Of a stretch of 64,000 nt of DNA, positions 1 to 64,000 are shown piece after piece. Below the pieces are notes generated by a model. It had not been told where the DNA came from. It saw only the letters and a list, made by a program, of their open reading frames with translations, and did not search any database. The translations under genes were made by a program, and so were the position numbers. The stretch is from Lentilactobacillus curieae. Its GTDB lineage: Bacteria; Bacillota; Bacilli; Lactobacillales; Lactobacillaceae. Within the stretch, counting starts at the first letter, position 1. Each line of letters begins with the position of its first letter. The DNA lies in contig NZ_CP018906.1 of NCBI RefSeq assembly GCF_000785105.2, forward strand, positions 1,178,001 to 1,242,000, in the 5' to 3' direction.

Positions 1-552
1 TCTGATAAGGGATTCCACTTGGCATTTAGCAAGCAAGGCGTGAATAATCAATTTCAATGGATTCTGGGTGGTTGGGAAAATCAGGATTCAATCATCAGAC
101 AGTTAGGTTCAGGAAATGATCAAAGTGAATGGGATCAATGCGCTTGGTCAATGGAAACAAACAAGGAATATCAGTTTGAAATTCAGGTGAGAAAACGAAA
201 CGTCAAGACTTATATTGACGGGGAAATAATGAATGATATCGACATATCACCATCCGTTATTCACTCGCTTTACCATAATTTAGTTTTTGATAAGAATAAC
301 AAAGAATATTATTTAAAATTGGTAAATGTAACGAATGATTCATTTGATGTTTCTTTAGATGATCCAATCTTTGTTGGTGCAAAGATTCATGAACTATCAG
401 GTGATCCAAAATCTGAAAATTTGACTGGGCAGGAAAATGTTCTAAGCCAAAAAGAGTATGAAGTTGATAGCTTAAAAGTTGAGGTTCCAAAATATTCGGT
501 GATAATTGTAGAAAGCCAACCACAGATTGATGGGAGTTATAAAAATGATTAA
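1..552 (+). CDS. Alpha-L-arabinofuranosidase, GH51-like, C-terminal part (5' end outside window)
   Basis: The frame is open from base 1, so this is the last ~183 residues of a longer protein. The stretch with GGWENQDSIIRQ, the KNxKTYIDG-like strand pattern and the closing all-beta segment ending in SVIIVE resemble the beta-sandwich C-terminus of GH51 alpha-L-arabinofuranosidases that carry an inserted laminin-G-like domain. The catalytic barrel is outside the window, so the family call rests on this tail and on the two arabinofuranosidase genes that follow directly. Its stop overlaps the next start by 8 bases, indicating translational coupling. No signal peptide can be assessed. Confidence 0.55.
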   Translation, partial: SDKGFHLAFSKQGVNNQFQWILGGWENQDSIIRQLGSGNDQSEWDQCAWSMETNKEYQFEIQVRKRNVKTYIDGEIMNDIDISPSVIHSLYHNLVFDKNNKEYYLKLVNVTNDSFDVSLDDPIFVGAKIHELSGDPKSENLTGQENVLSQKEYEVDSLKVEVPKYSVIIVESQPQIDGSYKND

Positions 553-2950
553 TATTGTCGAAACTGCAAATATTTTGTTGCAAGATAATGAGTTGTTGAC
601 ATACCAAAAAAATACTCAAAATTACTTATTGAGTTTGAACCCAGATAAATTTTTGGTTAATTTTTTTAATGTCGCTGGTATTGATGTACCAGGCAACCTT
701 GATTCGTATGGTGGTTGGGAGCGCAATGATGGTACAAACTTTAGGGGTCACTTTTTTGGTCATTATATATCGGCACTATCTCAATCAATTGTTGAAACTA
801 AAGATTCTAAGCTTAAGGATCAATTAATTGATAAGTTGACTCAGTCAGTCAACGGAATATTTACAGCCCAAGAAGTATATGGAAACAATCATCCAGATAG
901 TTATGGATATGTTTCTGCTTTTAGAGAATCTGCTTTAGATGAAGTTGAAGGGAAATTTGTTTCAGATTCAGAGAAAGAAAATGTTTTGGTGCCTTGGTAT
1001 GACCTTCATAAGATATTAGCTGGTTTAATAATGACCTACGATAATTTGCAAGAAATCGATGGAAATCTGGCAAGTAAAGCTTTGGATGCCGCCAAAAATT
1101 TCGGCGATTATGTATACAATCGAGTAACAAAGTTAACTGATAAAGATCAAATGCTTAAAACTGAGTATGGTGGGATGAATGATGCTTTGTATCATTTGTT
1201 TGCCATCACAAATGACAAGCGCCATCTCATTGCTGCTCAATATTTTGATGAAGTTAAATTATTTGAAGAGCTTAGCAACAACCACGATGTGTTATCGGGA
1301 TTGCATGCGAATACCACGATTCCTAAACTCTTAGGAGCAATCCGAAGGTATGAACTGTTTAATAACTCGAGTGAGCTTGCTAATGAAAATCTCTCAGCTA
1401 CAGAATTAAATAATTTAAATATGTATTTTACTGCTGCTAAGAATTTTTGGGACATCGTTACAGAACACCATACTTATGTAACCGGAGGTAACAGTCAGGC
1501 AGAACACTTCCATGATGCTGATAAGCTTTATCATGATGCGGTTATTGAAGATGGTGGCTTAACATGTGAAACTTGCAATTCGCATAACATGCTTAAATTA
1601 ACACGTGAGCTTTACCGAATTACTAAAGATGAAAAGTATTTGGACTATTACGAAAAGACATATTTGAACGCAATTATGGGATCTCAAAATCCACAGTCTG
1701 GGATGATGACCTATTTTCAACCAATGGCTTCAGGATTTTTGAAAGTATTTAACCGACCATTTGATGAATTTTGGTGCTGTACTGGAACTGGAATTGAAAG
1801 CTTTACCAAACTTACCGATTCGTATTATTACCTGGATAACGGTTCGTTGATAATTGGTATGTATATTTCAAATACATTGAATGACCCAAAGATTAATCTT
1901 GATCTAAGTATAAAAGCGAATAGACAGACTGGCCATGTAGATATCAAGGTTAGTCCATTGGATAGATCAAAACCAGTTCAAATAAAGTCAATTAAATTGA
2001 GGGTTCCAGAGTGGGCTAAGTCTGGCAGTTCAATAACAATCAACGACCAGACAGAAAATATATCATCAGAAAGTGGATTTAGAGATGTTGAAATAAGCAA
2101 TCAATTAAGCGAGATTTCACTTAACCTTAAGCAGGATATCACAATAGAATCAACTCCTGATAATCGTGAGTATGTATCTTTTAAATATGGTCCGTACGTT
2201 TTAGCCGGACTATTGCCTGACTATAAGTTAGATGATGATCGACCAACTGGTATTCTGGTTCGTAGCTCGACACCTGATGAATCAGCGGTTGGAACGTTAA
2301 CTACTAATGATAAATTTAGTCTCTGGCAGAGCCAAGTTACGACAAAAGCTCAACCTAAGACGGATGAACGCTATCTCTTTAAGTTTTCGATTCCTGGAAT
2401 TGAAGAAGACGTTAATTTTGTCCCTTATTACCAAGTATATGATAAAAGGTACAGCGTGTATTTTCAGTGGCAACAGGAAGGCAGTGAAGCTGCCAAACAA
2501 AGGGAAAGTGAACTTGAGAAAATTAGGAGCCGACAAAAGAGTGTGGTAGATGAGCTTACTAACTTTGATGAAAACAACTTTGAATATAATAAGCAAATTG
2601 AGTCAATTTATTCTGAAATTGGCGCCTTTCGAGGCAAACGCTACCGGGTTGCTCGTGAAAATGGCTGGTTCTCTTATGTATTTCGTAACGAAATTAAACA
2701 AAAGGTGATAATTGAGCTGACATTAAATTTAGCAGATGTAGGCAAAGTGGTGGCCTTACAGATTGGTGATCAAAAGGAGCAATTCACAGTGGCTGCTCCC
2801 GACCCGTGGATGCTAGATAAGTCGGAATTTTTCATTAAAAAGTTGAAGATAACTCATTTGAATAATGAACCAATTATTCCGTTGAAATTTTATGGTAGTG
2901 ATAAAGCCGCAAGAATTTTTGGAATTACCATTCGAAAAGAGGAAGCATAA
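545..2950 (+). CDS. Beta-L-arabinofuranosidase, GH146/GH127 (former DUF1680) family
   Basis: This 801-residue protein should release beta-linked L-arabinofuranose from plant arabino-oligosaccharides. The (alpha/alpha)6-barrel family signature is complete: a Glu/Cys pair in LTCETCNSHNMLKL (about E342, C344) and the paired cysteines of FWCCTGTGIES (about C411, C412), which in this family bind zinc and supply the Cys nucleophile. The NMLKL and CCTGTG forms look closer to GH146 than to the bifidobacterial GH127 enzyme. There is no signal peptide, so it is cytoplasmic. ATG 545 is preferred over the upstream in-frame ATG at 527 because GGGAG at 532-536 lies 8 bases ahead. It sits in an operon with the flanking arabinofuranosidase genes. 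Confidence 0.85.
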   Translation: MINIVETANILLQDNELLTYQKNTQNYLLSLNPDKFLVNFFNVAGIDVPGNLDSYGGWERNDGTNFRGHFFGHYISALSQSIVETKDSKLKDQLIDKLTQSVNGIFTAQEVYGNNHPDSYGYVSAFRESALDEVEGKFVSDSEKENVLVPWYDLHKILAGLIMTYDNLQEIDGNLASKALDAAKNFGDYVYNRVTKLTDKDQMLKTEYGGMNDALYHLFAITNDKRHLIAAQYFDEVKLFEELSNNHDVLSGLHANTTIPKLLGAIRRYELFNNSSELANENLSATELNNLNMYFTAAKNFWDIVTEHHTYVTGGNSQAEHFHDADKLYHDAVIEDGGLTCETCNSHNMLKLTRELYRITKDEKYLDYYEKTYLNAIMGSQNPQSGMMTYFQPMASGFLKVFNRPFDEFWCCTGTGIESFTKLTDSYYYLDNGSLIIGMYISNTLNDPKINLDLSIKANRQTGHVDIKVSPLDRSKPVQIKSIKLRVPEWAKSGSSITINDQTENISSESGFRDVEISNQLSEISLNLKQDITIESTPDNREYVSFKYGPYVLAGLLPDYKLDDDRPTGILVRSSTPDESAVGTLTTNDKFSLWQSQVTTKAQPKTDERYLFKFSIPGIEEDVNFVPYYQVYDKRYSVYFQWQQEGSEAAKQRESELEKIRSRQKSVVDELTNFDENNFEYNKQIESIYSEIGAFRGKRYRVARENGWFSYVFRNEIKQKVIIELTLNLADVGKVVALQIGDQKEQFTVAAPDPWMLDKSEFFIKKLKITHLNNEPIIPLKFYGSDKAARIFGITIRKEEA

Positions 2951-2952
2951 CA

Positions 2953-3921
2953 ATGACTAATTACATCAATCCCGTTGTAGTTCAGCGGGCAGACCCTTTC
3001 ATATATAAACATTCTGACGGGTATTACTATTTTTCTGCCAGTGTTCCTGAGTATGACAGAATTGAATTACGCAGAGCAAAGACAATTAATGGTTTAGCTC
3101 ACGCGACTCCAAGGACAATTTGGAAAAAACACGAAACGCCTGGAGTAATGGATAACTTGATTTGGGCGCCTGAAATACATTGGATTGATGGAGTTTGGTA
3201 TATCTATTTTGAAGCTGAAAGTACTGTGTTTAATTCCAATGGTGGTGCTGATCACCCACATAGAATGTTTTGCATAAGTTCAGATCTAGAAAATCCAATG
3301 GACTTCTCGGGATGGGTGGAAAAAGGGCAGATTGAAACCCCAATTGATAGTTTTAGTTTAGATGAAACTGTTTTTGAGCTAAATGGTAACTTAATGATGG
3401 TCTGGGCACAAAAAGATCCAGCAATCGAAGGCAGTTCCAACTTATATATTGCGCAGATGAAGAATCCATGGACTATTGGTAGCGAGCCGGTGATGATAAG
3501 CACGCCAACTTTTGATTGGGAAAAACGGAGATTTGCGGTTAATGAGGGCCCGGCAGTGATAGTAAAAAATGGTATGGTGTTTATTACCTATTCTGCCAGT
3601 GCTACCGATGAAAATTACTGTGTAGGAATGCTGTATGCGAAGGATAGCTCAGATTTACTTAATGCAGATTCGTGGACGAAATTAGACCATCCTGTATTTG
3701 AGAGTAATCCAGAAAATCACCAGTATGGTCCTGGCCATAATTCCTTTACCAAGTCAGAAGATGGGCGGCAAGACCTGATTGTGTATCATTGCCGTGATTA
3801 CAAAGATATTGATGGTGACCCACTATACGACCCCAATAGGCATACGATGGTTCAACCATTTACATGGGATCAGAATGGATTTCCGGTGTTTGGTAAGCCA
3901 GTCTCGAATAATTATGATTAA
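2953..3921 (+). CDS. Glycoside hydrolase family 43 exo-alpha-L-arabinofuranosidase
   Basis: A 322-residue cytoplasmic five-bladed beta-propeller hydrolase. The N-terminus NPVVVQRADPF and the VPEYDRIELRRAKTI stretch match the GH43 subgroup (subfamily 26 type) that cleaves terminal alpha-L-arabinofuranose from arabino-oligosaccharides. The three expected carboxylates are visible: base D14 in RADPF, pKa-modulating D137 in SLDETVFE, and acid E198 in VNEGPAV. The gene starts two bases after the GH146 stop, with an AGAGGAAG ribosome binding site inside that gene, so the two are co-translated. A strong terminator follows. The linkage specificity is inferred from the family and not proven. Confidence 0.85.
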   Translation: MTNYINPVVVQRADPFIYKHSDGYYYFSASVPEYDRIELRRAKTINGLAHATPRTIWKKHETPGVMDNLIWAPEIHWIDGVWYIYFEAESTVFNSNGGADHPHRMFCISSDLENPMDFSGWVEKGQIETPIDSFSLDETVFELNGNLMMVWAQKDPAIEGSSNLYIAQMKNPWTIGSEPVMISTPTFDWEKRRFAVNEGPAVIVKNGMVFITYSASATDENYCVGMLYAKDSSDLLNADSWTKLDHPVFESNPENHQYGPGHNSFTKSEDGRQDLIVYHCRDYKDIDGDPLYDPNRHTMVQPFTWDQNGFPVFGKPVSNNYD

Positions 3922-3922
3922 A

Positions 3923-3957
3923 AAAAGCTCGGCACCTTAACGGTGTCGAGCTTTTGC
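3923..3957 (+). terminator. Rho-independent terminator of the arabinofuranosidase operon
   Basis: The stem AAGCTCGGCACC pairs with GGTGTCGAGCTT around a short TTAAC loop and is flanked by A and T runs. The gene on the other strand ends at 3966, so it probably works in both directions. Confidence 0.85.
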
Positions 3958-3965
3958 TTTGAAAA

Positions 3966-4304
3966 TTATTCAGTGGTGATTCCTGTAAAGTTATTAAATA
4001 CATCTGCTAAAGTCTTGCCCTTTTCAGCGAACTTCTTGTTAAGAAGTAGTTGACGGAAGTCTTCAATTGAAATGTTTTCAGTTTGCTTCAATGGTAGTGA
4101 TGGTGTACCGGCTGCAACAGTTAATCCAGTAGTCATTGTGATGATGATTCCTTTAGAACTGTTGTAGTGAACCGTATAGTATTCGAAGTATGCGTTAGTT
4201 TCGTATGATCCTTCGAGTACTTGATTCTTTGAGAAGTAGTCTAAGATAAATTTTTCGAATTGTTCTTTTGAGTTTAGGGTTGTGTTAGAAATTTTTTCAG
4301 TCAT
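3966..4304 (-). CDS. Small conserved protein of unknown function, paralogue of the gene at 15596
   Basis: A 112-residue acidic cytoplasmic protein with no signal peptide or membrane segment. I do not recognise the family. It aligns without long gaps to the 121-residue protein at 15596-15961: both have a Phe-rich ILDYF/ITDYF start, GSYE...YYEYYTV-type core, GI(I/V)ITxxTGL, PLK/PFKQ, SIEDFR(Q/N)L and a closing KKFA...LADVF. Start ATG 4304 has an AAGGAGA site ahead of it. Both copies lie next to plant-polysaccharide genes, which suggests a shared accessory role, for example carbohydrate binding or regulation. That is inference only. Confidence 0.7.
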   Translation of the reverse strand: MTEKISNTTLNSKEQFEKFILDYFSKNQVLEGSYETNAYFEYYTVHYNSSKGIIITMTTGLTVAAGTPSLPLKQTENISIEDFRQLLLNKKFAEKGKTLADVFNNFTGITTE

Positions 4305-4635
4305 TATATTATCTCCTTAAAAATTAAAACTGATATATTACCTTTCAACAACACCTATTCTAAAGAGGTTTTCTGAAAATGCAAGTTTTAAACACTAAAA
4401 ATTTACTAAAAAACGGCTTGAAAGCCCTTTATTACGGCAATGAAAGAACATGAAAACGGGTGTCGGAGTAGACGCTGCGCAATTTTAAAATTAAATTCAA
4501 AATTTTTTTATTAATGCTGAAAAACAAGCCTTAAAATTGCTAAATTTGATGCTTTTGACAAAGAATTTTGCGTTCATCTTCATTATTTTAACTTCAAAAG
4601 ATGAAGGCAGTCATTAAAGGAGATTTTATTAGTTA
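4305..4635. other. Non-coding stretch
   Basis: AT-rich intergenic DNA carrying the leader of the small gene at 3966-4304. I see no convincing reading frame, repeat or RNA structure, apart from a weak inverted repeat near 4577-4606 (CATCTTC and GAAGATG-like arms). Confidence 0.5.
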
Positions 4636-4639
4636 ATAA

Positions 4640-4673
4640 AAAGCATTGGGACCTATGGAAATCCCAGTGCTTT
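4640..4673 (-). terminator. Terminator of the GH27 gene
   Basis: The arms AAGCATTGGGA and TCCCAGTGCTT (one G-T wobble) flank a 10-base loop. Read on the minus strand, the hairpin is followed by a T-rich tract. Confidence 0.75.
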
Positions 4674-4736
4674 AGTTTTTGTCTAGGTGAAATAACTAAA
4701 AGTCACCTCCTTTAAGTTATAAATATTTTTTAAAGT

Positions 4737-6005
4737 TTACTGCTCAATTAAGCAGACATCATGTGAAGCAATTGATACGGACGAAGATGCAGTTAAATCA
4801 GTTTCTTCCCAACAGAGTTTTCCTTTTTTGGAAATGTCTAGCGAAGTGAGAATTGAATCTAAATTGTTAATAGCAGAAGATGAAATGTTAAAAATTGCAA
4901 AGTATTTGTGTTCTGCCGAATCTGCTTCCCAGACAATATAATCCTCATTTCTGAACAGTTGATATTTTTCTAAAATATGATCATCCATTGTTAGTATGGT
5001 TTTGTTTGTGAGGAGGCTAGTGGTCCAATCATCAAGATCCGGAAGTTCACCACCCATGATTAATGGCGACTGCATCATTCCCCAAAGAGTCATCATTGTT
5101 TTTTGCTCAGGTTTAGTAAAACGAGTTTGGCGGTTACCACCGGGGCCATCAACTGAGCGAATTCCAATATGTCCTAGCGGAAGCATGTCACAATCTGGCC
5201 AGTTTCCTGGGCGTGACATTGCTGACCATTTTTCTGCTCGGTCAAACATGTTCAAAAGTAAGTTCCATTGATCCCAAAAGTCATTAGTGATTCTCCACAT
5301 GTTGGCATTTCTTTGAAGGAAGGCGCCATTTTCAACTGGTGCAGGACCTGGGGACAATGAAAGAACCATGTCTTTACCAGTCTTATCGATGGCTTTTCGT
5401 AAGGCAACGACTTCTTTTTTCAATGTACCGTTATAGATTGATGAATTAGCAATATCATCGCATTTGATGAAGTCAACACCCCAAGAAGCGTAAAGTTCCA
5501 TCAATGAATCGTAATATAATTGTCCTTCAGGTATATCAACGTTCACACCTTACATGTCTGAATTCCAAGGACAAATTGAATTGAGTGCAATATCACGAGC
5601 AGTTTTGTTAGTTCCCTTGATTGCGGTTGCGTTATGAACTGCTTGGCGAGGAATTCCCCGCATAATGTGGATTCCAAATTTTAAGCCCAGCGAATGGATA
5701 TAATCAGCAAGCTCAGTGAATCCGCTTCCATTTTTAGCGGAAGGAAATCTTTTTTCATCTGGAATCAAACGAGAAAATTCATCCATCACTAATGGGTAGA
5801 AGTTATGGTAAGCCGAAGAGTTAGCAGTTGGCTCGTACCATTGTATATCTACAACAACATATTCATACCCAAAATTCTTTAAGTTTTTAGCCATATATTC
5901 TGCGTTACGGCGAACTTCATCTTCTTTTACTGAGGCTCCGTAACTATCCCAACTGTTCCAGCCTTTTGGTGGAACTGCTGCAAATTCACGAAATTCTTCT
6001 TTCAT
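4737..6005 (-). pseudogene. GH27 alpha-galactosidase-like gene interrupted by one in-frame TAA
   Basis: Reading through one stop gives a complete ~420-residue GH27 protein. The first part has PPKGWNSWDSYG, the barrel start. The second has VDFIKCDD with the expected Asp nucleophile and RPGNWPDCDMLPLG with the Asp acid/base. The stop (bases 5550-5552) falls in CPWNSDM-stop-GVNVD, where relatives usually have Tyr, so one base change in a Tyr codon explains it. Downstream of the stop only a GTG without a good ribosome binding site could restart, so the product is probably inactive. ATG 6005 follows AAGGAG. Substrates in this family include alpha-galactosides and beta-L-arabinopyranosides. Confidence 0.8.
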
Positions 6006-6417
6006 AGTTAACTCCTTCAAGGTCGTTATAATTATATGGAACTGGTTTTCCTAATATTGGCGCTTGCTATTCAAGTACCAATGGACAGCCTATGGTTTTC
6101 ATTAAGCATTGCTTTGCGTAATTTCGTTAAATTATCAGTATTTGAGTACTCACATCCTTATTTACTTTTATAATCTCTAAACAATTTTTTATTCATATCT
6201 TTATCATACGAGCTTATAAAACGCTTTCAATGCTAATGCCAGTTTTTGATGGCTTTTTTAAAAAGCAGTAAATGTTTTAGTTTCGTTTCTACTACTTTGT
6301 ACATAACAGTTCATTGTATAATTAATAAAAATGTTAATGAATTCGCATACTATAATTTTTTAAGTTTAGGTCTTTGGTTAAAAACCAAAAATAATATTTA
6401 CGTACTGCTTTTTTTCC
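6006..6417. other. Intergenic region with upstream sequences of two divergent units
   Basis: Contains the promoter side of the GH27 gene, including a cre-like site listed separately, and the sequence ahead of the MerR promoter. An open frame at 6246-6476 has no ribosome binding site and a non-protein-like composition, so I do not call it. Confidence 0.5.
6216..6229 (-). promoter_or_regulatory. Candidate CcpA cre box upstream of the GH27 gene
   Basis: On the minus strand the sequence TGAAAGCGTTTTAT matches the cre consensus TGWAANCGNTNWCA at most positions; the last two bases differ. The site lies ~210 bases upstream of the GH27 start. Catabolite control is expected for a glycosidase gene. 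Confidence 0.55.
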
Positions 6418-6448
6418 TTGACCTCCAGCCCACTCTAAGTCGTACTCT
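6418..6448 (+). promoter_or_regulatory. MerR-type promoter with 19-bp spacer
   Basis: -35 TTGACC and -10 TACTCT are separated by 19 bases, the over-long spacing typical of promoters twisted into activity by MerR proteins. The spacer holds an imperfect dyad (GACCTCCAG and CTCTAAGTC arms). It drives the MerR gene that starts 25 bases downstream. Confidence 0.8.
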
Positions 6449-6472
6449 ATACACATACCAAGGAGGCACACT

Positions 6473-6886
6473 ATGAAAATTGGTGAATTTAGCGAGAAGG
6501 TTGGACTATCAGTCTTTACACTCCGTTATTACGAAGATGAAGGGCTGATTCGGCCGCAGCGTGATGAAAATAATCGGCGCTATTACACAGATCAAGATGC
6601 CCGCTGGCTTATGTTTGTCCTGCATTTAAAAGGTACCGGAATGACGATGGAAGAAATCCAGCAATACATTAAGCTCCGGGCAATTGGCGATTCCACGATT
6701 TTAGAGCGCAAGGAACTATTAAAAAAGGTTAGTCAGCGCGCAAAAAATGAAATCAAGGAACTCCAAGCAAATTTACGAGTAATCAACCATAAGATTGACT
6801 GGTATTCAGGAAAGTTAGACTCCACGATTTCTGATAGTGAGTCCTTCAAGGAATATCTTGAAAGAATGGGTGAGCAAAGTGACTAA
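6473..6886 (+). CDS. MerR family transcriptional regulator
   Basis: A 137-residue regulator. The N-terminal winged helix (residues 1-70: IGEFSEKVGLSVFTLRYYE, then EGLIRP...NNRRYY) is classical MerR, followed by a dimerising coiled coil (about 80-120). It has no cysteine-rich metal loop, so it resembles the AdhR/thiol-or-aldehyde type more than metal sensors. An AAGGAGG site lies 6 bases ahead of ATG 6473. It heads a four-gene operon with cupin, CMD-like protein and alcohol dehydrogenase and has its own 19-bp-spacer promoter, so it probably autoregulates and induces the operon in response to a reactive carbonyl or a related compound (inference). Confidence 0.9.
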   Translation: MKIGEFSEKVGLSVFTLRYYEDEGLIRPQRDENNRRYYTDQDARWLMFVLHLKGTGMTMEEIQQYIKLRAIGDSTILERKELLKKVSQRAKNEIKELQANLRVINHKIDWYSGKLDSTISDSESFKEYLERMGEQSD

Positions 6887-7292
6887 AAATGAAGAGGTTA
6901 AAAACGGCGTGATTTTTGACCGTGGTGATTTGAACGAAGCATTTGCAAAATATTTTGTTGGTAATAGTTATTTGAATCATCTGGTGACTGATCCAGAAGT
7001 AAACGTAGGTGTTGGGGTGGTGACATTTGAACCGGGAACCAGAAACAACTGGCATATTCATCATGATGGCTACCAAATTCTGTTGGTAACCGGTGGTGAA
7101 GGCTGGTATCAAGAAGATGGCAAACCAGCTCAGAAATTAACTGCTGGTGACGTAATCGTCACTCATGATGGTGTCAAACATTGGCATGGAGCTACAAGTA
7201 ATAGTTGGTTCTCCCATATCGCAATTACAGCGGGAACCCCTGAATGGCTCGAACCCGTTAGCGATAAAGTTTATAATAAATTGGAGGGATAA
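6870..7292 (+). CDS. Cupin-domain protein
   Basis: A ~140-residue single-domain cupin. The two cupin motifs are clear: GTRNNWHIHHDGYQILLVTG with metal-binding histidines, then GDVIVTHDGVKHWHGA. There is no ATG in frame near the start; GTG 6870 (or GTG 6879) is the best choice and overlaps the end of the MerR gene by 17 bases, indicating translational coupling. Cupins next to carboxymuconolactone-decarboxylase-like genes are common in lactic acid bacteria, and their substrate is usually unknown. Metal-dependent isomerase, oxygenase and sensor roles are all possible. Confidence 0.85.
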   Translation: MSKVTKNEEVKNGVIFDRGDLNEAFAKYFVGNSYLNHLVTDPEVNVGVGVVTFEPGTRNNWHIHHDGYQILLVTGGEGWYQEDGKPAQKLTAGDVIVTHDGVKHWHGATSNSWFSHIAITAGTPEWLEPVSDKVYNKLEG

Positions 7293-7295
7293 AAC

Positions 7296-7610
7296 ATGAA
7301 AAAACAAACAGCTGGTCGTGAAAAACTGGGTGACTTTGCCCCCAAGTTTGCCGAACTAAATGATGATGTTTTGTTTGGTGAAGTTTGGTCGCGTGAGCAG
7401 GAGATGTCACCACGTGATCGAAGTTTGATTACTTGTTCAGCCCTCATGGCACAAGGACTATTTCCCCAATTGGAGAGCCATATGAAGATTGCTAAGCAAA
7501 ATGGCGTTACTAAAGACGAAATGGTCGAACTAATTACCCAACTGGCGTTTTATACTGGTTGGCCCAAGGCGTGGTCAGCATTTGGCATCGCTAAGGAAAT
7601 ATTCGAATAG
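7296..7610 (+). CDS. Carboxymuconolactone decarboxylase (CMD/AhpD-like) family protein
   Basis: A 104-residue all-helical protein. The WSREQEMSPRDRSLITCSAL segment and the following ESHMKIAKQNGVTKDEMVEL and QLAFYTGWP blocks are the CMD domain. It lacks the CxxC of AhpD peroxidases, having only one Cys in this core, so a peroxidase role is unlikely. It lies 3 bases after the cupin gene with GGAGGG ahead of the ATG, in the MerR operon. The cupin-CMD pairing suggests a two-protein detoxification or isomerisation step. Confidence 0.85.
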   Translation: MKKQTAGREKLGDFAPKFAELNDDVLFGEVWSREQEMSPRDRSLITCSALMAQGLFPQLESHMKIAKQNGVTKDEMVELITQLAFYTGWPKAWSAFGIAKEIFE

Positions 7611-7636
7611 TTTTAAATTTTAGGGAGGATTTTGAA

Positions 7637-8677
7637 ATGAAAGAAGCAATTTTAGTTAAACCAGGTGAAATGGAGATTACCGACAAGGATATCCCCATGA
7701 TTGAACAACCTAGTGACGTGATTTTGAAGGTTGTGCGTACCTGTGTTTGTGGTTCAGATTTATGGAACTATCGAGGAATTAACGATGTTAAGCCTGACCA
7801 GATTAATTCTGGGCATGAAGCTTTGGCAATCGTTGAAAGCGTTGGTGACGATGTAACCACCGTTAAGCCAGGTGACTTTGTGATTGCACCATTTACCCAT
7901 GGATGTGGCCATTGTGCTGCTTGTTTAGCCGGATTTGATGGCTCGTGTCAAAACCATACCGATAACTTTAGTGAGGGTGTTCAAGCTGAATATGTGCGGT
8001 TCCAATATGGGCAATGGGCATTGGTAAAAGTCCCTGGTAAGCCAGACGATTACAGTGAAGGGATGTTAAAATCCTTGTTAACTTTGGCTGATGTGATGGC
8101 CACTGGTTATCATGCTGCCCAAGTCGCAAACGTTTCTGCAGGCGATACTGTGGTCGTAATGGGTGACGGAGCGGTTGGCCTTTGTGGAATTATCGCTGCT
8201 AAGATGAAGGGCGCTAAAAAGATTATTTCTACTAGTCGGCATGAGGATCGGTTAGCGCTTGCCAAAGAATTTGGGGCAACCGACAACGTTGCTACCCGTG
8301 GTGACGAAGCCGTCCGTGACATTATGGCACTCACAAACAACCAAGGTGCTGACGCAGTCCTTGAGTGTGTGGGAACTGAGCAATCAACCGAGACCGCCCT
8401 TCAAGTCGGCCGTCCAGGAGCAATTGTCGGCCGTGTTGGGTTGCCACATACTGCAAGTCAAGATATGACTGGCTTGTTCTACCAAAACCTTCAAGTTGCA
8501 GGTGGTCCAGCTTCTGTAACGACCTATGATAAGCAAGCATTACTAAAAGCTGTTCTTGACGGTGAAATCAATCCAGGTAAGGTGTTTACAAATACTTATT
8601 CATTGTCTGAAATTGATCAGGCATATAAGGATATGGATTCACGTAAGACAGTGAAGGCATATGTAGTAGTCGAATAA
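7637..8677 (+). CDS. Zinc-dependent alcohol dehydrogenase (MDR superfamily)
   Basis: A 346-residue medium-chain dehydrogenase. The N-terminal catalytic domain has TCVCGSD (catalytic zinc Cys), SGHEA (zinc His) and the structural zinc loop GCGHCAACLAG...SCQNH. The Rossmann domain has the GDGAVGLCG dinucleotide loop; the following SRHEDR with a basic residue hints at NADP(H). It is the last gene of the MerR operon, 26 bases after the CMD gene with a GGGAGGA site. Likely role: reduction of an aldehyde or ketone sensed by the MerR protein. A bidirectional terminator follows. Confidence 0.9.
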   Translation: MKEAILVKPGEMEITDKDIPMIEQPSDVILKVVRTCVCGSDLWNYRGINDVKPDQINSGHEALAIVESVGDDVTTVKPGDFVIAPFTHGCGHCAACLAGFDGSCQNHTDNFSEGVQAEYVRFQYGQWALVKVPGKPDDYSEGMLKSLLTLADVMATGYHAAQVANVSAGDTVVVMGDGAVGLCGIIAAKMKGAKKIISTSRHEDRLALAKEFGATDNVATRGDEAVRDIMALTNNQGADAVLECVGTEQSTETALQVGRPGAIVGRVGLPHTASQDMTGLFYQNLQVAGGPASVTTYDKQALLKAVLDGEINPGKVFTNTYSLSEIDQAYKDMDSRKTVKAYVVVE

Positions 8678-8683
8678 GATAAA

Positions 8684-8727
8684 AAAGCTCAGGCAGTTTT
8701 GAATTTTAAAACTGTCTGAGCTTTCTT
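8684..8727. terminator. Bidirectional terminator between convergent genes
   Basis: Near-perfect arms AAAGCTCAGGCAGTTTT and AAAACTGTCTGAGCTTT, with A/T runs on both sides, serve the dehydrogenase operon and the convergent TetR gene. Confidence 0.9.
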
Positions 8728-9306
8728 TTATCTTTGAAAAATAAACTTTTGAACCACATCATTAGCTATCGCAGCCACTTCTTCAACACTGAGACTAAAA
8801 TCAGAGTCAAACCACTCTAACACAATGCTAGCAATCATTCCCATGATTCCGGCATAAGCGTATTGGGCTTTGATTTCACTATTTTCATGTAACAATTTTG
8901 CCCAGTACGGAAAAAACTCTTTGGAAAAATAATGAATTCGACTCACAAATAGGGTTTCTTGATCATGGTCATACATTATCAGAATATGTTTTGCATTGTT
9001 CTTTACGTAAGTTAGTAGATTGATAAAGTAACTATTTAACATTGTGCATATTTCTTCAGGCGATTGGCTTGTTACTATCGCTTTTTCGTTAGTGATCTGT
9101 TTGATACCATCAATAAGTTGATCTTGTAAATGCCCCAATAGTTCATATTTGTCTGGAAAGTAGTTGTAAAAGGTGGATCGGTTAATATTTGCTACCTTGA
9201 TAATGTCGGTGACGGTTAGCCGTTCCAAGCCTTTTTCATCAAGTACCTGCCAAAATGCGTCCTCGATGCGGGCTTCGGTTTCTTTAGCCTTTAAATTGAG
9301 CTTCAT
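8728..9306 (-). CDS. TetR/AcrR family transcriptional repressor
   Basis: A ~192-residue protein. The N-terminal helix-turn-helix (about residues 10-55: LTVTDIIKVANINRSTFYNYF, then DKYELL) is typical of TetR; the C-terminal ligand domain is variable. ATG 9306 is preferred over a longer frame because GGGGGGAG lies just ahead. Two palindromes sharing the half-site CAACAC-GTGTTG lie 17-95 bases upstream and are the likely operators, so autoregulation is expected. The target beyond itself is not evident; the next genes (AEC carriers) have their own promoter downstream of the palindromes. Confidence 0.9.
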   Translation of the reverse strand: MKLNLKAKETEARIEDAFWQVLDEKGLERLTVTDIIKVANINRSTFYNYFPDKYELLGHLQDQLIDGIKQITNEKAIVTSQSPEEICTMLNSYFINLLTYVKNNAKHILIMYDHDQETLFVSRIHYFSKEFFPYWAKLLHENSEIKAQYAYAGIMGMIASIVLEWFDSDFSLSVEEVAAIANDVVQKFIFQR

Positions 9307-9322
9307 GTTCTCCCCCCTAATG

Positions 9323-9345
9323 CAACACATGTTGAATATGTGTTG
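9323..9345. promoter_or_regulatory. TetR operator candidate 1 (inverted repeat)
   Basis: CAACACAT, a 7-base spacer, then ATGTGTTG, directly upstream of the TetR start. It shares half-sites with the palindrome at 9379-9400. Confidence 0.75.
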
Positions 9346-9378
9346 TTGTTACGCAATTAAACTAACAATATAATAGCA

Positions 9379-9400
9379 TTAAACAACACGTGTTGTTTAA
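9379..9400. promoter_or_regulatory. TetR operator candidate 2 (perfect 22-bp palindrome)
   Basis: The half-site TTAAACAACAC is followed immediately by its exact reverse complement. This is a textbook TetR-family operator in the promoter region of the TetR gene. Confidence 0.8.
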
Positions 9401-9465
9401 AAAGTTCACACAAATTTCTGTATCCCAATTTCCCCTTAATTTTGAGGTACTATATCCGTGTTTTT

Positions 9466-9497
9466 AGCATTCTAGCGGGGGCTAGAATGCTTTTTTT
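9466..9497 (+). terminator. Orphan rho-independent terminator in an intergenic region
   Basis: Perfect 11-bp arms AGCATTCTAGC and GCTAGAATGCT with a GGGG loop and a T7 tail. No plus-strand gene lies upstream, so it ends either a short leader or small RNA, or transcripts starting near the TetR operators. Confidence 0.8.
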
Positions 9498-9531
9498 ATT
9501 GTCTTTAATTATGTATTTTTCTCTCATGGTC

Positions 9532-9559
9532 TTGTAATTTATTTCTAATGTAATATAAT
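9532..9559 (+). promoter_or_regulatory. Sigma-A-type promoter of the AEC-icd operon
   Basis: TTGTAA and TATAAT separated by 16 bases, 31 bases upstream of the first AEC start codon. Confidence 0.65.
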
Positions 9560-9590
9560 CTAACATTAATAAGTTAAAGGAGATGATTAC

Positions 9591-10505
9591 GTGCTTAACC
9601 ACTTAATGTTTGCACTACTCCCCGTGATTTTCACGTTTGCGTTGGGATATTTTGCGGCGGCAAAAGGTTCGTTCGATGACCGTGATAGTAGGAAACTGGT
9701 CTCGTTAGTTATGAATGTTATGTTGCCAATGAGTGTCTTTGCGGGAATTTGGGGTACACCTAGAAAGATTATTATCCAAGATATTCCGTTAGCAGGCTGG
9801 TTAATAATTGGGATGGTCGGCAGCTATTTCTCGTTACTATTGATTCATCGCTTCATTATGAAGACGCCAATTAGTGTGTCCTTATTACGAGCGATGTCAG
9901 TTGCGATGCCGTCAGTTCCCTTTATTGGCTCGGCAATCTTACCCCCAGTATTTGGGGCATCGTTAAGTGCCATCACAATTGGGGTTTGTTCCCTAGTAAT
10001 TAATGTGATTATGTTGCCAGTAGCTTACGCCTTACTTGATGGTGAAAAGTCGGCGAATGGGAATCGAGTGCTAACAACGTTGCGCAAACCTTTGGTTGCC
10101 TCGGCTCTTGGTGGATTTGCCCTCGCGTTATTGGGATGGCAAATGCCAGCTAACTTTGCAGGCACCTTTGAATTACTTGGAAAGGGTGCTGGTGGACTAG
10201 CAATTTTTGCGACTGGAGTCGTTTTGTTTACCAAGAAGATTTCTGTTAGCAAGACCATTTTTGCGACAGTTACTTCTAAAAACATCATATTTCCACTAGT
10301 TGTTTGGGGATTAATGTTACTGTTCAATCTGCCATCAGAAATTCGCCGGGTGGTCGTAGTCACCTTAGCAATTCCAACCGCAGTAATGCCAACTAGTTTA
10401 GGGATTCAATTTAACGTCAATCCCGCAGAATTAGCATCAACACAGTTCTGGAGTACAGTTGTTTCCGCAGTTTCGTTAGCAATTTTCTTGATGGCTCTTA
10501 GTTAA
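9591..10505 (+). CDS. AEC family transporter (malate permease-like), copy 1
   Basis: A 304-residue membrane protein with about ten hydrophobic segments in two repeats, of the auxin-efflux-carrier family that in lactic acid bacteria includes malate and other dicarboxylate permeases. GTG 9591 is the start, with AAAGGAGATG ahead. The protein has the internal polar break typical of AEC transporters (PxxxFIGSAILP and PTAVMPTSLGIQF). It is followed by a close paralogue and by isocitrate dehydrogenase, which suggests transport of a TCA-type organic acid. The substrate is inferred from this context. Confidence 0.85.
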   Translation: MLNHLMFALLPVIFTFALGYFAAAKGSFDDRDSRKLVSLVMNVMLPMSVFAGIWGTPRKIIIQDIPLAGWLIIGMVGSYFSLLLIHRFIMKTPISVSLLRAMSVAMPSVPFIGSAILPPVFGASLSAITIGVCSLVINVIMLPVAYALLDGEKSANGNRVLTTLRKPLVASALGGFALALLGWQMPANFAGTFELLGKGAGGLAIFATGVVLFTKKISVSKTIFATVTSKNIIFPLVVWGLMLLFNLPSEIRRVVVVTLAIPTAVMPTSLGIQFNVNPAELASTQFWSTVVSAVSLAIFLMALS

Positions 10506-10585
10506 ATCTACTTTACAAAGGAGGATAAACTGCATAAGTAACCTAAATATAGCTAAGGATGCCTTAGCAAACTGGAGATGAAGAT

Positions 10586-11497
10586 ATGTTACAAACATTG
10601 TTGTTTGCACTACTACCAATTATTGTTACCATCGCGTTAGGATATATGTCTGCTGCCAAGGGAATGTTCGATGATCATGATAGTCGTCAATTTGTTCACT
10701 TGGTCTTGAATTACATGCTGCCATTAAGCGTGTTTTCTGGAATTTGGAGTACTCCAAGGAAGATAATTATTCAGGATATTCCATTAGCGACCTGGTTATT
10801 AGTTAGCATGGTGGGTGCCTATTTTCTACTGCTAGTTATTCATAGATACATACTACATACAGAACTGCAGATTTCGTCATTGAGATCCATGTCGGTTGCG
10901 GACCCGTCTGTGCTGTTTATCGGTTCAGCGATTCTACCATTGATTTTTGGCCAGTCGTTAAGTGCAATTACGATTGGAATCTGTACGTTGATCATTAATA
11001 TCATAATGTTACCAGTGGTGTTTAGCTCATTAACGGAAGTCCGTTCACTGGGCTCCAGAATCGTTAGCACGTTAAAAAAGCCGCTGGTTTTAGCAGCACT
11101 TTTAGGGTTTGTGCTCGCACTTTGCGGATCACAGATGCCCGAACAATTAGCAGGATCATTTGAATTACTTGGTAAAGGTGCGGGTGGTTTAGCAATTTTT
11201 GCAACTGGAATTATTCTGTATACCAGAAAGATTTTGGTAAACAGTGCAATTGCAATGACTGTACTTACCAAGAATGTTCTTTTCCCATTAGTAATTTGGG
11301 GCGTAATGTTGGCTTTAAATGCACCTTCAGAGTTGCAAAGAATCGTGGTGTTAACTTTAGCAATTCCAACCGCAACGATGCCAACCAGTTTAGCAATTCA
11401 GTTTAAAGTTAATGAATCAGAGTTGGCATCAACTCAATTCTGGAGCACGGTGTGTTCGTTTGTGACATTATCTGGATTTTTAATCGTGTTGAGTTAG
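10586..11497 (+). CDS. AEC family transporter (malate permease-like), copy 2
   Basis: A 303-residue paralogue of the preceding gene that aligns end to end with it (LPxxxTxALGYxxAAKGxFDDxDSR at the start, FELLGKGAGGLAIFATG in the middle, LAxTQFWSTV at the end). It arose by tandem duplication. Differences cluster in the loop after TM5 and in the MSVAMPSVPF versus MSVADPSVLF stretch, which may alter substrate choice. ATG 10586 has GGAGATG ahead. The 80-base gap contains a second AAAGGAGG with no usable start codon after it. Co-transcribed with the isocitrate dehydrogenase gene 13 bases on. Confidence 0.85.
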   Translation: MLQTLLFALLPIIVTIALGYMSAAKGMFDDHDSRQFVHLVLNYMLPLSVFSGIWSTPRKIIIQDIPLATWLLVSMVGAYFLLLVIHRYILHTELQISSLRSMSVADPSVLFIGSAILPLIFGQSLSAITIGICTLIINIIMLPVVFSSLTEVRSLGSRIVSTLKKPLVLAALLGFVLALCGSQMPEQLAGSFELLGKGAGGLAIFATGIILYTRKILVNSAIAMTVLTKNVLFPLVIWGVMLALNAPSELQRIVVLTLAIPTATMPTSLAIQFKVNESELASTQFWSTVCSFVTLSGFLIVLS

Positions 11498-11510
11498 AAA
11501 GGATATAAAA

Positions 11511-12776
11511 ATGCAAACCGAAAAAATTGAAATTAACGGTGATCAGATAGTTACCCCTGATCATCCAATAATTCCCTTTATTCAGGGGGATGGAATTGGT
11601 CCAGAAATTTGGCAGGCAGCTCAGACTGTATTTGATGCAGCGGTTAAGTCTGCATACCATGGGACAAGAAAAGTTGAATGGCTGCCATTGTTAGCCGGTG
11701 AGGTAGCTTATAAGCAAACGGGTGAGTGGTTGCCAAAGGAGACCCTAACTAAACTTGATCAGTATTTAGTGGGAATAAAGGGACCATTAACTACCCCAAT
11801 TGGTGAGGGACACAGGTCAATCAATGTAACTCTGAGACAAAAACTAGATTTGTATGCGTGTTTTCGGCCAGTAACTTACTTTGACGGTGCGCCTTCTCCG
11901 GTGGTTCATCCCGAGCGAGTTAACATTGACGTTTTTCGAGAAAACACTGAGGATATCTATGCCGGAATCGATGCTGATGTTGGAACTGATGAGGCCGAGC
12001 AAATTAAAAAACTGCTTGAAAATAACGGGCAACTAACCAAAGTCAGATTTCCTGACACGGCCGCCTTCGCCATCAAACCAATTTCGATTGATGGCTCTAA
12101 CCGAATCGTGGCAGCAGCGATTGAGCACGCATTGTCCCATGATCGGCACACTCTAACTCTGGTTCATAAAGGAAACATCATGAAGAAGACAGAGGGAAGC
12201 TTTAAAAAGTGGGGCTATGAACTGGCTGAGAAAAAGTATGGTGATAGAGTATTTACTATGAACCAATATGCTGACATTGAGCAAAATCATGGTAAGAACG
12301 CTGCAGAGACGGCATTAGCTGATGCTAGGGCAACTGGTAAACTGATTGTTAATGATGTAATCACCGACAACTTTTTTCAGCAAGCTCTCCTTCATCCGGA
12401 AAACTTTGAGGTTGTTGCCACGATGAATCTTAATGGTGACTATATTTCAGACGCTTTGGCTGCTCAGGTTGGTGGAATTGGGATTGCTCCTGGTGCTAAC
12501 ATTAACTACCAGACTGGTCACGCCATCTTTGAAGCGACCCACGGAACCGCACCTCAGTTCGCTGGCCAAAATAAAATGAACCCAACGTCGATCATTCTGT
12601 CAGGAGCGATGATGTTTGACTACATTGGTTGGGGTGAAGTTGCGAGTGTAATTAAAGCCGCAATTAGTGAAGCAATAAAAACTCAGCATGTAACCGAAGA
12701 TTTTGCCACTATGGAATCTGCTGAAATTCTCAGTACGAGTGAGTTTGGGGAGTATGTAGCAAAGTTGATTAAATAG
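11511..12776 (+). CDS. icd: Isocitrate dehydrogenase
   Basis: A 421-residue enzyme that oxidises isocitrate to 2-oxoglutarate. Substrate-binding GEGHRSINVTLRQKLDLY (equivalent of the phosphorylatable Ser of E. coli Icd), FRENTEDIYAG and the closing HGTAP...NPTSIILSGAMM block are all present, and the length fits. The usual NADP determinant pair Lys-Tyr after HGTAP is replaced by Gln-Phe (PQFAG), so cofactor preference is uncertain. Many lactobacilli lack a full TCA cycle; here the gene lies with two organic-acid carriers, fitting citrate/isocitrate use for glutamate synthesis (inference). Confidence 0.93.
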   Translation: MQTEKIEINGDQIVTPDHPIIPFIQGDGIGPEIWQAAQTVFDAAVKSAYHGTRKVEWLPLLAGEVAYKQTGEWLPKETLTKLDQYLVGIKGPLTTPIGEGHRSINVTLRQKLDLYACFRPVTYFDGAPSPVVHPERVNIDVFRENTEDIYAGIDADVGTDEAEQIKKLLENNGQLTKVRFPDTAAFAIKPISIDGSNRIVAAAIEHALSHDRHTLTLVHKGNIMKKTEGSFKKWGYELAEKKYGDRVFTMNQYADIEQNHGKNAAETALADARATGKLIVNDVITDNFFQQALLHPENFEVVATMNLNGDYISDALAAQVGGIGIAPGANINYQTGHAIFEATHGTAPQFAGQNKMNPTSIILSGAMMFDYIGWGEVASVIKAAISEAIKTQHVTEDFATMESAEILSTSEFGEYVAKLIK

Positions 12777-12786
12777 CTTTGCGAAT

Positions 12787-12834
12787 AAAAAAGAAGGAGT
12801 TTGCAATTTAGCACGCAAACTTCTTCTTTTTTTA
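12787..12834. terminator. Bidirectional terminator after icd
   Basis: The arms AAGAAGGAGTTTGC and GCAAACTTCTTCTT (one wobble) are flanked by A and T runs between convergent genes. Confidence 0.85.
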
Positions 12835-13704
12835 TTTTCTCACCGCTGATACTTCATGGTGGTGTAACTTCTTATATTTGCCAGGCGACATTCCAACTCG
12901 CTGACCAAACGTTCTAATAAAGTTGCTATAATTACCAAAACCGCACCTTTCGCATGTGTCAGTGACGCTGGCACCTTCTCTAAGCAGCTGTTTGGCTAAC
13001 TCAATTCGTTTTTCAATCACATAGGTATGAATCGATACGTGCATGTATTTTTTGAAGTACTGATCAATATAGTTAGGGTTCAAGAAAAATTGTTGGCTAA
13101 AAATGGATAGACTTAACTTTTGGTCAATGTTCTCAGAAATAAATCTGGTGAGTTCCTCCAACAGTTTGGGAATATTGTTTTCCCGGTGCTCCTGAACAGG
13201 AGTAACTTCATTAGCTAGTAGCAGCATTCTTGCTAAGATAATCCTTTCATAAATATCAGAGGCATATTCATTTTGTTCAATAATCGATGATAAATTTTCA
13301 CACATGGTGGTAAATGAAGCACATTGTTGTTCGTCAAGAATCATCGTACTGACTTCTTGGTTACGAGCAGCTTCAAAACACTTGTACAGGTTAGTTTTGT
13401 CCGTTGATAAAATATCGATTAAATCTAGATCGATGTTAACGTATGCCCGTTCATAAGGACTATCATCATGGGTAACAGCACAATGCCAAATGCCATCTGG
13501 AATGATAATCAGCGATTTAGGTGGGATTTTGAATGCTTGCTTTTCAGTATAAAAACTTGCGTTTCCAGAAATTAATAAGAAAAGTTCAATATGATGGGTA
13601 TGAACATGTAGTGGACTGTCGTGATGCCTACTGGTAACGTGGTTACAGAAGACATCGATTGGAATTGTTCCGTCAATTGGAAGGTTGTCAATCAATAATA
13701 TCAC
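12832..13704 (-). CDS. AraC family regulator with N-terminal cupin domain
   Basis: A 290-residue regulator. Residues 20-110 form a cupin sugar-sensing domain (HVHTHHIELFLLISG, then IIPDGIWHCAV). Residues ~185-285 carry two helix-turn-helix motifs (LSIFSQQFFLNPNYIDQYF and CERCGFGNYSNFIRTF...GMSPGKYKK). It is divergent from the GPH symporter-SGNH-GH115 operon and most likely activates it on sensing a xylan- or glucuronate-derived ligand. Direct repeats in the intergenic region, listed separately, are candidate binding sites. Confidence 0.9.
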   Translation of the reverse strand: MILLIDNLPIDGTIPIDVFCNHVTSRHHDSPLHVHTHHIELFLLISGNASFYTEKQAFKIPPKSLIIIPDGIWHCAVTHDDSPYERAYVNIDLDLIDILSTDKTNLYKCFEAARNQEVSTMILDEQQCASFTTMCENLSSIIEQNEYASDIYERIILARMLLLANEVTPVQEHRENNIPKLLEELTRFISENIDQKLSLSIFSQQFFLNPNYIDQYFKKYMHVSIHTYVIEKRIELAKQLLREGASVTDTCERCGFGNYSNFIRTFGQRVGMSPGKYKKLHHHEVSAVRK

Positions 13705-13749
13705 CTATCTTTTTGCAATGTTTGGCTATAAAAATGCAAAGAATGTGCG

Positions 13750-13766
13750 TTGTAAAGCGCTTACAA
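13750..13766. promoter_or_regulatory. Palindromic cre-like element
   Basis: TTGTAAAGCGCTTACAA is a near-palindrome resembling the optimal cre TGTAAGCGCTTACA with one extra A. It lies 46 bases upstream of the AraC gene, so catabolite repression of the regulator is plausible. Confidence 0.5.
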
Positions 13767-13861
13767 TGAGATTGTACAAAAAATTAAGTTGAAAGTAAAC
13801 AGCAACTAGCTAGTGCAATTATTTCGGAATACCCGTTTTCGCGGGAATTGTTTACTATCGG

Positions 13862-13903
13862 CTTAAAGTTTCTCCCCCGTTTCAACGGCTCGTCTTAAAG
13901 TTT
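13862..13903 (+). promoter_or_regulatory. Direct repeats, candidate AraC-type operator
   Basis: CTTAAAGTTT occurs at 13862-13871 and again at 13894-13903, a 32-base (three helical turn) period. Directly repeated sites in helical phase upstream of the -35 region are typical for AraC activators. Confidence 0.55.
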
Positions 13904-13929
13904 TTTGCACAAAATTTTTTACACATTAA

Positions 13930-13943
13930 TGAAAGCGAATTCA
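13930..13943 (+). promoter_or_regulatory. cre box upstream of the GPH symporter
   Basis: TGAAAGCGAATTCA matches the cre consensus at 13 of 14 positions. It lies 27 bases before the start codon, overlapping or just after a TTGCAC/TAATGA-type promoter, where CcpA would repress. Confidence 0.7.
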
Positions 13944-13970
13944 AAATTCGCCGGTAATTAGGAGGATATT

Positions 13971-15563
13971 ATGGATATGCAAAACAAGAAGGTTCATGAT
14001 GGCTGGGATGAATATGCCAACAAGGGAATCTACCAAGCTAAAGGAAAAGTTGGCTTAGGCAGATCAGTTGGATTTGGCGTTTTCTCATTCTTCAGTATTT
14101 CGATGCAAGGATTAGTTGGTGCTTGGTTGCTGTTCTTCTACACAACATTCTGTGGATTGTCAGCTGGTCAAGGGGCTACGATTTTCTTAGTTGGTCGTGT
14201 GGCTGATGGAATTGCCTCTCTAGTAATGGGAAACATTTCAGATAATGTTTACAAGTACAAGCTAGGCCGTAAATTTGGTCGTCGTCACTTGTTTATTTTG
14301 GCTGCCGCACCTTCAGTGTTGTTTGCCATTACAATGTGGATTGCCGGAATGAGCTTCTGGTACTACTTGGTAACATACGTTATCACTACTGTCTTGATGT
14401 CAGTTCTGCAAATTCCTTGGGAAACTTTACCAAACGAAATGACCAAGGATTACAACCAACGGACAACAATGTCTACTGCCCGGATGGTTATTGCTGGGTT
14501 AGGTAACATGTTGGCACAATTCGTTCCTGCTCAATTGTTCAACTACTTCCCAAAGACTTCACCAACTCCATATTTAATTATGCAAGCTGGTTTCTCAATC
14601 GTTACGTTCTTCTTGATCTTCATTACATACAAGACCACGTGGGAACACTTTATCACTAAGGATGAAGCTAAGAAGCTTGAAGCAGAAGCCTTACGTGCAA
14701 ATAACGGTAAAAAACCTAACTTGAAGTCAGAAGTTAAGAACTACTTCTCGACATTCAAGATTAAGAGTTTCAGAATTCACATGGGTATTTATTTAAGCTC
14801 ATACTTTGCAACTATTCTTTGGTCAACAGTATTTGTTTACTTTATTGTTTTCGTTGTTGGTAAGACAACTTCAGTTTCAGGATTCCTGCAATCATTAAGT
14901 ATTGTTTCTGTACCAGTTACTTTGGCAGCTGGATACATTGTTACTAAGATTTCACCAAGATCGCTGTATACAATTGGTTACTCACTAATTTTAATTTCAT
15001 GTCTTGACTGGGCCTTTGTTGCTTTAACTAAACCTGCTCACGTTATGGTATGGCTTGTTATTGGTACTTTGTTCTACGAAGTTGGTTTGTACATCTTGTA
15101 CTTTGTTCCTTGGAACGTATTCCCATTCATCCCTGATGTTGATACCTTGGTTACTGGTAAAAACCGTGCCGGACTATTTGCCTCAGTTATGGTATTTATC
15201 AACCAAATCAGTCAAGGTTTAGCTTCAGTTGTTGCTGGTTACTTACTTGATTTTGCTCATTTCAAACAATCAACTACTGGTGCTGTTGCTCAACCAGGTA
15301 GTGCTATTCACATGATTACATTCATCGTTTCTGGCGGTGTTGGAATTATGATTTTGATTGCGCTTCTATTTGCAAGTCGCTTTAAGCTAAGTAAGAAGAC
15401 ATTCGGTGTCCTTGCTAGCGAATTAGTTAGACTTCAAAAGGGTGGTAGCATGAAGGACGTTGACCCTAAGACTAAGAAGGTCTGTGAAGACTTGACTGGT
15501 GTTGACTACGACTCAATTGATTTCTGGAAGAAGAATGATCAAGAAGGTTCTACTGTAAAATAA
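13971..15563 (+). CDS. GPH family glycoside/pentoside/hexuronide:cation symporter
   Basis: A 530-residue protein with about 12 hydrophobic helices. The block DRIAD-like GRVADGIASLVMGNISDN, the following KLGRKFGRRHLFIL and IPWETLPNEMT are hallmarks of the GPH (MelB/XynB-type) family. The C-terminus is a hydrophilic tail. GGAGG sits 5 bases ahead of ATG 13971. It is first in an operon with a small unknown protein, an SGNH hydrolase and a GH115 alpha-glucuronidase, so (4-O-methyl)glucuronic-acid-bearing xylo-oligosaccharides are the likely cargo. Codon choice is strongly adapted (many TTC, TAC, AAG), hinting at high expression. Confidence 0.9.
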   Translation: MDMQNKKVHDGWDEYANKGIYQAKGKVGLGRSVGFGVFSFFSISMQGLVGAWLLFFYTTFCGLSAGQGATIFLVGRVADGIASLVMGNISDNVYKYKLGRKFGRRHLFILAAAPSVLFAITMWIAGMSFWYYLVTYVITTVLMSVLQIPWETLPNEMTKDYNQRTTMSTARMVIAGLGNMLAQFVPAQLFNYFPKTSPTPYLIMQAGFSIVTFFLIFITYKTTWEHFITKDEAKKLEAEALRANNGKKPNLKSEVKNYFSTFKIKSFRIHMGIYLSSYFATILWSTVFVYFIVFVVGKTTSVSGFLQSLSIVSVPVTLAAGYIVTKISPRSLYTIGYSLILISCLDWAFVALTKPAHVMVWLVIGTLFYEVGLYILYFVPWNVFPFIPDVDTLVTGKNRAGLFASVMVFINQISQGLASVVAGYLLDFAHFKQSTTGAVAQPGSAIHMITFIVSGGVGIMILIALLFASRFKLSKKTFGVLASELVRLQKGGSMKDVDPKTKKVCEDLTGVDYDSIDFWKKNDQEGSTVK

Positions 15564-15595
15564 GCGATTTATAGGTTTAGATAGGAGACGATTTT

Positions 15596-15961
15596 ATGGC
15601 TGAGGAAAATTTAGACTGGAAAGAAGCCTTGAAGTCTGCGGAAAGTTTTCACGCATTCATTACTGATTACTTCAAGACTCATAAAGAGTTAACTGGATCA
15701 TATGAAATCCCTTCATATTATGAACATTACACCGTAACTTTGGATAGCCGCGATGGAATTGTAATTACTCTAGTTACTGGTTTAAATCAAAATGGGGTGG
15801 TTGCTTCACCACTACCCTTTAAGCAAAAAGAAAGCATGTCGATTGAAGACTTCAGAAACTTGATTCTCCACAAGAAATTTGCGGATCAAAACATGTCACT
15901 TGCTGATGTGTTCCAGGCAGTTGCTGGGGTTCCTGATTCGGATAACGACAGTGATAAATAG
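15596..15961 (+). CDS. Small conserved protein of unknown function, paralogue of the gene at 3966
   Basis: A 121-residue acidic cytoplasmic protein. The core GSYEIPSYYEHYTVTLDSRD, GIVITLVTGLN, PLPFKQKESMSIEDFRNLIL and LADVFQAV match the paralogue at 3966-4304 over its full length. It sits between the sugar symporter and the SGNH hydrolase in one operon (32 bases after the symporter with an AGGAGA site; 11 bases before the next gene). No known domain is evident to me. Placement inside a carbohydrate operon makes a role in handling the imported oligosaccharide or in an esterase complex plausible. Confidence 0.75.
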   Translation: MAEENLDWKEALKSAESFHAFITDYFKTHKELTGSYEIPSYYEHYTVTLDSRDGIVITLVTGLNQNGVVASPLPFKQKESMSIEDFRNLILHKKFADQNMSLADVFQAVAGVPDSDNDSDK

Positions 15962-15972
15962 TGTGAAAGAAT

Positions 15973-16683
15973 GTGAATGACGTGATCGAAAATCCATTGG
16001 TTGGGAAGACAATGTATGCCTTTGGCACTAGTATCGTTAATGGCCATCTGGCAAATGTAAGTTTTGTTGATGATATTTGCCGGGCAAACAAAATTTCTTT
16101 TAAAAAATTTTGCGTCAACGGAGCAACTTCGAGGACAACCGATCCAAACAACATTATCAAGCAAATTACGAGTACGCCCGATGATGTTCCTGATTTGATT
16201 GTATTTGACTCGATTGCTAATGACGCATATCCCGAAGTTGTTAACGATCCTAAGAAATTAGGCAAGATAAGTAACGGGTATGATGAGCAACTAGATCCTA
16301 CGACATACTGTGGTGCCGTTGAAACTATCTGCAAGATGTTGGAGACTAAGTACCAAGGTGCCAAAATTTTGTACGTTGCTACGCATAAGACGCCGGCAAG
16401 AGATTTAATGGTTCAAAACGTCATGCACGACATTTCACTGAAAATTATGAGTAAATGGTCGATTATGGTTGCTGATTTGTACACGGAGGGTAATTTCAAT
16501 GGCTTTCTAAAACAGTATCAGCACGACTACTCTTATGATGAAACTGATGAACAAGGTGGCAATCACTCATTTGGCGGTACGGGAACTCATCCGAACGCTG
16601 ACGGGTATCGACTATTTTATGATCCCCTAATTTTGGGTAAGCTGAATTTGCTGGTTTTTCAAACGAATGATGAAACAAACTGA
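15973..16683 (+). CDS. SGNH/GDSL-type hydrolase (putative carbohydrate esterase)
   Basis: A 236-residue cytoplasmic hydrolase. The four SGNH blocks can be placed: block I FGTSIVNG (Ser), block II NGATSR (Gly), block III DSIANDAYP (Asn), block V GTHPNADGY (Asp and His). It has no signal peptide. GTG 15973 is taken as the start; the ribosome binding site is weak, which suggests coupling to the preceding gene 11 bases away. Sitting between a GPH symporter and GH115, it probably deacetylates or de-esterifies imported xylo-oligosaccharides (inference). Confidence 0.8.
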   Translation: MNDVIENPLVGKTMYAFGTSIVNGHLANVSFVDDICRANKISFKKFCVNGATSRTTDPNNIIKQITSTPDDVPDLIVFDSIANDAYPEVVNDPKKLGKISNGYDEQLDPTTYCGAVETICKMLETKYQGAKILYVATHKTPARDLMVQNVMHDISLKIMSKWSIMVADLYTEGNFNGFLKQYQHDYSYDETDEQGGNHSFGGTGTHPNADGYRLFYDPLILGKLNLLVFQTNDETN

Positions 16684-16708
16684 AGAGTAGGGGTTAGAGG
16701 AGTTAAGA

Positions 16709-18751
16709 ATGGAAGATAAATTTTTAGTATCTAAAAGCACTGTTGTTACAACTGATTACACAAATGATGTCCTTAGAAATGCTGCCAAAATACTGATTCG
16801 CGATATCGATGCGGTTGTTTCTGCCGATGGTGACCAAAACGAAATTCAGTTGGTTATTGATGATCAGGCACCGGCTGATGAACAGTTTAAGGTTAGTCTA
16901 AATGATGCAAGCCACTTAATCGTCAGTTCTGGAACTGCTCGTGGGGTTATGTATGGAGCCCTAGCAATTTCACGAGATGCGCTCAAGGTTGATGATTTCT
17001 GGTTCTGGCTGGATAAAGAACCAGAACGAGTTCCCTACGTCACAATTAGCAATCTTGATGACATCAAATTACCTGACTTTCGGGTTAAGTACCGTGGCTG
17101 GTTTGTAAACGACGAACTTTTATTAAATGAATGGGACTACCGTGAATCCACCGACAATGTTTGGCAAATGATCTACGAAACGCTACTTCGTTGTGGGGGA
17201 AACGTTATTATCCCTGGGACGGGGCAAACAAGTCAAAATCATCAAGGTACCGCTGCTAAGATGGGATTGATTTTGACCCATCACCATGCTGAACCACTTG
17301 GCGCAGAAATGTTTTCTAGAGTTTACCCAGATCTTGATGCTTCATATTTTAAACATCCAGACCTGTTCAAAAAACTTTGGCAAGATTCAATTGATGAGCA
17401 AAAGGATTCTGATGTTATCTGGGCCCTTGGATTTAGAGGGCAGGGTGACCGTCCTTTCTGGCTAGATGATGATCATGAGTACACGCTTGCTGACCGGGCT
17501 AAGGTGATTAATGATGTTATCAAGATTCAATATGACATGGTCAAAAAGGCAGTTCCAGACGCTGTCTGCACAATTAACATCTATGGTGAGTTAACTGCGC
17601 TCTACAATGCAGGGTTACTCGATATTCCAAATGATGTGATTCAAATTTGGGCAGATAATGGTTATGGACGAATGGTTTCTCGTCGTCAGGGTAACGATGA
17701 TCCACGTTCTGATGTTCTAAGCGGTAGTGATCCTAAACTATCACAAGGAATTTATTACCACGTTGCGTTCCATGACTTACAAGCATCGAACTTCCTTTCA
17801 ATGCTACAGATTGCTCCCCATGAAGTAGCTGATGAATTGGAAAAGGTTCATGAAGCTGGCATGGATGATTTCGTTTTGTGCAACACCGGTAATATTAAGC
17901 CGAATGTGCTATTCTTACGCTTAGTTGAGCAGACCTGGAGAAGTGATTTCAAGGTTAAGAGTAACGCTGAAATTTTGTCTGAATATGTAGAAACATACTA
18001 TCAAACTAACCAAGAAAAGATTGCCGCATTGTATCAAGATTACTTTGACTGCATCTTGAACTATGGTAAGTTTGCTGACCAAAAGGCTGGCGATGAGTTT
18101 TACACCTATACTTTAAGGAAAATTGTCGCAACCTGGATTGCTCAGCGGGATAAATTGCCTGAGATGGAGTGGCTAACTGGTAATAAGAAATTTATCGGTG
18201 AACTATCCATGATTGATCAGTTGATTAGCGATCATGTTGAACCATTTGAAAAACTGGTTCATAAGATTAAGGCGCTGATTGAGGAATTACCAGATGACGA
18301 TAGTAGTCGGTTATACAATGACTTGTGGTTGAGTGTGGCAGTTCATGCATATCCAATCAAAGCGTTGAAACTGACAATTGATTCATTCGATGCATTCTTC
18401 GCTGACACAGAAGATTTCTATGCAAATTCGTTCTTGCTTGCTAGCGAAGCTGCACAAACCCTTAATAAGGTGCTACTAGCGTGGCAAAACAATCCATCTA
18501 AAAAGTGGGTTCGGTTCTACGACAACGATTGCTACACCAATATTTCACTAACCATTAACGTTTTAGGAACGCTTACCAATTATGTCCGCATTATTGGTGA
18601 TGGTCCAGACGAGGACCAATGGGAACGTGAATACTTGATGGATAAGAGCGACGCAAAAATCATGTTATTATCCAATACTCACAAGGCGTACGATGATCGG
18701 GAGATGGCGATTAGATTACAGGGCCGATTTGGCGGTAATCAGGCTAAATAA
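16709..18751 (+). CDS. GH115 family glycoside hydrolase (putative xylan alpha-1,2-glucuronidase)
   Basis: A 680-residue cytoplasmic enzyme. Recognisable GH115 features are FRVKYRGWFVNDELLLNEW, CGGNVIIPGTG, THHHAEPLGAEMF, the GFRGQGDRPFW loop, IWADNGYGRM and GIYYHVAFHD. It is shorter than many GH115 proteins (often over 800 residues), lacking a C-terminal accessory domain. The predicted reaction is removal of (4-O-methyl)-glucuronic acid from xylo-oligosaccharides. It is last in the symporter operon and is followed by a strong terminator. GH115 is uncommon in lactobacilli as far as I know. Confidence 0.85.
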   Translation: MEDKFLVSKSTVVTTDYTNDVLRNAAKILIRDIDAVVSADGDQNEIQLVIDDQAPADEQFKVSLNDASHLIVSSGTARGVMYGALAISRDALKVDDFWFWLDKEPERVPYVTISNLDDIKLPDFRVKYRGWFVNDELLLNEWDYRESTDNVWQMIYETLLRCGGNVIIPGTGQTSQNHQGTAAKMGLILTHHHAEPLGAEMFSRVYPDLDASYFKHPDLFKKLWQDSIDEQKDSDVIWALGFRGQGDRPFWLDDDHEYTLADRAKVINDVIKIQYDMVKKAVPDAVCTINIYGELTALYNAGLLDIPNDVIQIWADNGYGRMVSRRQGNDDPRSDVLSGSDPKLSQGIYYHVAFHDLQASNFLSMLQIAPHEVADELEKVHEAGMDDFVLCNTGNIKPNVLFLRLVEQTWRSDFKVKSNAEILSEYVETYYQTNQEKIAALYQDYFDCILNYGKFADQKAGDEFYTYTLRKIVATWIAQRDKLPEMEWLTGNKKFIGELSMIDQLISDHVEPFEKLVHKIKALIEELPDDDSSRLYNDLWLSVAVHAYPIKALKLTIDSFDAFFADTEDFYANSFLLASEAAQTLNKVLLAWQNNPSKKWVRFYDNDCYTNISLTINVLGTLTNYVRIIGDGPDEDQWEREYLMDKSDAKIMLLSNTHKAYDDREMAIRLQGRFGGNQAK

Positions 18752-18790
18752 ATAAAATGACCACATCCAGCGGATGTGGTCATTTTATTT
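18749..18790. terminator. Bidirectional terminator after the GH115 gene
   Basis: A perfect long stem (AAAATGACCACATCC and its complement) around an AGC loop, with A/T flanks, between convergent genes. Confidence 0.92.
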
Positions 18791-18791
18791 A

Positions 18792-19457
18792 TTACTGAGA
18801 AAGATAGTCTAAAATTCTAAACATAACTGCACGGTTCTCTTCTGGAACTTTGGTAGCTAAAATATCCTCTTTAGTTTGTTTTAGAATTGACCCTGGGATG
18901 TAGTTGAAGTCGTTAACTACCATTTCCCTCACGTTATTGGGCTTAGGCTCAAAATGGAATTGGAGCCCCACAACGTGGTGGCCCAAAACGAATCCTTGGT
19001 TTTTAACAGCGTCACTAGAAAACAGCAATTCAGCACCGTCTGGAACTTCAAACATTTCTTCGTGCCAGTGAAGTGCTTGTAAGGTCTCTGGAATTCCTGG
19101 GATGACGTGGCTTTGTAAATGCACAGGAGCCCAACCAACTTCCTTAGCAGGAGCTTTAGTGACAGGATAGCCAAGTGTCTTGCTAATTTGTTGAGCACCA
19201 TAACAAGCACCAAAGATGGGGGTGTTGTTATCGAGAAGCTCTTTGATCAATTTACGTTCAGCTTTGATCCAATCAATATCATCGTTAGGGCTCATTGGTC
19301 CGCCAAGAATTACCAACATATCGGTTTCATCCGCCGTAGGTAGGTGACCGAATTGGTAGGGATGGTACGTATATACTTCATGGTTGTGAACTTCAGCCCA
19401 GTCAAGGATTGATCCCGGACCTTCATTTGGGGTGTGCTGTAAAACATTAATGCGCAT
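18792..19457 (-). CDS. Class I glutamine amidotransferase (GMP synthase-like domain protein)
   Basis: A ~221-residue stand-alone class I amidotransferase. The nucleophile elbow is FGACYGAQQIS, and the catalytic His/Glu lie in GLQFHFEPK. The oxyanion-type VILGGPMSPND is also present. ATG 19457 is chosen over an upstream GTG (19472) because AAAGGAA sits 8 bases ahead of it. Such stand-alone proteins are annotated as GMP synthase-like but usually act on other amides, for example gamma-glutamyl peptides. The substrate cannot be told from sequence. Confidence 0.88.
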   Translation of the reverse strand: MRINVLQHTPNEGPGSILDWAEVHNHEVYTYHPYQFGHLPTADETDMLVILGGPMSPNDDIDWIKAERKLIKELLDNNTPIFGACYGAQQISKTLGYPVTKAPAKEVGWAPVHLQSHVIPGIPETLQALHWHEEMFEVPDGAELLFSSDAVKNQGFVLGHHVVGLQFHFEPKPNNVREMVVNDFNYIPGSILKQTKEDILATKVPEENRAVMFRILDYLSQ

Positions 19458-19543
19458 AATCGTTCCTTTCACATCAACGGCAATGTTTTACTTAGGTATC
19501 GCCTGCAATTACCTATTATTGGAGGTAAGTATAGCACAAAAAA

Positions 19544-19990
19544 CTACTGAATCGTATTTTTCATCATATCTCCCAACACCTTCACGATTCCCGTCACAGC
19601 AAACGGAATTGCCACCAATAAAATTCCAAATAGCATTAAGCCTGGTGCGTCATCTGCTTGCGCAGCAACGTAGAAGAATGGAAGTACCAAAATGCTTGAG
19701 AGGCTGAGAATTAGCAGCGATTTGGTTGACTTACGAAAATGAATTAGAGATGCCGCTGTGATTTGGTCATGGTTGACGGTGTATTCCTGATAAAATCTAT
19801 TAAATTGAATTAGGACGTAGATTACGTTGATCAACACTATGTATGCAGCAATCATCATCAACCAAACAACGTATGGATGTTGTAACTTTCCAGCAGTTGC
19901 GACTTACGTGGTTACAAGCGCCGCAACTAGCACGAAGAATGCTCCTAAAAACAGTAACGTGATATTTTTGATTGCAGTAGTGATTCTCAT
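19544..19990 (-). pseudogene. DUF2975-like membrane protein gene with premature TAA at codon 29
   Basis: ATG 19990 follows a strong GGGGAGGAA site and opens a 148-codon frame whose 29th codon (bases 19904-19906) is TAA. Reading through gives a continuous four-helix membrane protein: MRITTAIKNITLLFLGAFF, the stop, then VWLMMIAAYIVLINVIYVL and a final DDAPGLMLFGILLVAIPFAV. The latter resembles DUF2975 proteins, which usually accompany a small HTH regulator; none is adjacent here. A shorter internal restart (ATG 19861) would lack the first helix and has no good ribosome binding site. Loss of function is likely. Confidence 0.7.
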
Positions 19991-20101
19991 AATTAGTTTC
20001 CTCCCCAGAAAAAAACATGGTTGTATTTCCTTAATGTTAGTTTAAGTAGCCACTAACAGACAGGAATTCAGCCATGTTTTGCTTTAATTTAATATTTTGA
20101 T

Positions 20102-21796
20102 TTACTGAAACATCTTTTTTGTTGCTCGTGCGAGAACCTTTGGATCCTTGTCGAACCGAGGATTCTTGACTAACTTATCCATTGGGACGCCCGCAAAATG
20201 GAATGCAGCAATCTCTCCGGAACGAACTGCACTTTGTTCAGTGAAGACCATTTGGTATGGTTGCTCGACAAATTCACCAGTGAAGGCAAGGTTGGTTGAA
20301 TGTTCTGGGATCACCTCTGGACGATCAGATTTGGCTCTGTTATTGAAGAGGGCGGATGCGTAAGGCATGTAAACGGGGATGTTGTTAATCACGCTGTCCA
20401 TGATTTCTGATTCTTTATCTTTAATGTTACCAGGACCAGGGTCGACTTTAGATAGTTGGCCGATCAGTTCCTGAAGCATTTCCTTACCTGTCATTTTGAT
20501 GTACTGCTTTTCGACAAATTCACCAGTCCGACGTGGGTAGAGGAAGTAGCCCCAAATAACTGACTCGTTAGGTTTTTGATCAGTAAAGTGTGGTTGATGA
20601 TGGACCACGATGGACATGTTGACATCTTCTTGTCCTAAAGGCGTGATTGGGGTAGTTGATAGAAATGAGTTCAGGGCATTTCCCGGAACTTGGGTAGTGA
20701 TTCTAGTGATTTCGTTCAGTAGTAAATGATTTTTGGTGGTGAGGGTAAAACTGACCCATTCGCTAGCATTGCGATCATTGAAGAATTTGTCTGGATTACC
20801 TAGGTTGTAAAAACGTTCAGTTGCCTTTTTCCAAAGACTTGATGCAGCACCGTAATCTGGATTTTCTTCTGCTGGGGTATTGAAATCACCTAAAGTGGCG
20901 GAGTCTGTAATTGACCCGTTGGTAAAGAATACGGCGGTCTGATCATCGACCGGAACGTTTTCTTCCTCATCAGTTTCGGTATTAACCATCTTTAGTCCCG
21001 TGACTGTGATTTCATCTTGCATCTTAGTATCCTTGAATTCCCAGTCAGTCACTCTACGGTTGAGAACAAGGTTGACTCCCTGGTCCTTCAAATAATTGAT
21101 CAGTGGCAGCATGATGCTTTCGTATTGATTGTAACGAGTTCGGTTGACCCCAACTAAGTGTTCGATTTGGGTAAATTCATAGATCATTTGGTGCATGTAG
21201 CGACGCAATTCCTGAGCGGAGCTTTGAGTTCTAAAGGCAAAGGTAGTTTCCCACATATACCAAAAATTGGTTTGAAACATGTGGGGACTAGATTTGAAGT
21301 AGTCAGCAATGGTAACGTTGTCTAGATCGGTTTCCTTTGAATCAGGCATTAAAACAAGCTTAGATAGTAACATCCTGTCCTTATTGTTTAGTCCAAGCTT
21401 GCCACCATCAATAATTCCGTGGCCACCTTTAAGAAGACGAGCTTTATCGTAGGTTCTGTGTTTAGCGTCAAAATCACGGGTGTCTTCTGCAGCAGTCATG
21501 CCTTCTTCGGTTGCTGATGGAACGCGTGATAACAAGTCCATCAAATCCACATAGGTTCTGTAGTTCAACATTCTCCCGCCGCGGGCAACAAACCCTGGCT
21601 GACTTCCCAAGGGATGATTTTGATTCCAATATTCATCCGCGGCAGTGCTAACTGAGGAACCGTCATTTGAGCCATGATCGTCGATTGAATAAAAGGTGAT
21701 CTGACTTCCATTCCAATGTCCCTCTTGAATTAAATAAACTGCCCCGGCTAAGTTTGCTAATCCAGCACCAATCATGATTGCTTTGCTCTTTGTCAT
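20102..21796 (-). CDS. ohyA: Oleate hydratase (MCRA family, FAD-dependent)
   Basis: A ~564-residue flavoprotein that hydrates the cis-9 double bond of unsaturated fatty acids to 10-hydroxy acids. The N-terminal FAD motif is IMIGAGLANLAGAVYLIQ. RGGRMLNYRTYVDLMDLL, FWYMWETTFAFRTQSSAQELRRYM and the C-terminal PYASALFNNRAKSDRP block are family hallmarks, and the length is normal. ATG 21796 is preferred over 21811 because GGAGGG lies 6 bases ahead. The gene stands alone; the 245-base upstream region has small inverted repeats (e.g. ATGTGATTACAT near 21849) that could bind a fatty-acid-responsive regulator. It contributes to detoxification of free fatty acids. Confidence 0.95.
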   Translation of the reverse strand: MTKSKAIMIGAGLANLAGAVYLIQEGHWNGSQITFYSIDDHGSNDGSSVSTAADEYWNQNHPLGSQPGFVARGGRMLNYRTYVDLMDLLSRVPSATEEGMTAAEDTRDFDAKHRTYDKARLLKGGHGIIDGGKLGLNNKDRMLLSKLVLMPDSKETDLDNVTIADYFKSSPHMFQTNFWYMWETTFAFRTQSSAQELRRYMHQMIYEFTQIEHLVGVNRTRYNQYESIMLPLINYLKDQGVNLVLNRRVTDWEFKDTKMQDEITVTGLKMVNTETDEEENVPVDDQTAVFFTNGSITDSATLGDFNTPAEENPDYGAASSLWKKATERFYNLGNPDKFFNDRNASEWVSFTLTTKNHLLLNEITRITTQVPGNALNSFLSTTPITPLGQEDVNMSIVVHHQPHFTDQKPNESVIWGYFLYPRRTGEFVEKQYIKMTGKEMLQELIGQLSKVDPGPGNIKDKESEIMDSVINNIPVYMPYASALFNNRAKSDRPEVIPEHSTNLAFTGEFVEQPYQMVFTEQSAVRSGEIAAFHFAGVPMDKLVKNPRFDKDPKVLARATKKMFQ

Positions 21797-22056
21797 AACG
21801 ATTCCCTCCAATAAATAGTTAATGTGGTAACACTGTTAATAGTTGACTATGTGATTACATCTATATTATAAAACTTTTTTAGAAAAATGGAAGCGTTTTT
21901 CTCGATTTTTAAAAACAAAGTAGAACCATTGCTATAACTTAACATGTAATGGTAGTGTAATTAGGCAGGCGCGTAAAGCCACTGTTACATTGCATTATTA
22001 TAATTAAGGGCATATACTTCTGCTTATAATGAATTTTGAAAACCGAGGATTAATAT

Positions 22057-22284
22057 ATGGCTGCAAAAGCGAAGATTTTAATTGGTGGATTACTTACACT
22101 GCTAGGAATTAAGATGATCTTTACACAGGGATTGGCCGTGCATATTCAGACTAGCAAGCCTGGATATGCCACATACTTTGGAATGAATGGCGGCGGAATT
22201 GGAACCTATTTAGTATTACTGTTAGCGGTGGGATTACTAATCTCTGGGGGCTTTTCTATGTTTAGAAGTCGGAGAAAGCGTTAG
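22057..22284 (+). CDS. Small membrane protein, two predicted helices
   Basis: A 75-residue protein with hydrophobic segments at about 6-25 (ILIGGLLTLLGIKMIFTQG) and 49-67 (GTYLVLLLAVGLLISGGF), ending in basic SRRKR. I do not recognise a family. AGGA lies 8 bases ahead of the ATG. It precedes the thioredoxin-like gene by 36 bases and may be co-transcribed with it. Confidence 0.65.
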   Translation: MAAKAKILIGGLLTLLGIKMIFTQGLAVHIQTSKPGYATYFGMNGGGIGTYLVLLLAVGLLISGGFSMFRSRRKR

Positions 22285-22320
22285 AATAGTAGTAACAGAG
22301 ATTAAAAGGAGATTTTACCC

Positions 22321-22827
22321 ATGGCCAAATTTAATTTTGATTACGCACCTGAATACGCACTAACGTACGGCAAAGCAAAAGCAGGCAAAGAGATGACAGT
22401 TATTTTGAACCTGGGCTGTCCTGACAGTAAGCAATGGTTCCTGGACAACCAAGCTGATTTGTTCAAAGCGGTCGACGAAGGTACATTACTACTTCACTTG
22501 AAGTTCTGGAACAAGGACAAGGATGACCTTGTAAATGGTGCCGTAGCTGATGATTTTGTTGATTATTCAAACCCAGAAAAGGCACTCGAATACGTTCGTG
22601 ATGTTTTTGAAAACCAAGAAAAGCTAAATGAGCAAAATGTTGAACAAGTTCCAGAATATTTGGAAACCCGTTATGGGGTTACCGACGGTCCTCATAATAC
22701 TGACGCTTCAGATAAAGTAATTGAGGAAGCTGTTACCAACGATATTTTCAAATTACCTACCGTTATTATTGATGACCAAATGTACTTTGATGATACATTG
22801 AAGCCAGCTGCAGAGCTGATTAAGTAA
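22321..22827 (+). CDS. DsbA-like thioredoxin-fold protein with a single active-site cysteine
   Basis: A 168-residue cytoplasmic protein. LNLGCPDSKQWF occupies the position of the CxxC motif of DsbA-type oxidoreductases but keeps only the first Cys (CPDS). The cis-proline loop KLPTVIIDD is present. The middle is a helical insertion typical of DsbA. A one-Cys site fits glutathione-transferase- or peroxidase-like use, or a redox-sensing role, better than disulfide exchange. AAAGGAG lies ahead of the ATG, and a terminator follows. Confidence 0.75.
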   Translation: MAKFNFDYAPEYALTYGKAKAGKEMTVILNLGCPDSKQWFLDNQADLFKAVDEGTLLLHLKFWNKDKDDLVNGAVADDFVDYSNPEKALEYVRDVFENQEKLNEQNVEQVPEYLETRYGVTDGPHNTDASDKVIEEAVTNDIFKLPTVIIDDQMYFDDTLKPAAELIK

Positions 22828-22847
22828 TAGTTAAGAAGAAACTGGTA

Positions 22848-22887
22848 AAAAGTGCCCATGTCATTTTTGACATGGGCACTTTCTTTT
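22848..22887. terminator. Bidirectional terminator between convergent genes
   Basis: AAAGTGCCCATGTCA pairs perfectly with TGACATGGGCACTTT around a TTTT loop. Confidence 0.92.
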
Positions 22888-23764
22888 AATCATTTTCCTT
22901 CAACCATCCATCTAACACACTTATGAACTCATCATGCTGATCAAGTAAGGCAAGGTGGCGACTGTTAGCGAACAGATGCCACTTTGCTCCAGGAATGTTG
23001 TCGTACACAGTTTTGGCAATTAATGGGGTACATAAATCGTCAGTTCCGTTAGTGACTAAGACGGGCACGTGGACTTTATGCAAGTCGTCAGTAACATCAA
23101 AATCGCTAATGGTTCCATTTTCTGTAAACTCATTAGGACCTTCCGCAATCAAACTAGCCCGTTTTCCGTTAGTTTCTCTACGCATTGGCTCTGGAGAATT
23201 TTCATTAGGCTCGTCCCAGCAATAGGCTTCCATGTAACGGGAGTTGGCTGCCAGATAACGCGGATTAGTAAAATCTCCCGTGCGTTCTGCTTCCGCAATT
23301 GCCTGACGATCTTCGTAACTAAGATATTGAATCAAGCGGTGTTGTTCCTTAACCCAAAGTTTAATTGATGATGGTGAGCCATCGATCATTACACTCTTGA
23401 TGCCTTTAGGATCAAACTGAGTGAGGTAGTACATCTCCAACATTCCACCCCAAGATTGCCCTAACATATGGACTTGATCCAGGTGTAGGTACTTTCTCAA
23501 CTCTATTAATTCTTCTGCCCAAGTTTCCTTAACGTAAACAGATTCATCTTCCGGTAGTGATGATTTACCGCAGCCAACTTGGTCATACATAATCAGCTGC
23601 CGACCGGTTTCAGCGTAGTCGTCCATCATTTCAAAATAATTGTGTGATGATCCGGGGCCACCATGAATTAATAACAATGGTGCTTTATCAGGGTTGGGTT
23701 CGCCGACAATCCGATAATATGTTTGGTACTGGTGAAAGGGCATGTAGCCTTCTTGAATTTTCAT
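22886..23764 (-). CDS. pepI: Proline iminopeptidase / alpha-beta hydrolase
   Basis: A ~292-residue serine peptidase that removes N-terminal proline from peptides. The PepI-specific HGGPGSSHNY oxyanion loop, the nucleophile elbow GQSWGG, the Asp in TNGTDDLCTP and the His in NSRHLALL form the complete catalytic set, and the length fits. ATG 23764 has AGGAGG 9 bases ahead, and the longer frame to 23797 is not used. Stand-alone gene with cytoplasmic location. The family is central to casein and plant-peptide use in lactobacilli. Confidence 0.9.
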   Translation of the reverse strand: MKIQEGYMPFHQYQTYYRIVGEPNPDKAPLLLIHGGPGSSHNYFEMMDDYAETGRQLIMYDQVGCGKSSLPEDESVYVKETWAEELIELRKYLHLDQVHMLGQSWGGMLEMYYLTQFDPKGIKSVMIDGSPSSIKLWVKEQHRLIQYLSYEDRQAIAEAERTGDFTNPRYLAANSRYMEAYCWDEPNENSPEPMRRETNGKRASLIAEGPNEFTENGTISDFDVTDDLHKVHVPVLVTNGTDDLCTPLIAKTVYDNIPGAKWHLFANSRHLALLDQHDEFISVLDGWLKEND

Positions 23765-24008
23765 ATGTAAGAACCTCCTAAAAGTGGTTAGATTCATTGT
23801 AGTTCTAAATGAAAACGATGGCGGAACTTTTTGGGAATTATGACAAATATTGAATCAGAATCCCACTAAAAATTACGTGTTTATTAGTTGGAAACCTTTT
23901 AGCATTCATTCTGGTGATTTAAGTCAAAAAAATCATTACGGTACTAGAAAATTAAATAATATTCGCTACTCTATGACAGTTAAGCTCCAAAAAGGAAAAT
24001 GGCATCCT

Positions 24009-24401
24009 TTAATTAGGTAATGTACTTAAATCTACAACCTGTTTTAAAGTATATTGGTGGAATATAAAGGATTTAACTTTTAGCTCAATACCGTATGTTT
24101 TACTTTTAGAGCCAATTTTGGATGGAAAGTAAGCCACATTTTCGGATCCCTGGTTATCAGTTCTAAACTTTATGATCACGTGCTTTTGGGATTTCAAAGC
24201 TTTAAATACTCGTTTATTTGAACTTATTTTCAATAATTTATTGTTGTCATTATTTTTTAACGCGGTGTTTATGACATCTTGAGTATATTTTTCCATACCT
24301 TTATCTACAGTGAAAAATTGGTATCCCAGTATAACTAAAATTAGAATTACAAGCGATAAAAATATTTTTAGAGCCATTTTATTATGTTTCATAGATATCA
24401 T
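24009..24401 (-). CDS. Small membrane-anchored protein of unknown function
   Basis: A 130-residue protein with one N-terminal hydrophobic anchor (about 9-27: MALKIFLSLVILILVILGY) and a polar extracellular part rich in Lys and Asn ending in a hydrophobic strand-like tail. There are no recognised motifs. GGAAGG lies directly ahead of ATG 24401 and 11 bases ahead of the in-frame ATG 24392, either of which could be the start. Base composition is more AT-rich than the genes before it, and it stands at the edge of the accessory island. Confidence 0.6.
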   Translation of the reverse strand: MISMKHNKMALKIFLSLVILILVILGYQFFTVDKGMEKYTQDVINTALKNNDNNKLLKISSNKRVFKALKSQKHVIIKFRTDNQGSENVAYFPSKIGSKSKTYGIELKVKSFIFHQYTLKQVVDLSTLPN

Positions 24402-24584
24402 GACCTTCCATAATTATTGTCATATCATAGAACAGGATAATATCGTTTATAAATATATGGAAGAACATTTGATGTAAATACATAAAATGTTATTAATTAA
24501 AAAATTTCGCAACTGTCGTATTTACTTAGGTGTAAGATGAATCTTAATAAATAAAAAGCTAGAATAGCTAAGGGAGTAAATAAA

Positions 24585-24722
24585 ATGGCAGAATGGTATG
24601 AAGATCGAATCACTTCCGCTGTTAATGGAACCAATCCAATGGTTATGGCGGAGTTAAAGGGTGGTTACGCAGTTTTTGGCGATGTACAGTTTTTGTCGGG
24701 ATATTCTGTTTTATTACCTTAA
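24585..24722 (+). pseudogene. N-terminal fragment of a HIT-like family gene, truncated at the IS junction
   Basis: 45 codons with a good start (GGGAG 11 bases ahead of ATG 24585) encode MAEWYEDRITSA...NPMVM and FGDVQFLSGYSVLLP. These match the N-terminus of small HIT-type (Ap4A hydrolase-like) proteins, which normally continue for ~100 more residues through the HxHxHxx triad. The frame stops exactly where the IS3-type sequence begins, so the gene was cut by an insertion followed by loss of one IS end. Confidence 0.65.
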
Positions 24723-25268
24723 CAAAAATTCGATGCGACTGAACCTTATACGGTTCTCCATACTGACGTGACACAGGTTAAATTAGCTAATAATCAATGG
24801 GGATATATTTCGGCAGTAATTGATGAAGCTAGTAATGAAGTTGTTTCCCTTAATGTGTCTAATCATGCCAATAAGCAGCAATTAGCCACTACATTGAGTA
24901 ATCTTCAAGCTACGATTCCTAAGGAATCAATGCCTATCTTACATTCTGATCAAGGCTGGCAATATTAACTATCGTACTATCATCAAACGTTACATAAAAT
25001 GTGGATTATACCTAGCATGTCTCGTAAGGGAAACTGCCATGATAACGCGCCAATTGAAAGCTTCTTCAATTTACTAAAAAGAGAACGATTAAACCGATCC
25101 AAGATTGAAGACTTGGATAGGCTTGAAGAAATAACTAGTCAGTACGTAAAATGGTTCAACGAAGACCGAATCTCACTAAACAAAAATGGCTTAACTCCGA
25201 TTGAATATCGGAATCAAGCCATAGCTTAAACTTTTTTAAAATGTCTAACTTTTTTGTGGCACTTCAGT
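24723..25268 (+). mobile_element. IS3-family (IS150-like) element, 5'-truncated, transposase broken by TAA
   Basis: The frame starting FDATEPYTVLHTDVTQ is the DDE integrase core of an IS3 OrfB. VLHTDVTQ and HSDQGWQY (second Asp) are followed by TAA (24966-24968, probably from CAA), then by SYYHQTL, SMSRKGNCHDNAPIESFFN (third acidic residue) and the C-terminal NEDRISLNKNGLTPIEYR. The right end shows an IS150-like terminal sequence (AACTTTTTTGTGGCACTTCA near 25247-25266). OrfA and the left end are missing, so the element is dead. Confidence 0.85.
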
Positions 25269-25408
25269 ATTCTCCCAGTCTTTTTAGTTACAATATTTGA
25301 CGGTGACAACAAATATTATCATTAATTTGATTACAAAGGACGACTAATTTAAAACAACTCACCTTAATATAAAAACAAGCGGTGAAGGGCAAAATGTTCA
25401 AGTTTATA

Positions 25409-25969
25409 CTACTTGACACCTTCTTGTATACCGCTAACAAAAGATGCCTCTAGACCAAATCCAATGACCGCTTGTATCATAAAGATTAATTTATTGTTGC
25501 TGCGTATAGACTTTGCCAATTTGGGGTGATGAGATTTAATCCATTTTCCAACCTTTATTCCTGACTTATGGGTATATCCATTAACAGATACAACATTTTG
25601 AATGAATCCTGCAAGTTCGTAAAGTGTACCCCAGCTTGGTAGTGAAATAAAGCTATTTGAATATGGAGTTTTCCCGTTATTAGTTTGTGTGGCAGCATTC
25701 TTGATTTCTGTAGGGTTTACGGTGTATTCTACACCATTAATGGTAAGCTTGCTCTGACCATTATTGATTTGTGTTAAAACATCAACAATCTGATCATCTG
25801 TTAGATTCATACTGAACAATTCTTGACGTGACAGATTTGGCAAGTTTTGTTTAGAAGTGGAAACTTGTTGAAGTTGAGAGTCAGCAAATGCGGAAGAAAC
25901 TCCACCTAATGATGTTGTTGTAAGACATGCAGCGACAGAAAATACGATTAGCTTTGATTTATTCTTCAT
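25409..25969 (-). CDS. Secreted protein of unknown function (bacteriocin-like context)
   Basis: A 186-residue precursor. A Sec signal peptide (residues 1-30: KNKSK, hydrophobic core, SSAFADSQ cleavage) is followed by a polar stretch and a short conserved-looking region LSRQELFSMNLTDDQIVDVL. A C-terminal part has a basic helix (GKWIKSHHPKLAKSIRS) and a hydrophobic helix (KLIFMIQAVIGFGLEASF). The family is not recognised. It follows the small membrane protein at 25988 in one operon behind 22-bp-phased repeats. The signal peptide is homologous to that of the decayed gene at 33634-33848. A secreted antimicrobial or a signalling protein is possible. Confidence 0.65.
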   Translation of the reverse strand: MKNKSKLIVFSVAACLTTTSLGGVSSAFADSQLQQVSTSKQNLPNLSRQELFSMNLTDDQIVDVLTQINNGQSKLTINGVEYTVNPTEIKNAATQTNNGKTPYSNSFISLPSWGTLYELAGFIQNVVSVNGYTHKSGIKVGKWIKSHHPKLAKSIRSNNKLIFMIQAVIGFGLEASFVSGIQEGVK

Positions 25970-25987
25970 TGTAATTACCTTACCTAA

Positions 25988-26263
25988 CTAAATTAATTTA
26001 AGGATTACAATTAGTATTAACATTGCTAAAAAGAATAGACTTCCCGATTTTTTAAATATGTATCCAACTTTTTGGATATTTGAATTACTCTGCTCTACGT
26101 GAATAGCATTAAATGAAATGACCGTTGCTATTAAAAAGCAGAAGAAGTATCTGAATTGGTCAACAAAATTAAAATTTAAAAAAACAAATGGGGAAACTAT
26201 AATGCTAACAATGCCAATAATAACGTAAATCCACATGTAAGTATCAAAATGCGCTTTTTTGAT
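25988..26263 (-). CDS. Small three-helix membrane protein, probable ATC start
   Basis: A ~91-residue protein with three hydrophobic segments (MWIYVIIGIVSIIVSPFVFL, FRYFFCFLIATVISF and SLFFLAMLILIVILKLI). The frame opens at TTG 26278, but that codon is part of the GGAGGT ribosome binding site (26271-26276). The optimally spaced codon is ATC at 26261-26263, giving I(M)-KKAHFDTYMW. Internal ATG (Met15 of the longer frame) lacks a ribosome binding site. It is co-transcribed with the secreted protein and may be its immunity or export partner (inference). A degenerate copy of its 5' end lies near 33930-33975. Confidence 0.6.
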   Translation of the reverse strand: MKKAHFDTYMWIYVIIGIVSIIVSPFVFLNFNFVDQFRYFFCFLIATVISFNAIHVEQSNSNIQKVGYIFKKSGSLFFLAMLILIVILKLI

Positions 26264-26311
26264 AAATATTACCTCCAAAATTCATTCGCGAACTTTTATT
26301 ATGCTACTAGT

Positions 26312-26376
26312 GTGTTGTGAAAATTATGTGAAGATGAAGTGACCATTATGTAAAAATAGAGTGACTATTTTGTGAC
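26312..26376 (-). promoter_or_regulatory. 22-bp-phased direct repeats upstream of the secreted-protein operon
   Basis: On the plus strand ATTATGTGAA (26323), ATTATGTAAA (26345) and ATTTTGTGAC (26367) recur exactly every 22 bases, and a TTGTGAA half lies at 26315. Ten-base direct repeats separated by 12 bases are the classical layout of LytTR-type response-regulator sites in bacteriocin and quorum-sensing promoters. Similar elements occur at 34011-34087. Confidence 0.7.
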
Positions 26377-26383
26377 TTTAGGA

Positions 26384-26974
26384 TTATATTCCTATACTAA
26401 AGTCGTTTAATGAGTTATCAATTTCATCTTCGGTAATTCCAATATATCTCTTGGTGATTTCTTGTGAACTATGGTTAAAGATAGCCATTAGCGTAGCAAT
26501 ATCATGAGTTTTACGATAGTAGTGATAGCCAAACGTTTTGCGGAGCGTGTGTGTGCCGAGGTCATCACGATCCATTTCTTGGCCTAATTTATCCATAATT
26601 CTATATACACCATTTACGGTTAGGTGATACCCAGGCTTTTGAGAAGGAAAGAGCCAGTCGTCATCATTCTTCCCGAAGATATATTGGTCAATCATATCTG
26701 ACAAGTTGGTTAAGTTAAGCCTGCGTTGCTTACCAGTCTTTTGCTCAATAATATACGGCTTCTTGGTGTGTCTAAACTCTCCAACCTTACGAATAACAAT
26801 ATCTGACGCACGTAAACCTGTGTTGATACCGAATAAAAAGAGCAGCAAATCACGGTCTGCATGGCGGTTTCTTGATAGGAAAAATTTTGCAGTTTCGATT
26901 GCTGATTTAGTTCTTAGTGGTTGAATGTTAATATGTAAACCCTTGTTAGTATTGTGCGGTTTATCAGTAGACAT
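26384..26974 (-). CDS. Tyrosine recombinase/integrase family protein
   Basis: A ~196-residue compact recombinase lacking the usual N-terminal SAM-like domain. The catalytic set is visible: Arg in INTGLRASDI, Lys in EQKTGKQRR, HTLRKTFGYH (H-x-x-R), His in AIFNHSSQEIT and Tyr in KRYIGI. The short form resembles plasmid and phage resolvases that resolve dimers or drive inversion. ATG 26974 has GGAG 9 bases ahead. It could have mobilised the island, but I found no clear attachment sites. Confidence 0.9.
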   Translation of the reverse strand: MSTDKPHNTNKGLHINIQPLRTKSAIETAKFFLSRNRHADRDLLLFLFGINTGLRASDIVIRKVGEFRHTKKPYIIEQKTGKQRRLNLTNLSDMIDQYIFGKNDDDWLFPSQKPGYHLTVNGVYRIMDKLGQEMDRDDLGTHTLRKTFGYHYYRKTHDIATLMAIFNHSSQEITKRYIGITEDEIDNSLNDFSIGI

Positions 26975-27011
26975 GATAATCAACTCCATTCAAAAATACT
27001 GTGCACTGTGT

Positions 27012-27116
27012 TATACTAACCACAGATACACAGTAAAGTTGTAGAGATGGCGTTCCGCTATCTAGTTATGAAGAACCGTCAGCGTGCCCGCCAAAGTTTG
27101 CAAACGGTTCTTTTTG
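27012..27116 (+). ncRNA. Candidate antisense RNA of a type I toxin-antitoxin-like locus
   Basis: An extended -10 (TGTTATACT, -10 box 27012-27017) with a TTCAAA -35 at 17 bp would start an RNA near 27024. It ends at a hairpin (AAGAACCGT at 27071 and ACGGTTCTT at 27104) followed by T5. No ORF lies inside. The gene on the opposite strand converges into this hairpin, and the stretch TTGTAGAG occurs both in this RNA (27040 area) and, in the other orientation, in the leader of the opposing transcript (27287 area). This layout is like the par/Fst RNA I-RNA II pair. Confidence 0.55.
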
Positions 27117-27121
27117 TTTGT

Positions 27122-27245
27122 CTACTTTTTCGTGTTTTTGAGCAAAGCGCCAATTGCACGAATGATTGCAGCGATTCCGTAAAGAATGCAGGCAATTCCG
27201 ACCAATAAAAGTTGCGTTTCCTTTCGTTTGGATTTTGTGTGTCAT
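27122..27245 (-). pseudogene. Small hydrophobic peptide, putative type I toxin, frameshifted
   Basis: ATG 27245 has a good GGAG site 8 bases ahead and begins MTHK. After one surplus base in the AAAA run, the other frame continues KSKRKETQLLLVGIACILYG and AAIIRAIGALLKNTKK to a stop at 27122. The joined 40-residue product has one membrane helix and a basic tail, as in Fst/holin-like toxins. With the extra base it is not translated as one unit, unless initiation is at TTG inside LLLVG. It converges on the candidate antisense RNA. Confidence 0.5.
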
Positions 27246-27407
27246 ACACATCACTCCAATCCGATAGTCAACGTCACCGTCTAACAGCTCTACAAATAAG
27301 ATTATATCATAACTAACAACTAATGCACGGTGTTTTTAAAAACCGTGCATTAATTAAAAATCAAAAATTTTTAGTTAATATTATACGAAAACGAAAGGAC
27401 TGTTGAT

Positions 27408-27614
27408 ATGAACCCCCAAAAGACAGCTTACATTGTTAGTGAGGTGGTTAAATTCATCAGTTTTATTATTTTAATCGTAGCAGTCTATATTACAAAAGGA
27501 CTAAATATTGTTTTCTGGTTAATTGCTATGATAAATTTTGGGGTCTCAATACTATTTTTACCTAACAACTTTTTAAATAACTTAGTTCTAAGTTTTATTA
27601 AGAACAAAAGATAA
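27408..27614 (+). CDS. Small membrane protein, two predicted helices
   Basis: A 68-residue protein with hydrophobic helices at about 13-33 (VVKFISFIILIVAVYITKGL) and 35-62, with a basic end KNKR. AAAGGA lies 9 bases ahead of ATG 27408. The family is not recognised. A hairpin terminator follows at 27674. Small proteins of this type near bacteriocin-like genes are sometimes immunity factors, but nothing here proves it. Confidence 0.55.
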   Translation: MNPQKTAYIVSEVVKFISFIILIVAVYITKGLNIVFWLIAMINFGVSILFLPNNFLNNLVLSFIKNKR

Positions 27615-27673
27615 CAGTTTCTAGCTATTAGGCGATTACCTTTTTATTTCTTGTGAAAACTTGAAGTAATATT

Positions 27674-27706
27674 AAGCCGTTGGAATTATTACAACGGCTT
27701 TTAATT
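27674..27706 (+). terminator. Terminator after the 68-residue membrane protein
   Basis: AAGCCGTTG and CAACGGCTT arms around a 9-base loop with a T-rich tail. Confidence 0.75.
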
Positions 27707-27994
27707 TAGTCCAAAAAATCTACGATTTACAATGAATTCGTAGATAGATATAGAGTGACAGCTTATCGGTTGCTAAGAACCGCTGAACTACATTGAGACA
27801 TGATCGGTTTTTCTTATAATTTATGTTAATTCCCTTGTTAACGAAATTTCTTCCGTAAATGTTGCTTAAGCAATACCCCAATCTACTGACTGATTACCAC
27901 CGCTCTAACTACTCTACATTAACTATTATTCACGCAAAGCCCTTAAGTCTAAATGACTTAAGGACTTTTTCATTTGAGATAATTATTATTTTTT
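27707..27994. other. Non-coding stretch with a second hairpin
   Basis: No convincing gene. CCTTAAGTC (27941-27949) and GACTTAAGG (27955-27963) followed by ACTTTTTC form another plus-strand terminator without a visible upstream gene, possibly the end of an eroded gene or of a small RNA. Confidence 0.5.
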
Positions 27995-28252
27995 TTAGTC
28001 CACAATGTGATTTGCGCTGGTGTAGATTGGCTCACGATTAAGAGCCCGCTTGATACTTTCTTCTATGGCTAATGGACTGTTTACATTGGTTGAAGAGACC
28101 AGCTTGTTGAGATCCTTTGAAGTGCGAAAGGCTTGATTGGCAATCTTGTGACTCATGGAATCCAGCATAACGATCACAACATCATCGTGCTTAATCGCTG
28201 ACAGCAAGCTAGTTTCAATTCCTTTACCAGTGACGGCTTCATCATAGGTCAA
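27995..28252 (-). pseudogene. DUF2325-like gene fragment
   Basis: About 85 codons without a proper start; the frame is open a little further upstream to a TAA near 28300. The pattern HDDVVIVMLDSMSHKIANQA, then LVSSTNVNSPLAIEESIKRA resembles the C-terminal half of DUF2325 proteins (a Rossmann-like domain with a conserved Ser-His). The N-terminal half is missing. The assignment is from pattern memory only. Confidence 0.4.
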
Positions 28253-28280
28253 AAGCTCTTTGCCGAGAGGAGCTTTACAA

Positions 28281-28523
28281 ATGACCGATAACCAACTAAC
28301 TTAACTAAAAAGCGTTGCTGAACATGCGGCGACTAATCGCAAATGGATTCAAGTTCGACTGTTTGAATTTGAAGATAATCCGTTAAAGCTTGAAGATTGG
28401 CAGGAATTTATTACGGAATTAGCTGATAATTACTTGATCCTGGTCACTGACGATGGGAAATGGAAAATTAATTATCGCGACGTAGTTAAGGTTGAAATAT
28501 TACTACCTACTTACGAAAAATAA
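28281..28523 (+). pseudogene. Unknown 80-codon gene interrupted by TAA at codon 8
   Basis: ATG 28281 has an excellent AGAGGAG site 8 bases ahead. The frame reads MTDNQLT, TAA (28302-28304), then LKSVAEHAATNRKWIQVRLF to WKINYRDVVKVEILLPTYEK and a stop. The body is protein-like: alternating strands with a central LEDWQEFITELADN helix, weakly reminiscent of YolD-type UV-damage accessory proteins of plasmids and phages. One base change could have created the stop. Confidence 0.5.
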
Positions 28524-28596
28524 AATACACGTCTTTTGGGATTGTTAACACAATTGGGGTATTTTTTAAGTATTACATTATTACGGTGAAATTATA

Positions 28597-28625
28597 TTGA
28601 CATATTTATTATCTAAAACTATTAT
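28597..28625 (+). promoter_or_regulatory. Promoter of the secreted-protein cassette
   Basis: Consensus -35 TTGACA and -10 TATTAT separated by 17 bases, 38 bases upstream of the first start codon. No 22-bp repeats are evident here, so this cassette looks constitutive compared with the one at 26 kb. Confidence 0.75.
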
Positions 28626-28662
28626 TTAGTTGTTATTAAATAAATACAAAAGGGGAAGATTT

Positions 28663-29010
28663 ATGATGAGATTGAAAGCAATTATGTTTACAGCGTTAAG
28701 TTGTTTATTTTTTACAAGCTTTAATGTCAGCGCTAACGCAATTAAGCATGAACAAATTACTAATAGTGAGGGACAGACACATCAATTAGCAACTAATCCA
28801 GCAGAACAGGAAAATCAGATTAGAAGTAATGGTAATACGACCACACATGTTAAATCTGTAGTACATAAAAGGACAGTAATTGTTAACCCTGCTGATAGGG
28901 TCAGCAAAAAGTCCTTGGTAGAGAAGCACACGGTAACGACTAAACCGCGCTATTCAAAATTGCAATTAAAGAAATTAATGGAGAAGCAGTTTGCCAGCAA
29001 AAAAAGATGA
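28663..29010 (+). CDS. Secreted Lys-rich protein of unknown function
   Basis: A 115-residue precursor with a Sec signal peptide (FTALSCLFFTSFNVSANA, cleavage after ANA) and a basic mature part with repeated VHKRTVIV and VEKHTVTT motifs ending in KQFASKKR. AGGGGAAG precedes two adjacent ATGs (28663 and 28666). The stop overlaps the ATGATG of the next gene, directly after an A7 run. Without the one-base frame difference, the two would form a single secreted protein with a continuous Lys/Gln-rich helix. Function unknown. Confidence 0.65.
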   Translation: MMRLKAIMFTALSCLFFTSFNVSANAIKHEQITNSEGQTHQLATNPAEQENQIRSNGNTTTHVKSVVHKRTVIVNPADRVSKKSLVEKHTVTTKPRYSKLQLKKLMEKQFASKKR

Positions 29011-29444
29011 TGGCGCAAGATAAAGTAAAACGGCAACGTGAGAATGTTAAACTGCGTGCCAAAGAACAGGCCAATGAAAAGTCTTTAGCTCAGGCAGCAG
29101 CTCATGCTAAACAAGTTAAAAAGGCAGAAGCCTTAAAGCAAGAAAGCAATAATTCAGTAACAGCCACTAGTCAACCAACAAATGAGCAAAGTACAGCCGA
29201 TAGTCAAACTCAGCCGGCAACACAAGAACAACAACCACAAATGACTGATAGAGAAAAGAAAAATCAAGAAGCGCAAGATGCAAATACTAGATTACAACCT
29301 TGGTACACTGGAACTGCTGCGGCAGCTAACGTGGGACAACTCGCTTATTATGTCACAGGTTCAGTATCGAACGTAGTCGGTCAGGGTACAGCTATTGTTA
29401 ATTCTATAACCGGAGTTATTTCAGCCATTAGAAGTCTAATTTAA
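29007..29444 (+). CDS. Coiled-coil protein with hydrophobic C-terminus, possible -1-frame extension of the preceding gene
   Basis: 145 residues without any signal peptide: a highly charged helical segment (residues 1-45), a Gln/Thr/Ser-rich linker (50-90) and a 45-residue glycine-containing hydrophobic tail (GTAAAANVGQLAYYVTGSVS, then GTAIVNSITGVISAIRSLI). The tail looks membrane-active. Because the other cassette proteins are secreted and this one lacks a leader, it is probably delivered as a fusion with the preceding signal-peptide ORF through frameshifting or slippage at the A7 run, or else the cassette has suffered a one-base deletion. The family is not recognised. Confidence 0.55.
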   Translation: MMAQDKVKRQRENVKLRAKEQANEKSLAQAAAHAKQVKKAEALKQESNNSVTATSQPTNEQSTADSQTQPATQEQQPQMTDREKKNQEAQDANTRLQPWYTGTAAAANVGQLAYYVTGSVSNVVGQGTAIVNSITGVISAIRSLI

Positions 29445-29459
29445 TTGGAGATGTGACGA

Positions 29460-30629
29460 ATGCTAAAGAACGATCTGAAATTATTGCCAAAGCTTTTAAT
29501 TTCACTAGTAGCCGTGTTCTCATTTTCGATAACTGTTACTCCTAATGTCATCCACGCTGACTATGATCGGTACGGTCAGAGAATAGACAATAATAATAGT
29601 TCATCTAATAATAATGATAACGATGACGATAATAGAAAACCAGAAGGCGGCGGTGTTGTTGACCCAGGTGGAGCTATTGGCGGCACACCAGGTGTTGCTG
29701 GTGGAGCTGCTGGTAATCCTTCCGCTTCTGCGACAGGTGCTGGAGTTTCTGCGGGGACTGTAAACCCGAATGCTCAAAATACAGCTGCAATTCCAAATCA
29801 GCAACAAACCTTTAACAATGTTAATGGTAACAATAACAGTGGCCAAGAAACAACCAAAACAAGGACACCAGTTGGAGTAAACGACCAAGCAAATAATTTA
29901 GGACAAAGAAATCAAGCCACAAAGAGTAGCAACAATTTAGCACCAAGAAACCAAGTCACAAAAAGTAGTAATAATGTTAGCAAAGCTAATATTAACAACA
30001 ATCCGGGGACTGAATACCATCATCGACATGGTAATCATGTCAAGAGAATCAAAGGTCTACACAAACACCCTGGCCGATTAGGCCAATATCATATGAAACC
30101 TGGAGACATTATAATCTGTTATGGTGGCGGTTCCAGTGGTAGTATAGGGGGTATCCCCGGACATGTTGGTATTGCCAACACATCAAGTACAATTCTAGAG
30201 ATGCCTGGAGCTAATTATGGCTACTCAAAGAAAAATAATGTTAAAGATAATAAAAAAGGGGTATTTTTTAATAGACATGTCATTGGGAGACATAAAAACA
30301 GAAAACATAACAAATCATCAGATAAAACTATGAAAGTAATTGTATTTAGATTTAAAAATCCAAAATATGGTAAAGAAGCGGCTAGCTACGCTTATCACCA
30401 TATGTTCAAGAATGGTAATTTAAATTACGCTATAGGAACTGGAGCTATGATTCATAAAAAGAATCCTAGTTATTGTTCTAAATTTGTGTACCAGGCCTAT
30501 CTTTATGGAACTAAGGGAAAGGTTACTAGAACTATCCATCTGCCACTTTATTGGATCTATCCTCACAACATTATGCATTATTTCAAACCAAAATATAAGC
30601 CCAGAGAAGTATACAGTCTGACATATTAG
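29460..30629 (+). CDS. Secreted permuted papain-like (YiiX/NlpC-P60-like) hydrolase
   Basis: 389 residues: signal peptide (1-34, ending VIHADY), a long low-complexity Asn/Asp/Gly/Ala linker (35-180) with imperfect repeats of the NQxTKSSNN type, and a C-terminal catalytic domain. The order His first (MKPGDIIICYGG...PGHVGIA), Cys later (NPSYCSKFVYQAYLYG) is that of circularly permuted NlpC/P60-type enzymes such as YiiX. The basic mature domain would bind cell walls. It lies 15 bases after the 145-residue ORF and 10 before a membrane protein. A secreted peptidoglycan amidase or endopeptidase used against neighbours is an attractive inference. Confidence 0.75.
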   Translation: MLKNDLKLLPKLLISLVAVFSFSITVTPNVIHADYDRYGQRIDNNNSSSNNNDNDDDNRKPEGGGVVDPGGAIGGTPGVAGGAAGNPSASATGAGVSAGTVNPNAQNTAAIPNQQQTFNNVNGNNNSGQETTKTRTPVGVNDQANNLGQRNQATKSSNNLAPRNQVTKSSNNVSKANINNNPGTEYHHRHGNHVKRIKGLHKHPGRLGQYHMKPGDIIICYGGGSSGSIGGIPGHVGIANTSSTILEMPGANYGYSKKNNVKDNKKGVFFNRHVIGRHKNRKHNKSSDKTMKVIVFRFKNPKYGKEAASYAYHHMFKNGNLNYAIGTGAMIHKKNPSYCSKFVYQAYLYGTKGKVTRTIHLPLYWIYPHNIMHYFKPKYKPREVYSLTY

Positions 30630-30639
30630 GAGGGATAAT

Positions 30640-31014
30640 TTGAAAACAATCAATGGTTTTAATATATTATCGCTAATAGTTATTTCATTAGGTTTACTGG
30701 GCTCGTGCTTAGCTTTGTCGGCAGATATCTGGTTTTCGAACATGGGGTATTACACTGGGCCCGATACATGGTATGGACACCCTCAATGGTTGTTACAAAA
30801 TGTTACCTTTTTTCTAGTCATTGTTTGTGTAGCAACTCTTTGGATAAAAAAATCCAATGCGGTAATAATTATACTTGCTACTATAGTTGCCTTACTTTTA
30901 ATTTTTAATTTGACACTACCATATGACGCAACATTTAACATTTGGAGTGGTACTATTGTTCCAGGGAGTATCGGACTGTACGTGATCCTTCACGTTTTAA
31001 TTAAAGGGGTCTAA
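30640..31014 (+). CDS. Four-helix membrane protein, last gene of the secreted cassette
   Basis: 124 residues with hydrophobic stretches near 8-28, 52-68, 71-92 and 103-121 and an extracellular loop WFSNMGYYTGPDTWYGHPQW. Start TTG 30640 is supported by AGGAGGG 6 bases ahead. The family is not recognised. Its position directly behind a secreted hydrolase makes self-protection or export support plausible, but no immunity family is identifiable. Confidence 0.65.
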   Translation: MKTINGFNILSLIVISLGLLGSCLALSADIWFSNMGYYTGPDTWYGHPQWLLQNVTFFLVIVCVATLWIKKSNAVIIILATIVALLLIFNLTLPYDATFNIWSGTIVPGSIGLYVILHVLIKGV

Positions 31015-31328
31015 TTAGCGGTCATGATTTATACTATTATCAATAGTTTCTCTTATTAACGAATCTTCCAAGCATTACAGTGTAGTTAATAAATAACTTA
31101 AAGCAATAATGAAGACAGCCATGGGTTACACTCATGGCTGTTTTTAGTGCACATATTTTTTATACAGGAGTAGTTTATACTATATTAAGAAACTAGAAAT
31201 ATTTATTGGTGAGTAAACCTATAATGCGTCAAGATTAGCTTATATGGCGTAATTTTGGCCAGGCATTCAACTTCTATTATTGTTAGAATGAACATAGTAC
31301 CTAATAAAAAAAGAATGAGTGATATTAT
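31015..31328. other. Intergenic region with terminator
   Basis: Holds the cassette terminator (31113-31146) and the promoter of the decayed repressor gene. No other structure is evident. Confidence 0.5.
31113..31146 (+). terminator. Terminator of the secreted-protein cassette
   Basis: ACAGCCATG and CATGGCTGT arms followed by T5. Confidence 0.85.
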
Positions 31329-32007
31329 ATGAGTAAAGTAACGCCGACACAATTTGGGGAGAAGCTTCGGGACTTGCGTAAACAGAAAGGATATTTGCTT
31401 AGACAAGATTAACGGCAATTGAAAACAAAAGATCAACCTCAAATTTCTGATGGCTACTGGTCGTTGATTGAAAATGGAAAAAGAAGTATTCCAAAAGCAG
31501 ATACATCGCGTCGAATGGCAAAAGGTCTCCGGCTAGATGTTGATATTTTATATCAAGCAGCTGGTTATTCTGAGGTGAATTTAATGCTAGGAAATATAAC
31601 ATAACCAGGATGATGTTGTTAGAATACCAGTTCTAGAAACCTCGGATCTTTTGGGTGAAGACGAAGACTTGCAAGCTCAATCATATGAGTTGGTGGGCTC
31701 AAATACAATTGACCTTAATTTTAGTTATTATTGGATCCACGTAACGCAAACCGACTTATTGGCTGACCACATCATGCCAGAGGACTTAGCTTTGATAAAA
31801 GAAACTGACAACTTTAATAATGATTAAATTTGTTTAGTTAGAATTAAGCATGATCGTCTCATACTTGCTCATGTCAGTCGGCAAGGTTCACCAATTTTAT
31901 TAGTCAATTATGAATCGGGTTTTAAAGCTCAGGTATTTGGTCAGACGGATTCTCAATCGATCAAGATTATTGGCACCGTCCAACAAATAAGAAGAAATTT
32001 TGCGTAG
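31329..32007 (+). pseudogene. Phage-type HTH/S24 (LexA/CI-like) repressor, multiply interrupted
   Basis: ATG 31329 opens an XRE helix-turn-helix (FGEKLRDLRKQKGYLLRQ, then SDGYWSLIENGKRSIPK) broken by TAA at 31410-31412. A one-base frameshift near 31603 leads into VVRIPVLETSD and an S24-type peptidase-like domain (DHIMPEDLALIKE, TAA at 31825-31827, LVRIKHDRLILAHVSRQG, KIIGTVQQIRRNFA). Three lesions mean the gene is dead. It is the remnant of a prophage or an integrative element control gene. Confidence 0.75.
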
Positions 32008-32146
32008 TTAGGTAAAAATGATTAAAAATCCAAGACTTTATTTATGTTATGACTTTACCAGCAATCAGAGGGATAAACTTATTTATCGTCTCATCAAAAC
32101 AGGCTTTAAAATACGCTTATATCACGTGTGTAACCCTAAAAACACC

Positions 32147-32196
32147 AAAAAACCGCTTACCTAGTATTAAGACATACAATGGTAAACGGTTTTTTT
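32147..32196. terminator. Bidirectional hairpin terminator
   Basis: AAAAAACCG...TTACC and GGTAA...CGGTTTTTT arms between the repressor remnant and the minus-strand gene at 32293. Confidence 0.75.
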
Positions 32197-32292
32197 AATT
32201 TTAACAGATATTCAGAGTTAATTCAGCACGAGGGGTACAGATCAGATTCGCTCCTAGTCCTCTTTGTATTATAAGTGCTTAAATAGCAGGCA

Positions 32293-32685
32293 TTATTTTT
32301 TCGTCTGATCAAACAGTGAATCATAATCTGGTCCACATTCAAGATAGTCCGTTAATTCGTATAATCGGTGATATGAGTATTCTGCTGTTGCTACAAGAAG
32401 GTCAATAACTAATTTATTGTCAACTAAAGTTTGTGAACCAGCCAAGACATCTTCAACCACCTTACGATATTTAGGCAAGGCGCTTACCTCAAGATTTTCG
32501 TCAGACTCTGATAAACGAATAAAGCCCGACACAATCGAATCCCGCTGAACAGAAGTAATTCCAGTCTCCAAGCATAATAGGCTTAGTAGTCTTGTACTCC
32601 ACTCTGTATTTACAAGTTTATCTGATAATTCTCTGACGGCTTCTCTTAACAAATAGACTTGATCCTCAAGTCGTTCACTATTCAT
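32293..32685 (-). CDS. Small cytoplasmic protein, DUF1878-like, copy 1
   Basis: A 130-residue acidic helical protein, strikingly paralogous to the product of 33224-33622 (shared RDSIVSGF.RL, ALPKYRKVVED.L.GSQTL, L.ELTD.LE.G.DYDS.FDQT). The N-terminal helix followed by SLLCLETGITSVQRDSIVSG resembles DUF1878 (Bacillus YhaI-like), a weak call. AGGAGG sits 8 bases ahead of the ATG. The 50 bases before it encode the end of a lost small ORF (IAQALEQVLRIFI) homologous to the same spot ahead of copy 2, showing that the duplication unit extended upstream. Confidence 0.65.
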   Translation of the reverse strand: MNSERLEDQVYLLREAVRELSDKLVNTEWSTRLLSLLCLETGITSVQRDSIVSGFIRLSESDENLEVSALPKYRKVVEDVLAGSQTLVDNKLVIDLLVATAEYSYHRLYELTDYLECGPDYDSLFDQTKK

Positions 32686-32757
32686 TGATTAATCCTCCTA
32701 AATAAAAATTCTGAGCACCTGTTCAAGTGCCTGAGCAATGGTTAGATTGCAACTTAA

Positions 32758-33072
32758 TTAAAGTTTAAGTTGACTTATAATCCAAGGGAATCGTTCTTCA
32801 TCTTGAAATGCAGCTATTAACTCATGAATCGTGGCTTCAGCAGTTTGACTTGAAGTGTCAGGTTTGATTTCTTGTATTTTAGAGATAACTTCATCAGTTG
32901 ATAATGATTTCTTACTATGTTCGATCCTGACAAAATAGGAGTACAATGATTGAATTTCGTTGTCAGAGTAAGATCGACTAAGAAAAACAAAAGCACTGCT
33001 ATGAATATTAAGCTTTGTGCAGATGGTATCAAGTATATCTATTAAAAGGGCTTCTTTTGTGAAAACTTCCAT
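32758..33072 (-). CDS. Hypothetical cytoplasmic protein between the duplicated genes
   Basis: A 104-residue helical acidic protein (EVFTKEALLIDILDTICTKL, then SDNEIQSLYSYFVRIEH, TSSQTAEATIHELIAAFQ). ATG 33072 is chosen because AGAGG lies 8 bases ahead; a longer frame runs to 33093. The family is not recognised; size and helical pattern are compatible with bacteriocin-immunity four-helix bundles, but no motif confirms this. It lies between two copies of the DUF1878-like gene, all on one strand. Confidence 0.55.
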   Translation of the reverse strand: MEVFTKEALLIDILDTICTKLNIHSSAFVFLSRSYSDNEIQSLYSYFVRIEHSKKSLSTDEVISKIQEIKPDTSSQTAEATIHELIAAFQDEERFPWIISQLKL

Positions 33073-33223
33073 TGGTAATTTACCTCTAATCATCTAAATT
33101 TATGATAAAAGTTGTGCGGCTTGTACTGCCCAATAACAAATTGATTTATTAAATAACGAGCTTAACTTTTAGAGTCATTGCGTGGCCTCTTGGCATGGAA
33201 CTTAACAAAACCAAGCAACAAAA

Positions 33224-33622
33224 CTAATCCGTCTGATCAAACACTGAGTCATAATCCATTCCCAATTCAAGATGGTCCGTTAACTCAGACAATCCATGAA
33301 CTGGAAATACGGTTGCTGCTTGGATAAGTGTAATCACCAGTCTATTGTTAATATCTGCAGATAATGTCTGCGACCCAGTCAAGGCATCTTCCACTACTTT
33401 ACGATATTTTGGTAAAGCAATTGTATCAAGATTTTCATCGTAATCCGCTAATCTAAAAAAACCAGATACAATCGAATCTCGCTGCTCCAATGTAATCCCA
33501 TAGTCTAAACATAAAAGGCTGAGGGAAATTGGATTCTCGTTTGTGTTTCCAAGCCTATCTGCTAATTCTCCTACGGCATCAGTTAATAATTCTATTCGAT
33601 TTTCAAGTTGTTCATTATTCAT
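33224..33622 (-). CDS. Small cytoplasmic protein, DUF1878-like, copy 2
   Basis: A ~132-residue paralogue of the gene at 32293-32685, aligning along its whole length. ATG 33622 is preferred over 33625 by analogy with copy 1 and by spacing from AGGAGG. It lies directly downstream of the decayed secreted-peptide gene at 33634, whose stop overlaps its ribosome binding site. A secreted peptide followed by a small cytoplasmic protein is the usual order of a bacteriocin gene and its immunity gene, so that role is possible but unproven. Confidence 0.65.
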   Translation of the reverse strand: MNNEQLENRIELLTDAVGELADRLGNTNENPISLSLLCLDYGITLEQRDSIVSGFFRLADYDENLDTIALPKYRKVVEDALTGSQTLSADINNRLVITLIQAATVFPVHGLSELTDHLELGMDYDSVFDQTD

Positions 33623-33633
33623 CATTAATCCTC

Positions 33634-33848
33634 CTAGATAAAAATTTGCAGAACTTGTTTAACTGCCTCAGCGATGGCAACAGCTGATGAGTGGTTAATC
33701 TTAGCATCTACTAATGCGTGTTGTACTTTGTGTAGCTGTAGTTGTTTCTTGATGTTGAGTATCTGCTAAGGAAACAGAAATTCCACTAATAAGGTGGTTG
33801 CCAAACTTGCTGCTAGGGAAAGCGTAAGAAGCCTTTCCTGAAGTTCAT
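33634..33848 (-). pseudogene. Decayed secreted-peptide gene with signal peptide homologous to the 25409 gene
   Basis: Two frameshifts join the following pieces: RLLTLSLAASLATTLLV, then GISVSLADTQHQETTTATQS (signal peptide end and polar start of the mature part), then DAKINHSSAVAIAEAVKQVL and QIFI-stop. The leader matches LIVFSVAACLTTTS...AFADSQLQQ of the protein at 25409-25969. The C-terminal 22 residues form an amphipathic helix, and a related end occurs at 32698-32750. A broken copy of a bacteriocin-like or signalling precursor. Confidence 0.5.
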
Positions 33849-34010
33849 AGTATATATACTTTCGTAATTCAACTATTTAAGAATTACGATTTGAAATTGA
33901 AAAAAACATAAGGAGGAAATTTCTTATATAAATCGAATCCACATAACATATCAAAATGCGCTTTTTTATAGTTCTAAAAATGATTCGCTAACGCTTATAA
34001 TATTAATAGT

Positions 34011-34087
34011 AGGTTGTGAACATTTGATGATTATTATATGAATATTGATGGTAGATTATGTGAATTTTTAAAATTAACATATGTAAA
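34011..34087 (-). promoter_or_regulatory. 22-bp-phased direct repeats, second copy
   Basis: AGGTTGTGAA (34011), ATTATATGAA (34033), ATTATGTGAA (34055) and CATATGTAAA (34078) recur at 22, 22 and 23 bases. The block lies upstream of a degenerate copy of the 96-codon membrane gene start (KKAHFD remnant near 33950-33975) and the decayed secreted-peptide gene, mirroring the 26.3-kb promoter. Confidence 0.65.
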
Positions 34088-34146
34088 TTGAGTTCATTTG
34101 GCGCTGTTTTTAGTATGTAAATTAAAATAGATCTCTATATGAAAGA

Positions 34147-34192
34147 CAAAAAAGGCAGAGAAACTATTGAACATAGTCCTCTGCCTTTTTAT
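34147..34192 (-). terminator. Terminator of the hydroxyacid dehydrogenase gene
   Basis: AAAAAAGGCAGAG and CTCTGCCTTTTT arms with a long loop, just beyond the stop at 34206. Confidence 0.85.
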
Positions 34193-34205
34193 ATGCGACT
34201 TGTTA

Positions 34206-35171
34206 TTATGCTTCAACTGTATTTTCCGGCTTACCATCAACAAACGCCTGGAGATTGTCCGCCGCAATTCCCAACAAACGTGAGCGGGTTTCTAGCGGTG
34301 CCCATGCAATGTGGGGAGTAATGATTGCATTTTTGGCAGTTAGCAATGGGTTATCCTTTTTGATTGGTTCGTAACTTGCAACGTCGACACCAAGACCGAA
34401 TATTTTTCCATTGTTAAGGGCGTCTGCAGTAGCGGATTCTTCGATTAAACCACCACGAGCAGTATTGATGATAATAACTCCATCCTTCATTTTAGCGATG
34501 TTATCTCGGTTAATGATTTCACTGGTTTGCGGAGTTAGTGGAGTATGCAGACTAATGATGTCTGCTTGAGCAAATAAATCATCTAACTCTACTTGTGTTG
34601 CCCAGTCACCAGGTGCTTGCTTTGGTCGGTGATTGTAATAGATAACATTCATTGAAAATGCATGGGCGATTTGGGCAACTTGTTGACCAATCTTACCAAA
34701 ACCAATTAACCCAATGGTTTTGCCCCGGAGCTCAACCAAGGGTTTAACCCAGAAAGTGAAATCTGGGTTAGTTGACCATTTTCCGTCATGAACCAAACGA
34801 TCATGCACGCCAACTTGGTTTGTGATTTCTAATAGCAATGCAAATGCATGTTGGGCAACTGCATCGGTTCCGTACGTTGGGATGTTGGTAACAACTACGT
34901 CATTTTGTTTGGCAGCATCCAAATCAATTACGTCATACCCAGTACTTAGAAGCCCGATGTATTTGAGATTGGGTGCTTTAGCAATAATATCAGCGGTGAG
35001 TGGCGTTTTGTTATCAAACACAATGTCTGCATCGCCAATTCGTTTCAAAATTTCATCTGCATTATCAACGGGAGTGCGGTCATACAGTGTAAAATCACCA
35101 AACTTTTTTAAGGGTTCCCAGTCAAGGTCACCTGGATTTAGAGCATAGCCGTCTAACACAACGATTTTCAT
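34206..35171 (-). CDS. D-2-hydroxyacid dehydrogenase
   Basis: A 321-residue NAD(P)-dependent enzyme of the formate/glycerate dehydrogenase family. The Rossmann motif GLIGFGKIGQQVAQ, the substrate Arg in INTARGGLIEE, the Glu in YEPIKKDNPL (shifted) and the catalytic His in IITPHIAWAPLE are present. It resembles glycerate/hydroxypyruvate reductase-type proteins more than D-lactate dehydrogenase. ATG 35171 is used; an upstream GTG-GTG run forms part of the ribosome binding region. Monocistronic. Confidence 0.9.
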   Translation of the reverse strand: MKIVVLDGYALNPGDLDWEPLKKFGDFTLYDRTPVDNADEILKRIGDADIVFDNKTPLTADIIAKAPNLKYIGLLSTGYDVIDLDAAKQNDVVVTNIPTYGTDAVAQHAFALLLEITNQVGVHDRLVHDGKWSTNPDFTFWVKPLVELRGKTIGLIGFGKIGQQVAQIAHAFSMNVIYYNHRPKQAPGDWATQVELDDLFAQADIISLHTPLTPQTSEIINRDNIAKMKDGVIIINTARGGLIEESATADALNNGKIFGLGVDVASYEPIKKDNPLLTAKNAIITPHIAWAPLETRSRLLGIAADNLQAFVDGKPENTVEA

Positions 35172-35319
35172 ATTTTCCACCACTTTCTATCAGGTTTATC
35201 CGTGAATAAGGGTACCACAGCAGGAGGTGTTTACCTATTAAAACACCCGATTCAAATTGACTATTCTAGAGATTGAAATACAATTAAGAATAATTAACTT
35301 AAATGGCGGAGGTGTCCTA

Positions 35320-35841
35320 ATGGCACAAGTATATATTCGCGCAGCAACCCCAAACGACGTTCCTGATGTGATGAAAATTATTGATGAGGCAAAAGCATTT
35401 TTGAAATCTTATGGGAGTCCACAGTGGCAGGATGGTCATCCAAATGAGGAGATGATCAACGCCGATATTGAAAATAAAATCGCATATGTGCTGATTGTGG
35501 AAGGACATGTTGCTGGGTATTCAGCTCTATCATTTACAGCAGACCCCAACTATGATGGGATTTACGATGGTCAGTGGCAAAATAATTCCGACAAGTATGC
35601 AGTTATCCACCGTTCTGCAATTTCAGCTAACTACCGTGGTCAGCACCTAACTAACTTTTTATTTTCAAATTTGATTTCAAGGACGCTGGCTGAAGGAATT
35701 CACAATATTAGAATTGATACTCATCCTATGAACAAGCCAATGCAACACTTAGTTGGTTCCTTTGGCTTTGTTAAACGGGGGAAAGTAGATGTCGATGATC
35801 AAATTGATCCGGTTAGGGATGCATTTGAACTAAACCTATGA
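35320..35841 (+). CDS. GNAT family N-acetyltransferase
   Basis: A 173-residue GNAT protein: N-terminal YIRAATPNDVPDVMKIID, central strand VEGHVAGYSALSF and acetyl-CoA loop ISANYRGQHLTNFLFS (R/QxxGxG/L-like), with a C-terminal IRIDTHPMNKPMQHLVGSFG. ATG 35320 has GGAGGTG ahead; the longer frame from 35257 lacks one. The substrate is unknown. It is followed at 10 bases by the C39-like protein gene, an apparent two-gene operon. Confidence 0.85.
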   Translation: MAQVYIRAATPNDVPDVMKIIDEAKAFLKSYGSPQWQDGHPNEEMINADIENKIAYVLIVEGHVAGYSALSFTADPNYDGIYDGQWQNNSDKYAVIHRSAISANYRGQHLTNFLFSNLISRTLAEGIHNIRIDTHPMNKPMQHLVGSFGFVKRGKVDVDDQIDPVRDAFELNL

Positions 35842-35851
35842 GGTGATACCA

Positions 35852-36343
35852 ATGATAACTAAATCACTAGATGTGAGACTAATTACTCAGCGTCCCGAAT
35901 TGCCGACAGGCTGTGAAATTACGGCAGTGACAATGATGCTTGCGTATTCAGGTGCAACAGTCGATAAGGTTGCTCTGGCCAAAGAAATGCCGTTTAGTGA
36001 TTCTGACCCTAATGAAGGCTTTGTGGGAGATCCATTCACTGATAATGGTGACAGTATTTACCCACCTGCACTGCTAAAACTTGTGACGAAATATGCTGGT
36101 AGTGCTGTGAATCTTTCGGGCAAATCAATTGACCAACTAAGAGATTTTATTGACAAACGGCAACATCCAGTCGTTGTTTGGGTAGGTGAGTTTGATGGCT
36201 TTCATACCCATGCCTTAGTAATTACGGGAATTAATGATGTGGTATTTTATAACGACTGTTGGACAGGAGAACGGACGACAATGAGTATTTCCCGCTTTGA
36301 AGAGAAGTGGAAGTTGAAGGATAGAATGGCACTTAGTTATTAA
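35852..36343 (+). CDS. C39-like cysteine peptidase family protein (peptidase_C39_2)
   Basis: A 163-residue papain-fold protein: catalytic Cys in ELPTGCEITAVTMML, His in FDGFHTHALVITGI and Asp in VVFYNDCWTGE. It has no signal peptide, whereas many relatives are exported. ATG 35852 is preferred to GTG 35843, which belongs to the GAGGTGAT ribosome binding site. The substrate is unknown. It forms an operon with the GNAT gene. Confidence 0.8.
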   Translation: MITKSLDVRLITQRPELPTGCEITAVTMMLAYSGATVDKVALAKEMPFSDSDPNEGFVGDPFTDNGDSIYPPALLKLVTKYAGSAVNLSGKSIDQLRDFIDKRQHPVVVWVGEFDGFHTHALVITGINDVVFYNDCWTGERTTMSISRFEEKWKLKDRMALSY

Positions 36344-36360
36344 ATATATGTGTAGAAGAA

Positions 36361-36572
36361 GGGAGTGGGACAGAAAGCATACGAAGATGCTTTCGTCGTC
36401 TCACCCCCGCAAGACCAACAGTAAGTGAATTCTGCGAGTAGCGGGATTCACTCCTGATGCTTACTGTCCTGAGGCTCTCAGTCCTGATGGTTACTGCGTG
36501 TAGTAACCATCTGAATAGAAGAAAAAATGCCGTTATAATTTCAAAAAGTGAAATTATAACAGCATTTTTTCG
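36361..36572 (+). repeat. Structured intergenic element, copy 1
   Basis: Starts GGGAGTGGGACAGAAAGCAT, contains hairpins (CAGTAAG...CTTACTG; GATGGTTACT...AGTAACCATC), and ends in a terminator hairpin with GTTATAATTTC and GAAATTATAAC arms plus T6. A related element with the same start and end lies at 50135-50250. It fills the gap between 36344 and 36661; possible small RNA or REP-like unit. Confidence 0.6.
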
Positions 36573-36661
36573 TTGACCCTAGTTTTGTCTGAACCTCGTT
36601 TTGATTATTATATAAATGGTCGTTTAACGCCAGCGATGTAAGAGCGTTGACTATTTTTAAA

Positions 36662-37063
36662 TTACCGCACATAATACCCGTTAATTCCCATTCCTGCACT
36701 GTTTGGAACTTTTACATAAACTTTATTGTGGCTGATAACTTTAAGCTTCAAAGTTTCGCGGATTCCGCCAGCAGGGGCGTTATTGAAATATTTGCCACTT
36801 ACAGTGTAATGATGGGCTGAAGTTTTCTTGTATTTAATTTGGGTAACCGTTTGTGGATCTGGAAGAAGTGCTGATTTGTAAGTTACGTGGCCAGCGTAGA
36901 TTTTTACAGTTGAATGCCTGCCGTTAAATGATTTGGAACTGACCCAGGCACTGCGAAGTGCTTTTGGAGTGCCTTTGTGCCATTGAGATGCGTTGGTAAC
37001 GGCGGGGGTTAGCGCCAAAAAGCCTGCCAGTGTAGCTGCGGATAATAATATTTTCTTATTCAT
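36662..37063 (-). CDS. Secreted protein of unknown function
   Basis: A ~133-residue precursor. The signal peptide is residues 1-26 (KKILLSAATLAGFLALTP, cleavage at TNASQW). The mature part is a small basic beta-rich domain starting with WHKGTPKALRSAWVSS and ending GINGYYVR, a layout common among lactobacillus secreted proteins annotated only as hypothetical. ATG 37063 has GGAGA ahead, and the frame to 37075 is not used. Monocistronic, no anchor motif. Confidence 0.75.
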   Translation of the reverse strand: MNKKILLSAATLAGFLALTPAVTNASQWHKGTPKALRSAWVSSKSFNGRHSTVKIYAGHVTYKSALLPDPQTVTQIKYKKTSAHHYTVSGKYFNNAPAGGIRETLKLKVISHNKVYVKVPNSAGMGINGYYVR

Positions 37064-37168
37064 GAGTATCTCCATCTAATAAATTTTGGGTGGTTGGTGC
37101 CATAAAAAATGGCAGATGGCCCGATATGTCTAGGAGTATAAACCATATTAGTGTTTTTTCCAATATGG

Positions 37169-37699
37169 TTAGTTACTGCGCCATTCTTTCCGTAAAGTTC
37201 CATATTTCACTGAATCCCAATATTTACTATCCCAATACCTTACTTGGCGAACTTGAGCTTCTTTGGTCATTCCAATTGATTCCGCTAGCTTCATCATCCG
37301 AATGTTACCTGACCAAGTTGTCAGACCAATATGGGGTAAGTCGACTAGCTCAAACAGTTCACTGATCCATTTTCTTAAAGCCTCTTTACCAATTCCAGAA
37401 TGCCATCTGCTTTCGTCATAAATGACAATCCCAACGTCTAACCACTGCATTAAGTCACCATCTTCATAATTTGCACTAACCATACCAACCATGTGGCCAT
37501 TTAGCCAAATTAATTTTTTAAGTGGGTTATTTACATAATTGTATTTCTCTTGGTGGTTTATAAAATCACTCTGGGTTGGCAATTTATCATGAAAGTATGG
37601 ACCATTCCATTTTGTCCATTCAGCTTCATCATCACTGAAAGCAAGTTGCCAAAAATCTGTTAAGTCTGATTGTCTAAATGGTTTAAGTTCGATATTGAT
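37169..37699 (-). CDS. GNAT family acetyltransferase (RimJ-like), probable ATC start
   Basis: A ~177-residue GNAT protein: N-terminal IELKPFRQSDLTDFWQLAF, WLDVGIVIYDESRWHSGIGKEALRKWI (acetyl-CoA loop) and LTTWSGNIRMMKLAESIGM. The only upstream ATG (37765) has no ribosome binding site, whereas AAGGAG (37709-37714) lies 9 bases ahead of ATC 37699, exactly where relatives begin (MNIxLKxF-type). Either AUC is used or the start codon was lost by one base change. Close to spermidine/aminoglycoside-type GNATs in layout; substrate unknown. Confidence 0.7.
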   Translation of the reverse strand: MNIELKPFRQSDLTDFWQLAFSDDEAEWTKWNGPYFHDKLPTQSDFINHQEKYNYVNNPLKKLIWLNGHMVGMVSANYEDGDLMQWLDVGIVIYDESRWHSGIGKEALRKWISELFELVDLPHIGLTTWSGNIRMMKLAESIGMTKEAQVRQVRYWDSKYWDSVKYGTLRKEWRSN

Positions 37700-38016
37700 T
37701 TGGATCAGCTCCTTGAGACTAAGATATTGAATCGTGTAAAAGGCTATATAACAGTATCCTATCATTTATGTGGTGGATATTGTTCAAACATAAGGAGAAA
37801 AAACTAGCCTTTTAGTCATGATTTGTTGCGGCTATTTTAAGTTGAAGTTTATTTAATAGTTATTCTTATGCAGAGACTGCAGTAAAGGATGGGTATATTG
37901 AACCTGTGCTTTTTGTTTACTGATTTATTTAGGAACATCCAGAGTCTATCGAGGAATTGTGGAAGAACAATGATGGGAATAAAGTCTGAACGGTAATTAT
38001 AAAAGATTAAAATAAA
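37700..38016. other. Region without a supported gene
   Basis: No convincing frame. Only the upstream sequence of the GNAT gene and a run-up to the strong hairpin at 38017-38063 are seen; that hairpin has no obvious plus-strand gene. Confidence 0.4.
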
Positions 38017-38063
38017 GATGACAGAAGCACCCCTATAACTTGATAGGGGTGCTTCTGTCATTT
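38017..38063. terminator. Long perfect hairpin terminator
   Basis: ATGACAGAAGCACCCCTAT and its perfect complement around a 6-base loop, a 19-bp stem with short A/T flanks. Confidence 0.8.
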
Positions 38064-38174
38064 AGTTTGCGGTTTGCACTTTATTAAACTCTCTTACCAC
38101 ATAAAGCAGTTAATTCGTTGAGCTACCGGTTTTGCTAAGAGGATTAGCTTGCAGATAAACGCAAACCAAGTGCA

Positions 38175-38819
38175 CTATGATTTTTTGAAAGGAGAAATCA
38201 GGTGCTTTCTTGGAAATCCGATTAAGATTATGGCTTCGGAGATAACTAACAGTGTTGTGATTATCAGTGCACCAAATGTAAACCCAAACAGGTAATATGG
38301 TTCATGCATGTTAAAAGTCGAAGTAAGGTGAACCCTAGTGGGAAGTAGAAAGATATTCAGCAATGCTAAAGCAATTATTATTTCGACAGTTGACCATAAG
38401 CTATGATTTTTTTCTTCGTTATTAGGTTGAAGGTTTAATAAAAATAAACACACACTAACGGTTATGCCAATTTCAGAAATTAAGATTGTTATGTGTAAGA
38501 AATTGAAAATAAATCCTAAATGAAGGATAACAAGAAAGATGATGTTGGCAATATAGCTAGCTAATCGAACCTTATCGGATTTGTTGCCTTTCTTAATTTG
38601 ACAATCATAGTCATTAATAATCTGGCTATCTTTAATCAAGTTATCGAGAGGGACATCAAAAATATTACTCAAAGAAACAAGACTTTGAAGGTCTGGAAGG
38701 CTGCGGCCAGTTTCCCAACTTGAAACTGTCTTTCTGGACAGATTTATTTTCTCAGCAAGCTGCGTTTGTGTTATGCCCATGGAAGTTCTATAAAATTTAA
38801 TTTTTTTACCAATCTGCAT
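38175..38819 (-). CDS. XRE family regulator with C-terminal membrane domain
   Basis: 214 residues: an N-terminal XRE helix-turn-helix (5-60: IGKKIKFYRTSMGITQTQLA, then LSRKTVSSWETGRSLPDL), then about four membrane helices (85-205). This fusion is common in lactobacilli as a membrane-tethered regulator. ATG 38819 has GGAGA ahead. It is divergent, by ~75 bases, from a small membrane protein gene that it may regulate. Confidence 0.85.
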   Translation of the reverse strand: MQIGKKIKFYRTSMGITQTQLAEKINLSRKTVSSWETGRSLPDLQSLVSLSNIFDVPLDNLIKDSQIINDYDCQIKKGNKSDKVRLASYIANIIFLVILHLGFIFNFLHITILISEIGITVSVCLFLLNLQPNNEEKNHSLWSTVEIIIALALLNIFLLPTRVHLTSTFNMHEPYYLFGFTFGALIITTLLVISEAIILIGFPRKHLISPFKKS

Positions 38820-38893
38820 TTTTATCTCCACGGTTTCAAAATTATAAGTCCAAATAAATTATAAACTAATATATTATTTCAGGAGTGGATAAA

Positions 38894-39298
38894 ATGAACA
38901 CTAAATACGTACAAATGAACAATTTAATCTTAGGATTACTTGGCCTACCATACATCATATTTTCCATCACTTTAGATACTAGTATCTTCAATAAGATAAT
39001 AATCATGGTTGCTGGCTTAATTCTAGGAGTTGGTTACCTGTTGTTGGGGATTTTACAGTGGAATGTTGATCCCCAAGATGCATCGGTATTGCACCGAGTG
39101 CTTACCAACTCGAGAATTTATGTCTGGATTTGGATAATTTTCTCAATTGGGATGGATAATATAAGTCGTCAAGGAATGCAATGTAAAGCCTTTGTTATGT
39201 ATTCAACGATTGGGTTGATTGCAATTGCTCTGTTGCAATTTAAGTTCAGAGATAAAGTTGAGGATGTAGTGGAAAATAATTCTAAAGATTTGGATTAG
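38894..39298 (+). CDS. Membrane protein of unknown function
   Basis: 134 residues with four hydrophobic segments (about 9-28, 30-53, 78-95, 103-121) and a charged C-terminus KVEDVVENNSKDLD. ATG 38894 has AGGAGTGG ahead. The family is not recognised. Divergent from the XRE-membrane regulator, with which it may form a regulatory pair. Confidence 0.65.
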   Translation: MNTKYVQMNNLILGLLGLPYIIFSITLDTSIFNKIIIMVAGLILGVGYLLLGILQWNVDPQDASVLHRVLTNSRIYVWIWIIFSIGMDNISRQGMQCKAFVMYSTIGLIAIALLQFKFRDKVEDVVENNSKDLD

Positions 39299-39343
39299 CG
39301 AAAATTAAAAAAGTTGATAGGCTTTTTAATTATTTTCGAGACT

Positions 39344-39658
39344 TTAGATATGTTTTGATTTATCTAAGATTTCTCTTTTAGATTGGTCATATCCAGTAAC
39401 AAAATCAGCGATTTCATGAAATTTATTTTTAAATAAGGAATTTACCATACTGATTATTTTGACAGGGTAGAGTTTGAACTTGTGGTTTGCTGTGAAGTCT
39501 TTGAGTGCAGCTCTTTTCCCCAAATTAAAATCACTAATTGAATTTTTGAAAGTATTCTGATAATTGTGACTATCAGAATATTTTTTATTTACATGGAAAT
39601 TTCCATTTTCGTAATTTTTCTTGATGTAAGAATGTAACCTAAATATTTTTTTAAGCAT
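39344..39658 (-). CDS. Hypothetical basic protein
   Basis: 104 residues rich in Lys, Asn and His with no membrane segment (LKKIFRLHSYIKKNYENGNF at the start). AAGGTGG lies ahead of the ATG, which supports translation. No family recognised. An AT-rich hairpin at 39303-39336 may end it. It could equally be a weakly expressed relic. Confidence 0.45.
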   Translation of the reverse strand: MLKKIFRLHSYIKKNYENGNFHVNKKYSDSHNYQNTFKNSISDFNLGKRAALKDFTANHKFKLYPVKIISMVNSLFKNKFHEIADFVTGYDQSKREILDKSKHI

Positions 39659-39729
39659 GATTGATCTGCCACCTTATTTGAATAAATTTGGATCATTTGT
39701 CTTCGTTTAAGGATTGAAGTTATGATTGC

Positions 39730-40266
39730 TTAATCCAACCTTTTTACTCTTCTCAATCTTCTCGCCACAACCACTGCTAACAATGACTTGATCGTATCCC
39801 CAGGGATGAAAGTTAAAAATGTTATTGCGGCCGCTGACAAGCTTAAATGATTTTGAATTGCTAACCAACTTGCTCCAAATACATTCATGACGACCACACC
39901 AGCAATCCACACAGCTAGCCATTCACGCCACCAACTGTTAGTGGCATTGGTTAATTTAATTAAACCACCAACCAATGCGGGGGTAAACAGCCAGATTATA
40001 AGATATCCAGCGGTTGGGCCAAGAAATACAGCGAACCCGCCATTGCCCCCAGATAAGAACGGCATTCCTAAAACAACTAATAATTCGAATAGCCAGACGG
40101 AAATCGTTCCGCGTTTAATTCCAAAAAGTTCACCGGCAAGTAAGATTCCCACGTTTTGCAAAACGATGGGAACGGGAATAAAGCCAAGCGGGATCCCGGG
40201 GATCAGCCCAAGGACAATAATTACCGCAGTCATTAATGCGGCTTGCATCATATGTTTAATTGACAT
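39730..40266 (-). CDS. bioY: BioY family biotin transporter (ECF S component)
   Basis: A 178-residue protein with six hydrophobic helices that captures biotin for an energy-coupling-factor transporter. BioY signatures: IPLGFIPVPIVLQNVGILLAG near the N-terminus, the FLSGGNGGFAVFLGPTAGYL loop, and the closing FIPGDTIKSLLAVVVA. It stands alone, so it would use the shared ECF module encoded elsewhere. A weak AAGGAG-type site precedes the ATG. Confidence 0.93.
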   Translation of the reverse strand: MSIKHMMQAALMTAVIIVLGLIPGIPLGFIPVPIVLQNVGILLAGELFGIKRGTISVWLFELLVVLGMPFLSGGNGGFAVFLGPTAGYLIIWLFTPALVGGLIKLTNATNSWWREWLAVWIAGVVVMNVFGASWLAIQNHLSLSAAAITFLTFIPGDTIKSLLAVVVARRLRRVKRLD

Positions 40267-40424
40267 AATTGCTCCTTAATAGTTAATGGCATATTGTATG
40301 TACCGTTTGATTCTATCCTAATCTGAAATGGAAAACCAGACTTGATTTTTCAAGACTTCATTCATTAACATTTTTTCGAGTAAGGATATACTTAAATGAG
40401 AATGTTTTTTTCGGGGGCAAAAAA

Positions 40425-41576
40425 ATGAAGTTGAAGAAATGGTTACCATTGTTGTTGATTGGTTTGTTGGCAGGGTGTGCTGCGAAAAAAAGTGCTCAGC
40501 CGAAACCCAAACCAAAACCTAAGGCACCGGTGGTATTAACGACGAAGCAAAAAATTAACCAACAAGTAGCTAAGATGACCTTAGACGAAAAAATTGGGCA
40601 GCTGTTTGTAACGGAAGTACCAAACGATTCTGCTCAGGTTAAACAAGATATTCAAAAATACCATCTTGGGGGAATCTTGTTGATGGGGAATAACTTTGTT
40701 GGCAATCGGGATTCGTTTAAAAAACGGTTAGTAGGGTATCAGCGAGTCGCAAAGGTACCGTTGATGATTGCGACTGATCAGGAAGGTGGTACGGTTTCTC
40801 GGTTGAGCAGTAATTCCAAGATTTCTGGCAGGTCTAGTTACCCGTCTCCCCAAGAGTCGTTTAATAAAGGTGGTATGAAGGCAGTTCTTGCCAGCTATCG
40901 TGGCCAAGCTCGCAACTTGAAGTCACTTGGGATCAACTGGAACTTTGCCCCAGTGGCTGATGTTTCTAAACATCCTGATAGTTTTATCTATAACCGAACT
41001 CTGGGTAAGGGATACGTTAAGACGGCCAGATACATTAGTAAGGTTGTCCCAGAAATTCAGGCTCAAGGAGTTGCAGCATCTGTCAAACATTTTCCAGGTT
41101 ATGGGGCAGCAGCTGATACCCACACCGGCTCAGCATCGGTTGATAGGAGCCTGACGGAATTTAAACGGAGTGATTTTATTCCATTTAGGTCTGGAATCAG
41201 GAGTGGCGCGGACTCCGTGATGGTTACCCACATTATATTGAAAAAAGTGGATCCAAGAAGACCGGCTTCTCTCTCTAAAAAGGTAATTGATATTTTGCGA
41301 AATGACCTCAAATACGATGGGGTAATTGTGTCAGATAGCCTTCAGATGGGGGCGGTCAGTGATTATGCGGCCAAGTATCACGTTTCTCGAGACGTGGCGG
41401 CGTTCAAAGCGGGCAATGATGTCCTCCTTTCAAGCGACTATCAAATTGGAATTCCAAAGATTAAACGAGCTGTTGAAAAACATGAGATTTCTGAAACCCA
41501 GTTAAACAAGTCAGTTGCTAGGATTTTGATGATGAAGCACAAGGTTGGATTGAGTGTGGTTGATAAGGGTAAGTAG
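40425..41576 (+). CDS. GH3 beta-N-acetylhexosaminidase-like lipoprotein
   Basis: A 383-residue lipoprotein: signal peptide with lipobox LLAGC (Cys18), Lys/Pro spacer (KPKPKPK) and a GH3 catalytic domain. The NagZ-type motif KHFPGYG...DTHTGSA (His acting in the acid/base dyad) and the nucleophile Asp in VIVSDSLQMGA are present, as is the ATDQEGGTVSRL substrate loop. It should act on muropeptide or GlcNAc glycosides outside the membrane. The promoter is just upstream; a terminator follows. Confidence 0.9.
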   Translation: MKLKKWLPLLLIGLLAGCAAKKSAQPKPKPKPKAPVVLTTKQKINQQVAKMTLDEKIGQLFVTEVPNDSAQVKQDIQKYHLGGILLMGNNFVGNRDSFKKRLVGYQRVAKVPLMIATDQEGGTVSRLSSNSKISGRSSYPSPQESFNKGGMKAVLASYRGQARNLKSLGINWNFAPVADVSKHPDSFIYNRTLGKGYVKTARYISKVVPEIQAQGVAASVKHFPGYGAAADTHTGSASVDRSLTEFKRSDFIPFRSGIRSGADSVMVTHIILKKVDPRRPASLSKKVIDILRNDLKYDGVIVSDSLQMGAVSDYAAKYHVSRDVAAFKAGNDVLLSSDYQIGIPKIKRAVEKHEISETQLNKSVARILMMKHKVGLSVVDKGK

Positions 41577-41583
41577 AAGAGTT

Positions 41584-41627
41584 AAAAAAATAGCACTACG
41601 ATGTTTTAAACATCGTAGCGCTATTTT
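41584..41627 (+). terminator. Terminator of the GH3 gene
   Basis: AAAATAGCACTACGATG and CATCGTAGCGCTATTTT arms around TTTTAAA. Confidence 0.88.
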
Positions 41628-41750
41628 GATTATGGCTTATTATAGTTAATTCAGAACCGCATAAGAATTTTATAACTCTCATGTTGGCATGTTTTCTTCA
41701 GGTACTCACAAGCCTATAGTCGAAGTAAATGTAAAAAGGTGTGATATATA

Positions 41751-41912
41751 ATGTTTTCTCTAAGTGCAACGCTTTTTGTTATTTCATCGGTATGGATTAC
41801 CGTACAACTATTTCGACATAAAAAACCAGACACGTTTCTGATTATATTGTTTGGCTTTTCCCTATTCATGCAAATTTTATCGATTGTACTTTTCTTTAAT
41901 AGCGACTGCTAA
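41751..41912 (+). CDS. Small membrane protein, 53 residues
   Basis: ATG 41751 follows AAGGTGTG and opens a 53-codon frame with two hydrophobic helices (SATLFVISSVWITVQLF and TFLIILFGFSLFMQILSIVL) separated by a basic RHKKPD turn. Typical of small lactobacillus membrane proteins of unknown role. Confidence 0.6.
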   Translation: MFSLSATLFVISSVWITVQLFRHKKPDTFLIILFGFSLFMQILSIVLFFNSDC

Positions 41913-41971
41913 CAATCCCAAGACCATTATTTTTGATGGGGTAATCAGTAAATTCGATACTAGTCTTTTGG

Positions 41972-43699
41972 TTAAACACTAAGTACTTTGTCCTTAATAT
42001 CCGTATTTTGGTTTTGACTATCAACTGTTTTTAAGAACTGTTCAATGTGTGCCATGTAATCCACCACATCGTTATTGGCAGAAGCGTGGCCACCAACTGT
42101 GCCACCTAAAATCCAGAGTTGCTTGTTTTCTGAAGCGCTCAGGTTATAGAGTGTTTCAGTTTGGTTGTCTGGAATGAAGGTATCGTCTTTTGTTGAGATG
42201 AATAGGGTAGGCAACTTACTGTTTTGCACAGCAGTTAGTCCAGATGCTTCATCAAAACTAGTTCCAGTAAACGTCTTTTGCCAGAAGTTAAGACTGTTTA
42301 GTAGTTTGTTAAATGGTAAGAATGGAATATTGCCATTGTTTTTAATCCCAAACTTGCTGGCTAGGTCATCGAACTTTTGGCCAATTCCTGAGTATTGTGA
42401 ATAAAGTAATGATGGAATGGTTGAGTAACCACAATCAGCGATCACTGCCTTTACGTTACTTGGCATTTCGTTGGTACCAGCGGCTTCGAGGGCAAGATCT
42501 GCTCCAAGAGATTGGCCATATAGAATAACTTCGCCATCTTTACCATTTATTTCATTTACTCTGTTAACCCAGTTGACCCAGTCATTTTTGTCTTTGGCAC
42601 CGAAGTTGATGAAGTTTCCATCTGAAGAACTTTGCCCTTCAGTGTAGACCATCAGTACGTTGTATCCCATATCATAGAATACCTTTGAAATGTACCCCAT
42701 CCAACTGGGTTCGGTTGTCCAACCTTGACCGTAAATTACGGTTTTGTTTGATCCTTTTTTGGCAACATAAGTTCCCCGGGCTGTCCCGGAACCATCAGCG
42801 AATGGAATCGCTAAATCTTGCTTAGGGGCTTCAGTTTCCCACCAAGTTTTAGCGGCAGTGTAAAATTCCTTAGTTGCCGTTGAGTCATACTCACTGCTTA
42901 GATACTTCCAAGTTTGGTCAATATCATACCGATCTGGTGACAGCAAGGTTCTGAACTTTGAAGTTAGTTGTGAGCCGAATTTTGAAGCAAATAATGGGTA
43001 GAGCACTGAAGCTGCTGCGAAACTAGTCACGTCAGTTATGGCGTTGTAGATCAGGCCACCCTTTGGATGTAGGGCTGGGTCCGTTGAATTATTTACATTG
43101 TCAACGGTCAAATCGGTGTATGAATTGCCGTCCTTGTTTTGGTCGGTTTGAGCATTAGGGATTGCCTGAACCCCTGAAGCGGTGGTGTCAGCTTGAGCGC
43201 TAACTTCGCCAGTAGTGGTTACTGCTGTGCCTGGCTCGCTGTTATCAGTGGTGCTAGTTTCAGTTGTGGGAGTTGAATCTGCACTAGTAGGTTGATCAGT
43301 TGAATCAGAAACTGTGGTGTCGGTTTTAGTGGCAGCGTCAGTTGTAGTGGTTGAGTCTGTTGTAGTTGCAGGTTCAGCAGTTGCACTGGAGTTTTCTGAG
43401 TCGGGTTCACTAACAGTTGGGGTTGCTGATTCAGCACTTGAATCTGCTGTTTGTGGACTGTCTGACTCAGTTTGAGTTGCATTATCGGATTCTGATGATT
43501 GGTCGGCAGTTGGAACGGTTACTGATTCGTTGGTATTTTGTGTATCAGTTTGTTGTTGATTGTTGGTAACAACCACTGCTTGTTTAGGTTCAGTTTGGTC
43601 ATCGGCTGAAGCCGGATTTTGGCTAGCCAGCATAAAGCATGTCGATGATGCAACTAAAAGTCCCATCGACATTAAGCGGTTCTTGGTATTCTTGCTCAT
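41972..43699 (-). CDS. Secreted alpha/beta hydrolase with Ser/Thr-rich linker
   Basis: 575 residues: signal peptide (1-32, LASQNPASADD), a ~150-residue low-complexity Thr/Ser/Glu linker (35-190), then an alpha/beta hydrolase domain (195-560). Catalytic residues: Ser in ILYGQSLGADLAL, Asp in ISTKDDTFIPD, His in GGHASANND. No LPxTG or repeat anchor was seen, so it is released or loosely wall-bound. The linker resembles those of lactobacillus adhesins. The fold fits esterases/lipases or dienelactone-like hydrolases acting outside the cell. Confidence 0.85.
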   Translation of the reverse strand: MSKNTKNRLMSMGLLVASSTCFMLASQNPASADDQTEPKQAVVVTNNQQQTDTQNTNESVTVPTADQSSESDNATQTESDSPQTADSSAESATPTVSEPDSENSSATAEPATTTDSTTTTDAATKTDTTVSDSTDQPTSADSTPTTETSTTDNSEPGTAVTTTGEVSAQADTTASGVQAIPNAQTDQNKDGNSYTDLTVDNVNNSTDPALHPKGGLIYNAITDVTSFAAASVLYPLFASKFGSQLTSKFRTLLSPDRYDIDQTWKYLSSEYDSTATKEFYTAAKTWWETEAPKQDLAIPFADGSGTARGTYVAKKGSNKTVIYGQGWTTEPSWMGYISKVFYDMGYNVLMVYTEGQSSSDGNFINFGAKDKNDWVNWVNRVNEINGKDGEVILYGQSLGADLALEAAGTNEMPSNVKAVIADCGYSTIPSLLYSQYSGIGQKFDDLASKFGIKNNGNIPFLPFNKLLNSLNFWQKTFTGTSFDEASGLTAVQNSKLPTLFISTKDDTFIPDNQTETLYNLSASENKQLWILGGTVGGHASANNDVVDYMAHIEQFLKTVDSQNQNTDIKDKVLSV

Positions 43700-43799
43700 T
43701 ATGTAATTCTCCCTCAGATATGTAATAGCACAAGTATACGGGAATGGTGTAACAGGGAAGTTACATAAAGATGAAAAAACGCTAAATTATTGGTAGACA

Positions 43800-43833
43800 A
43801 AAAAAGATTCGGGAATTTTCCCGAATCTTTTTA
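43800..43833. terminator. Terminator of the first LysM gene
   Basis: AAAAAGATTCGGGAA and TTCCCGAATCTTTTT perfect arms; it lies beyond the minus-strand stop at 43852. Confidence 0.88.
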
Positions 43834-43851
43834 GAGTAGAAATTAAGTTAA

Positions 43852-44541
43852 TTACATTGACCAGGCGCCCATACCTTGTTGCTTGTAAAGACTTACGGCA
43901 GCGTTAACTTGGTCTTGGACTGAACCGCCACTGATGTGCATGTTTTGGAATAAACCGTAGGCACCAGATGAACTGTTACGAACTGTTGGTTGCCAGTTTG
44001 ATTCACGGTTAATGATGTAGTTCCAAGTTGATGCAGATACACCAGTTCTTGATGCCATTTGGCTCAGAACATAGCTCTTAGTGCTGTTACCACCAGTGTA
44101 GCTTGAACCTGAGTTTGAGCTAGTTGATGCAGCTTGTGAGTTAGTGTTTGCTGATTTGTTGTATGATGCATTTTGGTTATATGATGAAGTTTGGTTGTTT
44201 GAAGCAGTTTGAGTGCTTGCAGCTGGTTGGCTGTAAGTTTGGGTAGCTGCTTGTTGGTTGTAGCTTTGTGTAGTTTGTTGAGCTGCAGGTTGTGCAGTTG
44301 CAACAGTAGTAGTTCCATCAGGGATAACCAAAGTTTGACCAGGTAAGATCAAGTGGTTTTGAATGCTGTTAGCATTTTCGATTGCATCGATTGTTGAACC
44401 AAATTGTTGTGAGATGGCCCAAACTGAATCACCAGATTTAACGGTGTAGTTAGTAGATGCGTCTGCACTAGTTGAACCTGCGAGGAACAAACCAAGTGCT
44501 GCGGCAGTAGTAGCAAGAATTGTAGTAACTAATTTTTTCAA
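43852..44541 (-). CDS. LysM cell-wall protein with transglycosylase-like C-terminus, copy 1
   Basis: 229 residues: signal peptide (1-28, ADASTN), one LysM domain (about 30-75: [20 protein letters not shown], then [11 protein letters not shown]), a Gln/Thr/Ser/Asn linker, and a C-terminal ~70-residue lysozyme-like domain ([20 protein letters not shown], then GLFQNMHI) with a putative catalytic Glu in RESNW. It is of the Apf/lytic transglycosylase type that is abundant at lactobacillus surfaces. Paralogue of 49018-49644 with a conserved leader. It ends in the GMGAWSM motif. Confidence 0.9.
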
Positions 44542-45084
44542 ATGAGTACACTCCTATATATTTAAAATCCTATTTTCGTGTTTCTGTCTTTGGTCGATTT
44601 CTATCAATCAACAAAGCATAGTCTACACAATTAGTATTACTGACAAATACCACGCAAGTTAAGAGATGAAGTCAGAAATGGGAGTTATTTTACACGTTGG
44701 TAATAAATGTAAATCGATGAAAACGTGGGTGATAGGTCAAAGTACTGTTATATAAGCTATACAAACTGTCATTCAAATATTCAGCATTAAGACATTGTTA
44801 CGAACGCTATCTTGAGTGAAAAACAAAACCGCATCAGATTGCGATTTACGGGGAGTGCCTATGTAACAGGAGTTTGACACAATCTCTCCAATGACTGGGA
44901 TCACTACCGTTAAAGTGTGTCTTTTTTATGAAGTGGTATAGGAAATGTGGTTATTTGATGAAGATATTGCAAATGTTTTATGAAAATCATTGTAAGTGAT
45001 AGCACCTAAGATTACTCTGATTATGGGGAATAGATCTAATTTATGGTTGGATAACCAACTAAATCTTAATTTAGGAGTGTAACA
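44542..45084. other. Long intergenic region between LysM gene and ABC operon
   Basis: The half next to the LysM gene holds conserved leader/promoter blocks listed separately; the other half holds the ABC operon promoter region. I see no gene. Confidence 0.5.
44604..44700 (-). promoter_or_regulatory. Conserved promoter/leader blocks of LysM gene copy 1
   Basis: TCAATCAACAAA (44604-44615), ~65 bases upstream of the start, and a second block TTAAGAGATGAAGTCAGAAAT (one base longer than quoted in copy 2) near 44660-44682 followed by TTTACA recur at the same spacing ahead of the paralogue at 49644. Shared regulation, for example by a wall-stress regulator, is likely. Confidence 0.5.
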
Positions 45085-46017
45085 ATGACAGATAATATAC
45101 TGCAGGTTGACGGCCTGAATAAATACTTTGGCAGAAAACACGTGCTAAAAGACGTTTCGTTCACAGTTAAACCTGGCCGGATCGTTGGACTTGTCGGGCC
45201 AAACGGTGCAGGTAAATCTACAATTATGAAAGCAATTCTCGGATTGTTTAACTATAATAGTGGGAAAATTTCAATTGATGGGTCACCCGTGTCGCCAACT
45301 AGCCACAAGGTTTTGAAAAAAGTTGGTGCTTTGATCGAATATCCAGGAATCTACCCATTCTTAACGGGTGTGCAACATTTAAGGTTGTTTAGCTCTGATG
45401 AGATAACGACGAAGCAAATCAATGAGTTAGTCGCTAAGTTGAAAATGGATAAATACATTGATAGGAAAGCTAAGAGTTATTCATTAGGAATGAAGCAGAA
45501 GTTGGGGATTGCCTTAGCACTTGTTAATCATCCAGAATTTGTAATTTTGGACGAGCCGATGAACGGGCTTGATCCTCAGGCTAATATGGATCTCCGAAAC
45601 ATTATTTCTGATTTGGCAGCTCAAGGAACCACATTTTTGATTTCTAGTCACATTTTAAGTGAGTTGGAAAAACTGGTTGATGATCTTGTGGTGATTGACC
45701 AAGGAGAAATTGTGTACACCGAAAGTATGGCTGCCCTTGAATCTGGCGGCGAGCAAATTATTCGGATCAGTACCTCAGATAATCAGAAAGCCAAGCAAGT
45801 ATTTGGGGCAGCCGGCTATGTACTGAGCGAAAGCCCAGCTGATGATCAAACTATCGGAGTAATCGAAACTGAGGACGCTTCATTAAACAATGTTTTGAAA
45901 CTGGTGATTGATAATGAACTGACAATTTTAGATGTTTCCAGAGAGCATCACGATTTAGAATCTTCATTATTAAATCTGTTGAAAAATGACAAGGTTTCAA
46001 AGGAGGCGGCCAAATGA
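45085..46017 (+). CDS. ABC transporter ATP-binding protein (BcrA-like)
   Basis: A 310-residue ATPase: Walker A GLVGPNGAGKST, signature YSLGMKQKLGIAL, Walker B FVILDEPMNGLDPQ and H-loop ISSHIL, then a ~90-residue C-terminal extension typical of bacitracin/lantibiotic-resistance-type exporters. AGGAGTG lies ahead of the ATG. The stop overlaps the permease start (ATGA), so the two are coupled. Probable peptide-antibiotic self-defence or export role. Confidence 0.9.
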   Translation: MTDNILQVDGLNKYFGRKHVLKDVSFTVKPGRIVGLVGPNGAGKSTIMKAILGLFNYNSGKISIDGSPVSPTSHKVLKKVGALIEYPGIYPFLTGVQHLRLFSSDEITTKQINELVAKLKMDKYIDRKAKSYSLGMKQKLGIALALVNHPEFVILDEPMNGLDPQANMDLRNIISDLAAQGTTFLISSHILSELEKLVDDLVVIDQGEIVYTESMAALESGGEQIIRISTSDNQKAKQVFGAAGYVLSESPADDQTIGVIETEDASLNNVLKLVIDNELTILDVSREHHDLESSLLNLLKNDKVSKEAAK

Positions 46018-46787
46018 TTTCACTAGTTAAGGAAGAAATATATAAGTTAGTTAACAAGAAGAGTACGATTGCCATCACTATTTGTTTGTTAGTTGCAATG
46101 ACGGGAATTGCAATTATCACTAAGGTTCAACCGAAAATATTCGGGGCAAAAATGATGTTTGATGCAACGTATACGGGATTGACCTGGGTAGTATTGGTGT
46201 TGATTGCTGCATGTGGCACGATTATCGCCATGGAATTTCAGTACGGAACCATCAAAGAGGTTTTATATCGCCAGTACTATCGTGGACAAGTCATTGTTAG
46301 TAAGTGGATTACGATGCTGTTGTACTCGCTTTATCTATTTATCTTGACGTTTGTATATTCAATAATTTTAAAATTTGTGCTCTTTAATGACAAGATTGAT
46401 CTTTCAAAACATTATGGAGCAGATCATTCATTATTAGTGACCACGATTATTAGCTATGCAGGACAATTTGTGAGTGTTTGGCTGATACTGAGTTTGGTGC
46501 TTTTATTGGCAAACTTATTCAAGAGCAATGCGGCTGCCATTTCAATCGGAATTATTGGTTACTTTGCTCTCAGCATGGTTTCTCAGTTGATGACTTTAGC
46601 CATTCACAAGTGGAACTGGCTTAAGTGGAATCCACTTAACATGATGAATTTGGGTAACCAAGTTGTGGAAGGTTCATATAAACATTTGACCTATCTGTCA
46701 ACGACCCAGCTAACCTGGGGATGTTTAGCCTATACGGCAATCTTCCTGTTTATTAGTTATGTAGTGTTTAAAAAACGTAGTGTTTAA
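46014..46787 (+). CDS. ABC-2 type permease
   Basis: A 257-residue permease with six hydrophobic helices, starting with the polar ISLVKEEIYKLVNKKSTIAI segment common to BcrB/NatB-like permeases. GGAGG precedes the ATG that overlaps the ATPase stop. Its last two codons lie inside the first copy of a ~142-base direct repeat whose second copy carries the end of the LysM gene. Confidence 0.9.
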   Translation: MISLVKEEIYKLVNKKSTIAITICLLVAMTGIAIITKVQPKIFGAKMMFDATYTGLTWVVLVLIAACGTIIAMEFQYGTIKEVLYRQYYRGQVIVSKWITMLLYSLYLFILTFVYSIILKFVLFNDKIDLSKHYGADHSLLVTTIISYAGQFVSVWLILSLVLLLANLFKSNAAAISIGIIGYFALSMVSQLMTLAIHKWNWLKWNPLNMMNLGNQVVEGSYKHLTYLSTTQLTWGCLAYTAIFLFISYVVFKKRSV

Positions 46788-46925
46788 CAATAATTAAGCA
46801 CAAAAAAAGGACCGGGATAAAATCCCGATCCTTTTTAAAATGTAATGAGTTAAATTACATTGACGAAGCGCCCATACCTTGTGAGTGGTAAAGACTTACG
46901 GCAGCATTAACTTGGCCTTGAACTA
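46782..46925. repeat. Direct duplication, copy 1 (LysM 3' end plus terminator)
   Basis: From GTTTAACAATAATTAAGC through the hairpin GACCGGGATAAAATCCCGATC and the reversed end of the LysM coding sequence to TTGAACT, it is nearly identical to 48946-49087. It carries a truncated LysM 3' end that belongs to no gene here. The insert between the copies holds one ABC pair. Confidence 0.85.
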
Positions 46926-46957
46926 TCACTAAGCTGCAGTTTCATTAAGCCAATTTG

Positions 46958-48097
46958 CTATGACTTCTTTGGGACATTGTAATAGTGTTGCCTAAAAATC
47001 AAAATGGCATAAGAGGCAATAATGATAAAAATTATCCAGATAACTAGTGTTTCGACTCCATGAATATAGTTAAACTGAATGTTTCTTGTTTGATGAGCAA
47101 GTTGCCCAGAAACCACATTAACGCCATTGAAATAACTGGTAGGTAAAAATTGACCAGACTTTGCCAGAATTTTAAGGTAAGGAGTGACTAGGTTAGAACC
47201 GATTAAAGTGATAATACTTATGAGAATAGCTGGTAAAAGTTGTTTAGTTACTACGGAAATTAGATAAACGAATGTCACTACAAAACAGGTGCTTAAAATT
47301 CGAAGAACCAAAATTGGAACAATTAACGAGCCTTGTGAAACGTAAATATTAAATGGCATTTTAGGTGAATAATAGGCGATGGGATATTTCCAACTTCCAA
47401 CACCGGCGAAAGATGATGAAAGCACAAAGCTAAGCCCAATTGTTCCAATAATTAGTAATAGTGAGATGGCATACCCAATACTCAAGTTTTGAAATAAACT
47501 ACTGGTATTAGAAATAGGAATTAAACGCTCTTTATCAACACCGTTACCATATCGTTTTGTATACAATAATCCAAAGTTAAAAATAAGTAGCAGGGGGATT
47601 AATATGGAAGAGATAATGTGATCAATAAAAATAGAAAATGTGATTCCTTTGGTTGGGCTAGTTCTGGATTGCTCAGGAAGATTGTGTTTCAGCAAATATT
47701 GGCAGCGATAAACTTCACTCATCAAAAAGTTAACAACTGATCGATCAATTACTTTTCCATTACTCTCTGCTTTAAGCTGCCAATTATTATATTTAATTTG
47801 AGCATGGTAAGCACGCCGCCACTTTTGGGCAACAGCCAATTTATGTATCTGGTAATTCATCTGACGATCATCCTTAGTTAGTGCAATGTTCTCTTGGCTA
47901 TCTTTGGACTTGTCTGGGGCACTTCGTTTGATTTGTTGAGTATCAAACTGCATCTGATTTTTGGCATTATTAGCCAGAGTTTGATCGTTTTGATTTCGTA
48001 GATTAAGTGCTAGACATGCGGTTATCAGAATTACAATTGAAATTACAAATAATTTTGATTTAATTACCTTTTTAAATAAAAATAGGGAGTAATACAC
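46958..48097 (-). CDS. ABC transporter permease
   Basis: A 379-residue protein: helix at the N-terminus (LFVISIVILITACLALNL), a ~120-residue extracytoplasmic segment, then five to six helices from about residue 160 on. It is coupled to the ATPase gene upstream (stop and start adjacent at 48097/48098). AT-rich composition compared with the neighbouring ABC operon. The pair sits between direct repeats, indicating insertion or amplification. Possibly a bacteriocin-export or immunity transporter. Confidence 0.8.
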   Translation of the reverse strand: MYYSLFLFKKVIKSKLFVISIVILITACLALNLRNQNDQTLANNAKNQMQFDTQQIKRSAPDKSKDSQENIALTKDDRQMNYQIHKLAVAQKWRRAYHAQIKYNNWQLKAESNGKVIDRSVVNFLMSEVYRCQYLLKHNLPEQSRTSPTKGITFSIFIDHIISSILIPLLLIFNFGLLYTKRYGNGVDKERLIPISNTSSLFQNLSIGYAISLLLIIGTIGLSFVLSSSFAGVGSWKYPIAYYSPKMPFNIYVSQGSLIVPILVLRILSTCFVVTFVYLISVVTKQLLPAILISIITLIGSNLVTPYLKILAKSGQFLPTSYFNGVNVVSGQLAHQTRNIQFNYIHGVETLVIWIIFIIIASYAILIFRQHYYNVPKKS

Positions 48098-48715
48098 TCA
48101 ATCAACTTCTTTCATAACTTGATTTTTTAATTCGAGAACATGATCTGCAATGGGATTCATGTCAGTACGATAATGCGAAGAAATGATGATACATTTATTC
48201 TCTTCTCTGGTAGAGATTCTTAATTTCTCGTAGAGAAGTGATCTACTATCTTCGTCAAGCCCATTGGTAATTTCGTCCATAATTAAATAATCGGCATTAC
48301 TAATAAAGTACATCGCAATTAATAAGCGTTGCTTCATACCTAGAGAATACTTTTTGATTGGTACTTTAACGTATTCTTCCATTCCCCAAAACTTAACCAC
48401 TTCCTTTATTTCGCGGGTTGAATGCCATTGTCGTTTAACAAACTTCAGATAATCAAGCGCTGACAGATTTCCATCAAACCAATCTGATGATTCATAGAAA
48501 AATATGTGGTGCTTACTATGTTCAAATGATTTTTGATTAAAGCTAATTTCTCCTTGTTCACGTTTTATAAGGTTAGTTAGGGTTCTAAAAAAAGTCGTTT
48601 TTCCCGTCCCGTTTGTAGCAATAATTAAATATAGTTGTCCTTGAGCGAATTGGTAGTTAAATTTACTCAATATTGGGTGGCGTAACTGAATTGATAGGTT
48701 TTTAATATGTAAAAT
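48098..48715 (-). CDS. ABC transporter ATP-binding protein, probable ATT start
   Basis: A ~205-residue ATPase: Walker A ATNGTGKTT (first Gly of the usual GxxGxGKT replaced by Ala), signature YSLGMKQRLLIAM, Walker B YLIMDEITNGLDE and H-loop ISSHYR. AAGGAGGAG (48722-48730) precedes ATT 48713-48715, which would give (M)LHIKNLSIQL, the natural start of such proteins. The only alternative is TTG 48751 without a ribosome binding site. Partner permease follows directly. Confidence 0.8.
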   Translation of the reverse strand: MLHIKNLSIQLRHPILSKFNYQFAQGQLYLIIATNGTGKTTFFRTLTNLIKREQGEISFNQKSFEHSKHHIFFYESSDWFDGNLSALDYLKFVKRQWHSTREIKEVVKFWGMEEYVKVPIKKYSLGMKQRLLIAMYFISNADYLIMDEITNGLDEDSRSLLYEKLRISTREENKCIIISSHYRTDMNPIADHVLELKNQVMKEVD

Positions 48716-48945
48716 ATTGAACTCCTCCTTAAGCTGACAAACTAAGTGCAAAGAAAGAAAAAATATTTATAATTCATTGCACAGTAACAGTTATTTTTGA
48801 AAAAAATAGCCTGCTATAAACAATTATGTTTTAAGTATACTAGCCAAATTTTTAGTTGAAACCCCTAATCAGAAAATTAGAATTATTGATTACTTTGACC
48901 TCAGCATTGTTTTTCATTTAATAATTTTAGCAACCCATAGAAAGC

Positions 48946-49087
48946 GTTTAACAATAATTAAGCACAAAAAAAGACCGGGATAAAATCCCGATCCTTTTTA
49001 AAATGTAATGAGTTAGATTACATTGACCAAGCGCCCATACCTTGTGAGTGGTATAGACTTACGGCAGCGTTAACTTGGTCTTGAACT
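48946..49087. repeat. Direct duplication, copy 2
   Basis: Intact counterpart of 46782-46925. It contains the genuine terminator and 3' end of the LysM gene at 49018. Confidence 0.85.
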
Positions 49088-49644
49088 GAACCGCCACTGA
49101 TGTGCATGTTTTGGAATAAACCATAGGCACCAGATGAACTGTTACGAACTGATGGTTGCCAGTTTGATTCACGTTGGATGATGTAGTTCCAAGTTGATGC
49201 AGGTACACCGGTTCTTGAAGCCATTTGGCTAAGCACGTAGCTCTTTGTGCTTCCGCCATTGTAGTTGGCAGCTGAGCTAGTAGTTTGAGTTTGTGTGCTT
49301 GCAGCTGGTTGGCTGTAAGTTTGAGTACTTTGTTGAGTAGTTGCTGCAGGTTGTTGAGTTGCAGTAGCTGTAGTAGTTTGTTGTGCAGGTGCAGCAGTAG
49401 TAGTTGCAGCACTGTTAGCGTCAGGAATAACTAACTTTTCACCTGGAAGGATAAGGTGAGCTTGAATATTGTTAGCATTTTCGATTGCGTCGATTGTAGT
49501 GTCAAACTTCTGTGAGATAGCCCAAACAGAGTCGCCTGACTTAACAGTGTAGTTTGTTGATGCGTCAGCGTTAGCTGAACCAGCAAAGAACAAACCTAAA
49601 GCAGCAGCAGTTGTTGCAAGTAATGTAGTAACTAATTTCTTCAA
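49018..49644 (-). CDS. LysM cell-wall protein with transglycosylase-like C-terminus, copy 2
   Basis: 208 residues with the same layout as copy 1: signal peptide, one LysM ([20 protein letters not shown], then [11 protein letters not shown]), an Ala/Thr/Gln-rich linker and the C-terminal lysozyme-like domain ([20 protein letters not shown], then GLFQNMHI, ending GMGAWSM). The linkers differ in length and repeats, while the two ends are nearly identical, so the linker evolves fastest. The 3' end is duplicated at 46.8 kb. Confidence 0.9.
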
Positions 49645-49706
49645 AAGAATACACTCCTATAAAATAAATTCTAGAAAATTCTGTCTCGTTTCGATGTGTC
49701 GATCTC

Positions 49707-49800
49707 TCAATCAACAAATGCGATACTACTCCGTAGTTATTACCAAAAAATATCTAGGATGTTAAGAGATAAAGTCATAAATCGGATTTTCTTTACAGCC
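49707..49800 (-). promoter_or_regulatory. Conserved promoter/leader blocks of LysM gene copy 2
   Basis: TCAATCAACAAA (49707-49718) and TTAAGAGATAAAGTCATAAA (about 49760-49780) followed by TTTACA parallel the blocks at 44604-44700. Confidence 0.5.
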
Positions 49801-50134
49801 CTGAAATATTTGTAATATAAATGAAGTAATAATGATTTGTAATAATCGGTGGGAAAGCCGTGTGGTTTTTGACGAAATTTATCATCATTTTGCACAATCT
49901 TTGTCGAAATTATGTTACATAGTTTACCAAAAAAGTCGTCTTGTCATATCGAAATTTTAGCTAAAGTGGGGAAAATATTGTTAAATACCAACTAATTTGC
50001 CCTAAAACAACTGTCATTTTTGCAAAAGTGGGGATTTGATGAGAAAAGCAAGTTATTAATGTGAATCTGTATGTGAATTTGTGGGGCTACTAAGCCACTG
50101 CAGTATCAGTCTGGGGGAATAACTGAATAGTAAA
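49801..50134. other. Non-coding stretch
   Basis: AT-rich region upstream of the LysM promoter with several TGTAAT-like words (49816, 49842) that could be WalR-type half-sites; nothing firm. Confidence 0.35.
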
Positions 50135-50250
50135 GGGAGCGATACAGAAAGCATCGATTTACTCTCGATGTGGACAGTGTGTTGCAAGTATCTGGTTAAA
50201 ATAAAAGCGCCATGATAATTTCAATAAAGAAATTATCATAACGTTTTTTG
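50135..50250 (+). repeat. Structured intergenic element, copy 2
   Basis: Starts GGGAGCGATACAGAAAGCAT and ends with a terminator hairpin with ATGATAATTTC and GAAATTATCAT arms plus T6. Related to 36361-36572 but lacks its two internal hairpins. Confidence 0.6.
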
Positions 50251-50278
50251 GACGCCAAGTTATGGCCAGATTCAGATA

Positions 50279-51421
50279 CTAATTATTTAATTGCCGGCTC
50301 TTCTTTGGTGAAAAGGTTTCTAGGAAAAAGACGGCCATTCCAGTTACCATCACAATGATTAAACCAGAAGTTGCTGAGTTCCAAAGGTTTGCGTGGTAGA
50401 ACAGGAGGCTTTTGGCACCATCAAAGAGAAATCTCATTGGGAGCCAAGGAAGAATGTAGTGTTGATAGAAACTTGGAAGTAATTGTGGTGCAAGTGACAT
50501 TAATGGGATTGAGAAGAACAATAATAGTACAAACAGGATAATTGCTGGAAAACCAAGCCAGGCGATGAATCCCGAGAACAACATTATGAATGCAAATGAT
50601 GCGATTGCCATGAAGCTCCCAATGACCATTGGGTTTGAGAAGTTGTACCCGAGGATCCAAGTTACGTACCCAGTGGTTAAAAATCCAATTGCAGATGCAA
50701 CTACCGCAGCGATTACCATGAAGCCAGTTTTGTGAGTCACGATGTGTAATCTTGAACGCCACTTATTCTTGTCTTTAAATGCGAAATATAATAGTAGACT
50801 TGAAACTAAACTAGTTAGCCAAATTGGTTGGAAAAAGACTGAGTTGGCTGAAGCTAACTTTGAATACTTGTGAGTTACCGTAACTTTGGTAGTGATTGGG
50901 TTAGCAAGTTTATTAACCGTTGCTGCTGGCAGGCTAGCGTGAGCTTTTTCAAGATTACCAACAATTTGTCCCCGCAGGCCAGCACCAATTTTATTTACCA
51001 TGGTGGTCATAATTGTTTGAACTGAAGTTGCAAGGGTGCTGTTTTTTTGCTGATTAATTAAAATATCAATATTTGCTGCTGTAGATTTGGGATTTTTAAT
51101 CAGTGTTGCCATTTTTTGACTGAAATCCTTGGGAATGACTAAGGCACCATAATAATGTTGCTTGTCCATTGATTTTTTAACGGCAGATTCACTACTAACT
51201 TCATGCCAGTTAAGAACTCGATCAGACTTCTTAGTTTTATTTGTGGTGCTTTCAATTTGGTTAACGACTTTTGAGCCCATTGCCCCAGCATCTTCATTTA
51301 CAATGGCGACTGGAACGTCCCGGGGTTTTGATTTAGCGTAAGGAATTTGAACTGAAACCATGACTAAAGTCAGGATGATGCTGGCTACGATAGTAAAGCC
51401 AAGATATTTATTTTTGAACAT
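50279..51421 (-). CDS. ABC-2 type membrane protein, YhgE/Pip-like
   Basis: 380 residues: an N-terminal helix (KYLGFTIVASIILTLVMVSV), a ~190-residue extracellular domain with VPVAIVNEDAGA (the YhgE/Pip signature region) and YYGALVIPKDFSQ, and five C-terminal helices. ATG 51421 has AGGAGGAG ahead; the 409-codon frame is not used. It is divergent from a TetR gene that most likely represses it. The family includes export-like proteins linked to drug resistance and phage receptors. Confidence 0.85.
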   Translation of the reverse strand: MFKNKYLGFTIVASIILTLVMVSVQIPYAKSKPRDVPVAIVNEDAGAMGSKVVNQIESTTNKTKKSDRVLNWHEVSSESAVKKSMDKQHYYGALVIPKDFSQKMATLIKNPKSTAANIDILINQQKNSTLATSVQTIMTTMVNKIGAGLRGQIVGNLEKAHASLPAATVNKLANPITTKVTVTHKYSKLASANSVFFQPIWLTSLVSSLLLYFAFKDKNKWRSRLHIVTHKTGFMVIAAVVASAIGFLTTGYVTWILGYNFSNPMVIGSFMAIASFAFIMLFSGFIAWLGFPAIILFVLLLFFSIPLMSLAPQLLPSFYQHYILPWLPMRFLFDGAKSLLFYHANLWNSATSGLIIVMVTGMAVFFLETFSPKKSRQLNN

Positions 51422-51546
51422 TTTTACTCCTCCTGAATATTGAACAGTGTGTTGTTTTTGTTTCCATAAGAGAATATACTCTGCTTTAAATGGAAAAGCG
51501 ATAATCAAAATTAATCAATGTGTTGCATTTTCGAAAAGGAGTCAGA

Positions 51547-52137
51547 ATGGCATACGATAACAAGATTAAACAAACAAATAAAATCATTGTGGATAGTTTC
51601 TTAGAGCTTTTGAGCACTAAAACTTTTGAAGAAATCTCAGTTAGCGATATTTCAAAACTAGCGGGAATCAACCGCGGAACGTTTTATCGGCATTACATCG
51701 ACAAATATGATTTGCTTGAAAAAGTGGAGGAAGAATTCTTCGAAGTGATGGGAAAGATTCCCAGAGGAATGATGGATCCTAAAATTCCTACCGAAGTTAT
51801 CAAAGGTAACTTAAAGGATTATTTGCGCTCGTTATTCGTGATTGTTAGAGAAAATTCGCGGCTATTGGAAAAGTTATTAAGCGATAATGGTGACCAACGG
51901 TTTAAGTCGAGGTTGAAAGAACAGCTTTCATACAGAATTAAAAACAGTTTGGTGTTGGAGGAGAAACAACGACCGCTTGATTTAGATTTGGCAATTGAGT
52001 TCATTAGTTCGGCTGATGTGGCGGTGTTTGAATATATCGTTGATCATCCTGAAAAGACACAGGAAGATATTTTTGACACTTTTTTCTACTTATTAATTAA
52101 CGGACCAATGAACACGCTGATTAATGTCGGTAAGTAA
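51547..52137 (+). CDS. TetR family transcriptional regulator
   Basis: 196 residues: helix-turn-helix at 25-50 (ISVSDISKLAGINRGTFYRH, then YIDKYDLLEKV), C-terminal TetR_C-like helical domain. ATG 51547 has AAAAGGAG ahead. Divergent from the YhgE/Pip-like gene with 125 bases between; TGTGTTG-type words on both sides (51446 and 51517 areas) may be operator halves. Terminator at 52152. Confidence 0.9.
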   Translation: MAYDNKIKQTNKIIVDSFLELLSTKTFEEISVSDISKLAGINRGTFYRHYIDKYDLLEKVEEEFFEVMGKIPRGMMDPKIPTEVIKGNLKDYLRSLFVIVRENSRLLEKLLSDNGDQRFKSRLKEQLSYRIKNSLVLEEKQRPLDLDLAIEFISSADVAVFEYIVDHPEKTQEDIFDTFFYLLINGPMNTLINVGK

Positions 52138-52151
52138 CTTTTAACGTTGAA

Positions 52152-52182
52152 AAAGAGGCAAACAGATTGTTTGCTTCTTTTT
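52152..52182 (+). terminator. Terminator of the TetR gene
   Basis: AAGAGGCAAACA and TGTTTGCTTCTT arms followed by T-rich sequence. Confidence 0.8.
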
Positions 52183-52198
52183 GTTTACCCTTGTAAAC
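52183..52198. promoter_or_regulatory. Candidate cop operator
   Basis: GTTTACCCTTGTAAAC, an inverted repeat with GTTTAC/GTAAAC arms, sits 36 bases upstream of the CopY start. It resembles cop boxes (TACAnnTGTA type) and would bind CopY. Confidence 0.6.
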
Positions 52199-52233
52199 TT
52201 AAAGTGGAAATAAGTAAAAAGGGGATGATATTA

Positions 52234-52692
52234 ATGATTGATGCGAAGGACGTTTCAATTTCAGACTCAGAGTGGGAAGTAATGAGAGCAATCTGGACCT
52301 TAAAGTCGGTGACTAGTCGCCAGCTGATCAATATTATGAATGAAACGCAAGGTTGGTCTGACTCAACCACCAAAACCTTGCTGACAAGGTTAGTTAAAAA
52401 AGCAGCTGTCAGGCAGGTAGGGGACAATCGACCATTCAATTATGAACCGGTCGTTGCAGAGAAGGAATCAGTTGCAAGAGCTGCCGTGGATTTATTTGAT
52501 CATATGTGTGCGATGCAAGCTGGTTCGGCAATTGAAGCAGTAATTAATAGTAGGGAAATCTCAAAAAATGATATTCAAAGACTCCAAAGTTTGCTGGCTG
52601 AAAAGTTGAAAACTGCTCCTGAAATGGTGGCATGTAACTGCTTGCCGTCAAATGATAGCAGTTGTTGTGAGGTGAACGAAAATGAAAAATGA
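52234..52692 (+). CDS. copY: CopY/TcrY family copper-responsive repressor
   Basis: 152 residues: winged helix of the BlaI/CopY family (ISDSEWEVMRAIWTLKSVTS, then QGWSDSTTKTLLTRLVKKA), a helical dimer part, and a C-terminal cysteine cluster ACNCLPSNDSSCCE. The canonical CxCx4CxC has become CxCx6CC, still four cysteines for Cu(I)/Zn(II). ATG 52234 has GGGGATG ahead; the longer frame is an artefact. It overlaps the copper ATPase gene by 11 bases. Confidence 0.9.
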   Translation: MIDAKDVSISDSEWEVMRAIWTLKSVTSRQLINIMNETQGWSDSTTKTLLTRLVKKAAVRQVGDNRPFNYEPVVAEKESVARAAVDLFDHMCAMQAGSAIEAVINSREISKNDIQRLQSLLAEKLKTAPEMVACNCLPSNDSSCCEVNENEK

Positions 52693-54772
52693 TATGCATG
52701 AAATGGATCATTCAAAGCACGAACCCATGGGCCACGATATGAAGAATATGAATCATGACCATATGGATATGGGTGACAGTGACATGATGATGCATGGTGG
52801 GCACATGATGCACATGGGTAATTTGAAACAGAAATTCTGGGTGTCGGTAGTTTTGGCATTACCGGTACTATTCTTGGCACCAATCATGGGATTAGACCGG
52901 CCAATTCTTAACTTTGGTCACTCAATGATCACTGGAATCATTATCTTAGTCTTTGACACTGCACTTTATTTTTACGGTGGGGCACCCTTTTTAAAGGGAG
53001 CTAAAAGCGAGTTACAAAGCAAAGAACCAGCGATGATGACGTTAATTACTTTGGGAATTTCAGTATCTTTCTTCTATAGTATTTACGCATTTATTGCGAA
53101 TAATTTTTTGCGTGGCGATCACGTAATGGATTTTTCATTTGAACTTGCCACATTGATATTGATCATGCTGTTAGGCCACTGGATTGAAATGAATGCGGTG
53201 ATGGGAGCCGGTAATGCGCTCGAGAAGATGGCTGCATTGCTACCGAAAACTGCTCATCTTGTGACTGATAGTGGGGAAACTCAAGACGTTAAGGTTAGCG
53301 AATTACAAGTAGACCAGATGGTGCAAGTTCGGGCTGGCGAGAGTATCCCGGCTGATGGTGAATTGACAGTGGGTGAGACCACGGTTAACGAATCGTTGGT
53401 TACTGGGGAATCTGCGGCAGTTACCAAAAAAGTGGGCGACCAGGTAATTGGTGGCGCTACTAACAACAACGGAACGATTACAGTTAAAGTTACTGGAACT
53501 GGTGACTCTGGATACTTGTCACAGGTTATGCAGATGGTTCAAAGTGCTCAGCAGTCAAAATCAAGTGCAGAGGACAAAGCAGATAAGGTTGCTGGTTACT
53601 TATTTTACGCAGCAACAATTGTCGGTCTAATTGCCTTCTTTGCATGGCTGCCACAAGGACTACCGATGGCGCTGAATCGCTTGGTAACTGTATTGGTGAT
53701 TGCATGTCCGCATGCTTTAGGAGTTGCCATCCCACTAGTGATTGCTCGGTCAACTTCAATTGGGGCCCAGAACGGGCTGTTGATTAGAAACCGTCAGGCA
53801 ATTGAAGCTAGCCAAAAAATCACCCACGTTTTGCTGGATAAAACTGGCACGTTGACCGAAGGTAAGTTTACTGTGAATGCACTGGTTGCCGCCGATGGGG
53901 TTACGGATGATGAATTGTTGGCAAACTTAGCCGCACTGGAAAGCAACTCAACTCATCCCCTTGCGCAAGCAATCGTCGATTATGCTAATAGTAAGCAAGT
54001 TCAATTTTCGCCAGCAGAAAATTCTGAAAATCTCCCTGGTGTGGGAATTTCTGGTGAAATTGCAGGAACCAAGTATACGATTGTTAATGCTAAATATCTG
54101 GATAAACAAGAAATTGGCTATGATCACTCACTTGCTAATGAGTGGGCAGAAAAGGGTAACTCCGTGAGTTTCTTAATCAATGATGACCATGTTTTAGGAT
54201 TAGTTGCTGAAGGTGACACAATCAAACCTGGAGCTAAAGATTTAATTGTGGGGTTACAAAACCGAGGAATTACCCCAGTAATGCTCACAGGAGACAATCC
54301 GCAAGCGGCGAGCCACGTTGCCGAACTTCTGGGAATTACGGAATTTCACGGAGGACTTTTACCTGAGGAAAAGCAGACTAAGGTTGCTGAATATAAAAGC
54401 CAAGGCCATCACGTAATCATGGTTGGTGATGGTGTCAATGACGCCCCTAGTTTGGCAGCGGCGGACATTGGGGTCGCAATTGGTGCTGGGACAGATGTTG
54501 CCATTGATTCTGCTGACGTGGTTTTGGTCAAATCAGAGCCTAGCGATATTTTGCACTTTTTGGATTTAGCAAAACTAACCAATCGCAAGATGGTTCAGAA
54601 CCTTTGGTGGGGAGCTGGATATAACATCGTTGCCATTCCGCTAGCTGCCGGGATTTTGGCATTTGCTGGAATCATTTTGGACCCAGCAGTTGGGGCAATC
54701 TTAATGGCACTATCAACTGTTGTAGTTGCGATTAATGCAATGGGATTGACGGCGAAGAAAGTAAAGGGATAA
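52682..54772 (+). CDS. copB: Copper-translocating P1B-type ATPase, CopB-like
   Basis: A 696-residue pump. The N-terminal ~45 residues are extremely rich in His and Met (HxxMxHDHMDM, MMHGGHMMHMG), a soft-metal trap in place of a CxxC domain. The actuator TGES, the transmembrane CPH (VIACPHALGVAIP) that marks CopB, the phosphorylation site DKTGTLTEG, and the VGDGVNDAPSLAAADIG hinge are all intact. Exports copper or silver from the cytoplasm. GAGGTGAAC ahead of the ATG lies inside copY, so expression is coupled. Confidence 0.95.
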   Translation: MKNDMHEMDHSKHEPMGHDMKNMNHDHMDMGDSDMMMHGGHMMHMGNLKQKFWVSVVLALPVLFLAPIMGLDRPILNFGHSMITGIIILVFDTALYFYGGAPFLKGAKSELQSKEPAMMTLITLGISVSFFYSIYAFIANNFLRGDHVMDFSFELATLILIMLLGHWIEMNAVMGAGNALEKMAALLPKTAHLVTDSGETQDVKVSELQVDQMVQVRAGESIPADGELTVGETTVNESLVTGESAAVTKKVGDQVIGGATNNNGTITVKVTGTGDSGYLSQVMQMVQSAQQSKSSAEDKADKVAGYLFYAATIVGLIAFFAWLPQGLPMALNRLVTVLVIACPHALGVAIPLVIARSTSIGAQNGLLIRNRQAIEASQKITHVLLDKTGTLTEGKFTVNALVAADGVTDDELLANLAALESNSTHPLAQAIVDYANSKQVQFSPAENSENLPGVGISGEIAGTKYTIVNAKYLDKQEIGYDHSLANEWAEKGNSVSFLINDDHVLGLVAEGDTIKPGAKDLIVGLQNRGITPVMLTGDNPQAASHVAELLGITEFHGGLLPEEKQTKVAEYKSQGHHVIMVGDGVNDAPSLAAADIGVAIGAGTDVAIDSADVVLVKSEPSDILHFLDLAKLTNRKMVQNLWWGAGYNIVAIPLAAGILAFAGIILDPAVGAILMALSTVVVAINAMGLTAKKVKG

Positions 54773-54779
54773 TTGAATA

Positions 54780-54823
54780 CAAAAAACAGCAATAACATTT
54801 TTCGTGTTATTGCTGTTTTTTAT
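54780..54823. terminator. Bidirectional terminator after copB
   Basis: AAAAAACAGCAATAACA and TGTTATTGCTGTTTTTT perfect arms between convergent genes. Confidence 0.93.
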
Positions 54824-54829
54824 ATAAAA

Positions 54830-55486
54830 TTAATGATACTCAAAATTAGCAGTGTCTTTCTTTGCAGCCAAGTTAACGTAAGCTTTGGCAATTTCATTAG
54901 GATCCATGTGGCCAGCTTTACCTTTGCGGATGTAGGTATTGATGGTGACCATCCCAGCGAAGACTCCTGATTTGCTTAGTTGCTTGTTGAGGGCAACCAC
55001 GTAGTTTTTGAGTCCAACCTTACCAATTGATTGTTCAACGTCACTGGGACCGGGCTTGGTAGCAACGATTGAACCTGTGTAGAGGAATACCCCGTCTCCC
55101 GTTTGCTTAACGACAGGCAATGCTTTGTTAGTTACCGTTACCGCACCGAGTAGATTGCTGGTAAGGCTATCGATTAACGAGTCTCCGGTTAGGTCTGTAG
55201 GTTGGTTCTTGGTTCTCATTGTTGCATTGTAAATTACTACTTGAAGATTCCCGTGACTAGAAATATCCGTAATGGCCTTAGCCACACTATCGGAATTAGA
55301 TAGATCTGCTTGTAACGAAAATGCTGAAATGTGATTTTGTTTTAAAGCGGCCACTAATTCATCTAGTGGGGCTAGATTTTTCCCTAGTAACGCTATCTGG
55401 AAGCCATGGTCACCAAATTGATTGGCAAGAGCCTCTCCCAATCCCGCATGTCCGGGACCTACTATTAGTGCAATCTTTGTAGCCAT
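54830..55486 (-). CDS. Short-chain dehydrogenase/reductase-like protein, atypical active site
   Basis: 218 residues with an SDR Rossmann fold: VGPGHAGLGEALANQFG (replacing TGxxxGIG), ADLSNSDSV, and IYNAT for the usual NNAG. After the Ser of YTGSIVATKPGPS the expected YxxxK is missing; QSIGK occupies the place, so the catalytic Tyr is absent. It may be a non-catalytic or specialised SDR. ATG 55486 has GGGGAGG ahead. Confidence 0.8.
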   Translation of the reverse strand: MATKIALIVGPGHAGLGEALANQFGDHGFQIALLGKNLAPLDELVAALKQNHISAFSLQADLSNSDSVAKAITDISSHGNLQVVIYNATMRTKNQPTDLTGDSLIDSLTSNLLGAVTVTNKALPVVKQTGDGVFLYTGSIVATKPGPSDVEQSIGKVGLKNYVVALNKQLSKSGVFAGMVTINTYIRKGKAGHMDPNEIAKAYVNLAAKKDTANFEYH

Positions 55487-55690
55487 ATTTAATCCTCCCC
55501 TAAACAAAAACAACTTCATTTTTATGCAGACATGTTAACACAAAATTAAAAAATGGGTTACTTAAAGCCCTTACATAAAAACATCGCTCGTAAATTATGC
55601 AATTAAGTTATTTTCTGGTAGTATTATGTAGTTGGTTAAAAAATATCAATCAATACTTTATAAGCGGGTTTAATCCCAGAGAGGTTTTAA

Positions 55691-57133
55691 ATGGATACAA
55701 ATAGTCACCCTGGAGGTAATCCTTCAGGAATTGGTTTTATGTCGTTAACTGCAATGGTAGTTACATCATCAATTGGTGCAGGGGTATTCGCCCTGACTAC
55801 TGATTTGGCTAAAGCTGCTTCACCGGGACCTGCGCTAATTGCGTGGTTGATCGTCGGTGTTGGAATTATGGCCTTGGCATTGAGTATGATGAATCTGGTT
55901 GCTAAGCGCCCCGACATTGAAGGGGTGTTTGCGTATGCCGAGGAAGGCTTCGGCGAGTACGCTGGTTTTATTAGTGGCTGGGGGTACTGGTTGTCATCAT
56001 GGATGGGAAACGTTGCGTTTGCCACGGTTATGATGAGTGCAATTGGGTACTTCATTCCGGTATTTAAATCGGGATCGAACGTGCCGTCCATCTTAGTTGC
56101 CAGTTGTGTTTCGTGGATTTTGACTTACATCGTTAATCGTGGGGTTGAAAGTGCTGCGTTGCTAAATGCGGTAATCACGATTTGCAAATTGATCCCATTA
56201 TTTACCTTTATTGTATTTGCAATTATTATGTTTAAGGGGCACATCTTTACTGCATCATTCTGGAATAATTTGAGTGGTAACTTTAACGGTGGATCCGGAA
56301 TTGGTACTCAAATCAAGAACTGTTTGATGGTTTTGATGTGGGTGTTTGTCGGAATCGAAGGGGCGACAATGATGTCGTCTCGGGCTAAGAAGAAGAGTGA
56401 CGTTGGTAAGGCAACTGTCCTAGGGCTTTGTTGCTTGCTAGTCATTTATATTCTGGCATCAATTCTGCCCTATGGCTACATGACGCGTGCGGAGTTAACT
56501 AACATCAACCAACCTGCCATGGTTTACATTTTTAAGGATATGGTAGGAACTTGGGGTGGTGCAATGATTAGTGCTGGCCTGTTTGTTTCGACCTTGGGTT
56601 CATGGCTTTCCTGGACAATGTTACCAGCTGAAACGGTTATGTTGATGGCTGAACGCGACTTGTTGCCAAAGGCATTTGGAAAGACTAACAAGCATGGTGC
56701 CCCAACATTCTCACTAATCATTAGTGGCTTGTTGATTCAGGTATTCCTATGTACGTTGATTTTTACCGATCAAGCTTATAACTTTGCTTATTCGTTATGT
56801 ACCGCAGCCATTGTTATTAGTTACATCTTCGTTGCTGCCTACCAAGTTAAGTATTCGATTCAAAACATCCACGACAAGGGAAATTGGTTGCAATTGATCA
56901 TCGGCCTAGTTGCCTTGATTTTTGAAACGGTTGCGATTTATCTTGCGGGGCTTGAGTACTTACTACTCTGTTGTATTGCCTACATTCCGGGCTTCTTCTT
57001 GTTCATGAAGGGAAGGAACAACAAGCACAACCGAAATTGGTTATCTAAGCGTGAATTAATTACCACACTGGTAATTCTAGCTGCCGCAATCGGTGGATTT
57101 ATCTTAATCTTTACTGGAAATGTTTCATTTTAA
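55691..57133 (+). CDS. APC family basic amino acid/polyamine antiporter-like permease
   Basis: 480 residues with 12-13 hydrophobic helices. The motif TSSIGAGVFAL in helix 1 and PGPALIAWLIVGVGIM, plus EEGFGEYAGFISGWGYWLSS and the central GIEGATMMSSRAKKKSDVGKA, match arginine/ornithine or other basic amino acid antiporters of the ArcD/LysI type. GAGAGG lies 6 bases ahead of the ATG. Monocistronic with terminator; no deiminase genes are near, so the actual substrate is open. Confidence 0.85.
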   Translation: MDTNSHPGGNPSGIGFMSLTAMVVTSSIGAGVFALTTDLAKAASPGPALIAWLIVGVGIMALALSMMNLVAKRPDIEGVFAYAEEGFGEYAGFISGWGYWLSSWMGNVAFATVMMSAIGYFIPVFKSGSNVPSILVASCVSWILTYIVNRGVESAALLNAVITICKLIPLFTFIVFAIIMFKGHIFTASFWNNLSGNFNGGSGIGTQIKNCLMVLMWVFVGIEGATMMSSRAKKKSDVGKATVLGLCCLLVIYILASILPYGYMTRAELTNINQPAMVYIFKDMVGTWGGAMISAGLFVSTLGSWLSWTMLPAETVMLMAERDLLPKAFGKTNKHGAPTFSLIISGLLIQVFLCTLIFTDQAYNFAYSLCTAAIVISYIFVAAYQVKYSIQNIHDKGNWLQLIIGLVALIFETVAIYLAGLEYLLLCCIAYIPGFFLFMKGRNNKHNRNWLSKRELITTLVILAAAIGGFILIFTGNVSF

Positions 57134-57138
57134 AATAT

Positions 57139-57176
57139 GGTCATCTCTTCAGAATTCTGGAGGGATGGCCTTTTTG
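57139..57176 (+). terminator. Terminator of the APC permease gene
   Basis: GGTCATCTCTTCAG and CTGGAGGGATGGCC arms followed by T5. Confidence 0.8.
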
Positions 57177-57233
57177 TTTAAGCTAACATTAAGTTAATAA
57201 TGACATACTTATCTTCGAAAGAGAGGTAAGTCT

Positions 57234-59054
57234 ATGAAGACGAAAACTATTAATAAATTTTTGATTACAGCTATTATTGCTTTAGGAGTTATTTTCATGG
57301 TTGAAATTAAGCATGTAAGTGCTAGTTCAACAACAGATAAAACATCTGCAACAGCATTAAACAAATTGAAGATCAATAATAAGAAGTGGAAATACAATTC
57401 AAAGACCAACGTGTACTACCAAACAGGAATTAGTTATGGTACTAAAACGGTCAGCAAGAAGTACGAAAGTATGGGTATTTATGTTCCCGGTAAGTACGTT
57501 ACTGCGAAGAAAAATGCCTCTGAAAAAACCTACACAGTGAAGTTTAATACCAAAAAGAAGGTTAAGGGATATACTTCCAAAACTGCCCCAATTGTGATGC
57601 CGGTCAATACTCCTGGCTATGCAGCTCAAAAAGCTCCAACAGGATATAAGTCTGAAGCAACTACCTTTACAAAAGCTGGATTTATTTATGTTCTTGCAGG
57701 AGCTAGAGGTAGAGGTAACACCTATACTAAGAGCGGTAAGTTAGCGTATAGTAGTGGCTCTCCTTGGGGCGTTACTGATTTGAAAGCGGCCGTTCGTGAC
57801 CTACGATTAAACAAGAGTCGTTTACCAGGTAATACTGGTCGTATTTTTACATTCGGTCACAGTGGCGGTGGTGCCCAAAGCTCTTTAATGGGATCAACGG
57901 GCGATAGTTCTTTATATACTCCGTACTTGAAGAAGATTGGTGCTGCAATTACCACCAAGAGTGGTAAGAAGATTAGCGATGCAATTGATGGTGCAATGGC
58001 ATGGTGTCCAATTACCAGTTTAGATGAAGCAGATGAAGCTTATGAGTGGAATATGGGGCAGTTCTCAAGTACAGGTACCAGAAAGAGTGGAACTTGGACT
58101 AAGGAATTATCCAATGACATGGCAAAGCAATACGCCAGCTATCTAAATAAATTAGGTTTAAAGACTACAAAGGGAACAACGCTTAAACTTAACGATAGCG
58201 GTAGTGGAATCTATATGTCAGGTTCTTATTATAGCTACCTAAAAGCGGAAGTTACTCAATCGTTAAATAACTTCTTGAAGGATACAAAATTCCCTTACAA
58301 GCAAACCACAATGTCGGGACCTAGTGGTGCGGCGGCTCAAAAGGGTGGTAAACCAGGTAAAAAGCCGTCAGGAAAAAAGAGTGGTAAAATGCCAGCCGCA
58401 ATGGGTAACCAAAAGTCCAAGACATACAAGACAGTTAAGTCTTATATTAAGTCTTTAAATAAGAATGGAACTTGGGTTAAGTACAACGCAAAAACGAATA
58501 CTGCAACCATTACTAGTTTGTCAGCGTTTGTTAAGCATCTAAAGACTGCATCAAAGGATGTTACTGCATTTGATGGTTTGACTAGAAATCAAACTGAAAA
58601 CCAGGTGTTTGCTAATAAAAAAAGTAAGGGTACTCATTTTGACACTAATTTGGATAAATTACTGGTAACCAATGCTGATAAGTACTCCAAGTACAGTGGC
58701 TATAAGGATTACACCAGTCAATTTGCTGCAGATTTTAAGTTAAAGGATAGCGTTGGTAACACAAATGAAACTCGTTCAAATATGTATAATCCAATGTACT
58801 ACTTATCAAGCTACTACTCAGATTACAAGAAGTCTAAAGTAGCAAAGCACTGGAGAATTAGAACAGGCATTAATCAAGGTGACACCGCATTAACTACTGA
58901 AACCAATTTGAAGCTGGCCTTGAAAAACTATGCCGGAGTTAAGGATGTCGACTTTGCTACCGTTTGGGGGCAGGGACACACTGAAGCTGAACGTAAGGGA
59001 ACGGCAAATGGCAACTTTATCAAATGGGTAAATAAGAGCGTTAAGTCAGAATAG
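57234..59054 (+). CDS. tanA: Extracellular tannase (tannin acyl hydrolase, subtype B)
   Basis: A 606-residue secreted esterase that cleaves gallate esters of tannins. Signal peptide at 1-31 (IKHVSASSTT); alpha/beta fold with nucleophile Ser in FGHSGGGAQSSLMG, a large lid insert (300-520) including a Gly/Lys/Pro-rich segment, and the C-terminal catalytic His in WGQGHTEAER. The length matches the extracellular tannase of L. plantarum and exceeds its ~470-residue intracellular one. AGAGAGG ahead of the ATG. Lysine content is unusually high. No gallate decarboxylase gene is seen nearby. Confidence 0.88.
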   Translation: MKTKTINKFLITAIIALGVIFMVEIKHVSASSTTDKTSATALNKLKINNKKWKYNSKTNVYYQTGISYGTKTVSKKYESMGIYVPGKYVTAKKNASEKTYTVKFNTKKKVKGYTSKTAPIVMPVNTPGYAAQKAPTGYKSEATTFTKAGFIYVLAGARGRGNTYTKSGKLAYSSGSPWGVTDLKAAVRDLRLNKSRLPGNTGRIFTFGHSGGGAQSSLMGSTGDSSLYTPYLKKIGAAITTKSGKKISDAIDGAMAWCPITSLDEADEAYEWNMGQFSSTGTRKSGTWTKELSNDMAKQYASYLNKLGLKTTKGTTLKLNDSGSGIYMSGSYYSYLKAEVTQSLNNFLKDTKFPYKQTTMSGPSGAAAQKGGKPGKKPSGKKSGKMPAAMGNQKSKTYKTVKSYIKSLNKNGTWVKYNAKTNTATITSLSAFVKHLKTASKDVTAFDGLTRNQTENQVFANKKSKGTHFDTNLDKLLVTNADKYSKYSGYKDYTSQFAADFKLKDSVGNTNETRSNMYNPMYYLSSYYSDYKKSKVAKHWRIRTGINQGDTALTTETNLKLALKNYAGVKDVDFATVWGQGHTEAERKGTANGNFIKWVNKSVKSE

Positions 59055-59072
59055 TTAATGTATGACACAATA

Positions 59073-59121
59073 AAACAGATGCCAGAATTATCTAGATGAT
59101 AGTTCTGGCACCTGTTTTTTA
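59073..59121. terminator. Bidirectional terminator after tanA
   Basis: AACAGATGCCAGAATTATC and GATAGTTCTGGCACCTGTT arms with T6. Confidence 0.88.
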
Positions 59122-59133
59122 TTTTTTAAAATT

Positions 59134-60732
59134 TTATTCTTCCACCGATTCATTCAACTTTTCTGCTTGATAGAAGTCAGCAAATACATGGTGACTCTTC
59201 ACACCCCAGTAATAAAAGACTAAGGCAGCAATGATGATTACCAAGAAATCGTATGGATAGTGAATCCAGTTCATTCCGTTAAACTCACGACTTCCACCAT
59301 AAGATGCTAAGGATAGAAAGGCGAGGTAGGTGATCATCCAAAGTGACGACCAGAAGGCTTTTCTGGTGTTAACAAATCCGGCTTTGTATTCGTAGAAGTA
59401 GTAGAGTGGCAACCCGATTACGATTACCAAGATAACTTCAACTGTGGTTGGCCACATTGCCCAGTAAATAGCTAAGGAAGCTAGTACGAATGACAATGGC
59501 GCCATGAACCCTAAGTGCTTCAAACGAATTGGCCGTTTGAAATTAGGAGCCATCTTTCTAAATGAAACTGCAGTGACCGGACCTGTCAGATAGGCGATTA
59601 ACGTTGACGTACAGATAACTGTTGCCAATGTTGCCCATGATCTAAATACAGATACCATCAGCATACTAAGCAGGGCGTTTACCACGAGGGCAACCCGAGG
59701 AATCCCATACTTTTGGTTGATTTTTCCAATAAAGCTGGGGATGTGTTGGTTTGACTCCATGGCATAAAGGGCCCGTGCAGTTGAGGCCGCAAAGGAAACG
59801 CCGGTACCAAAAGGAGAAACAAACGCATCCATATACAATAGAACAGAGAGCCAGTGAATCCCTAACAAAATTGCTAAATCAGCAAATGGGGAATTAAAGC
59901 TAATTCCGTTCCAGCCATAATGGTGAAGGAAACTAGTATCCATTGAAGTGATGAACACACTTTGAAGCACGATGTAGATCGCCCCACTAATTAGCAGGGA
60001 AATCATAATTCCGCGCATGATGTTTCGTTTAGAATCCTTGATTTCACTTCCCATGTTAATAACTGTTTGGAAAGCGTTAAAGGAGAAGATGATTCCGGCT
60101 GTGGCAGTTGCTGAGAAAATTGGGGCAGAGCCGTAAGGCATAAACTCATGAAGTGAGTGACCATAATTTTCAGGATGAAATCCAGAAACTGTCAGCATGA
60201 TAATTGTCAGAATTGGAATCCCGATTTTAAATATCGAGATAAAACTGGTGAACTTGGTCAATAAAGTAACTGACCAGTAGTTTAACAGTGTAAAGACGAT
60301 GATGAATACGAATACCATCAATAGATCAGGGGTCGTGATGGTTCCGTTTTTTAAGAATCCGTGGGTCCATTTAGCAAATGACCATGGCCATGAGCTCATG
60401 TACTGAACCGCGGCTACGGCTTCAATTGGGATCAATGTAATTAGTGAGATCCAGTTAGCCCATGAAGCGATGAAACCAAGCATCGGGCCATGAGAGTACT
60501 GTGCGTACTTACTCATTCCACCAGCTTCGGGAAACATTGCTCCAAGTTCAATATAATTGTACGCGATCGTCGCAATCACGAGACCACCTACGACCCAAGA
60601 AATAATGGCTGCGGGACCGGCTACCTTTGAAGCCTCCCAGGAACCAAATAACCACCCTGAGCCAATCAGTGATCCTAAGGTTAACATTACAAGTTGAAAT
60701 AAACCGATTTTCGTTGTGTTTGACGAATCCAT
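59134..60732 (-). CDS. APC family amino acid permease
   Basis: 532 residues with 12-14 helices. The first helix carries the LGSLIGSGWLFG substrate loop; EAGGMSKYAQYSHGPMLGF and the FSFNAFQTVINMGSEIKDSK segment match the aspartate/glutamate-putrescine-type or unassigned APC permeases of lactobacilli. AGGAGG precedes the ATG by 6 bases. Convergent with the tannase gene; substrate unknown. Confidence 0.85.
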   Translation of the reverse strand: MDSSNTTKIGLFQLVMLTLGSLIGSGWLFGSWEASKVAGPAAIISWVVGGLVIATIAYNYIELGAMFPEAGGMSKYAQYSHGPMLGFIASWANWISLITLIPIEAVAAVQYMSSWPWSFAKWTHGFLKNGTITTPDLLMVFVFIIVFTLLNYWSVTLLTKFTSFISIFKIGIPILTIIMLTVSGFHPENYGHSLHEFMPYGSAPIFSATATAGIIFSFNAFQTVINMGSEIKDSKRNIMRGIMISLLISGAIYIVLQSVFITSMDTSFLHHYGWNGISFNSPFADLAILLGIHWLSVLLYMDAFVSPFGTGVSFAASTARALYAMESNQHIPSFIGKINQKYGIPRVALVVNALLSMLMVSVFRSWATLATVICTSTLIAYLTGPVTAVSFRKMAPNFKRPIRLKHLGFMAPLSFVLASLAIYWAMWPTTVEVILVIVIGLPLYYFYEYKAGFVNTRKAFWSSLWMITYLAFLSLASYGGSREFNGMNWIHYPYDFLVIIIAALVFYYWGVKSHHVFADFYQAEKLNESVEE

Positions 60733-60888
60733 ACATACCTCCTAAAACAAAGTATGTTCCAGTGTAACAAATCTAGAAATGATGTCAAAAAAACACTGAC
60801 ATATCTAGGTTTTCAATGAGCTTTCAATAGTTGTAACCATGCCCATTAGAAGCAATTTCGATTTTTTTGAAAAAATTGTTCAATTAAC

Positions 60889-62502
60889 TTATTCTTCGAT
60901 AATAATTGCATTGATTCCGTTACCGGCAAGGATTCTGCTGGCGTTGTAAGGACCAAGCCCCTTCCTAAACGTGATATAAACCTTTTTCTTGGTTGGAACC
61001 TCATTGATCCGATTACGTAATTCAGATAGCGGGATGTGGATGGTTGGGGTGATTGTCCCAGTCATCTTTTTGTCATCCTCACGAATATCTAAGAAAACTG
61101 CGTGGTCATAGTCTTCAACGGGGATGTCAGTGAGTTTGATGCTATTGAACTTATTAGTAAGTTGGTTGATTGCCACGTAACCAGCAATATTCAATATATC
61201 TCTAGTTGATGAATATGGTGGTGAGTATGGGATTTCTAGAGCTGGAAGGTCGAATACGGATAGGTTACCCGTAATGGCAACTGAAAGTTGAGAAATCCGT
61301 TTATCAATTCCATTTCTCCCAACTGCTTGGCCACCAAGAATCTTTCCAGTGCCATCTTCAAAAATTAGTTTGAAGTTAACCCGGTCGGCGTCAGGATAGA
61401 AATATGCATGGTCGTAAGGGGTGATGAATACGGTTTTGTAGTTAGTCACACCCTTTTGAATCAATGCTTGTTCTGTGTAGCCAACAAAGCTGGCAGTTAA
61501 ATCGAATATTTTTGTGGCCCCTGCACCAATAAATCCATGGTATCTGAATGGCTCCCCGTTCAAAATGTCCGCAAGTAGGTGTCCCTGACGGTTAGCAGCA
61601 CTGGACAGCAAACTAGCGATTGGTTGGTGGTCAATTAAGCTGGTAGTTTCGATTACATCTCCGATTGCATAAATATCTTCAACGTTAGTTGCTAAGCGAT
61701 CATCGACTGGAATATGACCATCTGGAGTTGTGCTGATTCCAGCAGCCTTAGCAATTTCTGAGTTTGGTTTGACTCCAGTGCCTAAAAATACCATATCAGT
61801 AGTGTGGGCAGTTCCGTCAGCGTAGTTAACTGTGTGACCGCCGTCCGCAATGCTTGCTACAGTCTGGTTTAAGTAGAGATGAATGCCTTTTTGTTCAAGA
61901 TGTTCCTTAATGATATCTGTGATTTCGCTATCAAATGGGGCGGCAACCTGGCCACTTTGCTCCACAATTGAAACATCGAGTCCGAGTTCCTTGAATGCCT
62001 CAGCGAGCTCGATTCCAATTGTTCCGGCACCAACAACGATTACTGATTGAGGGTGGTTTTGGTCAATGAAGTCTTTAATCTTATCTGCTTGGCTGATACT
62101 TCTGAGAATAAATGCGTTTGGTGCGTCTTTAATTCCAGGAATATTAGGGAAGGTTGGACTAGCTCCGGTAGCTAAAACGAGGCGGTCATAGCTTTCGGTG
62201 TACTGTTCGCCGTCCGCAAGGTTGGTGATTGTCAGCGTTTTGTCAGCTGGATTGATTTGATTGACTTCGTTATGAAGCCGGACATCAATGTTGTTCTTTT
62301 GTTTTAAAATCTCCGGTGTCCGTTCAACTAAGTCGTCCCGGTTTTTGATAACTCCACTGAGGTAGTAGGGGATTGCACAACTGGCAACTGAAATTGCCGA
62401 TCCCTTTTCTAAAATGATAATTTCAGCATTTTCATCGATTCGAGAAAGTCTAGTTGCAAATGATGGACCACCGGCGATGCCGCCAATTACGATATATTTC
62501 AT
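60889..62502 (-). CDS. CoA-disulfide reductase-like FAD/NAD(P) oxidoreductase with degenerate rhodanese domain
   Basis: 537 residues: FAD motif VIGGIAGGPSFATRL, redox Cys in VASCAIPYYLSG (~C42), NAD(P) motif VVVGAGTIGIELAEA, second FAD strand IYAIGDVIE, a dimerisation domain, and a C-terminal rhodanese-like domain (455-537). There CxxGxR is replaced by TFRKGLG, so no sulfur-transfer Cys remains. The family reduces CoA disulfides or polysulfides, or acts as NADH oxidase/peroxidase. GGGGG site ahead of the ATG; stand-alone gene. Confidence 0.85.
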   Translation of the reverse strand: MKYIVIGGIAGGPSFATRLSRIDENAEIIILEKGSAISVASCAIPYYLSGVIKNRDDLVERTPEILKQKNNIDVRLHNEVNQINPADKTLTITNLADGEQYTESYDRLVLATGASPTFPNIPGIKDAPNAFILRSISQADKIKDFIDQNHPQSVIVVGAGTIGIELAEAFKELGLDVSIVEQSGQVAAPFDSEITDIIKEHLEQKGIHLYLNQTVASIADGGHTVNYADGTAHTTDMVFLGTGVKPNSEIAKAAGISTTPDGHIPVDDRLATNVEDIYAIGDVIETTSLIDHQPIASLLSSAANRQGHLLADILNGEPFRYHGFIGAGATKIFDLTASFVGYTEQALIQKGVTNYKTVFITPYDHAYFYPDADRVNFKLIFEDGTGKILGGQAVGRNGIDKRISQLSVAITGNLSVFDLPALEIPYSPPYSSTRDILNIAGYVAINQLTNKFNSIKLTDIPVEDYDHAVFLDIREDDKKMTGTITPTIHIPLSELRNRINEVPTKKKVYITFRKGLGPYNASRILAGNGINAIIIEE

Positions 62503-62586
62503 GGAAAATCCCCCTTAAATGGATGCGGTTTCGATACCTAAATTTTAACTGTCTGAAGGGGTGAGGGCAATTAAAGCGTACTGACA

Positions 62587-62626
62587 AAAAAGGCCGCGGA
62601 CCATTAGTTATTCACTAACGATTCGC
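62587..62626 (-). terminator. Terminator of the universal stress protein gene
   Basis: Imperfect arms GGCCGCGGACCATTAGT and ACTAACGATTCGCGACC around TATTC; on the minus strand it is followed by TTTTTT. Confidence 0.75.
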
Positions 62627-62642
62627 GACCAGTAAAATTATA

Positions 62643-63119
62643 TTATTCAGCTGTAAGTGGCTTATTGTCAGGTGTAGTTCTAACAACCATTACATCATTT
62701 CTTGAGTTACGGTTAACGAATGATGATACAGAACCTTCCAATACTCGTTGCAAACGGCTCATACCAGTTGCACCGATTACTGTTAAGTCAATATCATGAT
62801 CTTTTGGAAATTCAAAGGCAATAACCGTCTTTGGGTTACCAAAACGAATATGAATTTCGATATCATCGAATTCTGCTTCCGTTTTGATTCTGTCGACCAG
62901 TTTGTTGAGGTAGTCAGTGGTGTCTTCAACTAAGTTGTTGATGACGTCGCCATCTACCATTCCGCCATAATTGTAACCGTATTGAGTTGTGCTAAGTACA
63001 TGAAGCACGTCAAGGTGGGCACCGTTGACTTTAGCAATCATTGCTCCCTTTGCAAGTGCATCTTCTGATTGTTTAGATCCGTCCACTGGTACTAGTACTT
63101 TTTTATAACTAGTTTCCAT
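62643..63119 (-). CDS. Universal stress protein (UspA family)
   Basis: A ~158-residue protein with the Usp fold: VLVPVDGSKQSEDAL at the start and the ATP-binding signature GATGMSRLQRVLEGSVSSFV at the end. ATG 63119 has GGAGGG ahead. Stand-alone, typical of lactobacilli that carry many Usp genes; expected to respond to starvation or acid stress. Confidence 0.93.
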   Translation of the reverse strand: METSYKKVLVPVDGSKQSEDALAKGAMIAKVNGAHLDVLHVLSTTQYGYNYGGMVDGDVINNLVEDTTDYLNKLVDRIKTEAEFDDIEIHIRFGNPKTVIAFEFPKDHDIDLTVIGATGMSRLQRVLEGSVSSFVNRNSRNDVMVVRTTPDNKPLTAE

Positions 63120-63186
63120 GATTCTTCCCTCCAATAAGCTCATCTATTATCAAGTTAATTATATCACTAATGAAAGTGTGGCATAA

Positions 63187-63690
63187 CTAATTTCTAGATG
63201 GAATGGCAATCATTGATGTTTCAATTACATGGCCTGCCATTTTCTTCTGTAATTCATTTAACCAAAAGCCATCGCTTAAGTCCAGAGTGGAATCTAGCGC
63301 ATAGACATTAAGTTGATAATCATGAACTGCATCAGGAGGTTGGGGACCGTTATATCTCCAAGCTGAATCAGGGTTTTGGTTGCCAACTATGGCACCGGCA
63401 GTGCTATTTCGTCCCTGCACCATTGGAACCTTTAAAGTTCGACTATTATCTTCAGGAATCTCAGTTACTTTCCCGTCAATGTTTGCGGCAACCCAGTGAA
63501 TCCAAGCGAATCCGCCAACTGGAATTGCGTCCCAATCAATAAGTAGCAATGCAAACGCCTTTGTGTTTGCTGGAGCGTCGCTAATTGTTATTGGAAATGA
63601 AATGATTGGCTTATCGTCCAGCTTTTCTTCAGCGTACTTACCGTACTTATCTGGAAGTAAGCCATTTTCTAATGGAACTGAAATTTTCAT
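63187..63690 (-). CDS. YbhB/YbcL-type PEBP (Raf kinase inhibitor-like) protein
   Basis: A 167-residue phosphatidylethanolamine-binding-like protein: FALLLIDWDAIPVGGFAWIHWVAAN (the DxDAP...HW pocket) and YNGPQPPDAVHDYQLNVYAL (the GPxPP...H motif). Cytoplasmic, function in bacteria unclear. GAGGTGATC ahead of the ATG. Confidence 0.9.
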   Translation of the reverse strand: MKISVPLENGLLPDKYGKYAEEKLDDKPIISFPITISDAPANTKAFALLLIDWDAIPVGGFAWIHWVAANIDGKVTEIPEDNSRTLKVPMVQGRNSTAGAIVGNQNPDSAWRYNGPQPPDAVHDYQLNVYALDSTLDLSDGFWLNELQKKMAGHVIETSMIAIPSRN

Positions 63691-63709
63691 TAATGATCAC
63701 CTCAGTAAT

Positions 63710-64000
63710 TTATTTTGTAAACGTCAAGGTAAAGTACCCTTGGCCGTTAGCAGTGATTGTGTAGTTAGTATATCCGGCCTTTAACCACTGATCTTTTGTA
63801 GCATCAGCCCAATTCTTGGCATCTGGAATTGAGGCGAAGGTATGGGTGGATGAGAACTGATTACTTTCTGCTGGAGCGGGTTGCTTGGGCGCGACTTTTT
63901 TAGGTTGTGGCTTAGCAACTTGCTTAGTTTGGGCATCGTTTAGCAGAGCCTGTTCACGTTTTTTAACAGAGCTGTTTGACTCCTTATTAATCAGCCCTTG
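63710..64000 (-). CDS. C-terminal part of a lipoprotein- or membrane-anchored-like protein (5' end outside window)
   Basis: 96 codons open to the window edge. A charged segment (KKREQALLND), a Lys/Pro/Gln linker (AKPQPKKVAPKQPAPAES) and a compact C-terminal domain with HTFASIPDAKNWADATKDQW and TNYTITANGQGYFTLTFTK. The linker suggests an exported protein with a small extracellular domain. The family is not recognised. Confidence 0.65.
   Translation of the reverse strand, partial: QGLINKESNSSVKKREQALLNDAQTKQVAKPQPKKVAPKQPAPAESNQFSSTHTFASIPDAKNWADATKDQWLKAGYTNYTITANGQGYFTLTFTK

Follow-up and report, generated by a model that had tools for sequence, protein, structure and literature searches.

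An 11-bp repeat array upstream of a membrane-protein/secreted-protein operon in Lentilactobacillus curieae: a probable site for a PieR-like response regulator

In Listeria monocytogenes, the PieRS system is described as controlling PrsA1, PrsA2, and four further products, one of them with a signal peptide (PMC12234432). Small RNAs stand under two-component regulators both in Listeria, where the multicopy UCCC sRNAs of the LhrC type are controlled by LisR (PMC4132741), and in streptococci, where the CiaR box TTTAAG-N5-TTTAAG precedes the csRNAs (PMC8186281). The PhoP regulator of Mycobacterium tuberculosis binds TCACAGC repeats as a tandem dimer with a strict 4-bp spacer and a period of 11, and trimer and tetramer binding are described as well (PMC4832192). 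In bacteriocin regulation, the PlnC/D repeat is given as TACGTTAAT (PMC2714321). Here, a repeat array from L. curieae is set beside these systems; it lies in a window of 64,000 nucleotides (contig NZ_CP018906.1, positions 1,178,001 to 1,242,000), the whole stretch of DNA that was analyzed. The repeat and its statistics, the absence of a LytTR match, and the way the box recurs and accompanies a PieS-like kinase were all computed. The array itself is an already known kind of promoter element; it leads, through co-occurrence in 397 genomes, to a testable DNA-box assignment for a little-studied two-component system.

Array, promoter, and operon

Lag counts, simulations, and Tandem Repeats Finder identified a six-unit array with an 11-bp period on the minus strand at 26312..26377. 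Its TTCACA-type hexamers are located at 26371-26376, 26360-26365, 26349-26354, 26338-26343, 26327-26332, and 26316-26321, and read on the minus strand as GTCACA, GTCACT, TTTACA, GTCACT, TTCACA, and TTCACA with N5 between them, giving the unit pattern TTCACA/GTCACW/TTTACA-N5. The six 11-bp units are GTGTTGTGAAA, ATTATGTGAAG, ATGAAGTGACC, ATTATGTAAAA, ATAGAGTGACT, and ATTTTGTGACT; five of the six are of the TCAC type, only two carry exact TTCACA, and one carries TTTACA, as in the pst boxes described below. Identity inside the array peaks at lags 11 (33/55), 22 (30/44), and 33 (20/33), and the column score of the six units is 49 of 66. Within the window this score is reached only by eight overlapping registers of the array (starts 26309-26316), and first-order Markov simulations of 64 kb (30 runs) gave 45 at most; the array is the strongest 11-bp periodicity of the window and stands above 30 of 30 simulations. 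The ten-mers quoted in the first-pass annotation do recur at 22-bp steps between 26312 and 26376, and at this place Tandem Repeats Finder calls a period of 22 bp as well as one of 11 bp, but the unit itself is 11 bp according to the lag counts and the column score, and it is the alternation of TTATGTGA-like and GAAGTGAC-like units that makes the repeat look 22 bp long. The array thus consists of direct repeats with an 11-bp period, as in OmpR/PhoB-type sites.

On the minus strand, a candidate −10 box TAGCAT (26301..26306) is located 9 bp past the last array unit, and CATAAT (26298-26303), 12 bp past the unit, is an alternative candidate. A scan for the sigma-70 consensus listed no minus-strand promoter at the array. 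The 9-bp link of TAGCAT is the same as in the sRNA-type promoters treated below and in one pst promoter of the same genome, where TTTACG-N5-TTTACA is followed at 22 bp by another TTTACA, itself 9 bp ahead of TATATT; the other pst promoter carries TTTACA-N5-TTTACA. One of the two pst operons is divergent from a gene for an OmpR-type regulator with a degenerate-looking receiver (L007:1492-2271). At 14 of 36 distinct sites, drawn from 30 loci of the genus and 20 of the own genome and including many homologous sRNA-type promoters that are not independent, TANNNT stands 48 bp from the start of the TTCACA-N5-TTCACA pair, a distance of four units and 9 bp; the second-highest count, 6 of 36, falls in the same phase one unit nearer.

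The array stands upstream of two minus-strand genes. The first (25988..26278) encodes a small membrane protein of 96 aa as listed, recognized by its hydrophobic segments, with the ribosome-binding site GGAGG at 26272..26276 read from the sequence. In the start region of this gene (26261-26278), the strong GGAGG is not followed by a standard start codon where one would be expected; ATC lies 8 nt past GGAGG, and the listed TTG overlaps the ribosome-binding site. The second gene (25409..25969) encodes a 186-aa protein with a signal peptide-like start, the presumed regulated product. For neither protein did any Pfam family score above its cut-off. The 186-aa protein has matches in two of 396 other genomes of the family, one over just 58 residues (E 2.7e-4), and searches of genome contigs and of plasmids confirmed no relatives. 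The sole clear operon homologue (L046, 26% identity) has the same order, with a gene for a small membrane protein ahead of the one for the secreted protein. No array was seen there by eye, and the array is therefore not a shared part of the gene pair.

A tyrosine recombinase (PF00589, 1.2e-21) is encoded on the minus strand at 26384..26989. A distance of 7 bp separates its stop codon (26384-26386) from the last array hexamer (26376), the array lying 3' of the gene, and we judged the recombinase to be a neighbor of the array rather than a partner. Among 23 other genomes of the genus it has one close relative, with 75% identity. An inverted repeat upstream of the recombinase (27318-27355, TAATGCACGGT/ACCGTGCATTA-like) is a possible recombination site, as are inverted repeats of the CCGTGCGTTA type that precede the 75% identical gene in another species (L051, about 2100-2290). 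Elsewhere in the window, overlapping ORFs of 126 and 145 aa (28630-29444) may represent one secreted-protein gene split by a frameshift, and near the array (24768-25229) two ORFs look by eye like fragments of an IS3-type transposase.

Recurrence of the box and the PieS-like kinase

The proposal of the first-pass annotation that the array may be one among several promoter sites of its kind is borne out by genome scans, which found further copies. Allowing up to three mismatches, the three-unit pattern has 72 matches in the own genome, compared with 45 for the reversed pattern; up to one mismatch leaves five, namely four registers of the array and position 433718, and without mismatch the array is the sole place. 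Exact TTCACA-N5-TTCACA pairs occur seven times in the own genome against zero in the control. With up to one mismatch, 566 pairs were found in 24 genomes of the genus against 274 for the reversed control, which was exceeded in 22 of the 24. Scanning the own genome for spaced TTCAC yielded 237 matches versus 174 in the control, with no clear peak by eye among the matches listed. Apart from the array, 26 of the 28 own-genome sites with up to one mismatch were inspected (872429 and 873566, the latter inside a gene, were left out), the gene names near them being our reading of the sequences. Tandem sRNA-like units (433.7-434.2 kb) follow three of the 26. Another five (318481, 320339, 325078 and 325182, and 1061469) stand 74-217 bp away from the start of one of four genes whose products begin with a signal peptide-like sequence. 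Seven are inside genes, and the rest adjoin various genes, including spx-like, XRE-like, and acetyltransferase-like ones. For three of the four surface-protein genes carrying a box, its orientation is opposite to that of the gene.

The sRNA-like units are about 100 nt long (L041:5815-5918, with relatives in L054, L055, L060, L061, L072, and L081) and some genomes have them in tandem. Aligned, eight distinct copies from seven genomes of the genus (G000, G249 twice, G304, G316, G355, G372, and G380) have a mean column identity of 91%; they share a terminal T run and three C-rich (UCCCC) runs, each between what appear by eye to be short complementary stretches. The pair was found upstream of all eight copies with a loose pattern, partly by construction, since the loci were fetched for holding the pair. 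No Rfam family reached its gathering score in the own locus or in five other loci; the nearest miss was csRNA (E 0.044, 32.2 bits compared with a gathering score of 57) in the neighboring unit at L041 6093-6191. The units, a spin-off of the analysis, make up a conserved family of C-rich, sRNA-like sequences that shares its box with the array. Among the papers listed by literature searches, which took in few subscription journals, no title or start of an abstract describes a TTCACA box or such sRNAs in lactobacilli.

In the genome, seven OmpR/PhoB-type DNA-binding domains (Trans_reg_C) score above cut-off. For the regulator P0002 (about 8.37-9.11 kb of the same genome) and the kinase P0001 (6.90-8.37 kb), the best NCBIfam models are PieR (294.7, cut-off 450) and PieS (439, cut-off 850), and as both scores are below the cut-offs, the two are named PieR-like and PieS-like only. 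The closest solved homologues of the PieR-like regulator by sequence are MtrA and RegX3, with M. tuberculosis PhoP further down at 113.8 bits. WalR is also encoded (YycF model 429.5 bits, cut-off 340), and we call the other systems of the genome LisR-, CiaR-, and PhoP-like, with regard to their gene neighborhood.

For 397 genomes of the bacterial family, the number of exact pairs was compared with the presence of the PieS-like kinase, which was matched in 288 of them (E up to 1e-50). The 282 genomes with the kinase contain 494 pairs versus 107 in the control, six genomes with a weak match contain 5 versus 7, and the 109 genomes counted as lacking it, being those unnamed among the P0001 matches (20 explicitly printed as negative), contain 33 versus 40. 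When labels were shuffled within the seven genera with both states, the observed sum was reached in none of 20,000 shuffles, whether the six g18 genomes with kinase E > 1e-80 were taken as weak or as positive, although this test is too optimistic because related genomes share gene losses. Some genera with the kinase are off pattern: g6 has 7 pairs in 22 genomes and g37 has 3 in 24 (controls 0), g10 (4 genomes), g35 (2), and g17, g27, g31, and g40 (1 each) have none, and the eight genomes of g33 have 7 pairs against 9 in the control.

The PieS-like and the CiaH-like kinase were both set against the pair counts, the latter (P0009) being present in 201 of 360 genomes (taken as handles G000-G359). 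Genomes with both kinases (113) contain 252 pairs versus 65 in the control, or 2.23 and 0.58 per genome, and those with the PieS-like kinase alone (135) contain 157 versus 29, or 1.16 and 0.21. With the CiaH-like kinase alone (82 genomes) the counts are 32 and 33, with neither (24 genomes) 1 and 3, and with a weak PieS match (6 genomes) 5 and 7. In these counts, the excess of exact pairs over the control is confined to genomes with a PieS-like kinase, a strong association over the 397 genomes that the off-pattern genera do not share, and the CiaH-like kinase does not explain it. CiaR was rejected as the binder on the absence of an excess where the CiaH-like kinase occurs alone.

Possible functions of the array

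The array is probably a multi-dimer activator site of an OmpR/PhoB-type regulator, most likely the PieR-like regulator of this genome. Each 22 bp would accommodate one head-to-tail dimer on two 11-bp half-sites, and three such dimers could be lined up along the six units. At 9 bp from the −10 box, the last unit would take the place of the −35 element and recruit polymerase, and an active PieS-like kinase would in this way bring about transcription of the membrane-protein/secreted-protein operon. We infer binding, activation, and the identity of the regulator at the array, as well as the signal, the last by analogy with Listeria PieRS. Evidence against the PieR-like regulator comes from the off-pattern genera, the array-free operon homologue, the absence of a minus-strand sigma-70 match, the boxes opposite to their genes, and the presence of exact TTCACA in only two of the six units. 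A response regulator-type site upstream of a secreted-protein operon, as the first-pass annotation had proposed, is supported, but its assignment to the LytTR/pheromone class is not.

The assignment to the LytTR class (AgrA/PlnC/ComE), as a site of a pheromone-induced bacteriocin regulon, was suggested by ten-mers at 22-bp spacing and a secreted-protein gene downstream. LytTR sites consist of two repeats of 9-10 bp, spaced by about 21-22 bp, with no shorter period, a layout from which the array departs by its 11-bp period, and its units, compared by eye, are unlike TACGTTAAT. Moreover, a search for the LytTR domain had no match in this single-contig genome (0/1), while the same search was positive in five of 14 control genomes. 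The first-pass annotation had staked its reading on there being either further copies or a LytTR regulator; copies exist, no such regulator was found, and a LytTR site is exceedingly unlikely, the reading being largely refuted for this genome, barring a plasmid-borne or unrecognized regulator gene. A less improbable, though still unlikely, alternative retains the same architecture with a PhoP-like (phosphate) or WalR-like regulator as the binder. WalR and PhoP favor TTTACA-type boxes, the pst promoters of the genome carry TTTACA-type 11-bp pairs, WalR is encoded, and TTTACA is one of the array units; however, five of the six units are of the TCAC type, and TTCACA pairs are not above the control in genomes scored as lacking a PieS-like kinase.

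Two further readings involve the adjacent recombinase gene. That the array drives a plus-strand transcript antisense to this gene would be consistent with the promoter-like TTGTGA-17-TATACT over the far end of the array (26370-26398, plus strand), with none listed on the minus strand, and with the three surface genes whose boxes read against the gene direction. However, the sRNA-type promoters transcribe the TTCACA strand with a 9-bp link, which here points to the minus strand, and the consensus scan gave 15 such matches in 1.8 kb with 8.0 expected, so a single match says little; we consider antisense transcription very unlikely. Very unlikely, too, are accessory or arm-binding sites of the recombinase itself, for which the 7 bp between array and stop codon would speak. 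The 75% identical relative has no array downstream, which, from this one relative, disfavors such sites; inverted repeats upstream of both genes (TGCACGGT and CCGTGCGTTA type) are the likelier site, and the motif is found elsewhere in the genome too. ResD/SrrA was considered for the TGTGAA contained in ResD boxes and set aside. The C-rich sRNAs initially pointed to a LisR box, which was rejected since a different repeat is seen by eye in the LhrC promoters.

Beyond the PieR-like regulator at this one array, we see an even chance that a PieRS-like system of lactobacilli commands, via TTCACA-N5 arrays, an envelope regulon of surface and secreted proteins and tandem ~100-nt sRNAs with three UCCCC loops, into which the rare operon of the window would be wired by its six-unit array.

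Comparison with known systems

Multicopy UCCC sRNAs, here sRNA-like units under putative two-component control, are shared with LisR/LhrC (PMC4132741). The LhrC promoters differ in repeating, by eye, TTCTAAT or TCATGAAA-type sequences in the fetched loci showing the promoter side, and a search of the own genome for LhrC gave no match. As with the CiaR box, 11-bp direct hexamer repeats stand before several sRNA genes (PMC8186281), but the hexamer differs, and a CiaH-like kinase alone is not tied to the TTCACA pair. M. tuberculosis PhoP, a distant homologue, offers a structural precedent only.

For both the regulator and the kinase studied here, the best NCBIfam models are those of Listeria PieRS, albeit with scores below the cut-offs. 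The available text on PieRS does not contain the terms binding site, consensus, promoter, repeat, or TTCACA, and among the members named in its regulon section there is no sRNA and one predicted cytoplasmic PTS protein (PMC12234432). In that section the regulon is otherwise secreted or membrane associated, as is the case here, comprising PrsA1, PrsA2, a signal-peptide protein, and an ABC transporter with its permease (PMC12234432).
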